From: Telopea speciosissima
Lineage: Eukaryota; Streptophyta; Magnoliopsida; Proteales; Proteaceae
Length of the DNA stretch: 64,000 nucleotides
NCBI RefSeq assembly: GCF_018873765.1
Contig: NC_057923.1
Coordinates: 9,250,413 to 9,314,412, forward strand
Direction: 5' to 3'
Shown: positions 1 through 64,000 of the stretch, piece by piece
Layout of the letters: each line of letters begins with the position of its first letter
Position numbering within the stretch: the stretch's first letter is position 1
Notes under the pieces: generated by a model
The model's database searches: none
The model's input: only the letters and a program-made list of their open reading frames with translations
Told to the model about the DNA's origin: nothing
Translations under genes and position numbers: made by a program

Positions 1-45
1 AAGCCCGAACCGAAACCGGCCCGAACCGGCCCATTGACACCCCTA
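1..45. mobile_element. Right end of a hAT-like non-autonomous element (cut by window edge)
   Basis: The first 45 bases are GC-rich and end in ATTGACACCCCTA. This is the same terminal sequence, in reverse, as the TAGGGGTGTCAA ends of the hAT-like elements at 51920 and 58913. The left end lies outside the window, so neither length nor target duplication can be read. Confidence 0.5.
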
Positions 46-505
46 GCTCCAGCCGTCAGTTTTAATGGATGCCACGTGATTGATTAGTCATTCATTAGCT
101 TAAGTAAATATAGTCTTAGTCATTAATTTTAGTCATTAGTGTAAATATAATCCTTCCTGATAGTGTAGCTACAACTGGCACGTGTCCGTATTCCGAACTG
201 AAGATCGTCGGAGCCACCGGATTGAGAAAATGTTCCAAACAATCGAGGATAAGACTAGAAATGGAAAACCTCTCTGAGAGGGAGAGAGAGCTTTCAATTT
301 GGATTTGAGTTTCATCTGAGGTGACATGTGGACCTCAACCCACTACTCTCCACATAGTGTCACGTACCCGTCATTAGCCATTTTGCACTTATTTATTCCA
401 CTTAATAGTTAATAGTTAATAGTTAATACTAATAATATAGATTAATAAAGACTAATATTTTAATATTAGATTTGGGCTACCGAGTGTCAAAACTCAAAAT
501 TACTT
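46..505. other. 5' flank of the PP2A gene
   Basis: No coding sequence is seen. A 7-bp unit (TTAATAG) repeats about four times around 405-428. The rest is AT-rich upstream sequence of the PP2A gene; no clear TATA box was identified. Confidence 0.4.
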
Positions 506-527
506 GAGAGAGAGAGAGAGAGAGAGG
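506..527. repeat. (GA)n microsatellite in the PP2A leader region
   Basis: Eleven GA units lie about 315 bp upstream of the PP2A start codon. GA/CT runs are common in plant core promoters and 5' leaders; whether this one is transcribed cannot be seen. Confidence 0.85.
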
Positions 528-744
528 GTTTTCTTTTTCTCTTCTAGACGAAAGGCGAACCTCAAAAACCAGAAATCGAAAGATGATGCTTGGCTGCGAG
601 GAATGAACGAAGGAGGATCGAAGCCAAAATTTTCTTTCTCTGGTTTTCTCGTCATCCGTTCTCTCAATCCCCAACTCTAACCCTAACATCAATCTATCGC
701 CGATCGCTGCTACCGATGCTACGGAATTGATCCGCAATCTCTCG

Positions 745-14625
<13,881 letters not shown>

Positions 14626-17600
14626 TTTCCTTATCTTTGCCACTTGTTGGTAATGCTTCTTATTTCCTGTTGTGTTTTTATAGATGTGTTTTAGCAAGGA
14701 GTTTTGTTAATTAGAGAACAGATCATCACCATCATCATTCTTTTGTTTGGAGTTGTCCTGCTGCTGTCCATGGCGTGCTTAATTAGGGATACTTTGAAAG
14801 GCCTTACTGGGCATTTGTTATGTATTCTTAAAAGTGGGGAAAAATAGAAGAGGGAAGTAAAAATAACAAGATGCCTAGTCTCTTGCTTGATATGTGCATC
14901 CTAGGTGGTGTTCAGATGTTGGAATCCGCATTGTACCATTTCCACATTCAAGTTTCATTAGGAAGCAATCGAAAAGGAAAATGTAAGCAACAGCAGTCAT
15001 TTTGGAGTCATCTGATAAAATGGAAGCAGCAACAGAAATACAAACTTCTATATAGTGAAGCAGTAAAATCGTTCAAGGATTTACTGATGGTGATGTTCCT
15101 GAAATTGTGCCCTGTTAAGGTACATGAAGAATAGGTTCTTGGCATGCATTGTACAGGGTGCAATAAATTGTTGGTTTCATTTTGCTACCCAACTTCATGG
15201 CCACGAATTTCCTCTACCTGCATGGATGCGTGAGTAGTTTCACCTTCCTACAACTCTTATGTTGTTTCATAGTTTACTTTTACCTTCCTACAACTCTATT
15301 GTTCCTTCATAGTTTCATTGAATCAAAGCTTTGATTCGGCATGACTATAATGAATCCTGGGCCTGGGTAGGGTTCTTTCTTGTATCGGTTATCAGACTTT
15401 AGAAATTTTGAGGGGACGAGTTTGCAAGTCTCTGTGCTGATCCGTCCGTAGATATTTGGGGCTGGGAATTGCAATGTCAAGCTCATATTCAGACATCTAA
15501 TTACTTTAGACTCTAGTTTGTTTGACGGAATTAAGTGGGTGGGATACTTGGAGGGTTTTCCACAAAATTTAAAAAACCAAAGGGTGTGGTGTGGTGTGGT
15601 GTGGTGTGGTGTGGGGGGGGGGGGGGTTTGTTTTATTTTTTGATGATATTCAAAAACCAAAGTTGTTTGTATGCATGAGGTGGTAAAGTAAGACAAAATG
15701 CATTAAATGCTTTTTCTGTTTATCTGGCAAGGAAGTTATCCTACCTCACCATTCTTCAAAATCTTACAATATTCAGTAGGATTTTATAGGATAAGTGGAG
15801 ATCTAGATTATATTATTATTTTAGGATAATAGATTGTTGTTTGGTTATGTTGCCTCTGCATTGGTGCATGGACCAATGAGAGTACATGTAGGAGCATTAA
15901 CACAGATGAGATTTTTTATTTCAAAGGTGATTGGGTAATAATTCAGCACGCTCTTGTGTCTGTGTGTAGGAATCATGTGACCAAGGAACATTTTTTCCCC
16001 ATTATTTATTGTTCTACCTCATATTTACTACCCTTTCCTTAAGCTTTGTTGTTCTTTGACCCATTACATGTGAGTGCTACGACTTTTTCTGTCCCAATCC
16101 TTTTTATCCGCCAAACAAATGAAACCTTAAAAAAGTAAAAAAATTTCAACATTTATAGTAACTGAGGTCGAGAGCTTGCAGTCTCGCCTTGAATGCACAT
16201 TTAAGGGCTATAGACACCTCATCTCTTGTTTTCTTAACAAATCAGACAGATTCAGAATGTTACATAAGTTTAGATACATCATACAACAAATTGAACATTT
16301 TCCAAAGCCATCTTCTCACATTTCCTATAACAACATTCAGTCACTCCTGTTCTTTTGCTCCTTAGAGTCCCTGGTATATTCACCGTAGCTCTGATTCTTA
16401 TGAATTCCCTACAAAACTATTGTTCATATCTGTTCCATCAAAGTGAAACAGTAAAATAGAAGCCTACCCAACAGCTCCATCTGATTTTTCATAACTGTCA
16501 TCACATATGATAATAAATGGTACCCCTCCTGACAACCTATGATAAGCATCAATATCCCTTACATCAGTAGCCTGACTTTGAGAGCTCAGTAGGTCCAAAT
16601 CAGAGGGAATGTGTTCCAAATTATAGATCCATCGAGAAATAGTTCAGACAAGTAAATTTGGGTTTGGGTTTCGATGATTGAATAAGAAATTATTACGACA
16701 TATGCATAGGAAATAAAATACTATAGAAAGAACAAATAACACAGTGGGTAAAAATGATATTTTCATTTTATCATTTTAGTTCAAGATATAATAAGGGTAA
16801 AACTGTCTTTTACATTTTAAAAACTAACACTTGACTAACACCGTAAGCCTTCATGAGTACAAATGTAATTGTTGAAACTATGTGGGATGTTCTGTAATTG
16901 GTTAAAAAACGAGGGGGTGCATGTAATTTACTCAAAATGAATAATTATAAGCAAAGACATGTAAGTATGTAACCATGTACTTATGTGTAAATTACATATA
17001 AGCCCACAATGACAAACCATTGTGATTAATATACGCCATGAGGTACATTAACAGAGTCGTTAGGTCGTATGTGTCAATTTGCAATTTAATATCTAGAGTA
17101 TAACAAAGATTTGGAAAGGGGATTTTAGGACGTGTTGGCCTCATCACAAAACTATCTTTCCCTTTTAAAAGAACGGAGGTGGATTTTAAAAATTTTCAAT
17201 GGTAAGTTACCTGTGATTATATAAATATTGGGAAGTTTGCTTTTAATGTTGTGATTTATCATGTTTGCTAGAAAAGAAATAAAAAAAGATGGACCTCCTC
17301 ATCGCACATTATAGAATAAATAAGGGAAGTCATTTCTTTTGAGATCAGAAATAGAATTCTTTCCATTCGTTCGGCTAGCCCAGATACTTCACGAAATAGG
17401 CATCTAGCCACATGTTAGGACCTTCCTCTTACATCTCCCCCAACCCAGCTTTTTGATGTATCATCTTTTTATAGTTGTTTCTTCCCACCCCTTGCTTTTG
17501 ATGTAATATCTTTTGTTCCCCCCCCCCCCCCCCCCCCTATCTTTTGATGTATCATCTTTTGGTTAATCATTTTGGTCTTCCGTTTGGGATCCCACCTTAG

Positions 17601-18209
17601 GCTTGCCTTTGGGCTTAGGTGTTGTACTTTGTTCTTTTCCTTTAATATATTTTTTTCTTCTCAGGTTTGGCATTGTTGGATGTCACCATGTCCATGTGTT
17701 AAGCTCGCAAGGTTGCACCATAGTGCACTACCAAAGCGGTGCATTGCGGAGGATTTTTTCCCCTCCCCCCCTCCCTTTTATCTTTTAGTGGTTATTTTAT
17801 GCAGTATGATAATTGATTGATTATGTGAAAACAGGTACAATAGGTAAATGAAATACCACAAACTTTTGGAAGGCATTCAATTAATTCCCCAATCATCTAA
17901 ATATGACTTTTTGCCTTGGTCTACTATTTTACCAAAATCTTGACCAAATTCTAAAATTGGCAAATTAATTATACTTGAACTTACTCTTTCAAATTATTCC
18001 CATCTGAACTTGTCAACTATGGTTCTACTATGTTTTAAATGACTTTTCGACCACTTTTGGAAGGTAAGTTTGATATCCTTGACAATGATTTTGTGCATCC
18101 ACACATCTACAAGATAGTTATTTACATTTTTAACATTTCTATGCAAAGTGCTCACATTTTTAGTTTCAGCCTTTACATTGTGTCCATAAACCACGATAGC
18201 ACGTGATAA
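14626..18209. other. Intergenic region downstream of PP2A
   Basis: The PP2A 3' UTR should occupy the first few hundred bases. Beyond it are a short duplication with TACCTTCCTACAACTCT at 15241-15314, a GTGGT pentamer array at 15583-15614 running into a G run, and an 18-bp C run near 17520. No gene or complete element was recognised. Confidence 0.45.
15583..15626. repeat. GTGGT pentanucleotide array plus G run
   Basis: About six GTGGT units followed by about 14 consecutive G. Confidence 0.85.
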
Positions 18210-18214
18210 TCATG

Positions 18215-18549
18215 TTGGGGGTACGATGTATTGTATTCCGTCGCTTGTGTTTCTGGGTTAATTTTAAAGGACCTTTAAGAGAAAGTAGGGCCCGAAGGAA
18301 AATAAATAAGACTACATGGGTATTTCGATAGTTTGTGTCTATGTAGGTTTCACTATAAAATTAAAGCGATGGTTCATTCTCTGTAATCTGAGAGAGTTGT
18401 GTGCACGAGCAGTTGTAACCCTATTCTCTATTGATCGTGAAGTAGATCTCATCTCATCATGGATGTAGGATAAAACTTGCCAAACCACGTAAATCTTTGT
18501 TTTTGCAACTGCGTGATTGTTTGTTTGTGATTTTCATTTGATTCCTGCA
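18215..18549 (+). mobile_element. Small solo LTR, probably Copia-type
   Basis: A roughly 335-bp block contains AAACCACGTAAATC near the right end and a CTCTGTAATCTGAGAGAG leader-like segment, as in Copia LTR ends. The direct repeat TCATG occurs at 18210-18214 and 18550-18554 (the match extends to ATCATGTT). The left edge reads TTGGGGG rather than TG, so the exact start is uncertain by a few bases. Confidence 0.45.
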
Positions 18550-18912
18550 TCATGTTAGGTATTCCTTTTCTGAAAATCAAAGGCCTAACCATGTGTCATT
18601 TTTTGGAAAGAGCTGACAGACTATAATGGAGACATTGTCCCTCTAAAGGTCAAGAACTCATGCCCTTGTGAGAGAGCTTCCTTTAGGACAAGCTACACAC
18701 TCAACATGGTCATGTTGGTTCCCATGGAAACTATTGTTAACTCAATTGGGCTTTTCACCAAATTCCACCATTAAGCTGTTGCCCCCAAAGCGCAAACTGG
18801 TTGTGTCTGACATTACATGTTTTTGAGGTGTTCCATCTACTTCTAATGGTAGAAGTTGAATGCTATTTGTATACCTATTGTAGACTTTTTAATTTACTGT
18901 TGTATGGAAATA

Positions 18913-19245
18913 ATGGCATCCAACCTAAAAGCCCGAGCTTCAAGGTGGAGAAGCCCTTCCAAGGTCATAAGTCAAATTGTCGCACACTACCCGACAGATG
19001 TGGGATTAAACTCCCCTCATATTCCTGGCCATAGAGTGTATTCATAGAATCAACTCCCCTAGATTTGGGCTATGGGTCCTCACACGGACAGTGCACAAAC
19101 AACGCGTTCTTATACCACTTAATGGTATCCAACCCCAAAGCCTGAACTTCAGGGTGGAGAAGCCCTTCCAAGGTCATAAGGCAAACTGTCGCACACTATC
19201 CGACCAATGTGGGACTAAACTCCCCTACCAGTCCTGACCATGGAG
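18913..19245. repeat. Two copies of a ~120-bp repeat, offset 209 bp
   Basis: GGTGGAGAAGCCCTTCCAAG and GTCGCACACTA occur in both copies (from 18913 and from 19122), each ending near GTGGGA(T/C)TAAACTCCCC. Copies are about 85% alike by eye. Origin unknown; it resembles a dispersed plant repeat. Confidence 0.7.
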
Positions 19246-22200
19246 TTTCAAGGCATCAGGAAAGGAAATGAGAAAAATCTTCTAATGTTCAACTCATTTT
19301 TCTTCATAAAAATATTTGATTTCCAATTGTCAACTCAACCTTTAGTTTCTTGATTTACCGTAAGGCGGTTTCATTTCTAAGAACCAGTAGCCTCTAGGGT
19401 ATTGTTATGTTCCCAAACTATTACCACCAGCTTGCACGAATTGTAAGGTGACCCATGATGATGTTTGACAATGATGGATCCCACAAATACTCAGTACCTA
19501 AGTTTCTTGACAAAATACATTTCACAAATATAAACATTAAATAACACAAAACATTACTTTTAGTACTAAAAAGAATATCAATTAATCTTCATAGTGTTTT
19601 GGAGGATTTTAAGATTTTCTAGGTTCACCAGGAATCAGGTTGGTCATCTCTGATACGAAGCGCCATCTACCTCTCACATTACCCCAACATGCCAGCATTC
19701 CCCTATGAATCCTAATAACAACCATGAAGGGAGGGGAAAAGGCCAGAAGACTTTGATGCCTTGATCCATGACATTAATTGTTTTGTTCTTGTCCCAAAAT
19801 TGAAATGTTTTTCCCTCTCAACATAAAGTGCTCGGTTGTTAGCTTGGTAAAAAACTCTCAAAAGAAGGATTAGTGACTGCTGATACTTCCCTTGCTTGTT
19901 TGCCTGTAGAAAGAAGGATTTTTATGAAGTCACTAATCTAATTAACAAGATAAAACTACTTAATAGTTTGCAGCATAAAAAGCAAACAAAAAACTACCAA
20001 TGATCTTATAGTGTCGTTTGTATCAAAGTGTCATGGCATGGGTCTGAGTCTGCTTTGGGGTCAATTTCTCAATGGGATAGTTGTACAAGTGTTATGCATG
20101 TAAGGAGGTGGGTCGTGACATTTAATGGGTAATTGGAAAATCACCTTGGCCATAGAGTAGCACTACACTTCCAGAGTTGCCGAAGGAAAAGAGTTTAAAG
20201 CTCTTGAGATTGTTATTTTTTGGCAAATATACAATTAGATGTATATTATAAGGAGATAAAGCTCTCAAAGAGGAACCAGAAGCAAGAATTGGTATTCCAA
20301 TAAGCATTAAAAACAAGAATTTATTTCTCTTCTTTGTAGCATGGGAAGAATGTATGTACATCTGAATAATGGAAAATTACAAGTCAAGAAAATCAAGTTC
20401 ATATTTCTCAAATACCACAGGCAAAGGCTAAAACAAAATTATCCATGAACAGATTTGATATTACAGTATTGATGGGAATATCAATTAGTGGTTTATGAAT
20501 ACATCAGGGGTCTTTGGAACTGTACCACGCAAATTATTTATGTTATAGCTTATTTAGCTGCAAATAAGACATGAACAATTCAAGCTGTACTTTAGCTGCC
20601 TTGTGTTTGCAGTACTCATTAGTAAATGGATCAGAAGTAGATAATAGACCTGGATGGCATAAAATCCATGAATGCATGATTGTACACTCTCTTCTCATAT
20701 TTAAAAAAAAAATTAAAAAGGCTACATTAAATGAGAGAAAATGAAAAAAAATAAAAAATAGAACAAACTGAAAACAGACCAAACTGTTCGGTCATTTTTA
20801 TCGAAGGCAACTGAAAGGTTTGGAGTTGGAAGGGGGAATAAAGGGATGAGGAAGGAGGGAGAGAAAGGGTGCAAAAAGTGAATTTCTCTATCACATAATG
20901 TTATTCATGTTACAACATTTCTGCACCAGTACAACTAATGGAATAGACATTGTCTAGTATTGAATGAATACTCAGTTTCTCAACTCTCTGTGTGCTTTTG
21001 TGGGCCGGACCCAGACAAAGGATAAGAATTAAGAATTTGGTGCACAAGTTTGGCAGTTAGAATTCAGGAAAGCCCTCCGCCAATCCTTTAAGCATGTTAA
21101 TATTATATTGATAGATTTGAAAAATTGGGTAACATGGACCAAATCTTGAATATGCATGGATACTCCAAAAACCTTCCTTGATATGGACCGTATTTAAATG
21201 TCACATAGATATAAATGGTAAAAGTTAGAAAGATTTAAATGACATAATAGTTATTATATGCATACTTGAATCTTGAGATGCATGTGTCCGACATTTTATT
21301 TGCCTCCACAATGTACACAATAGAACTTCTACTGATTTAAGAAATTAATGAGAATTCCAGAAGTTCTAGGTCATGTTTTTCTTGTCTTTACAACTTCTAC
21401 AGAAGCCTACTGTTGCTAAGGAATCAAACAAGTATATGGAAATTAAAATTTATCGAAAGTGAGCAAATTATATATAACTGTACAAGCAGAACTGAAAATA
21501 GTTAGAATAACACCTAGTTGATGATGATGACCAAAAGGCATCTACATGATATATTTCTCTGCTGTATTTCTAGTGAATTGAGGTACCCCAACCAAGGAAT
21601 CTTCACTTCAGAAATATGGTTTGATACACTGAAGGAGACATAAATATTGTAGATTTTAAAAGACGTCAGTTGAAGAGCATCTCAAGTGGCAACATCAAAC
21701 AGATACCAAATTATTATAAGGTTGATAAGTTGATCCATCTACTCACCCCACCAGAATTGATAGATCTTAAATTGTCTGACTATGTTCTGTTGCATACAAT
21801 CCACGTTTTTTTTTTAATCTCAAAGAGTTTCTTGAATCTTGGATTCCTCAAGCATTCTCTAAGGCGAAAATTGACACGTGCATGTCCAACTAGAGTTATG
21901 ATGATTCAATAAAATTGGACTTTTAAGTACTTAATTTCAACTGTGAACTCCATTCATGTTACACTTTCATTGTGAAATATTATCATCTGCCAATCCATCA
22001 AACGATATTAAGGCGGCATGATTCAATTCAGAAGTGAATCGATTTCTGGTATTTCATGTGATATAATTTTACTTTTAGACTCTGAATTTCAAGTTTTTCC
22101 AGTTTGATTTTTCTTCTGCTTGTTAAATCTCTCTTCACATTTCTCTACTTTCAACCATTAATTTTCAAGATTATATATCGATACAAGAGGTGAGAACTAC

Positions 22201-23130
22201 TTTTCATTTGTATTGCATAAGTTTCATAGCATTAGGAAGGATTGCCTAAAGAGCACCATAAACTAAGTTTTATTGGAAAATCTTAGAAAGTTTTAATTGA
22301 TTCGCTGCCAAACAATCTTCTGGAGCCAGAGCAATCGATTATCTAGGCAACCACTGAACATTTACTAAAGATTGGGGTGTAATTCATTCTGGAGAAATGC
22401 AATAAACCACATAGTGGATGTCACTATGCTTAATAAAACTTCTCTAATACATTACCCAAACCTCGGTAATCACTACCAAAAAAAATATTCTCATGTTCGT
22501 TATTTGTCAAGAACAATATCATCAGTTGAGGCAATTCATGTGAAAGGAAAAGATGAATACACACATAAGAATAAAATGTTACTAACATGGCAGCACTTCA
22601 CCAGTGATTGTTAAGTACTCAAACCAACAAAAATCTCATGTAAAACCCATGATGATACCCATAGACAAAAGATTCTGATCGTTATCATGATTCACTTCAA
22701 CACTTATTCACAGTTCTTTTCTTTCCTTCCTTTCATTTAAATCAGCCAATGAGATTTGGCACTGCTGGTCCCAAGCATGAGGACAGGATAGCAGCCAAGC
22801 ATTCAAGGAAAATGGGGGTTGGGAGGGCCTTGGATCTTAGAAATTTACTTTTTTGACAATTGCGTGGATGGCAGAGAGGATTCAAATAGCTGACCAAGTA
22901 GCTTGAGAAGGATTAATGATCTTTGACTTGGCATTTCTTTTTCCCTTGTTGGGGTGGAGAGGGTTCTCCCATATAGTCAGTTAGAAGAGTGATTATTATC
23001 AGTAGAGTTGCTTACAGTTATTAATTCTTTTCCTTTAGCTAGTTCAGAAGATGCTGTCAAATGCCAAATGAAGAGTAAAAGGCACTCGGGGGAAAGTGCT
23101 TACCATCAAAATGACTTAAATGAAACAAAC
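19246..23130. other. Intergenic region before the myosin-binding gene
   Basis: AT-rich sequence of about 3.9 kb with scattered short open frames lacking any family signature. The last few hundred bases should include the 3' UTR of the minus-strand myosin-binding gene. No element ends were recognised. Confidence 0.4.
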
Positions 23131-25140
23131 TCAATCAGCAATACCATCCACAGGCCTCTTCTCTGCACACCGAAGCTCCCGAAGATGTAGAGCTATCTCT
23201 CTCAGAAGCTGGGTTCCTTCACCACCTTTGTGGAGTGACCGAACAGCATGCTTTAAGAATTCCCTATCTGCTGCAAGGGCTTCCAACTTTTCACTGAGAC
23301 GAGATATTTCTTTGGTCATGATGTTGCTACTCATGTCTCCTGCAATGACAGAAATTCATTTGATCCTATGATGTTTTTAGGGAACAGAGAAATGAGAAAA
23401 CTTAAAGTTACTTACTACCTTTGTCTTCCTCATTGAGATTATCTATGTTAGAGCTATTCTGAGATAGGTGAATCCTCATCTCCAACTGTTTCAACTGATC
23501 CAAAAGATATAACTTCTCATTTTCAATGTCTAACAATGGTTCATCACGAATTAGCTGCCTATTTGATTCTAGCGATGGCCCAATTTGGTCAGAATTATGC
23601 TCTTGTTCCCCATTCCCCTCTTCTACATCAATATCAGCAGGAGGGCTACCACATTCACAACATCCACTAACAGATGATTCGGACGCAGACTTCAACTGAA
23701 CGTAATCTTCATCAGCATTTGCGCTAAAGCTGTCAATACCAAGAACTCTTCCATGTCCGGAACTTTCCCTGTAAGCCTCTAACTCTGCCTCCAAAATCCT
23801 TATTTCCTGCTCTCTTTTGATAAGAAGATCCTTCATATCTTGCAAGGCCTCTTGATCATACTCAGCTTGCTCCTCCATCATTCTCTGATACTGCAAGGCC
23901 TCCATCTGCACAGCTGCTTTTTCTGCCTGCAACCTGGTGATCATGGCCATTGCCTGGTTTGCAGCAATGGCAGAAGCATTTCTTTCTTCATCCAATTCCA
24001 TATACAAAGTTATCAATGACTTGCGGTCCAGTCGAACTTGTCTCTTCAAACGAAGCAGAATGGTTTCAGGATCTACTTCAGTTGTAGAACTTCCTTCCAC
24101 AAACTCTGTACTCGGTTCTTGTTTTTCAATAGCAAACTTCCTGGGAAGCTTTTGAAACCACCTAGGGCTTTCAATTGCAGAATCTGATAAGGTGATTGCG
24201 GATAACCTGCTTCCTTTACTAAAACTAGGCGTCCTGCAAGCATCCTCGTTCAATTCTACCAGCAATGGCACAGCAGCAGCTTTGACATCTTCTCTACCTG
24301 TTACATAAAATCCAACCCCAAAATGTTTGACAAAATGAGTAAGTAGTCCTTGTGAAACTAACAATTCCAATCCATAATAAACTCACATTGATTCTCTGGA
24401 GTTAACGAGATTGACCCATCCTCATCCTCTGGAATCTCTGATTCGGTGTCGGAGGTGATTTTGAGCTCTGTATACCTAATATGAGGCAATGTATCAGAAC
24501 CTCGTGATTTTTCCTCTGGTTTTGTCTTCACTAATAATCCTCGGGGAGATGGTGCAGGAGTTTGGGGGAAATGGCTTCCGTTCAATCCCTGTGGAAACGA
24601 AGTCCTAATCCTCAATGGTTCCCCACAACAAGAACACCGATGAATGCTGCTCTTCTCAAGCTGTAAAATGTCTATCTTCCCACTAGCCGGTAGTCTCAAA
24701 TGAATTTTATGATCATCTTCAACAGAACATTCAAGATCTTTACCCAAAATCCCTACCAAAGATCTATAGGTATCGCAGTCAGACTTATCCTCCGTAGCGA
24801 AAGACAGAAGACAACCCTCGCACATCCGCCTTATATCAGCTAATTTTTGGTGAACATGACAATATGCAAGAGATGAAACATCCTTCCTGTGACTTTCGCA
24901 TATAGAATCATTGTAATAAAAATCAGGATCTCTGTGAACCAGAACATGATCAATCCTCGTGCAGAACAAGCATGGGATTCTCAGTTCAAAGAAACGAGCA
25001 AATTCATTGGCAGCACAAGCAATCAAGCCGTCAACGAACAGCAAAACTATCATCACCCATTCAAGAAGAATGTATATCACAATGCACAGGAATTTCCCGA
25101 GCTTCTGTTCGATGAATTGCTTGACTGGTCTCTTCGCCAT
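23131..25140 (-). CDS. Myosin-binding protein with GTD-binding (DUF593) domain
   Basis: Three exons on the minus strand: 25140-24387, 24297-23416 and 23339-23131, giving about 614 aa. An N-terminal hydrophobic segment (about residues 17-45, IVIYILLEWVMIVLLFVDGL) should anchor it in a membrane. A Cys-rich part follows (CLFCTRIDH, later CSCCGEP). The GTD-binding coiled coil spans about residues 329-427, beginning ETILLRLKRQ and ending EAELEAYRE. Exon 3 encodes the conserved C-terminal segment with LEALAADREFLKHAVRSL. By family knowledge such proteins bind the globular tail of class XI myosins and tether them to vesicles. Two in-phase donors 3 nt apart (exon 2 ending at 23416 or 23419) are both possible. 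The paralogue number (MYOB5/6/7-like) cannot be assigned. Confidence 0.92.
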
Positions 25141-25598
25141 GAATTTGATTCAGGAAAAAAAAACAAGAATCAAAATGTGTCTTTTTGGGGAAGGCAGAGA
25201 AATTGAGGAGATAGAAAACCGAAATGAGATTGAGATTGAAACAAGAAATAGATAGATTTGTACAGATCAGAAGAAGAGAATAAGAACGAAGATCATGATC
25301 TTGGCGCGAATGAACGAACCGAGACCATGATCTCTGTGGCAGGGGGAACCGAGGAAAAGAGAGAGGGCGAGGGAAGAGCGAGAAGTTATAATCCGATATT
25401 TTGGTGTTATTGTCGTTTGTTTGTTATCAGAATCCGACGTGTCACAGTTGAGCTGCTGGCGCCTTGACGGAAAGTACCTGAAAAAACGGTCGATCAGAAG
25501 AAATAACCAACGGAATAAATAAATAGAGAAAACGTACGCGATACGTCCCAACTCCAAAGCTGCGTTGGTTTTGCCATGAAATTTGTTGGAAAAAAAAC

Positions 25599-25740
25599 CT
25601 GTTCGGGAGTGTGGCTCACGCCAGCATTTTTATAAGTCTATCTATCTCCTCTCATGTCAAAAGACATCTCTGCCCCCTTGTTTTAAGGGGAAGAGGGAAA
25701 ACCAGATGGGAGTGTTGGCGTAGGCCACACTCCCGTACAG
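25599..25740. mobile_element. MITE family 1, copy A
   Basis: Inverted ends: CTGTTCGGGAGTGTGGC on the left, and on the right CCACACTCCCGTACAG, whose complement reads CTGTACGGGAGTGTGG. The same family recurs at 57038-57180. Flanks are A-rich, so a target duplication cannot be proven. It lies about 460 bp upstream of the myosin-binding gene start. Confidence 0.7.
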
Positions 25741-25835
25741 AAAACTGCTTCCCAAATTTGTTTTACAGGGTTTTTGTTAAAATTCGATATGAAAGGTTTC
25801 TATAACTGCAAGGGTACCCCATGCCCTCTTCATGG

Positions 25836-26090
25836 TTTGGGGTATCAGTATCGGATTGTATGATACGAAAAATTCTGCACGATTTTGAAGGTAATTGATA
25901 CCGATACCTGGCTGAAATCGTATCAGTGAAATGATACAAAGAAGGGGTAAAATAATAAAAAAACACTCATTTTTTAAGGAAAATTAAAGGTAAACTTGTC
26001 TAATACAGCCGATCCAAGTTGACATATGAGTATCATATTAGATTTGAAGGTGGTTGATACCCAATGCGATGGAGTGCACTAAAACCATGG
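25836..26090. repeat. Dispersed repeat family 3, copy A
   Basis: Runs from CATGGTTTGGGGTATC to ACTAAAACCATGG and shares AAGGAAAAT and GTAAA/GCAAACTTGTCT segments in the same order with 63603-63863. The CATGGTTT/AAACCATG edges suggest a MITE. Confidence 0.5.
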
Positions 26091-26349
26091 CCCTCTAATT
26101 TAGATACATTTTTCCATAAAATTAACGGGAAATGACTCTTTGAGTAAGCAACATAGGCTACAGGAGCGTTATTTATCTCTCTCTCTCTCTCTCTCTTTCT
26201 CTTTCGTCCTATGCCACTAATTATGAACTGTATCCCACACTCCTGTTGACTGGCTCCCCCACCTCGTAGGTTAAGAGGACTCTCTCCCAAAACTATAACA
26301 AGAAATATTTTACTCAAATATAATACCAAAAAAATGGAAAATAACAGCT

Positions 26350-26480
26350 GTGTTTTGGTATGCATTCTTGGAACGCGTTCCAAGTTGATTTCGCATTCTC
26401 AAATAGTTAGATGATAAAAACAACAGCTGCGTTTTTATCATTTGAGAATGCGAAATTGACCTGGAATGCATACCAAACAC
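26350..26480. mobile_element. MITE family 2, copy A (hairpin)
   Basis: Arms of about 50 bp are inverted: GTGTTTTGGTATGCATTC at the left edge and GAATGCATACCAAACAC at the right edge, with internal CGCATTCTCAAA/TTTGAGAATGCG. The family recurs at 55660-55763. Target duplication unclear. Confidence 0.75.
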
Positions 26481-26712
26481 AACAAACGTCTATCTCAAAA
26501 TTCAGAATGTATTATCCCAATATGATGACGATACTTTGATCAGAATACTCTTGGCATCCCTACTCAATCACGTTCAAATGTGCTTGTTAGTCATATACAA
26601 TACAACTAGAAAAATGCCAAATGACAAAAAATAAAAATAAAGGGAAATAAATTTCAGATTTATAGTTTTTTTTTTTGTTAAAACAAATACAGGAACATGC
26701 AGTAGTCTACTG

Positions 26713-28689
26713 AAGGATGCTTTTTACTATCATAAATCAGTTCTCGATTTGTTCTCGGACATTACTGGTCAAGAGATTAATTTTGGTAAAAGTGAAATTT
26801 TCTTTAGTAAGAATGTCGAGGAGGGGCGTAGAAACCACCTATGTCGCCTCCTCAGCATGAAGGGCATGACTTCTAAGTCTGTTTTCTAAGGCACCAGACT
26901 CTGTCCTGCTAGATCTAAGTGTAAGGATTTGTCTACCCTAGTGGATAGAGTCCACTCTAAACTCTCCACCTGGAAGGCTAACTTTCTATCCTATGCTGGC
27001 CGGAAAGTGTTGATACAATCTGTGTTGGCATCTACCCCAGCTTATCATATGTCTCACTTTCTTGTTCCTAAAAAGACTTGTAGGGAATTGAACCAAATTT
27101 ACAACCATTTTTGGAATAATCGGGCGAAAACCCAGACCCCTAATCGGTTAATAGGTCGGGACAAGATCTATAAACCTACGACCCTTGGAGGGCTTGGTCT
27201 CCGCAAGTCCGTCACCCATAACCATGCCTTGATCACCAAACTTGGGTGGCGGCTGCTGAATGAACTCCACTCTATGTGGGCCAAACTTCTTAAAGCTAAG
27301 TATTTTCCCAACTCTTGGCTTTTTGACCCCCGTGTTGGGAAGCGGAGGGGTTCATGGGTTTGGAATAGTATTGCCAAAACCCCTCCTGACTTAAGGAAAA
27401 TTGTGTTTCGTCGGATTGGTAATGGTCGCACTACATATTGTTGGTTTGATCCATGGATTCCAGTCATGACAGGTCAGGATTCGCCCTAGGTAAAACTTCC
27501 TTTACCCAACTTTATTCATGTTAGTGATTTTATTACTAATAATACCTGGATGGTTCCCACATTAGTTGGGTGTTTTCACCCATCCACTGTGAATACCATT
27601 ATGAAAATCCCACTCCAAGGGGATGAGGATAAGTGGTGGTGCACTCTGTCCAGGAATGGAATTTTTTCCACTAAAAAAATAGTTCAATTTCTAGATAGCC
27701 CCTTGCCCTTGCACTCTTCTCATTCCAAATGGTGGAAGTTCTTTTGGAAATTATCAATTCATCCAAGATTTAAAATATTTTTTTGGCGTGTTTTACATGC
27801 AGGATTACCAACTCGTGGCACCCTTTCGAAATGGATGGATATCGAGCCTCAATGTGCTCTCTGTGGTTCTAGTGTCGAGTCCATCTGGAACCTATTTTTG
27901 TCTTGTGATTGGACTAAGCATATATGGGCTTCGAGTCCCCTTGGATTGAGAACCGAGCATTTAGCTGCTCCATCTCTCTTTCATCTCGTTTCTTCTTTAC
28001 TTGGCACTCTTCAGTTGGATAAGGCATCCCTTCGGTGGTTTTTTTCTGTTTTTATTTTAACATGTTACTTTGTATGGCATTTAAGGAACAAGGTCGTTAT
28101 GTGTAAGGCTTTTCCGGACCCAGTAATGGTCCTTAACAATGTGTCTCGCTGGTTGGCGGCGATGACTATTTCCCCCCCAACTAAGGATTCTCATGCGCCT
28201 ACATCCCAATAATTCTTGCCATCTATTCTTAGTAATCAACAATTTAACTTGCATTTATCTGGGTTGGTAGTCGCAGGAGTTTTTGAGCCAGATTCTAAAT
28301 TAGCTCGGTGGACTTATAAGGTTTTGTTAGATGGTGAGCCTCTCTTAACAGGTGCAGGGTCGTTGGACACAGCTACAGCCCTGGACGCTGAGGTGGTAGG
28401 TCTGTGGACAGGTTGGGCAGCTATGCGGCATCATCATCTCTTAGTTACTAATATTTGGGTCTCCAACCCCACCCTTCTTAAAATACTACATTTCCAATCC
28501 AACTCTACTATCTCGCGTACATATTTACCTTTTTTGCTTGAGGTTTTGGATGCTAATGAACACTTAAAAGGTTTTAATTGTCAATTGTACAGCACTGCTA
28601 GTTCCTTTCTTTAGGCTGTAAACACGTTGGTTATATATATATATATATATATATATTCTTTGGTTTTCATCAAAAAAAAAAAAAAAAAA
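26713..28689 (+). mobile_element. 5'-truncated L1-type LINE
   Basis: Plus-strand remnant of a non-LTR retrotransposon. Frames give the end of reverse transcriptase (TGQEINFGKSEIFF near 26770), the connector (WKANFLSYAGRKVLIQS) at 26929-27489, the zinc-binding zf-RVT domain (FWRVLHAGLPTRGTLSKW then CALCG) at 27550-28212, and an RNase-H-like tail at 28216-28614. It ends with a (TA)n run and an A tail to 28689. Each segment is closed by a stop, so it is inactive. The 17-bp repeat CATGCAGTAGTCTACTG lies immediately left (26696-26712) and again at 28724-28740, as expected for target-primed integration. A 34-bp stretch separates the A tail from the right repeat. Confidence 0.88.
28631..28656. repeat. 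(TA)n microsatellite
   Basis: About 12 TA units just before the LINE A tail. Confidence 0.9.
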
Positions 28690-28763
28690 TCCCCTAACAG
28701 TCTTTGCACCGATCACTATCGGGCATGCAGTAGTCTACTGGTCTTTGTAGAGTAATGGTTGGG

Positions 28764-29299
28764 CCAAGGGTGTTAATCGGTTTGGTTTTGATTATTTGGA
28801 TTGGTTTTGGTTTCAGTTCAAGATATAAAATGTAGAAATCAAAACCGAACCAAACCTAGAATAAGAACAAATTTTTAAAATCAAAACCAAAACGATATGG
28901 CTTGATTTCGGTTTTTACTCTATTACATTGTTCGTTCCTTATTTGGCTTCATATTCGGTTTAGGTCATGTTCGAAGTGTTTGGGCCAACTTTTTATTTCT
29001 TTACTTTAAAAAAAAAACCCTTATTTTTTAGTTCATAAATCATAATCCATCAAACCTTTTCAAAGCATTAAAAAAGAATATAATTTATCATCCGCGTTTG
29101 ATTGTAATACTAAAAAAAGAAGATAGCTTTACTCGGTTCCTTATTCGGTTTGAAAATAGGTAATTCGTTTCGATTTTACGGTTTTAGTCAAGAAATTGAA
29201 CTGAACCCGAGAATATTCTAGCTTTCAAAACCGAACCAAATTAATGGTTCAGTTTTAAATGGCTGGTTTTGATTTCAGTTCTAAATTGACACCCTTATA
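28764..29299. mobile_element. hAT-like non-autonomous element
   Basis: Left end CCAAGGGTGTTAATCGG; right end TTGACACCCTTATA, whose complement is TATAAGGGTGTCAA. GGTTGGG flanks both sides (28757-28763 and 29300-29306). The interior is rich in GGTTTTGGTTT/AAACCGAAC motifs typical of such elements and carries no gene. The precise ends are uncertain by one or two bases. Confidence 0.5.
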
Positions 29300-29398
29300 G
29301 GTTGGGGGGATTTGGATGCTCTCCAGCGCGGAGGTGGTTAGGGATCTCTCAATGAGCTCTCTCCGTCTAACAGGTGTGTTGGAGAGGATCCCAGGACT

Positions 29399-29399
<1 letters not shown>

Positions 29400-29451
<52 letters not shown>
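29400..29451. repeat. (CT)n microsatellite
   Basis: About 26 CT units followed by a short GT run. Confidence 0.95.
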
Positions 29452-29455
<4 letters not shown>

Positions 29456-29572
29456 GTGTGTGTGGTTTAGGTGGCTAGATTGAAAGGATGTAAAATAGTA
29501 AAAAAAAAAAAAGGGGGAAAATAAAAGGGGGATGGGGGAACAGGAACAGAACTTGGCCATAGATATACTTAT

Positions 29573-30870
29573 CCATGGTGCCTACGTACCCTTATTAGGG
29601 ATCAAGTCGAATGTAATTTAGGATCATTTTAAGAGTATTTGAGATTATAGTTCACATGGCAAAGTACTGAAAATCTATAGCATAAACTTGCATATTTCGT
29701 TAGTAGTCCGAAAATGTAGGAGATACCTTGATCGGAGATCCTGACAAAAGTTTCATTTTAAACCTTGCTTGTCAATTAAGTTGAGTCCACCGGATATTGG
29801 GCTTGACTTCGAACATCTCAAGAGTTTTCTCACTTGATTTTTGGTGATTGGGGTTTATTAATGATGATCAGGTATCAAACAGAACTGCCCAAAGAAGATT
29901 CTTTATTTAGGCCAGGATTAGTGATAAAGGGTCACTAAAGGGGTCGATAATTTCACTTTGGTGGCATAAGGGGTATGTAAGGCAGTATTTAAACATTTTG
30001 AAAATCCTTTTGGCAACCTCTCAGCGTAAAACAACATTTAATCATTTTGAAGACTCTTAATTGGTATTAAAATGACATATATAAAAGAATCTTGGAAAAA
30101 GTCATATTTATGGCAATCTCAGTATTATAACGACATAAGAAGGGTCTTTGTGAAAAACTGAAAAGTACTTATAATATGACATGTTATTTAAATAATTGAA
30201 AAAGTGAGAGACGACAGAAGCTTAACATTTTGGCCCAAAGGGCCTTGCCGAGTTAGTCTGGCAAAGTTTTGGTACTTCTGTTACAATCCCGGCGGATTTC
30301 TGACTCTCAAAGGTATTTTGAGTATTTTCTATTTTTGAGTTTTCTAAGGAGTTTTTCCCCAGAATTCCCACTCTTCTTTTTCTTGGGTATTTCTCTGATT
30401 TTCTCTTCTTTGTTCTTCTCATTTTTTTCCTCTAAGTCCTCCTCTTTCGACAAAAGGCTAAGTTTTCACCACCGAAATGTGGATTTCACAGTTTTCACTG
30501 GAGAATTCCAATTTCACTCATGACCTCTTATTTGAGAAATTGATTTTTATATCACTAGAAAGATTTTTTCGAGTACGATCCAATGATGCAAATATCGAAC
30601 TTAAATTATACTTATACTGAGGGCAAAGTCAAAATTACACCTGAAATAAGGGGCTACTGAATAGGTTATTTTGGGTGAAATTACGACATGGTATCGTCCT
30701 TGCACCAAAAGGGTATAGATTTGGGCATGTATGACTAAACGTGCCTATCCTAGAATTTTGGGTGATTATGATAAAGGTAATGTTTCCCATTAAGATTCCA
30801 TTTCCTTGGCTGTGAGCCTTGTAACATGAACATTCCTGATATAAGTGTAGCAGCAAAATTTTGTCCATCT
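29573..30870 (+). mobile_element. Possible LTR fragment
   Basis: ATGGTGCCTACGTACCC at its left edge resembles a segment found in Ty3-type (Tekay/Del) LTRs, and the compositionally even DNA that follows lacks genes. No ends or target duplication were located, so the identification is weak. Confidence 0.3.
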
Positions 30871-33800
30871 AAAAGATAGTGTGGCATCCATGTAGATATG
30901 GTGGCAATGGGTAGTGTAAAACCAGGCCTATAAGAGGCAACAAGATTTGAAGCTTGGAAAAATGGATTACCAAAGGATCAAGGATGGAGTCTTTCCCACA
31001 TTTCTATCACTATCGTGCTTCCAAATTTCCCATACAATAGTAACAAAACATGGATGGTAAAGAAACTCTGCTGCTTTTTCTTTGTTCGACTCGGATCTCT
31101 TTCCCCATTTGATCCCCCATTACCAATCGTCCAATCACCCATTTCAGACCCCATTGAAGAACACACACAGAAGCTTCAACATAGAATCAACAACGAAAAT
31201 GTGAAACTAAAACTGGAAACAAAATTCAAGCAAGTTGATGGGAAGGATTGCACAGCCAATTTTGACAAAGTGTTGAGGACAATAATTCCCTCCAATGATT
31301 CGCCAGCTCCCACTCCAACAGCTGTCATGGTTTGAGGAATCGGAATCAACGACAGCTGCTCCTGATTTCTGCCAATTCTGTAAACCCTCTTTTGAATCGC
31401 ATGGTTTCATGCTTGATCATCATTTTTTGTTGGTGGTATTCTTTTTAGTCAATAAAATCAATGTAAAAAAATCAATGAAACTTACTACTAGAAGCAAGAT
31501 CTCCAAGTTTATTGAATCAAAAACTTGAAAAAACAAACGTCATAGATTTTGATAAATCTCTGCTTCTTTCTTTCCTATTCCAATTTCTAGGGTTTCAACT
31601 GACAGAACCAATCCCGTCCCCAATTCTGTTTTCGTGAACCTAGACAGCTGGTGAGCATTTCCAAGGCTATACTTATGTGGCATCTTGCCCTTGGCTTTCA
31701 GGTTAAACCGTGAAGCCACTGTCAATCAACCTGTCAGCATTATTTGGTTTTCTTGTTTCTAGGCAAAAACGGAAGAAACTAAAATAAGAACTCCTGACTT
31801 CCTAACCCTAGAATGCTCTGCTGTCCAAGGCTTCCTGTGGAGAAAAAAATTCATTCTTGATGGGCAATCTTGATCTCTGGGACCTCCCAATAGGTAATTT
31901 TTACTCTAGCTAGCACATTATCCTCGAACACACCTGCCATATTTTCAAATGAAAAGCTTCTCTCAGCTCTTATGAAATACCTTACCCCCATGACATGCTA
32001 CCCAGACCATTAGCCGATTGCTTCTCCACCGGCAAGGCTTTTTACCTTCCCAACAAAGGCCAGGAATGATTGTCAGGATGGACTAATACCTGAACTGTAG
32101 CTTGTTGGCATTCTTCTCCTTGAAGTGATATGCTTTTAGCATTACTCACTTCTGCACCAATCCATGATTCTGTTGATCGTTTCCCGAACTGTTCCTTGGA
32201 GTCTGTTCTTGGTCCTACACACAGGTCAGGTTAAGAGATATTTGAATTTGTCATACACATGCTAATTTTGTGGCAACTTTATCCTTGTGATCGACACAAA
32301 CCTTGTTCAATTGAAGATGTCGACAGCCAGCAGGCACCCTCCCCGGCCTGACTATTCGGACTACCTTTCAGGCATGTTCTGCATCTACTTGACAAACCCA
32401 ACTAGTGGAAACGGACTCTTGTGCATAATCTAACAGTCTAACCAAGGTCATGACTTGGAGAAAAATCAGTGCAAAGTCACAGGCCAGCAGAAGCTCACAA
32501 TCCAGTAGAGCTAACAGGTACATTCAACTCAAAGTTAATCCACAAAGAGATTGATCACCTCCAACAGAAGCTCTCTTTGTTCAGAAAGTTGAGTATAACG
32601 GCACCTCCCAAAGTCAGAAGTTGGTACGTCAATAAGCATTTAGATGCCTAGCCAGGAGATGGTAAAGATGGATAGGCCAGCCACACAGGAACTGATGGTG
32701 CCCTTTTGTGAGAAATAAGAATTCTGCTTCTTAAGAAATCCAAAGATTGGGATTTAACTACATCCCTTTGACGAGTAAGTAGCTCAAGTTGAGGTGAGTT
32801 GTCCATCAATAAGAGATCTGGTTACTCATTGTCTGGTGGAATGGTGTTAAGATCTTCCTTGTGTCTCCAATGAATGTGAGAGATGCCAATGGATCATTGA
32901 CTCCTTAAAGAGGTGGACCCATTGAAAAATAAGCAATGGAAGTATCATAAAGGAAAGGTCTGGTCTGTTTAGTGGGCCAAGTAATAAAATTTCTACAGAA
33001 AACAAGATTGTCCCATGAAGAACACTGTACCCAGGTGCTCAATCCACAGTAAAGTCTGCATACTTGGCAGTCCAAGTAAAGCTTGTTGAGATTCAGATAT
33101 TACTATTGCTGGAGAAATGTGAACTTCATCCTTGTTTTGGATCTATCATTATCAGTGATACGATGACTACAAATGAAAAGAAAATTAGAATGGCCAGAAG
33201 AAGAGTTCCTGAACACATACGGGTGATGGGAATATGGAGGATCTGGGCAGAATAGAACGGATGTTAATTCCAACATAATGGCATTATTAGTCAAGAAATC
33301 ATTAAGACCACCACTGGAAAAACCATTGCATTTTGGAGGAACACCCCCTCTCCCCCCCCCCCCCCCTTCTTATTTCAGAGGGAAAATATGTTAAACGGAG
33401 TTTTGATGATTGCCTTTTCAGGAAATCCAGGGAACTTAGCAATATAAGAACAATCAAAGGAGGTTGGATATACCATTCAGGAGCATTTGAGTCTCTATAG
33501 GAGTGGAAGACTCAGTAATAGTGGAGATTAGAGCACTACTTTTTTAACTGAGGATTGATCCAAGTGTGGAAATCCCTCAGCTTTGCCATCAACCCATCCC
33601 AAAGACAACCCAGGTTTGGGTCAGGTTTAGGCTGAGCAGTTAAGTATAACCATTGCCGTAAAATTCAGTCCATCCAAACCTGCTCCACCACCCCCCTCCC
33701 CCCCAAAAAAAAAAGAAAAAGAATAGATTTTCCTTATGTTAGGTTTTCAACGCAACGCAAACCCAACCTGTAACCATCCTTAACAGCCACCCCGTTAACC

Positions 33801-35277
33801 TCTTCTGTCATTCAGGGCTCAGTGATGGGAAGTGTCTCAACCGTAAACACTATGAGGCTTACATCACATGCTGGAGATCTCTGAAGGACATCTCACTGTA
33901 CTAGATAATAGATGAAGTAGTCACCAACAACAAAAACAATTGAATGCCCTCTATTGACCAATAATAGATACACTAGTCACCACACTTGTTACATATATAC
34001 CTGGTTCTATTGCCCTCTATCGACCAATAAGCAAATCAGTCAATTCATGCATGCACAGGACATAGTTGCACACTGGGCCACTCCATGAAAAAGAAGCAGA
34101 GTGTCTAAAGCTTGGAAAAGGAGAAAATGTGTTGTAATGCTAGCCATGCCTAATGCTAGCAAAATGAGAGCTCGTGTCATCATTCTTCAGGATCAACTTC
34201 TTTTATGAAGCTGCTCCTGAATTTATGGGGCAATAGCAAATCGTTCAGTTTAATCAAGCTAAGGAGTCCTCTTTGGTGGTTTACATGCAAGTTTCAGAAA
34301 TAGAACAACTTCCCCATCATTCTCGGTGACCCACATACAGAGAAAACTACTTGGAAAATAATTGGTAATAAACTATTGACATTTCCTCCAACACCAATAT
34401 TTATTTGGGAGACCACTGCACTACTGTTGCACTTCTCTAAATTTCTCAACAAAATATATATATATATATATAGGCTCGTTTATATATCATTTTTTAATAT
34501 ACATAAGAATGAAATCAATGTCACAGTCAGAAACCTATGGGTTAAGGGTACACATCTTAGTAACATCTTACCTATAGAACAATAATAACAATAACAGAAT
34601 GCCACAGCGCATGTCATCAAGCAGTGAATAATAACTTGTACTAATAAATTATAACTCCCAACAAAACCAGATGGTTAGCCGGACACAGAAACGAGGACTC
34701 ATGCATGTGTAGAGTAGAAACATACGCAAGAAACCTCCACGTGAGCTGAGAACTTTAAAAACTTCAAGGCCTTATGTGCGTAACAATAACAATAAAATCT
34801 TAAAGCACTGCAGAAGTGGTTGATAGAAACATGAAGCAACTGGACAGAACAAAAACCCATTAGATTGGGCAGAGCAGGGCGAAAGTAATCCATGTCAAAG
34901 CATGATGCAATGTTACCAGAAATGAGCTACCTTATTAAGGAATGAAACAATCTTGAAGTGCATTAAAAATCCTGGTCTCATCATCAAGGATGATTTCCAG
35001 CAAGGGCATTTTATAAATATTAAGGCACTACATAGAGTTTATTTGCCAGAATGAGAACAAACAGATTTTTCAGCAATGTTGAAAGTTACAGTACAAGAAA
35101 CTTCTTGTTTATACAGGTTTATCCAACAAATGGGGATGGTAATAGGAAAAGCAGGGGAAATGAAAATCATACCATTCAGGTAATAAGCCTTTCATAATCT
35201 AGCATAGATGTCGTAAGTCCTCAGATTTAGAAATACAACAAGTCATCTCTTGTTTCTCCTGTCTTATGTCTCCAAAG
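30871..35277. other. Intergenic region downstream of the BIR-like gene
   Basis: About 4.4 kb without a recognised gene. A frame at 31015-31335 and its opposite strand contain no family motif. C/A-rich runs occur near 33350 and 33690 and a (TA)n run near 34451. The 3' UTR of the minus-strand receptor gene should occupy the right end. Confidence 0.4.
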
Positions 35278-37113
35278 CTACTCCAGATGATCAGGGTCTT
35301 GTCTAACAAAGATGAGTGGAAATTCATCAAACTGTTCAGAGAAATCTTGGCTCTCACCAATATTTCGCAATGAATGGTAAACTTGATCCATAGAAGACCT
35401 ATCATTTGGCCTAGAAACCACACAACCACACGCAACATTCAAAAACTGCAGAATTTCATCATCATGGCCCTCTCCAACGAGAGACTTGTCAATAGCATCC
35501 GTGATCCTACCAGCAGCTGATAGCTGATTGACCCAATCTACTAGATTGCCCTTGAATCCTTCGTCAGCATTGGTGACTTCAAGAGGCTTCTGCCCAGTCA
35601 CCAACTCAAGGAGTACTACCCCTAACCCGTAAACATCTCCTTTCATTGAAGGAACCATGTTGCTCGAGTTCTCCGGAGCCACATAACCAAATTCTCCAAA
35701 ATGTCCCTGTACAAAAGTGCTCCCATTAGAGCCAGCAGAACTCATCATGAGCCTTGCAAGCCCAAAATCTATTATACGAGCATCAAGCTCTTCGTCAAGG
35801 AAGATCACATCAGAGCTAATGTTCTGGTGCAGGAAAGCGGGCTGGCAGCCATGGTGAAGCCAAGCCAAACCCCGTGCCGCACCGACACCAATCTTAAGCC
35901 TTGTTGGCCAATCCAATGAATTAAAGCGACTATTTGTTTTAGAACTGCCATGCAACAGAGAGAAGAGAGTCCCATTATCCATATGCTTATACACCAAAAG
36001 CTTCTCATTTTCAACGAAGCAGAACCCCAAAAGCGGCACCAAATTCGGATGCCTGAGCTGCCCTAATCTGTTCATCTCGGAGCGGAACTGCTTTTCACTA
36101 AGCTTGCAAGTGTTGAACCGTTTGATGGCAAGGGCGGATCCATCAGGCAGAACTGCCCTGTAGGTAGTCCCTGCCCTGGTGGAGATGATAATGTTATCTG
36201 GGTCAAAATTATTAGTCGCAGCCATTAGGTCGACCAATTTGATCTTTACAAGGGGTTTCTGAAACAAGGAGACTTGAACGAACTTGTGAGCCCTCAACCG
36301 GTATGCCCAACTGCTGTCCTCATCTTTTCCAGTCCCATACCTTCTCCTGCGGCGTCGACGACTGGACTTGATGAAGCACCACCACCAGAGTGCGAGACCT
36401 AACAGCAGTGACACGAAGGCACCAAGAATACCAGCAGCTATGATGATTATGAGGTTCTTCCGACTCAAAGCACCGCACTTAGATTTGAGAGGGCTGCCGC
36501 AGAGTCTGCTGTTGCCATCGAAGTCTGCTGAGTCGTAATTGGACAAGAAGGAGGGGATCGAGCCGGAGAGATGGTTATTGGCAACCGAGAACTTCTTGAG
36601 ACGATTGAGACCCGAGAGCTCGTAAGGGATGGAACCAGAGAGGTGGTTATCGCTGAGGATAAGGCTGTTGAGATACTTGCATTTGACAAGCTCGGAAGGT
36701 ATAGGACCCGAGAGATCGTTCTGGGAGAGATCTAGGGTTACGAGGAAAGGCAACCAGGTGCAGATTTCAGAAGGGATCGTACCAGAAAGAGAGTTATCAG
36801 AGAGATCGAGATTCTGGAGGCTCTGGCAGTACTGCAAAGAAGAAGGGATTCCTCCTCCGAGCTTCATCGTAGGAAGAGTCAGACCGATAAGGCGATTCTC
36901 CTTCTCGTTCCAGCATGTAGCACCGACGAACTTGCAGATATAGCCGACTGTAGTGTTGGAGAAGTTCCAAGTGCCAAGCTTCCCGTCAGGATCGTTGAGG
37001 GAGTTCTTGACACCTTTAAGACACTTCACATCATCCTCGAAGGCTGCAGAGAAGGTAATCATGGAGGTAACCAGGAGAAGAGTGAACCTGGTCGAAGACC
37101 TCGATGTCGCCAT
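35278..37113 (-). CDS. LRR receptor-like pseudokinase, BIR2/BIR3-like
   Basis: Single 611-aa exon. In order: signal peptide (about 1-24), LRR N-terminal cap with paired Cys (C31, C60, C67), about five leucine-rich repeats (about 75-200), transmembrane helix (about 221-247), an Arg-rich juxtamembrane stretch, and a kinase-like domain (about 300-585). The VAIK lysine is kept (K331) and DFG is kept (449-451). The HRD motif reads HQN (429-431), and the following catalytic-loop Lys and Asn are replaced (S433, V436). The glycine loop is degenerate (STRAGTTYRA). This matches the BIR2/BIR3 family, plasma-membrane pseudokinases known to bind SERK co-receptors and restrain receptor-complex formation without ligand. 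The intronless structure is usual for that clade. It differs from the Arabidopsis BIR2 I remember in keeping DFG. Confidence 0.93.
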   Translation of the reverse strand: MATSRSSTRFTLLLVTSMITFSAAFEDDVKCLKGVKNSLNDPDGKLGTWNFSNTTVGYICKFVGATCWNEKENRLIGLTLPTMKLGGGIPSSLQYCQSLQNLDLSDNSLSGTIPSEICTWLPFLVTLDLSQNDLSGPIPSELVKCKYLNSLILSDNHLSGSIPYELSGLNRLKKFSVANNHLSGSIPSFLSNYDSADFDGNSRLCGSPLKSKCGALSRKNLIIIIAAGILGAFVSLLLGLALWWWCFIKSSRRRRRRRYGTGKDEDSSWAYRLRAHKFVQVSLFQKPLVKIKLVDLMAATNNFDPDNIIISTRAGTTYRAVLPDGSALAIKRFNTCKLSEKQFRSEMNRLGQLRHPNLVPLLGFCFVENEKLLVYKHMDNGTLFSLLHGSSKTNSRFNSLDWPTRLKIGVGAARGLAWLHHGCQPAFLHQNISSDVIFLDEELDARIIDFGLARLMMSSAGSNGSTFVQGHFGEFGYVAPENSSNMVPSMKGDVYGLGVVLLELVTGQKPLEVTNADEGFKGNLVDWVNQLSAAGRITDAIDKSLVGEGHDDEILQFLNVACGCVVSRPNDRSSMDQVYHSLRNIGESQDFSEQFDEFPLIFVRQDPDHLE

Positions 37114-37291
37114 GGCGAAAGCAAGAGACTTCTTCCCTTGGGAGCTCTAGCTGCAGCTGCAATTCGGAGTGAGATTTAAGCTGTCCTGGAAGAGTTAAGA
37201 CAAGGGTTCAGTAGCTACCCGCGTGGCCGTGTCCAAGCAGACTAGTATGGGCGGCCATTGATTGACTCTGAAGTCTGGACAGAAGTCACAG

Positions 37292-37318
37292 AAGAGAGAG
37301 AGAGAGAGAGAGAGAGAG
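37292..37318 (-). repeat. (CT)n tract upstream of the BIR-like gene
   Basis: On the coding strand of the receptor gene this is a CT run about 180 bp before the ATG, as often seen in plant 5' leaders and core promoters. Confidence 0.8.
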
Positions 37319-37428
37319 GAAGGAGGACTGAAAGAGAGGTTTTATATTGACGTGAAACATAAGTCACTAAGTCAGTTTGACCCAACTAATGTGCCTAATT
37401 AGTTTTGATAAATCCATTATTTTTTAAT

Positions 37429-39945
37429 GGAAAAATTACATTTGTCTCCCCTGTACTTTGCCCTAATTGCACATTTCTCCTCTTAATTTTCCAACCTTAC
37501 ATTTTGGCCCCTTATAGCTAACGGTGTTAGGATTCTGTTAGTTAATGGTTTGAAAAGACAATATTACCCTTTAATAATAAATTAAAACTGCATTTCCAAT
37601 TCTACCCTTCTCATCATCTTCAACCTAAAATACTCATATCTTTCTTACTCCATTGCCAGCACCACCACTGCCGCCGTCGCCTCCTCCTCCACCGTGAACA
37701 AATAAGAAGAGATTAGAGGAGAAAGAAGGGATATCGATTGGTAAAAGATCACTGAAGGTTGCTGCTGGAAGGACTAAAACATTAGAAACCGAACCGCCGC
37801 TGCAACCTCCGTCCTGCTCACATAAAAAAAACAAAACCTGTGGACCTCTGGTTCTGCCCACGTTTTATATTTATGTCTTTCATCTAAATCATCTTCCTGA
37901 TAATTGCCAGAGAAAATAAGAAAGAAGAAGAAACAGAGAGGCAGAAGGAGCCCTTTGGTTTCTCCTGACCAGAGGGCAATCGATTCCGGGAAGGAGAGAC
38001 TAGAGAGAGAGAGAGAGAGAGAGATTAAGGGGAGAGATTCTGTATTTAAATTTTCCTTTTGTTTTATTTGTTTATCAACTTTTGAATTTTTATCTGTTAA
38101 TAGATGAGATAAGATGAAAGATCTGATTATTTTCTTTCTGCTTCTTATTGCAGTGCTTTTATGTCTTTCATTCTTGGATTCTAACAGGCATTTTCGTTGT
38201 TTGTTTCCCTTCTCACCCAAATAGCACGAAAGATTCACTTCCACCAACATAATTGGTAGTTTTTTTATCACTCTTTTCAATGGAATTTTTGTTTCCTTTA
38301 CTGCTGGTAATTCATAAATCCAGGCATTTTCAAGGTGTACAGAAACCACACACAAACAGAGCATACCTTGTAGCAGAGAACCCAGATGAGATTTTAGTTC
38401 TACAAGTTACTTTTTGCTACAATTTGGTGAAAAAGTGGGAGAATGGTCACAAGAAGTAAGGCATGCATTTCTTTTGGATGAAGGGATCATTAAGGCCCAC
38501 CCATGTCTTCCATAACAGCCTAACTGTCTCCCTAACTGCTACCTTCTCATCATTCAATTCATCTTCTTCGGTCCCATTTCTCTCTCTCTCTCCCTCTCTC
38601 CTTCATCCTTCTCTTCCTGCTAACTACATTGAAGAAGAAGAAGAAAGATTACTTCTTTCATCACCAAAAGATGAAATGGGGAAGAAAGAAATCCATTATC
38701 AACAACAACAACAACAGCAACAACTACCACTCTGCATCCTCTCGCCCCTCCTTGCTCTCTCAAGTCTTTCCCATCACTTGGATTTCAAAATTCAAGCAAA
38801 TGGGCATCAAATCCGAACCCAAACATTCTAAAACTGAAGAATCACCGAATTTTACTAATATGGTCTCCGACATTAGGAAAAACAGAGGTTCTCCAGCGAG
38901 TGTGAAATGTGAAGATCACGAATTTGAAACAGAAACACCTCCAAAGAAAATTATAAGGGATTCGGAACTGATAAACAGAAAATCTAGGAAGTCAGGTGGA
39001 AGAATTACAGAGAAATAGCAGTTCTTATCGGAAATAGAATCAGTTGAAGAGAATCAGCAGAGTTTAATGGGTTTGAACCCAATTGAAACGATTCAAACGA
39101 CCGTGGACCAGAATTACAGTTCAAGGCAATCTCTTTACATTTCTTCTCATGCGAGGAAGAGCAATCAGGAGAGAAATTCTCCGGATTCAGAAACAACCCA
39201 TCAATTGGGTCGGATTCAGAATAGAAGAAAGCAAAAGACTTGAAGATTGAGTTCTCGTTTAGATATGAAAAACCGAGAAAATCTGTGTGCGTCAATGGAG
39301 AATTACAGAGGAGAACAAAACAGAGTAGCAAAGTTAAAGTGTGTTCTCCAAGAACTCCTTCGAAGAGAGAGGTCTGCAAAATAAAGAGAACCGTCTGGAA
39401 TGAAGAAAAGTTGGTGAAATTGGGCCCTGAAGGTGGGAATGGGTTTCGATAGCAGAAGAAGAAGAAGAAATTAAGCAACACAGAGGATGACTAGAGACAA
39501 CCAATTGATATTAGAAGAAGAAGAAGTAATTAAGAACAACTGCATGTGTGTGTTCTCCGCGCCTTTCTTCTCTAGCCGCAGAGCATAAGAGTAGGGGGCA
39601 TATCGCGGGCGATTTCACGGTTCAGAGGTTTTTTTTTTTTTGGTAGAAACGGTTCAGAGGTTGAAGATGAAGTTGGAGATAAAAAGAAATGGCAAGTCAT
39701 TCTCCCATCTTATTTTCGTTTTTTATCACAAGGGTAAATGAGTCATCTCACAGTGACCTAGGGTTAGTTTGGGCATTATAAAAGACTAACTACGACATAT
39801 CAGCACTTAACAGACAAATATTAACGGCAGGGGAGGTCTTAGTAAACTTTCAGAAATTATAAGGGAATCGTATAAAAGGTGAGAAAATCAAGAAGAAGAA
39901 CGTGTAATTAAGACAAAGCACAGGGGAGGTAGATGTAATTTTCCC
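37429..39945. mobile_element. Pack-MULE (non-autonomous Mutator-like element)
   Basis: A 2517-bp element with perfect 9-bp target duplications TTTTTTAAT at 37420-37428 and 39946-39954. The ends are inverted: left GGAAAAATTACAT, and right ATGTAATTTTCCC, whose complement is GGGAAAATTACAT. Similarity of the arms continues for about 60 bp at roughly 80% (shared CTCCCCTGTRCTTTG). A 9-bp duplication and long terminal inverted repeats define the Mutator superfamily. There is no transposase; instead the interior carries a host-gene fragment (OVATE family, 38671-39452) and GA-rich leader-like sequence. It lies about 315 bp upstream of the BIR-like gene start. Confidence 0.87.
38671..39452 (+). pseudogene. 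OVATE-family (OFP5-like) gene fragment captured in the MULE
   Basis: The frame from ATG 38671 begins MKWGRKKS and continues with an Asn-rich tract and SLLSQVFPITWISKFKQM, the N-terminal signature of the OFP5-like clade. It hits a stop at 39016-39018, then the same frame continues (FLSEIESVEENQQS) to a second break near 39235-39245, where the reading shifts. The next frame gives KVKVCSPRTPSKREVCKIK at about 39331-39387, the block that in OFP5-type proteins precedes the linker to the OVATE domain. The C-terminal OVATE repression domain itself is absent. OFPs are plant transcriptional repressors that bind TALE homeodomain proteins; this copy should be inactive. Identification is by motif memory, without alignment. 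Confidence 0.7.
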
Positions 39946-39954
39946 TTTTTTAAT

Positions 39955-40126
39955 TAAATCATCTTTATCACCTAATTTGATTGAATCTCTCTACACATGT
40001 TTTTGGGTTAAAGAATAGACATTAGTAATATTCAATTAATCTTGTATAAACAAAGATTAATGATATTATAATGATCATTAATAATAAAAAAATATTCTAT
40101 TTATGCAAGAATAGAGAGGTTCCCGT
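39955..40126. other. AT-rich spacer
   Basis: Nothing recognised between the Pack-MULE and the SINE remnant. Confidence 0.4.
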
Positions 40127-40236
40127 CAATGTGGGGTTTGAGAGGACATAATGTATGTAACCTTATCCCTGCTTCGTGAAGAGGTTATTTTCTAACTTGA
40201 AATCGCAATCACTAGGTATTATAGAGATTTTTATGT
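40127..40236 (-). mobile_element. Au-like SINE remnant, diverged
   Basis: GACATAATGTATGTAACCTT, then CTGCTTCGTGAAGAGG, then CTTGAAATCGCAATCAC follow the order of an antisense Au-like SINE and parallel the better copy at 43437-43588. Ends uncertain. Confidence 0.45.
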
Positions 40237-43200
40237 AAGAAGTCTTCTCCTTAAATTTTTTTTTTGCCTGCTAAACACTTCGAAAACTGGTCATCGGTTG
40301 AGTCAATTTCAAGTTGACAGAAACTTATTTATATTGAATCCTAAGATATGTTTTCTCAATCACAATGCGTAAGTTGAATTGGTTTTGTATGGTTTAAAAA
40401 TTAAGTAGTGTTAGTTATGCTATTTTTCAATGAAATTGTTATAAAGAAGAACCTTGTTGTGTGGATTCCTTTACACGCTTTCTCACAAACTATCAAAGGG
40501 CTACAGTCTTTCTCATTGTCAATTAAAAACCTCCTTAGTGTATAGTTCGAATCCCTCTGCTCCCATTAACCCCAAATTCACATGAGATCTTCTTTCAAAA
40601 CTTGAAATCGATCATTCTAAATTAGATTGATGAAATCAGTTGGAATAGACTAAAAACCTACATATTAGAATCAAGAAGAAGAAGCAAAAAATCAATCTAA
40701 TACATAATCGACTTGGAAGAAGCAAAAGTTTTTTATGAATATATATATATATATATATATTGAGTTTTTAGTTCTGTTAACTTGACGATTTTGCAATAAA
40801 AGGTAAGTTCAATTCATTGATTGTCTGCAATTTTACTACTTTAAAGAAGGAAACAATGGTTAAAAAAAAATTTTGAAAATTAAATATGACTAATGGCTTA
40901 TTCAAAAAAAGGTTTCCAGAAATCAAATGGATTGAGGACGAGGGTTGGCCAATTCCGATTCGAATCGATCAATTCACTCGGTCTAACCCTAATTCCTCAA
41001 ACTATGATAAAGTCTTTTTCGGTACCATACTTTGAAGCTACCATGATAAGGAAAGTAGGTAACATAAACTTTAGTAAGAGGATTACTTTAATTTTTAAAT
41101 TAAGAAAGATCGTTAGATTGGCTTTTCTACATTTAATTGGAACTTTCTATTTCATAGTTATCTCCTTTTGTTATTGTCATTTTCTTTAAGATGTTTTTTT
41201 GTATAGAAACTATAAATACTACAAAGGAGAGGGATGCTTCATGCTAGTATTGGAATTATGGGAGAGCGTTCTTTGTGGGGGAGTATAGGGACCATACATG
41301 TACGATAGCCAATTAGAGTACGCGCACTAGCATCTCAATCGGGGGTGGAATTTCCACCTTTCATGGGGGTGGGGCGATCATTTTGCAAGGCATGCCTTCC
41401 CCCCGGGAAGGTCACAACATTGAATTGAAAAAGAGGAGAGAGAAATGTGAACTTATAATTTATTAGTTACAACTTACAAACCCATTATGTTTTTAGGGAT
41501 AAAGTTCCACATAATGTACTATTGCCTTCTCAGTGCCTTAAATAGGATTCTTTTATTGTTTTTTCTCCTTATTCTGACGATCTTGACCATGTGGATGATA
41601 CTATTCTTCGTGCCACCATTAGAATACATGACATCATGAGAAATTCCCCCACTCGGGCTTTGCGGGGAACCCTCTCCCCATATATTTGTTATACTATATT
41701 AGTTCTAAACCAAGTTTTGGTTTTGTTGTCTTATACAAATTTACTAAATTATTCATAACTTTATTTTTATAGTAGCAATATTATAATTTTGCTTTTACTG
41801 ATTCTTTTATTTTCTAATTCCTCTAACAGTCAATGATTCAATATTCCTAAATTAGCCCTAGGGGATATTAAATTATCGTATTAACTTCATAGTATTGGAT
41901 TTCATTTTGTGAAAGCTCATCACCTGAATTATGAATGAAAAAGAATTTCAAATGAAAAGAAATTTTGATCACAACATCATTACTCTTGAACACATTAAAT
42001 AAACATAATTTGTAGCAAATACTGACATGTTAGATTCTTAGGAGTAGTGTAGATATATATAGGGATTTTCTTATTGACACTCCTCAAGGTGTCAAATTAT
42101 TTATAACTTATTACAAAAAATATATATATAATTTATAACGTTAATTTTTTACCCTTTAGGTATAATACCCAATTTTTTCGAATGAAGTTGATAGAGTCAT
42201 TTCACAAAGATCTTTGTCCCCCTCCAGTTCCTTGCCTTGTCCAGTTCCATCAGTGCTTCTAATGAGGGAGGGTACAATGACCACCCTACTCCTGCCCAAT
42301 TGGGGCCCACCCCCCCTTATTACAGGTACTGGGGGAACTGGGCTGAGCAAGGAACTAGAGGTGATAATTATCCTCATTTCACATGCCTATTCGAAAATGT
42401 TCATCATAATGACATAATAATATGTTACTTTCAAATTATTTTTGAAAACCCTAATAGACTCAAAACTTCAAGAACTTTAAAGAATAAATCAAGGGGCAAA
42501 TAAAAAAAGGTATTAAGTTCTAAATACACTTATAGGGGTTTCATACGGACACTTTTGTCCATGGCCATGAGAGAGAGAGAGAAATTTGAGGAAAGTGAAC
42601 CTTATGTGGGACAGATAGAAATGCCAAACAGCAAAGATTGGTGTACCCACAAAGCCAAATCAAATCAGTACATAAGGCACTACAGAAGAATCTTGAATAA
42701 TCACACTCCATTTCCTGAATTAAGCAACGTATATACAATGAATTTGATACAAAATACAAGTAAAATATGATTACTTGTACTACTAATTTAATTAGCTTAA
42801 GATTACTGATTAGCCATAGAAGTGACTGGAAGTAAAATATGATTACTTGTACTAATAATTTAATTAGCTTGTGATTACTGATTAGCCACCGAGGTGACTA
42901 GAAGAAGCTCACGAATCTATTCTCTACTTTCTTTGTGGGCTGGATATTCAAAAGGAAATGGCACAAAGTCTCCTCCTTTTCCTGTTTTTCTTGAATGGAA
43001 GTCCCATCTTAGCACTTAGTAGAATAAAGATTTTGAGAGACTTTAGAGAAAGAAAGGAACCTTCCATTTATTATTGAGACTGTCTCTTAGTTTCAAGGTT
43101 GCATCATCTGATGTATGAGTATATGCTTAGTAGATGAAACCTGAACCAAGTTAATATAATTGTTCATGTTTAATTATTCTCTTAATTTTAGGTTTATCTA

Positions 43201-43436
43201 ATTCTAATTGTTAAAATCCTGATTCTCCACTGGATCAGATGTTTTCATGTTGGTCTATGAGAATCTAGGGGAGATCACTCACAGTCTCACAAAGGTTCCA
43301 ATTTGGGGTGACCATTGTTTGTTGACCTGACCCGACCTGACCCAACCCGCCAAATCACTATATCACTACTTGAGAAACCATTCTAGGGTTCAAATTATTA
43401 ATATCTGCTATAGGTCATGAGCAGTTCTTTGGCTAA
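40237..43436. other. AT-rich intergenic region
   Basis: About 3.2 kb without a recognised gene. It includes an (AT)n run at 40740-40760, a GC-richer repeat-like patch at 41330-41420, an inverted repeat at 42225-42362, and a 63-bp-offset duplication of AAGTAAAATATGATTACTTGTACT (two copies, 42758-42900). Confidence 0.45.
42225..42362. repeat. Imperfect inverted repeat (MITE-like)
   Basis: CCAGTTCCTTGCCTTGTCCA on the left pairs with GGGCTGAGCAAGGAACT on the right, and more loosely with TTCGAAT-type flanks outside. No target duplication was established. Confidence 0.45.
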
Positions 43437-43588
43437 TTGACTAGCCTAATTCTATGTCGGGGGTTTGGGGAGGGTTATAATGTACATAGCCTTACCTCCG
43501 CTTCAGGAGAGAGACTATTTTCATACTCGAACCCGCGACCACTATATCGCAATAGAGCAATCCATTACCCCGAGGACTGCCCTCTAAT
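43437..43588 (-). mobile_element. Au-like tRNA-derived SINE, antisense
   Basis: Read on the minus strand: a head with GGTAATGGATTGCTCTATTG (box-A region), GGTCGCGGGTTCGAGTA (box B), then GTAAGGCTATGTACATTATA and CCCTCCCCAAACCCCCGACA. This order is diagnostic of the Au SINE family. Target duplications not resolved. Confidence 0.7.
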
Positions 43589-44928
43589 GGGTTCTCTCAC
43601 CAATCTATTGTCATAATTACCTCCAAATGAAGGGACTCCCGTATGATCGTAGCTTAATTAAAACTCAGTCCAAGAGTCTATATACTTCTAGTCGGACTAA
43701 GTTTCCCTCCATCCATAGAGGATAGTTCACCCACCATCCTATGGTTCACAAAACCCTTTCTAGGATTTTTGTATGTTTCAAAATACCCTCCCAATACCCT
43801 TTCCAACCCTCTCCCACCCTGCGGTAAATGGGATCCCATTCACCGTGGGTGGAAGGAAACTTGGTCATTTCTAACCAAGCTAATAAACAAATAGACCAAC
43901 TTTTTCTTTTACCATGTGGTAAAGAGAATCTCTTCGATCTAATGGTTTGATTAGCATGAGAAAGGTATTTCAAAACCCATACAGTTCGGGTGAGAGTTAA
44001 TGATGACACAAATGTCGAATCACATCATCGACGGTGATGGAATTCTTATTTTTCTACGGTAAAGAGAACCTTAATCCTAAAAGAGATCTATTCTGAATTT
44101 TGTTTTACTGTAATATAAAGAAAAGGGGGGGGGGGGAGATCGCTACCAGACTACATGGCCCCTAGGGGTGCAAGTTTGGCTTTGATAGCCTGAGCCCACC
44201 TTGGCCTGCCCTGAGCCCGAACAGGGCCTGGGTTGAGATACCTTGGCTCTAAGGGTGGGTCAAGGTTGGGAATTTCCACCCTTGAGTCAGAACCGGGCCA
44301 GATCAAGGTTGAGGCCTCGAGCTGAGCCCGGCCCAGCCCAACTCTGTCTTCTTTTTCCTATTCTTTTGTCTTTCTTTTTTTCTTCTTCATCTTTTTTTGG
44401 CCCTGAGTATCAAATTACATGACCCCTGCATTAGCATAGGATCAATGAGATAACACGTAGGGACGTCAACATGGATGAGATTTTTTATTTAAAAAAAACA
44501 GAACAATAATTTCACGCGCTTATATATCTAGGCACACAGGCCAAGGTAGGCTCCACGCATCCTGATCTTTTTCAAAAAAAGGGAAGAGAAAATAATATAC
44601 ATTTTGAGCTTCTGTACCCGACCCGGCTCAGACCTTTGCTTCAAATGGCAGCCATATGTCGGCTACTTGGGGGGTATAGATTCTTTCAAACCCTCACGAT
44701 TGAAAAAAGAAGGAAGAAGACTTGGACTACATTATTGCATGGACCAGAGAGTCACATCTAAGAAAGAGAAGTATTAAAACAGTACTACTGGATCTACCTT
44801 TTGCTGTAAAATCGAAATAAAAAAATAAAAAAAAAAACCCTCATGAGCCAAAGAGAAGATACCAAACTGAAATTTAAAAAATCCAATCTTCCACCCTCTG
44901 TTTACTTGAAGAACAAGAATTGTGACTT
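43589..44928. other. Intergenic region with a hAT-like left end
   Basis: CTAGGGGTGCAAGTTTGGC at 44164 resembles a hAT-like left end and is followed by GGCCC-rich sequence, but no matching right end was found. The rest is AT-rich without a gene. Confidence 0.35.
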
Positions 44929-44941
44929 ATTTAAATACCCA
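44929..44941 (+). promoter_or_regulatory. Possible TATA box of the small Pro/Ala-rich gene
   Basis: TATTTAAATA lies about 65 bp before the ATG at 44996, a suitable distance if the leader is short. By eye only. Confidence 0.3.
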
Positions 44942-44995
44942 TCTCATCAGTTAATCTACAAAACTTGATATCAGTTCTTTAGTGTGAGCAGAGCA

Positions 44996-45388
44996 ATGAC
45001 CAACGAAGCTAGCTATGGAAAGAACAAGTCCCTCTGGGAGAAATCCATGAAATTGGTCATTAACATCACCAAGGTATCAGCACTAACTCTTGCAGAGAAG
45101 AGTCTTGGAACAAAACCAGCACTATTACCACCACCACCACCACCTCCTGCTGCTGCTGCTGCTGCCACAGTCTCAATTCCTGAAAGCAGAAGGTCACAAG
45201 AACCTGAGAGTATTTCAAAGCCTTCTTCATTTTTGATGGAGTTACCTGAGGAGATTTATGTGATCCGTGAAGAAGGAACTACTAATGTTGATGGAAAAGC
45301 TTCAGATTATATCAAATGGTTTCATGAAAGGATAAAAAATGATTCAATTGATGCATCAAATCTGCAGTCTCCAGTCACAGTGAAGTAA
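44996..45388 (+). CDS. Small Pro/Ala-rich protein of unknown function (130 aa)
   Basis: A single exon of 130 codons. The frame is open upstream as far as a GTG at 44984, but the first ATG is at 44996 (MTNEASYGKNKSLWEKSMKL). Seen in the protein: a basic/hydrophobic N-terminal helix-like part (about 10-40), a run of seven Pro followed by six Ala (about 45-57), an acidic middle (MELPEEIYVIREE), and a C-terminal ASDYIKWFHERIKND segment. That last segment loosely recalls the short C-terminal box of plant DUF761 proteins, but the match is too weak to assign. Codon use, a TATA-like element and the lack of transposon neighbours on either side support a real gene. No signal peptide or membrane segment is obvious. 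Confidence 0.65.
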   Translation: MTNEASYGKNKSLWEKSMKLVINITKVSALTLAEKSLGTKPALLPPPPPPPAAAAAATVSIPESRRSQEPESISKPSSFLMELPEEIYVIREEGTTNVDGKASDYIKWFHERIKNDSIDASNLQSPVTVK

Positions 45389-46490
45389 TAGCTTTTATTT
45401 TGTGTTTGCTTGAAGAACTTCCCTTTGTTCTTTAACAGATTTAAGGATTCTAGCTATTTTGAATTATGGGTTTTCATTAGTGTCTTCTTCTTTACTGTTG
45501 GTTAACTTTATTCCTTAAAGATCAGATTAAAAAAAAAAAAAAAAAAAAACAGAGGATAATGGTTGGTCTAGAAATAGTAGAGCTCATGTGGTGTTGCTTT
45601 GGGTAATGGGTAGTCTCTCGCTCTCTCTCTCTCTCTCTCTCCCTTCTGTATATATATTCTTTCTTTAACTTATCCCTTTCTTTTGTTAGGCAATCATGTG
45701 AAGATCAAGTGTCTGTTATTGTTAAGCTTTTGTATGTATCTTGTCTGCTTATAATGTGAGCCACTAAGGAAAGCTGTTTCTGTCTTTTTTTTTTTTTTTG
45801 GGTCTCTGGAGTGAAATAGTACTTCACAGTAATGGGAGCCAAAGATTTCATGAATGAAATCTAGTCATTTTTCTCAGCTCAAATTTGAAGCATAGAAAAT
45901 TCCTTTTAATTGCATGGCTACATGATTCAATAATTTGTGTTACATATACAGACGATATGGCAATTCTTTCTTTTTTGGATTTGGAGAAAAATGGATTGAA
46001 TTAATCACATGTCAAATTTCATTATAGCTTAATTTAATCAAATATCTTTCTTAAATATCTATGGTATTTTGATTGTTGATCACTATTATGCATTCTTTCA
46101 TAGTTTTGGATTTTCAAAGTTTTATTATCACTTTAAAAAAAAATCAAATTTAATTAAAATTTAATATTTTGGGGTCCTCGGGGTGTCAGGCTCCGTGATC
46201 CTTGGCCATCGTTTTGCCCCCCTCTTATGTTTAGATGCAAACACCACGCAACCTATAAGAATTTTTTTTTCGAACTTAATATATGAGGGGACCAATGAGT
46301 CTTCCAGTGAACAAATTCGGGCCCCACTAATCTGTCCTTTTTTTTTTATTTGTGTTGGGTAAATCAAAAATCAGATCCCAAGATGTGGCTACAAGTCTAG
46401 AACCAAGCTAACGCCCTTACCAACTGGCACAACTGGTACTTCCATGTTGAACTAAGAATTGGTTGGCTTAATTTTTCCTTGGTCAAATGT
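45389..46490. other. 3' flank of the small gene and AT-rich spacer
   Basis: An A run at about 45529-45550, a CT microsatellite at about 45616-45640 and a T run near 45787. No gene recognised. Confidence 0.4.
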
Positions 46491-46496
46491 TTTCTG

Positions 46497-46601
46497 TGCA
46501 ATAGCGCAGGTTACACCCAGACAAATAAGGGTGGACAAAATGATCAACCTACCCCCTTGAATGGGCAGCCCATGGGTCTGGGCGTAGCCTGCGCTATTGC
46601 A
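46497..46601. repeat. Palindromic MITE-like hairpin
   Basis: Left arm 46497-46522 (TGCAATAGCGCAGG...) and right arm 46576-46601 (...CCTGCGCTATTGCA) are inverted with 24 of 26 matches, around a 53-bp loop. A related half-sequence, GTGTCTGGGCGCAGCCTGCG, is at 60649-60668, so it belongs to a dispersed family. Confidence 0.75.
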
Positions 46602-46732
46602 AGAGAACTTCCGCCCTTTTCCATTTCTAAATGATTTTGAATTTGTCATTTGGACGTCAAAGCAAGGGGGAGGAGGAATTTGTCATTTTGGTCAACACAA
46701 AATCGACACTGCTGGCTCCATTTTAGATTAAT

Positions 46733-47501
46733 TAGGGTCTGTTTGGCAATATTTCTATTTTATATAAGTACTTTTTAGTCAGAAGTATATATTTTTGATT
46801 TTGTAATTAAAAAAAGGGTTCTGCAAGTTAGTAACGTGTTTGGTAGAAAAAATAAATTAGAGAAACACTTCTTTCTTCCTCTCATCTTCTCCCCCTCCCC
46901 CGCTTAACACTATAGAGACACACGGAGACCTCCCTCCTGCTTTTCTTCGTTTTTGACTATTAATACTAATTATTAACAATTACTAATAAGAAAACAAGAG
47001 TGGGGGAAAACTTGGCAATTCGGCTCTGCTCTAGCAGTGGCGGGAGCTGGAGCCCAGCCAAAAAAGGGGTGTTTGGGTTATTTCACATGTGGGTTCCCTG
47101 TGAAATGACTAACCCCCCCTGTTTTAACTGGACTGAATCCTTTAGCTCCTGCCACGGCTGAAGGAGAGCTTGATCCAAAACTTGGTGACTGTTTAAGGTT
47201 TCAGGAATCAATGAAACCACTTTACATCTCTGATCCAAAGGGAGAAGAGACGAAAAAAGATTGATGAACGGTTAAGGCTGACAAGTTTTGAATGTGGGGA
47301 AGGGGGGAGGGGAACCCTACCTTTTCTTTTGTTTTTCGAAAAATCAAATTTAAATGTATTTTTTTCAATCAACAATTGTGTTCTTTTAATCCGGTTCACT
47401 GCAAGAACAAAAAAATTGAACTAGTGTTGCCAAACAAATTTTTGTTCCAAAAGTATGGAAGAATGGAAATACTTACAAAGAATGTTATCAAACAGACCCT
47501 A
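46733..47501. mobile_element. hAT-like non-autonomous element (GTTTGG type)
   Basis: Left end TAGGGTCTGTTTGGCAATAT; right end TATCAAACAGACCCTA. The inverted ends agree over TAGGGTCTGTTTG and continue loosely with ATTTCTATT/GTATTTCC. No matching 8-bp duplication remains. No coding content. Confidence 0.5.
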
Positions 47502-47555
47502 AGTTGCAAGTAAGGTAGGGGCTGGGTTTTCTTGGTTGGGTCCACTAGGAAAAAC

Positions 47556-48492
47556 TGTTGGGTAATTGTATTACAATTCCTTACAAATAATTGAAATAAT
47601 ACGAATTGCAATACAATAGATTAAGCAATAGAAATTAGGCTTGACCTTTGGCTGAAATGAGAAGACCAAAGCTTGGATTTGATGTAGAACCACACCCGCA
47701 ACAACTTGAACAAGCTTGAGGTTGAGTCACACTTGTGGTGCTGCCTTTAAGGTAATTGATGCCTCCTACTGCCAAGGAGTGTTCTGCATCACTACCCCAA
47801 GATAAAACAACCTCCAACTAGAAGATGAAGCAGTCCTTCTAGTCCCTTGAAGGAGCCAAGAGCTTCAACACAGCAACCCTCTAACACAATTAGAAGAAAA
47901 GAGAGAGAGAGAGAGAGAATAATACTCTTAGTGATTGCTAAGTATGGGTATGAACATGTATCCAAAGATGTCTCTTACAAAGCAATTGGTTGGGTTTATA
48001 TAGGCCCAAGACCAATCCTTGCACTCCCTTGGAATTCCCAAGAATAATCATCCACTTATGATCAAATTGAAGAATAAGATTTATGGACATGAATATGGAC
48101 ATGAATTGGAGGTTAATTCCAAATTCATGGTCATTCCCCACTAAGGGTCATGAATGACCTTAAAATTCATTCATTCTCCACTAAGACCATAAAGGCCTTA
48201 AAATCCCATAAATGGTCATTCTTCACTAAGGACCATAAAGGCCTTAATACCCCATAAAGGGAGAGACATCACCTATGGCCATGAATTGAGAAATCAATCT
48301 CATTCAATATCCTTAACCCACCTTCCCACTCATGATAGTGACCATGAATAGACTTTAGGGTACCCATAGAATGTTACAACCTTTGAAATTACTTCTTTGA
48401 TCACATGGGTCCCACACCATAACAAAGCAATCAAAATATTTTGAAACTTAAAATAAAATAAAATATATATTAAATATATTTTAAATCTAACA
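47556..48492 (+). mobile_element. Solo LTR (937 bp) with AAAAC target duplication
   Basis: Starts TGTTGGGTAATTG, ends AAATCTAACA, with perfect 5-bp flanks AAAAC (47551-47555 and 48493-48497). A TATA-like TTTATATAGG at about 47993 suggests plus orientation. It contains a (GA)n run (about 47898-47917) and two ACCATAAAGGCCTTAA units about 48 bp apart (48186 and 48234). No protein domains, hence a solo LTR. Confidence 0.8.
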
Positions 48493-48690
48493 AAAACTTC
48501 ATCTTGATAAGTCCTTAATTTTCTTAAGATATATACCACCAACTTTCCATGGGGCAATTGCCTCTAGGTTTCAATAATTTGATCTTCAAATTTGTTTATA
48601 TTGTGTGGGGGAAGGGAGGGGTGTTGTTACAAACCTACTTTTCCAGGATGTAGATAAAATTCGGTAAAATTAAGTTTTGTTTGATAGAGT

Positions 48691-49076
48691 CATAGGGTGC
48701 AAATTTGACCTCGAGAGCCCAAGTCCGTCCTAAGCCAGCCAAGGCATGGGCTGGGTTATGGTTGAGATTTTCAAGCCTAGGGTAGGGTTGGTCGGACTTG
48801 GGTTGAACTCACCCCGGCCTAATCCTTTATATATATAAATTATACATGATAATATCATACATACAGCCCATAAAGAGAGCTAGCTTAGCCTTGCCCAGCC
48901 CTTAAATAATAATAATAAAGGCTACCAGGGTCAATTAGGGTCGGGCTAGGATGGGTTGAGTCCACTATGGCTGGGCTAAGGCTGCGTTAAGAGTTGGGCC
49001 TAAGTTAAGCTAAAGGTACCTAGGGTTGGGTTGGGGTTTTAAAAAACCTAACCCAACCTAGCCAGTTGCAACCCTA
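48691..49076. mobile_element. hAT-like non-autonomous element, 386 bp
   Basis: Left end CATAGGGTGCAAATTTG; right end CAGTTGCAACCCTA (complement TAGGGTTGCAACTG). Flanks are GATAGAGT (48683-48690) and GATAGAGA (49077-49084), 7 of 8 identical, the 8-bp duplication size of hAT elements. The interior is rich in GGGTTGGG/CCCAACC and is non-coding. Confidence 0.65.
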
Positions 49077-49175
49077 GATAGAGATTATTTAATTATTTAT
49101 TTTTTGTGATAAATCTGCACCACTGCCATACCACTTATATTATATTCAAGTAATCTACTCTTAAACCTATGGAGA

Positions 49176-49560
49176 TTTTTTTTTTTTTTTTTTTTTGGGT
49201 TACATAGAAGCCTCACGAAGGGGGAGACCGTTGGTTTATTCTTCCTCAACGAGAGATAAAATTTGATTACAATAGACGCGAAAGACTAAGGATTTGAGTT
49301 CTCCCACCGACCAAACTCAAGAAAACAAACAGCCCAAAAACTCACAAATGTGGAAGCCTTGTTGAAGATGCCTGATATATGGCACAACAGACGAGATCGA
49401 CAAATTTGGCAGTCGATCTGAATGAATAATACGAGAACAATGCAACCTTGTAATAACCCTTTGACTTAGTCAATTCAAGACCAAATCTCAAGGCAAGGGC
49501 TTCACCCAATAGTGTAGGAGTAGGGCCAGCTAAACAAAAATATTGACCTGAAACTTCGGA
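49176..49560 (-). mobile_element. 3' fragment of an L1-type LINE
   Basis: On the minus strand a frame reads AGPTPTLLGEALALRFGL then ELTKSKGYYKV, the RNase-H domain that ends plant L1 LINEs. It is followed by a 21-nt A tail (T run at 49176-49196 on the plus strand). Only the last ~0.4 kb of the element remains. Confidence 0.7.
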
Positions 49561-49615
49561 TAGATTTGAAGGAAACTACAACTAACAAGTAACAACAACT
49601 CAACATAACACAACG

Positions 49616-49738
49616 AGGACCCTATTGCCAAGACACAGCAAGACAGAGAATGACCGCCTTACCCCTGCCTGAGCGCCTTATCCTAGTGGGAGTAAGGCGG
49701 TCATTTACTACCTTGTTGTGTATTGACAATAGGATCCT
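49616..49738. repeat. Palindromic MITE with ~48-bp arms
   Basis: Left arm 49616-49663 and right arm 49691-49738 are inverted; the inner AATGACCGCCTTAC/GTAAGGCGGTCATT is perfect, and the outer AGGACCCTATTG/CAATAGGATCCT nearly so. It lies directly 3' of the GST fragment and could fold into a stable hairpin. No target duplication was confirmed. Confidence 0.8.
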
Positions 49739-49798
49739 GCCGGGCAGCTCAACAGTAGAGGATTAAGGATCCAAATTGCACAAGGAGATGGAACAAAC

Positions 49799-50375
49799 CT
49801 AGGTTTCCACAAAATCAGGCTGCTTTTCTGACATAGCAGCTTGGAATGCCGGTAGCTCACAATATGCCTGGTGGAGTCTGAATAAAATAGGGAATTGATT
49901 CATGTCAATTTTAAAACGTGTAATAGCTCCATGAATCTGTGGTGCCAGAAATAAATCTGCCAAGAACACTTCATTCCCTGTAGCATATCTTCCAGCAAAT
50001 CCATTTAACAATTTTTCAAGTGCTACAAAACCTTTTCTGATATGTTTCTGAGCCCAAACAAAATTTCCATCTGGACTAACTTTTTCTTCAATGTATTTAA
50101 GAACAGAAACATTCTGAAGAGGTTGTATACTCGAAGAAACAATATTTGCTGCCTGGAAATTGATGATTCTTTTCTGAAGATCTTGAGGTAATAATGGACG
50201 TTGATGATGATATTTCTCTTCCAAATACATTAAGATGGCAAAAGAGTTGGAAATTACTATTTCCCCCTCATCCACCAGAACTGGCACATAATTAAGAGGG
50301 TTGAACTTTGAAAAATCAGAACTGAATTGCTCTCCTTTCAATAGGTTCACTGTCTTGTACTTGTACTTCAATTCT
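49799..50375 (-). pseudogene. Zeta-class glutathione S-transferase retrocopy, N-terminally truncated
   Basis: An uninterrupted 190-codon frame matches zeta-class GST (maleylacetoacetate isomerase, a tyrosine-catabolism enzyme) from [15 protein letters not shown] through [11 protein letters not shown] to [15 protein letters not shown] and a stop at 49799. The first ~30 residues are missing, including the SSCS-type glutathione-activating motif. Plant GSTZ genes are split by many introns; this copy has none, which points to reverse transcription. Immediately upstream, in the same orientation, sits a Copia RNase-H fragment, and the junction is near 50375. No A tail is visible downstream; a MITE starts 60 bp away. 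Without an N-terminus or promoter it is most likely a retropseudogene, although the frame is still open. Confidence 0.8.
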
Positions 50376-50481
50376 TTTATAGTATGCGAGCCTTATTGCT
50401 GAGAAACAGATCACGAACAAAATGATAGTCCACCTCGATATGTTTAGTACAAACGTGAAGAACTGGATTTACAAACATTTG
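50376..50481 (-). mobile_element. Copia retrotransposon RNase-H end (inner piece)
   Basis: The minus strand reads NPVLHVCTKHIEVDYHFVRD then SNKARIL, the C-terminal part of a Ty1/Copia polyprotein. It is the continuation of 50930-51180, split by the solo LTR at 50482-50924. Confidence 0.8.
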
Positions 50482-50924
50482 TGTTAAGAAAACAACGCCC
50501 AAAATGGTGATTTGCAGAAGAAAAACGAAAATAGAGAGAGCACACAAAACGCCCAACATAGAGATTTACGTGGTTCACCTCCAAGATGGAAGCTACATCC
50601 ACGATCGAGCAGTAGAACATGTTTCACTATCTTTCTCTAAAAATGTTACAAACCCTCATAACCCTATCTCAAAGAGATAAAAACATTATATAGGGAAGCC
50701 CTAACCCCAAAAAGTACACAAATACCCCTAGCTCAAAAAATGCCAAAAAATCAGAGTCGGATCAAAACATAACACATGGCTCAAAAGTACTCATTTCGAA
50801 GATCTCGACGAGCCCAACAACTCCAGCCTTTGGGATGGAGCCCCCCCATTTTTCGGAGGTCAAAGTACTCATTTCGAAGATCTCAACCGCACTTTCTGGG
50901 CCAAATCAGGCTTCGCCAACAACA
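50482..50924 (+). mobile_element. Solo LTR or TRIM (443 bp) inserted in the Copia fragment
   Basis: Starts TGTTAAGAAAACAACG and ends CGCCAACAACA, flanked by perfect ATTTG repeats (50477-50481 and 50925-50929). It carries GAGATTTACGTGGTTCACC (50561-50579), a block common in plant LTRs, and a TATA-like TTATATAGGG near 50690. A second family member is at 57343-57685. It splits the Copia coding remnant in two. Confidence 0.85.
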
Positions 50925-50929
50925 ATTTG

Positions 50930-51180
50930 TTTAGTGGAGAGACTATCACAATGAACCAGCATAGGGAGAGGTACAGCCACATGAAGATCACGCATGATAT
51001 ATGAACGTGAGACTGCCTGTTGTTTCTTGGATGACCAGGATATCAGGTTATCACTAAGATATGTACAAAACCCACTTGTTGATCAGCATGTATCAGGACA
51101 GCCAGCCCAATCTGCATCATTGAATGCTCCTATCAATGTTATGGTACTTGGTTTTATGTGAACACCAGCCCCTATTGTGT
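50930..51180 (-). mobile_element. Copia retrotransposon RNase-H region (outer piece)
   Basis: The minus strand reads GAFNDADWAGCPD, then, after a stop, STSGFCTYLSDNLISWSSKK, then RDLHVAVPLPMLVHCDSLS. This is the Copia RNase-H domain with a nonsense mutation and a deletion between the SRS and RDLH blocks. Confidence 0.85.
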
Positions 51181-51189
51181 GCTTGACAT

Positions 51190-52930
51190 AACGGAATACA
51201 AAGTTCTAAAACTCAGGTTTCAACTAGGTTTTGATCAACCAGAAAAACGAGTTCTTCTCGGTTTCGACCATATCTCGGTCGAAACTTGCGACTTTCTCCA
51301 AGTTAACTCGAACCTTGGTTTCAAGGCCCAAAAGTTGTTTTTTTACCTTGATTCTTGTTGTGCTGCTTATTTTTTACATTTTAAACTCAATCCATGCATT
51401 AGTTTCACATAGAGAACACTACATATATTACTTGTGGTTTTGATCCAAGTTTGATACTGTATATTGTTCTTGGACATAGTATCAAATAAGATTTGACCGG
51501 AACATAATTCCTTCAATATAAATGAGATTTAAGCAATCTTGGATTTGTTAGAAAGCTTTGTTTTGATAGCTTTCCAATAAGTCCAAGATTGCTTAAATTT
51601 GATTTATATTGAATGAATTATGTACCGATCAAACTTAATGGGTGTGTGCGAATGCTGTCAAAATTGCTCTGAATGAAAATACATTTTTAGACATCAAAAC
51701 AAATGAATATTTTATCGCACTTTTGGTTTTTAGCAATGTTTTACTATATTAAGATTTATGGAATTTTTAAATTTGAGAAAAACTCCAGCATTTGAAAGTT
51801 GAAAATTGCACCTATTGTAGAAAATCCAGTTTTTGTTCTTGAATTGGGGGTTTGACTTTTTTTTCTTTTTGAAATTTTATTTTTTAACTATTTTTATTGG
51901 ATTCAAATAGAGGTATTTGTAGGGGTGTCAATAAAGCCGGTGGCCCGAACCCGCCGAACCCGCCCGAGCCGCCCGGCCCGACCCTAATTTTTGACACCGA
52001 GGCGGGTTTGGGTTTAGTTATAGTCCGACCGGCGGTTGGGTCGGGTCGGGTTTAGATCCTCGGCCTAGCCCGCCCGCCCGACCCGACTGTATTAATTATA
52101 GGTATATAATATTACATATATATATATTATATACTTAATATAAGTATTTTCTGACAAAAAAAAAACAGAGGAGAATTGTAAGAGATAACTACTAGCTTTG
52201 TCATCATCATGAAGTGGGAACCCATAAAAGAGTAGATCATCTACTATTTTGATCGACCATAAAAAGAGTCACGACATGATTGTTATTTAGTTGTAGCCCT
52301 TATAAGGGCCTATTGAGGGGCTACAACGAGAGAGAGTTTATACACACGTCATTTTTTCAACATATTTATTAGTTGTCCCATAGGTTGAGATCCTATGTTA
52401 CAAAAACATGGTCTAATGAGACACGTGGCGGTGCCATAAATCAAGACCAACCGAGCCGACCCCGGGTCGGTCGGGGAGTTTCTTGACCCGCGTGTCGGGG
52501 GGTCGGGTTAAGGCCTCTAGGTCGGGTCGGGTTTAGCGCGGCCCACCGACCATTGACACCCTAGGTATTTGCTTATTTATGAATAATATCTTAAGTAAAT
52601 GATGCTTTTGTATTTGTATTTCATTTTTTTTTTTTGATAAAGGTATTTGTATTTCATTTATTTAAATGATATTAGACATAACTAAGTGTCTGTCCTGGTT
52701 TCTAGCAATTTCTGGCATAAATACCTGTCTATCCTATTTTTGAGCAAAGTTTTCCCTAGTTTCGATGGGCATATGTGTCGAAACCACTGAAAATGGGTCG
52801 AAACCATCAAAACCCGATCGAATCCAGGGATTTTAAAAAATCCCCTTTCAACTGGTCTCGGAAACCTAGGAAACCGAGTTAACTCGGTGGTTTCGATAGG
52901 TTTCAGTCGAGTTTTTGTTCCACGACGTAA
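51190..52930. repeat. Repeat rich in TTTCGA/AAACC motifs, split by a hAT-like insert
   Basis: Both flanks of the hAT-like element at 51920 contain the same vocabulary (GGTTTCGA..., CGAGTTAACTCG, TCTCGG) arranged as rough inverted edges: AAAACTC near 51207 and GAGTTTTTGTTCCACGACG near 52909. They read as one older MITE-like element opened by the insertion. The outer ends are uncertain. Confidence 0.4.
51920..52563. mobile_element. hAT-like non-autonomous element, 644 bp
   Basis: Left end TAGGGGTGTCAAT, right end ATTGACACCCTA, flanked by perfect 8-bp repeats GGTATTTG (51912-51919 and 52564-52571), the hAT duplication size. Sub-terminal regions are rich in GGGTCGGG/CCCGACC. No transposase or gene fragment was recognised inside. 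Confidence 0.85.
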
Positions 52931-54805
52931 TATACGTTTGACAGCTTGTAAATGTTATGCTTTTAGAGTGCATTTGTGTGCATGCAATTTTTCAATTAAA
53001 TGTTTTAACTTCTTTTATAACGTCTTTCGGCTTTTTCTTTAAATGGGAGAGAGTTTTCTATATTGCTAATGTGTGGAAGGAATTTGCATGCCACAGTAAT
53101 GGCTGTCTTAAAAAAGGTATCATTCACATATTTTGAGTAGAAGAGAAAAAATAAATGGTGTAAGAGGAAGATTGCACTCTAAAAATGCCGGAAAGTTTTT
53201 CCCTTTTTAAATATAATATGTGTAAACTAAAACAAAACATAACCCAAAAAAATAAAACTGGTAGCTGCACTCTACTTCCATCATAGACTGGATTTTCATC
53301 ATACCATGTATTAAAAAGTGGGAAACAGAATGTTAGCTGGTCACGTGGTTCCAACACCTAGACATACGAGGGGTCGAGAAAGTACCACCCAGCCCCATGA
53401 AATGAAAACCGCATCTTTTGCGCTCTCATTTAACCCATGCGCTAGAGCATAGGCTACACAACCAGACAACGATCTCTTGTCCTAAAAGAAACGATTGATT
53501 TCCACTAATTTGGTCATCTTATGAGTAGAAGTTGGTACATAAGATTTGTATCCCGGCCTTACTACCTCGAACAAGGCCCATTAGGTGTATACTAGACTTT
53601 TAATATTGGCTTAACTCTACTCTAATAGAATTTAACGAACATAGGCTTGTGGACTGTAATGGACCGAAGCCGAAGCATGGTTTAAGCTTTAGTTTACCCT
53701 ACCAAACATAGATTATTGAAAGAAGGGATAGCATTAAGAGTAACAAATACATCATCAGGCACAAGGTCCAGCTGGACCCGGATCCTCTGTGGTGTGGCAG
53801 GGCGTACAGTGCAAATCGAATAGTCAGGAGCACCTAGGCACGCAGCCCAACACACAGGCTGTTGTGCCACAAAGAAGCCCAATCCGGTCCGGCTTCGCCT
53901 AGCCCTGAAAATACAAAGTAGGGGCTCTCAAGGTCAATCCCCTAATCAGGGTCAATCAAAACCGGGCTAGGTTGAGCTACATGGCCCTAGGGTTGGACCG
54001 GCCTGGGTGTACCCCCTAGTTTGAGCAAAGTAGGGACCATTAAGTCATTGCTGACAAGGGGACTAGTTAGGTGATTATAGTTAAAAAGAAATTGAAAGTC
54101 TCTGTAGGTTTGCATTAGAAGGCTATGTGATTTTGAGAGTTACCTGAATTTTTAGAGTTAGTGCCCTCTCTGACTCCCTCACCAATAAGTGCACAAATTA
54201 TTGTAAGGAAGCCATCAAATCATTTGTTGAAACTCCTCACTTAAATCATTAGGCCAAAGCTTCCTGAAACTTCCCTTTCTGAGCTTTTATAAACTTCCAA
54301 AGTGCTTACTTGGTCAGAAACGAAATCCCACTAGAAAGAAAAAAAAATAAAATTATGTGAGCCTCAATTTAAGGACATACAAACACAAACAATCTTAGGC
54401 TCTTAGATTTAAGAGCAAGAGATCGTTGTCTGGTCAAGTAGTTTGCATCAGTGTAGGGTTAATGAGAACCCACGAACGCTATCAACATCGATGATATTTT
54501 ATATTTTATTAGGAATAGAATGATAATTTCATTTGTTCCTGTTTGGATGCAAGATCCACACAACCATCAATGTTTTATGAAAGAGGAATACGAATTTGTA
54601 AATCGGGTGTGTACAATCTTGATTCACATCCAAAAACCCTATCTCTGTTTTTGGGTTTGAAAACAGATCCTAGGGTTCTTGGGGACCGATCCAGATCGGA
54701 TCTGGCACTGACCAATTCCATCTCTACTTCCACATTTTAAAACCATGGTGACCAGGCAGCTTTTCTTTTTCTCAGTCTTAAATTAGATATTATTAAAGAA
54801 AGAAA
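52931..54805. other. Intergenic repeat-rich spacer
   Basis: No gene. GC-richer patches at 53730-54030 contain GGCCC and CCGG motifs like those of hAT sub-terminal sequence, but no paired ends were found. A sequence ending CATTTTAAAACCATGG at 54733-54748 resembles the edge of the MITE at 6556. Confidence 0.4.
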
Positions 54806-55441
54806 GGCTATGTTTGATTGCAAGGGACATAAAGGGTAGGGAAGTAAAATTAACTCAAAACAAAATCGAAATTTTTGTAATTGCTCACATAATGTTGTAA
54901 CTAACTCGAAAACCTGACAAATTTGGTTATCAAATTTTGGGGAAGGATTTGCTGCCCACTCACTTGGTCCTTGCACCAACGCAGGGCCAATGGGGGTTGC
55001 ATAGGGGCCTCCAACAGGAGGGGCACGGTGGTCATTTCACACCCTCTTGTGTGTGGGCACAAAAAACGTAATCCGACATCATTCTTTTTCCCATAAATTT
55101 TATCCTACTTTATAGGGAAAAGTTTTCATATACTCGTGTAAACTGTGTATGTGAGAGGGTGGGAGTTTCAAGGCATTAGTTAATGGGTGGGGATTTATGA
55201 CTTTTCCAACTCTTTATGAGAGATCCTCTCACATACATGGTTTACACGACCATGTATGAAACCTTTCTCCTACTTTGTATTCAAATTCCTTTGATATAAA
55301 AATATTATAAATTTACATTGAAAAATACATTTATCAAATATAGTAAGAAATTTAGGTAGATTAAACGATCATGATTACAAAACTTTTCTATTGATTTTTA
55401 AAAGTGATTTCACTTTTCTTTACTTGCAACCAAACGAAGCC
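54806..55441. mobile_element. hAT-like element with GGCTNYGTTTG ends
   Basis: Left end GGCTATGTTTGATTGCAAG; right end CTTGCAACCAAACGAAGCC, whose complement is GGCTTCGTTTGGTTGCAAG. Sixteen of 19 bases agree. No target duplication is visible. It hosts the MULE-type MITE at 55115-55270. Confidence 0.55.
55115..55270. mobile_element. Mutator-type MITE, 156 bp
   Basis: Flanked by TACTTTATA (55106-55114) and TACTTTGTA (55271-55279), 8 of 9 identical. Arms of about 45 bp are inverted: GTTTTCATATACTCGTGTAA on the left, TTACACGACCATGTATGAAA on the right, and GTATGTGAGAGG/CCTCTCACATAC inside. The 9-bp duplication suits the Mutator superfamily. Confidence 0.75.
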
Positions 55442-55482
55442 GAAGCCATGTTAAATAACAGGGTCTTGGAGATTTAAATATC

Positions 55483-55659
55483 ATGAGGAGAAAAGTGATC
55501 GATGCTCAGTTTGAGGAGAAGTTGAAACTAAAAAGTATGGCAAAAGCTAATGAAGAGGACATTGTGGGCTTTGTTGAATGTGTTGGTTGTGACCCCCATA
55601 GTTCGGATCGGTTTGAATCCAAGTTTGTAGACCTTAAAGTCCAACCAAACACTAATGTT
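55483..55659 (+). other. Unassigned open frame
   Basis: The frame starts MRRKVIDAQFEEKLKL and runs into MITE family 2. No family is recognised. It may be a decayed gene fragment or chance. Confidence 0.2.
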
Positions 55660-55763
55660 GTGTTTGGTATGCATTTTAGATCAATTTTGCATTCTCAGAT
55701 GATAAATTTAATTGTTTTCATTACCCAAGAATGCAAGATCCACCTAGAATGCATGCCAAACAC
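55660..55763. mobile_element. MITE family 2, copy B (hairpin)
   Basis: Ends GTGTTTGGTATGCATTTTAG and CTAGAATGCATGCCAAACAC are inverted and match those of 26350-26480. The internal GCATTCTCAGATGATAAA is also shared. Confidence 0.75.
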
Positions 55764-56884
55764 TGCCTAAATGTTTATTGACCCAAGCCCAATTAAAGGT
55801 TTACAAAATCTACAAACCCAATCAAATCCCAAATTTCACAACGCAATCAAAATATCAAATGAGCTCGTATTCCTTTATCAAGAGGGTGTGTCTAAATGAC
55901 ACCTCTATATGTGTGATTGGAATTTGATACCTTATTTAATTGGCCCTTCTTTTATTTCTAAAAATATTTAATGTAATTTTTCAAGATAGTAAATCCTTCA
56001 TTTCACATAGGAATTGCATTAAATGTTGTATTAAATGACTTTCAATTTTTTGAAAATTCCTTTTTTACCTTTATGTTAACTCGTTAATTACTGAATTAAA
56101 TAACTTTTGAAAATAAAATAAAGGGCAAATAAGTAAGGTTACAAATCTAATAGGTGTCAATAAAAAAATCCCTTACAATAGACAGTGAATATAATTATCA
56201 ACATTTAAGCCCGTTGAGCGCAAGTGCCACATAGCCTAAAAATCTTTTTTTTCCCCCAAAAACAAAATAAAAAGGTTTTTAACCACTACGAAGAATAAGT
56301 ATATCTGGTTTTTCAGACCAAATAAATTTACTATTAACCTAAGCATCGACTAGGTTTCCTCTACTCACATGTCAAGTTTTAATCTGAAAAGATTTTACCA
56401 TGTGACAAAATAAAGTTTTGAAAATCCAAAACAATTGTTGCGATTGAAACCTACGATGTCCAAAAACCAGAACTTATGTGGGGCCATTAGCTGATTGATA
56501 ATGAGGTTGGAATGCGTTCCAATCAAGCATGAATGTGTTCCTGTTCTTGGAACACTTTTGAGTAAATGTCATGGTTGCCTTTCCATTTTACAAGCACACG
56601 AATGTGCTAATATGCCTCTTTAATAGTACTATAAAGGGAAAATAAGTTGCCATTACTACTACCACTATCAAATTCAAACCATTAAATGCGGGAGAACTTC
56701 TTTCTTAAAATAGATTTTGATTTGATTATGATTCCCTTGTCAACTCGGCAACTACACCTCCGGTTGATGAAACAATCTATCAGTACTTCAACAATAATTC
56801 AACAATAGTTGATGGAAAGTGAAGAGTCATGTCTTTTAACTTATCTCATAATAGGTTTGTCCAGCCCAATGCCATTGCCTAGGT
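55764..56884. other. AT-rich spacer
   Basis: No gene. GGTGTCAATAAAAAAATCCC at 56153-56172 resembles, in reverse, GGGATTTTCTTATTGACACT at 42062-42081, indicating a shared small repeat family. Confidence 0.35.
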
Positions 56885-57037
56885 TAGGGTTGTCAATTTC
56901 TGGTCCAAAATTATGGTACTGATTGAAACCACCCGGTCCAGCTTGAATTGAATTTTTTTCGATTTGGGGTTTTGGAAACCAATACAAAAGAAATCGAACC
57001 CTAAAAAACTGATAAAAAAATCATGGGAAGCAGTTTT

Positions 57038-57180
57038 CTATATGGGAGTGTGACCTACGCCAGCACTCCCATGAGTCTATCTCTCTCCTTCTTAAAACAA
57101 GGTGGTAGAGGTGTCTTTTCACATGGGGAGGAGAGAGACAGACTCATGCGAGTGCCGGCATAAGCCACACTCCTGGACAG
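57038..57180. mobile_element. MITE family 1, copy B
   Basis: Edges CTATATGGGAGTGTGACC and CCACACTCCTGGACAG are inverted. It shares TACGCCAGCACTCCCATGAG and GTCTATCTCTCTCC-type segments with 25599-25740. Confidence 0.75.
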
Positions 57181-57342
57181 AGATCTTTTTCCCAAAAACC
57201 ATATTCCTTTTTTTTATGTATATGTATACTCAAATTGAATCGGTAATATCCCAATAAGAGCCCGTTAAGCCAAGTCGAATCGGATCCATAACAACCAAAA
57301 TCGAACTTTGGCTTAACAATTTGGTTTCAATTTAGTCTATTA

Positions 57343-57685
57343 TGTAAAGAATTAATGACGCAGCAGAATAGCGATTTATTGAAGAAATTCAAAGGAGATC
57401 AAACATACATAAAACAGAGATTTACGTGGTTCACCCAAAGTGGGGTACATCAACGGCCAAGCGATAAGATGAGCTTCCACTATTCCGATGATAAAAATTA
57501 CAAACCCTCAAACCCTATATATAGCGTCTCGCGCAGTACAAGATAGAGATGAGAAACCCTAATCCCCGAAAGTATAAAATTACCCCTAGTATAAACGACT
57601 CCCAAAAATTCGAAACCACCAATATTGGGGAAGAATCACCAATACTTCTTGGATTAAGTTGAGATCAGGCTTTACTAATAACACA
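57343..57685 (+). mobile_element. Second member of the 50482 LTR family
   Basis: Carries GAGATTTACGTGGTTCACC (57417-57435), ACAAACCCTCAAACCCTAT and a TATATATAG near 57515 in the same order as 50482-50924. It begins TGTAAAGAATTAATG and ends AATAACACA. TATTA lies on the left (57338-57342) and, offset by one base, on the right (57687-57691). Confidence 0.65.
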
Positions 57686-57736
57686 TTATTAGCTCAAAAT
57701 AGACTAAACTGACTAGTTGACACCCCTAACCTAGAT

Positions 57737-58796
57737 TGAGTGACAACTATGACCCAATTTCTTTGAAAATAGCTCAATATATATCATGCCAAGTAAGGAT
57801 TCAATCTCTTTTCACCCATGGTGAAGAGCGAATCTCTTCAATTATGGGACCTGAATACGATCTTCGATAAGATTAAAAAATAATATTTTAAATCTCGTGA
57901 AATAGAGGATAGAAATTAATGATGAACCAAGAATCCAATCAGAGATTTTCATCATCATTGGTGAATGGAAAACTTTATCTGACCAAGAAATTAGTTGAAG
58001 AGAAATCACAAACAATTGAAGCAATCACTTTGATAGATGATTAGTAATGCAGTTAACTAAGAAGAGACAATTTTCATAGGTGGATAAACTAACGATTGGT
58101 AAAACAAAGAAGTCTACTTTGTGGAATGGAATGCAGCCGAAATCCTTAAAAGAAGCAAAAACTTTCTCCTTCACCTTTTGATGAGAGAGAGGGAGAGGCT
58201 TTATGAGTGGAGGAAAAACAAAGTTGTCTGGCAGAACATGGTGGCCCATATGCTCCCCTCTTTTCTTTTCTTTTCTCATGGATTCTTACGTAATCAAAGC
58301 CCACAAACCACACAATGTGCAATTGTGGATGACCTTTTTCATCAGTTCCCACCACCACCACCACCACACCACTACTAAAGCTCTACAAGCGTTTTGGGAT
58401 TGAGAAGTACTTGAAGAAGGAAGACCATGCACGCACAACGAACTCATAAAGCAATAATCACTATAGATAGAAAGAAAAGGTTGATCATATAGTCTTGTCT
58501 TTGCTTTTTATGCATATTAGGGGAAGGTGTTCCTTCTCCCGTGGTGAAGAAGGAAGAACTTTTTTTTTGTTCTTTGGTGATTTTGACTCTGTGATTGGAT
58601 TCCTATGTTATTATATATTCCCATCTTTCAATATACAAGGTTGAAAACAATTTTTCTTAATTCAATAAGAGAGACTGATGGCAATGGTGAGGGGATTCTT
58701 CTTTGCGATGTAAAGGAAGACTCGACTTTAGGCTCAAAATGCACCAAATTTTAAGTAGTTAAGTTGCGTATTATTCACATTCTAGATCTTTTCATG

Positions 58797-58841
<45 letters not shown>

Positions 58842-58912
58842 TGATCGAGTTTGAAAGCAAATTAATAATCTTATGGATACAGTTTGGATCTTATTTGAAC
58901 GGATATGGGAAC
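57737..58912. other. Intergenic spacer
   Basis: No gene recognised. Contains a CCACCA run near 58350 and the CT microsatellite at 58799-58837. Confidence 0.4.
58799..58837. repeat. (CT)n microsatellite
   Basis: About 19 CT units. Confidence 0.95.
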
Positions 58913-59554
58913 TAGGGGTGTCAACTGGTCCGGTTCTGGGATATCGGTCCGGTTCTCTAATGGTTCCGGTTCTAAGGTGTCAAGACCAGATCCGGACCAA
59001 TAAGCTCACCGATTCCAAATCTGAGATACAGGATCATTAACGGTTCGGTTCCAGTTCCGGTTCCTAATCGGGTCCAAACATGCCCTTGTTGAACAGCCAA
59101 ATGTAAAGCATTTTTCCCATTGGAACGAGAAATCTCAAGCAAGCTAGAATCTTTCAAAAGCAATTCATTAACTATTGGTGTGTGTCCTTTATGTGCAATA
59201 GATATGAGAGGGCCGGTAGAATACTAGAATTTGAGGGGCCAAGTATCTTGCATGGTCTTGGGTCATGTTCCAATAGCAACTAGACAACAACTGTGTAATA
59301 AAAGTCACTTTAACTGTATGTTGAAATAGCAAGGATCATCTCTTAACATTTTAAAACATAAAAAATGGTGTAAGACAAGTTCAAGTGTGCATTTCTTCCG
59401 GTTCTAATGGTTCCGAGGACCAGACCAGATCTGAACCAATAACCTATCACTAAGACCAGATCTGGACCAATAAGCTATTGGGTGAGTCGGTTCCGGTTCC
59501 TAACGGGATGGTTTCGGTCCGATTATCGGTTCCGGTCCAAAATTGACACTCCTA
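58913..59554. mobile_element. hAT-like element carrying an ankyrin-gene fragment
   Basis: Left end TAGGGGTGTCAACT, right end AATTGACACTCCTA. Flanks ATGGGAAC (58905-58912) and ATAGAAAC (59555-59562) agree at 6 of 8. Sub-terminal arms are built of GGTTCCGGTTC/GGACCAGATCC motifs. The middle, at about 59085-59215, encodes an ankyrin repeat on the minus strand. Confidence 0.65.
59085..59215 (-). pseudogene. Ankyrin-repeat gene fragment inside the hAT-like element
   Basis: The minus strand reads AHKGHTPIVNELLLKDSS then LLEISRSNGKNALHLAVQQG, consecutive ankyrin repeats of the plant ITN1/ACD6-like membrane ankyrin family. The piece is only about 130 bp, with no start, stop or transmembrane part. Similarity ends abruptly at the element's GGTTCC-rich arms, so it looks captured. 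Confidence 0.7.
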
Positions 59555-59562
59555 ATAGAAAC

Positions 59563-61120
59563 GCAGAGGAAGAAATCAAAAATCAAGTTTTTGATTGCTG
59601 ACACCACTAACACGAACGATCTTCACAAAGCTTCTCCACAGAAAACTTGACACCACAAATCCTTGGGGAAAAATAGAAACCCACAGAGAACACAAAGATT
59701 TTGGAGAGCAAGAATGAGATGAGAGAATTAAACTCAAGTTGTGGGACCTTAGGGCTTTAGGAGGTGTTTATATAATCACACTCAAGCCCCCCCCCCCCCT
59801 TGCATAATCATTATTAGAGTGGGAAGGAGAGGAGGGGGAGTCGGTCACTTAAAGTAATCGACCCTCTCTCTCTCTCTTTGTCGCTGGTAGCGGGCAGCTG
59901 CCCCGGGTGGGCACCCCGAACCGGACTCGGTTCCTATTAACATAGTATCCAATCTTTAATTGGTTTTAGTCTAAGACCAAATCGAATCGAACCGATTGAA
60001 TCCAATACCCAAAAAATGGATAAGAAACTGAATCCAACCATATATAGAATATTGGTTTCTGTTTTATGAAAAAAACATTAAAAAAACAAAAAAAACAAAA
60101 AACAAAAACTGTATCGGTTAGTTTGGATCTCAAACCAAAATATCTGAAACCAATTGAGATCGACCATTTGAAACCCCTGCAATCAACCCCCCCGAGTGCC
60201 TTTACTATAAAACTAATTCCAAACCAAACACACTCCCTTCAAAGATAATAATAATAATAGGGAGAGGGATAGGCACACCACCCAACACTTATCTAATGGA
60301 AGGCACCATTGGAGAATGGGGAAAACATCATGTAGGAGAGGCAGAGAAGAGAGAGATAGACACATAGGGTACTTTCTTATGATACGCCAGTGATGTGTTC
60401 AATCTTTTCCCATAATAATAACACTTAGATGGCTTTTCGCTCATGTGGGAAGAAATCTACACGCCAAACCAATAGTTGTCCAATGATTATCCCAAAAAAT
60501 TGTAGAGATCATTCACGTTGGTCATATACTAAGAGTAGAAGAGAGAAATTTTATTTATAAAAAAAATCACATATGAGAGAGAAATTGCACTCATAATGAG
60601 GAGTTTTCCCTAATATAATAAAGGGTTGATGTTCTCCCACCTCCATGTGTCTGGGCGCAGCCTGCGCCACCGGCACAGAAAACATTCTCCCTAATAAAAC
60701 CTCATCCAATTATCCAAATCTAATGCATTTTATAGGCTAATTTAAGTTTTAGAATTGCAGGTCGTACGTAACATTACTTAAACCAGAAATTTCTAATCCA
60801 CAGAAACTGAAAATGACAGGAGCTAAAACCTCCATCACAGGAAACCAAAATAATGCTTTCAATGGAAGAATTATTAGAAGCCCAGTTGATATTTTTAGTG
60901 AATCCCTCGTTAAAGGTAAGAACTCCTCAAAGCATGCAAAAGCTCACCAACCAGAAAAACAAAAATAACAAGATTGAAGGAGTAGAAACACCTCGACTGT
61001 TAATTTTGTTCCAAAAGTAACAAACAAACACCATTAAACAACATTAAGTCATGAATCACCATTTCCTTCTTAGCTTCCCCCCAACAACACTGTACAACCA
61101 TGGAATCACCTAACCTAATG
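59563..61120. other. Intergenic spacer downstream of the MYB gene
   Basis: No gene. Holds a C run near 59790, AACCGA-rich sequence at 59930-60180 resembling hAT sub-terminal DNA, and a fragment of the 46497 palindrome family at about 60649-60690. Confidence 0.4.
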
Positions 61121-61177
61121 TGATCTGATCTGATCTGATCTAATCTATTTTAATCTAATCTAATATAATCTAAATTG
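61121..61177. repeat. TGATC/TAATC pentamer array
   Basis: Four perfect TGATC units followed by about seven variants of TAATC, about 100 bp downstream of the MYB stop codon, probably in or near its 3' UTR. Confidence 0.85.
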
Positions 61178-61273
61178 ATACCTTATCCCCACCACTTCCC
61201 CACCTTCCAACTGTGATTTGTTCTTAATTATTAATTTTTTCCCACTTTTCAAACAAGAGAAAATTATTTATTC

Positions 61274-62317
61274 TCAGGCAACACTGATAATGCTTCCACC
61301 ATTGGAATCAAGATCGCCGGCGTTAAAGTTTGGCATAGCCTGGAAAGCAGAGTGCCTCGACGATTGCTGCTGATCGGGTGATGTGGAAAGCTTAAGAGAT
61401 AGTGGTGAAGAATCTACGGGTGAATTCTGGTTCAGATTAAGATCCGCCATTCTCGACGAAGGAGGAACCGGTATCACAGGTGTCGGACGGACTAGCTTCG
61501 TAGGAGTATCGTTGCTACCGCTGCTTCCAGTAAGCGTCATTGGATATGCCGGCACCGGAAAACCCATGTTGCAGTTTATCGGCGGTGGTGGTAAGTCTGC
61601 CTGAGTTGTGTTCTCCTGGAGGATTTGTTCTTCTTCATTCCCCGATCCCATGAACTATCCACCAAGAATAAGAAGAAAAAAAAGGTTTTATCAACATAAG
61701 ATTTAGGTTTTGAAATTAAAAAGGGGGAAATTTTTTTCTGAGAAGTACCGTATCGGGGGTCATGTCAAAGAGGCTAGATCGGCGACGTCTCCGGTTGAGG
61801 TTGCTTCGCCGGAGGAAGTACTTCTGGGCATGGCTAGCGACCTGTGTAGGCGTACGAGTCTTGACGAAGTTTCTAGAAATACCTCTCCAGTCTCCCTTCC
61901 CAACCTTCTGCAAACCTAGTAGGAAAAGCCTGTGTTCTTCCTCTGTCCATGGAACTCCTGATAATAATTAAATTAATTTAATTAACTTTCAATAATAATA
62001 AAAATTGAAATTGAAGATCGATCTGGAAGTGAAATCACACCTCTCTTGCGCTCGCGATGGCCGGCGGAAGAGTGGACAACATCGTCAGAGGCGTAGCCAG
62101 AGGCAAGATCGGCGTTAGGATCGTGAGGTTGTTCGTATTGCGAGAGGTTGTTCATACTGACGACTTTACGCATAGAATTGTTGAGGGAATTGGAGTTGGA
62201 ACCTTCGGTGACTCGTACACCGAAAAGCATGAACCCACCACCATCTCCACCGGCGGTTTCGGCGCAAGTGCGAGAGTTGTGGCCGTTATTGCCGCACTGA
62301 GAGCAGCAACGCGACAT
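61274..62317 (-). CDS. 1R-MYB transcription factor with zinc knuckle (KUA1/MYBS-like)
   Basis: Three exons on the minus strand: 62317-62041, 61957-61749 and 61654-61274, giving 288 aa with GT-AG introns. An N-terminal CX2CX4HX4C zinc knuckle (C5, C8, H13, C18) precedes an LFGVRV motif (31-36), the R/KLFGV-type repression motif. The single MYB repeat (about 94-141) starts [15 protein letters not shown] and ends in the family signature SHAQKYF (134-140). The C-terminal part has two further repression-type motifs, DLNLN (233-237) and LSLKL (247-251). Such proteins are nuclear factors that bind TATCCA/I-box-like sites; KUA1/MYBH members repress peroxidase genes and affect cell expansion and senescence. 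The target genes here cannot be told. A GA run lies about 170 bp upstream (62486-62499). Confidence 0.94.
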
Positions 62318-63602
62318 CTTCTTAGATTAAAGCCAACCAAACGAAGAGGACTTTTGACAAACACAGAGTTGGGTTGTTTCTGAACTGCTTCTCTCTTCGT
62401 TTGCTTTTTGGGTTTCCTCAAAACAAACGAAGGAATCTCAAATCGTACGATAATAAGCGAAGGGTACAGAAATAAAGGAAGGAGCGAGAGAGAGAGAGAT
62501 GCAGGGAAGGTGAAAGGATGGAGAGGGTGATGATATTAGTAAGGGGAAGAGGGAGGGAGGGACTAGGGAGGGTTTTGATATTGTCCTTTCGTGTTATAAC
62601 CAGAACATGAATCAGGACCGTTCAATCAAGCATCAAAATCTACAGCTACTGCTACAGTGTATCAATTTGAAAAATAATCCAATGTTATATAATGGGAATA
62701 GTGGAGTTTATGTGTTTAATCTCTGACCCTTCGTTTTCACAAGTGGGATGGAAAGAACGTGATTTAATTATCTTGGGAACGATGTTCTGCGGCAACTTCA
62801 CCCTGCAGCACGGCTTCCTTTGACTGGAATGGGATACGGTCCTTAGGTCCTACTGAGCCGCCGCGGCAAAGCCCAATTCATGCCATTGCTTGGCCAATCC
62901 AAGACGGTTATTTCGTGGGTCCATCTCTCTCGCCCCATTCGATACGGCAGAAGAGATATGTTAGATTTTTTTTATTTATTATTATTTATTTAATATTATT
63001 CGTTGCGAGTGGAGTGGACTTGAAAAGAAAGAGAGAATAAAGAGAAAATAAAAAGTCTACTTGTTGTGTGTGTCTGAGTCTCTGAGAATAGTCAGAATTT
63101 TGTTTTTTTTTTTTAATAAATAAATAAAATTTCTGATCAAAGATGTCTTCCTCAACAGTTGAAAGATCCCACAGTTGTACGGCTGAGATAGAAAATTAGA
63201 TGAAGAATTTAGATGATGTAGGAGTGAAGACTGTTCTCCAACGCACCTAGTACGAGAGTATGTCCCCACCACAAACGCAACGGCGAAGACTTCACCTTCA
63301 GGCTTCATCCCAAAGGCTCAATTCAAACCAACCCCCATTGATGGCCGAGTGTGGTAGGGGTCAAGAGGTCGACACCTGGCAAGTGCAACATCTAATGGTC
63401 CAAAGTCGATTGAGTCAGGTTTTTTTTTCTTTTCTTCTCAAACTTTGTACCGTTAAATGTCAAGCCTGCCAGGTGTTGAGCTCTCAGTCTCGAATTGAAT
63501 TGCACTGCACTTTGTGTAAATCCATCGTCATTGGAAAGACTTCACATGCTTTGTATAAATCCCTCGTCATCACCTATGGGCATCATGTCATTCTCGTGCA
63601 GA
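62318..63602. other. 5' flank of the MYB gene
   Basis: Promoter and leader region with a GA tract (62486-62499) and a purine-rich stretch to 62575. A minus-strand frame at 63057-63308 has no recognised family and is not called. Confidence 0.4.
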
Positions 63603-63863
63603 CATGGTTTGAGGTATCTGTATCATATTGTATTTTATTGATACATATTGGTTTTACTAGTCATCGATCTCAATACCGTGTCAATTGTCAATTGTCAATA
63701 ACATATCGGTGAAATAGTTCAAACAAGGGGTAAAGCAGTCAAAATCTATTTTTAAGGAAAATCAAGGGCAAATTTGTCTGATCTGTACAAATAACATATC
63801 AATATCGTATCGATTTTGTAGGTGACTAATACCTGATCTGATACCATGCACTAGAACCATGTG
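63603..63863. repeat. Dispersed repeat family 3, copy B
   Basis: From CATGGTTTGAGGTATC to GCACTAGAACCATG, parallel to 25836-26090, with shared TTTTTAAGGAAAATCAAGGG-type and ATACCTGATC-type segments. The CATGGTTT/AACCATG edges suggest a MITE. Confidence 0.5.
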
Positions 63864-64000
63864 TAGGGGGTTGCGTTAATCGGTTCAATTTCAATTAGAA
63901 GGTTCAAGTATCTTGTTTTGGAAAGAATAAAAAAAGTTATAGTTCAAAGTTAACAATGTATATTTAATCACTTGGATTCATAAGCATGAATATTTAACAA

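Follow-up and report, generated by a model that had tools for sequence, protein, structure and literature searches.

A Pack-MULE of Telopea speciosissima carrying an OVATE-family gene fragment, with its likely donor gene, OFP-free relatives and further filled copies in the same genome

The stretch of DNA analysed here (64,000 nucleotides of Telopea speciosissima, referred to as the window; C8:9250413-9314412 of an 823-Mb assembly of 1287 contigs) contains a Pack-MULE carrying a fragment of an OVATE-family (OFP) gene, as a preliminary description of the window had proposed. The likely donor, sister copies of the filled element and OFP-free relatives are all present in the same genome. Assignment to the Pack-MULEs follows from the length of the target-site duplication (TSD), the terminal repeats, the lack of a recognised transposase and the donor. 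Via the likely source gene and the element copies devoid of the piece, capture of the host-gene piece is readable almost base by base. It is quite probable that an already existing element broke, that donor sequence was copied under guidance by microhomology, that synthesis re-entered the element 8 bp upstream of its exit, and that the filled element subsequently transposed.

The element and its borders comprise the following features:
37429..39945, + strand: whole Mutator-like element (MULE), 2517 bp, delimited by the TSD and the terminal repeats
37420..37428, no strand: left TSD TTTTTTAAT, exact 9-bp match to 39946-39954
39946..39954, no strand: right TSD TTTTTTAAT, exact 9-bp match to 37420-37428
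37429..37498, + strand: left terminal inverted repeat, 70 bp, 55/70 identical to the reverse complement of 39876-39945
39876..39945, - strand: right terminal inverted repeat, 70 bp, pairing with 37429-37498

The base-exact ends given earlier, i.e., the duplication on either side and the inverted termini GGAAAAATTACAT / GGGAAAATTACAT, were recovered, with the terminal repeats extending further than previously noted (70 bp, 79 % identity). Within the window, the 28-base terminal core (AAATTACATNTNNCTCCCCTGTACTTTG) has two matches at ≤3 mismatches, both located at the element ends (expected number 0.00). According to PMC3310237, MULEs are defined by TSDs of 9–11 bp and possess long terminal inverted repeats, which usually measure about 100 bp or more. 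The exact 9-bp duplication falls within this range, while the 70-bp repeats of the window copy are shorter than those of a typical MULE. None of three open reading frames of the window element matched a Pfam family above cut-off, i.e., no transposase was recognised. A Pfam scan of the element body for sequence of host origin (seven open reading frames of the OFP-free copy L034 and two of the window element) likewise yielded nothing over the curated cut-off, with four sub-threshold matches (E 0.02–0.06), and an Rfam scan of the window gave 0 matches.

The suggested genome-wide check for further copies of the ends revealed a large family: the 28-base core occurs 239 times at ≤1 mismatch (reversed control, 0), and related left ends were scored at 40 places out of 942 candidates. 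Target-site duplications were surveyed in 18 sequences (the window copy, three other filled copies and 14 OFP-free copies). An exact 9-bp TSD, mostly composed of A and T, is present in 12 of them including the window copy, one further sequence has a TSD with one mismatch, and no 9-bp TSD was recognised in the remaining five. Three of the 12 exact TSDs are pure A or T runs, so that the duplication length cannot be fixed there.

A search with 37701-39680 as query, in which 40 of 92 candidates were scored, distinguished OFP-free from filled copies. In the former, two pieces of the window element make up a continuous body:
37573..38382, + strand: left body common to OFP-free copies, K2P distance 0.068-0.096 to 12 OFP-free copies; includes a GA stretch at ~38002-38024
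39385..39470, + strand: right body piece; 34 of the 35 scored OFP-free copies have it directly next to 38382

In the sole exception among the 35, the left piece alone is present. Thus, the OFP fragment sits within an element body that is known without OFP, a circumstance overlooked in the preliminary description. Four filled copies were found among the candidates scored, i.e., the window copy, C4:20148263-20150212 (C4 copy), C2:70490976-70492165 (L030) and C2:66917048-66918230 (L031). They occupy four separate places, three of them with 9-bp TSDs (two being homopolymer runs), indicating mobility after capture. In a further relative (L004, C3:66380363-66383628), a similar right arm (~92 % over 39651-39850) adjoins a different interior of ~0.9 kb. 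This interior recurs in the genome (25 matches in 24 scored candidates, three places lying beside listed left ends), and no donor was recognised among these candidates; it may perhaps represent another captured or inherited body.

The host-derived part of the window element is composed as follows:
38383..39384, + strand: captured OFP piece, 1002 bp, two blocks matching the donor locus with 94.1 % and 96.6 %; ambiguity of 4 bp on the left and 1 bp on the right
38383..38670, + strand: 5' flank or leader taken up from the OFP gene; the donor counterpart measures 279 bp
38671..39018, + strand: remnant of the OFP reading frame, 115 codons followed by TAG
38831..38835, + strand: junction of a 303-bp in-frame gap with AAC microhomology, 101 codons of the donor being absent; common to all four filled copies
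39016..39018, + strand: premature stop, GAG of the donor to TAG; common to all four filled copies
39206..39207, + strand: 1-base deletion relative to the donor; in the window copy alone among the four filled copies

The search for a parental OFP gene led to an intact OVATE-family gene on contig C2 (L032, C2:65780839-65782185), which is the likely donor. Its uninterrupted frame encodes 448 aa with an OVATE domain at residues 374-430 (E 1.5e-24). The piece recurs there (C2:65781167-65782472) without surrounding element sequence, and the terminal-repeat core was not found in 6 kb around the donor, the best match having 10 of 28 bases wrong, as befits the donor of a Pack-MULE. Relative to this gene, the captured piece comprises 279 bp of 5' flank and the coding sequence up to nucleotide 1019 (codon 340), minus 303 bp from about codon 54 onwards. 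The interior, for which the preliminary description had used the label OFP5-like, was correctly recognised as an OVATE-family fragment. The captured part does not extend to the OVATE domain, which, in line with the earlier observation, is absent from the 115-aa fragment; with this domain missing and the frame closed after 115 codons, the fragment lacks the attributes of a functional OFP. The damage had been described as one stop and one frameshift. Both are present (TAG at 39016-39018, missing base at 39206/39207), but the deletion is followed by another stop when read in the frame of the donor (donor codon 286), and the 303-bp in-frame gap had been overlooked. Since this gap and the TAG stop are common to all four filled copies, the piece was already broken before spreading, and the case shows that a fragment can spread even if broken when multiplication began. 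Constraint on the coding fragment is not visible, as 18 of the 23 codon changes between window copy and donor alter the protein (78.3 % vs 76.7 % expected without selection). The GA-rich stretch near 38000, formerly considered as a possible captured OFP leader, instead belongs to the body of OFP-free elements (37573-38382); the actual OFP 5' region is 38383-38670, with its CT-rich stretch at 38577-38600.

An 8-bp sequence flanks the captured piece on both sides:
38375..38382, + strand: AGAGAACC bordering the captured piece on the left; of 12 aligned OFP-free copies, 10 contain it exactly once, the window and C4 copies twice; the donor has AGAAAACC
39385..39392, + strand: second AGAGAACC, at the right junction, direct repeat of 38375-38382

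In OFP-free copies, the single 8-mer is located at the capture point, with one change in the two aligned copies that deviate. It is found on both sides of the OFP piece in the filled copies that have the left body (window, C4), and the right junction is identical in all four filled copies, including the C2 pair. The latter two copies (L030, L031) are without the left body; their OFP part begins at 38490 and is preceded directly by a left arm like that of OFP-free copies, which points to an additional rearrangement afterwards. In L031, the outermost left end could not be recognised, though TTAAATATATGGTG is present on both flanks.

The left edge of the donor (AGAAAACC) shares seven of the eight bases of AGAGAACC, the last four being an exact run, and one base is common to donor and element at the right edge. 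Microhomology of the kind expected from gap filling or FoSTeST is hence present at the left junction. Among 200,000 random junctions between element consensus and donor, agreement in 7/8 bases was reached in 0.097 % and a run of at least four exact bases in 2.3 % of draws; the exact 4-bp run is therefore weak evidence by itself.

A sequence of events compatible with these junctions would start from a non-autonomous Mutator-like element, with a body as in the many OFP-free copies, which breaks at AGAGAACC. Repair synthesis would exit the element at this 8-mer and switch to the near-identical AGAAAACC upstream of the OVATE-family gene on C2, from where ~1.3 kb of 5' flank and coding start would be copied, 303 bp being skipped then or soon after. 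Re-entry of synthesis into the element 8 bp upstream of the exit would double AGAGAACC. The filled element would then have transposed with formation of 9-bp target duplications, one of the four copies landing 315 bp upstream of a receptor-kinase gene. Of this scheme, the element, the donor-like gene, the OFP-free and the filled state as well as the junctions and damage common to the filled copies are observed, and the break, the copying with its direction and the transposase in charge are inferred.

The relative order of capture may be judged from sequence distances. The captured piece differs from the donor by K2P distances of 0.034-0.039, the filled copies among themselves by 0.0035-0.023, and the bodies of the window and C4 copies from 12 OFP-free copies by 0.068-0.10. 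A body tree of 20 sequences (two of the four filled copies and 18 OFP-free ones; midpoint-rooted, without outgroup) groups both filled copies with L033, L036 and L078 (100/97), while 3 of 17 inner branches are strongly supported. Counted from the node at which the nearest OFP-free copies diverge, branch sums amount to ~0.055 changes per site for the window copy and 0.047 for the C4 copy. Since these sums exceed the donor distance of 0.034-0.039, capture most likely postdates the split from the OFP-free copies. This order is suggestive only and weakened by the donor distance of the non-coding 279 bp alone, which is 0.0485 and thus near the element path. Based on the midpoint-rooted tree and the distances without an outgroup, the OFP-free state would be the ancestral one.

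Compared to Pack-MULEs (Jiang et al. 2004, as cited in PMC8903248 and PMC13317346), the element agrees in its terminal inverted repeats, the 9-bp duplication, the lack of a recognised transposase, the host gene fragment with identifiable donor and the occurrence in several copies. It differs in that the fragment entered an element whose body has many copies without OFP, and in that an autonomous partner was not found when 150 scored MULE-domain matches (of 827 candidates) were compared with 100 listed terminal places (of 239), the nearest match being 17.7 kb away. Animal Pack-TIRs formed by gap filling or FoSTeST, as described in PMC8277862, share with the present case a donor, filled and unfilled elements, junction microhomology and several post-capture copies. 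In contrast, a plant Mutator-like element is concerned here, and its unfilled state is known from paralogous copies rather than from an orthologous place; the 8-bp re-entry overlap is an additional detail. The fusion model for Pack-CACTA and other Pack-TYPE elements (PMC8903248) also places a gene fragment between transposon arms, but both arms observed here belong to a single element type divided at one position, a pattern that the model does not predict.

Gene acquisition by plant Mutator-like elements is described as not understood (PMC3310237), the validity of the animal gap-filling models for plant Pack-MULEs is left open as worth exploring (PMC8277862), and a review allows for a mechanism yet to be discovered in the case of unlinked genes (PMC13317346). 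Elements of the Pack-MULE type have been reported for the lotus genome. In the open-licence literature, no earlier report of this element or of OVATE capture was found, no title or beginning of an abstract was recognised as dealing with an OVATE family protein captured by a transposon, and nothing was found on Mutator-like transduplication via synthesis-dependent strand annealing. The element is ordinary as a Pack-MULE; what makes it valuable beyond routine is that the donor can be compared with unfilled and filled copies within a single genome. On balance, it appears to represent a base-resolved case of plant Pack-MULE capture by microhomology-guided template switching in an element that already existed. 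The genome contains the donor, many unfilled copies and four filled ones, and the 8-bp overlap at re-entry would be diagnostic, setting this route apart from fusion of neighbouring elements. As the family is large and includes unfilled as well as several filled copies, with one donor, competing models become testable by counts of junction overlaps across it.

In the case of fusion of neighbours, two element copies flanking the OFP fragment would have lost the ends facing it and then transposed as a single unit. This model is documented in PMC8903248, where it was advanced for Pack-CACTA and further Pack-TYPE elements, and the location of two filled copies about 1.1 and 4.7 Mb from the donor on its contig is what local movement could give. 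It requires, however, two independent inner breakpoints, while the element halves meet at one point of the OFP-free element with an 8-bp overlap. Two independent breakpoints in a ~2-kb element would come to lie within 8 bp of the same position in ~1 % of cases (arithmetic estimate); the convergence is therefore a poor fit to fusion, which, also given the absence of the terminal core from 6 kb around the donor, is considered unlikely. If instead the OFP piece had entered the element as a mobile or filler fragment with duplication of the 8-bp AGAGAACC, the perfect direct repeat around the piece in the window and C4 copies would be accounted for. Such a duplication does not require that seven of the eight bases already exist at the left edge of the donor (0.097 % by chance), and the piece is plain genic donor DNA from edge to edge, rendering this origin quite improbable. 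The reverse polarity, with an OFP-bearing ancestor giving rise to OFP-free copies by deletion between the two AGAGAACC repeats, is very improbable. Deletion between the repeats would recreate the OFP-free site exactly and the unrooted tree could take its root on the stem of the filled copies, but the midpoint root falls elsewhere, the donor-to-copy distance (0.034-0.039) is smaller than that between filled and OFP-free copies (0.068-0.10), and 35 OFP-free copies stand against four filled ones among those scored. Template switching into an existing element is hence the preferred reading.

A different question concerns the consequences of the insertion for the adjacent gene:
35278..37113, - strand: LRR receptor-kinase gene, 611 aa, with LRR and kinase domains; 315 bp between its start codon and the element

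The previously estimated distance of ~315 bp holds, with the ATG at 37113 on the minus strand. Recruitment of the element, either by supplying promoter or small-RNA sequence to the receptor gene, as suggested earlier, or by RNAs silencing the donor OFP gene, could draw on this proximity and on 479 exact 21-mers common to the window copy and the donor (longest exact run, 113 bases), which would make small-RNA cross-talk possible in principle. The lack of visible constraint on the coding fragment and the orientation of the captured frame, which points away from the receptor gene, argue against such a role, and it is regarded as improbable.

A paralogue of the receptor gene at C3:9634472 has the gene and upstream sequence in common with the window up to 37343, leaving ~85 bp to the insertion, with no clear alignment beyond this position. 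The left flank of the insertion has two paralogous matches besides itself. When an empty site was sought by searching and joining the insertion flanks, the paralogous upstream region did not align across the site and no empty site was recognised; the right flank yielded one 58-bp match with the paralogue, which is AT-rich and >1 kb out of register. Neither of the two paralogous loci has a match to element sequence. A pure (AG)13 tract is located between the receptor gene and the element (37293-37318).

Active kinases usually carry HRD. The translation of the receptor kinase (35278-37113) has HQN at this place, which suggests a pseudokinase as in BIR-type proteins. About 100 bp to the right of the element, the segment 40116-40218 matches 39 other scored places with 73-86 % identity and has the appearance of part of a short dispersed repeat, which we presume to be perhaps a SINE. 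Elsewhere in the window, open frames at 26929-28212 resemble by eye what we take to be the end of a non-LTR retrotransposon polyprotein.
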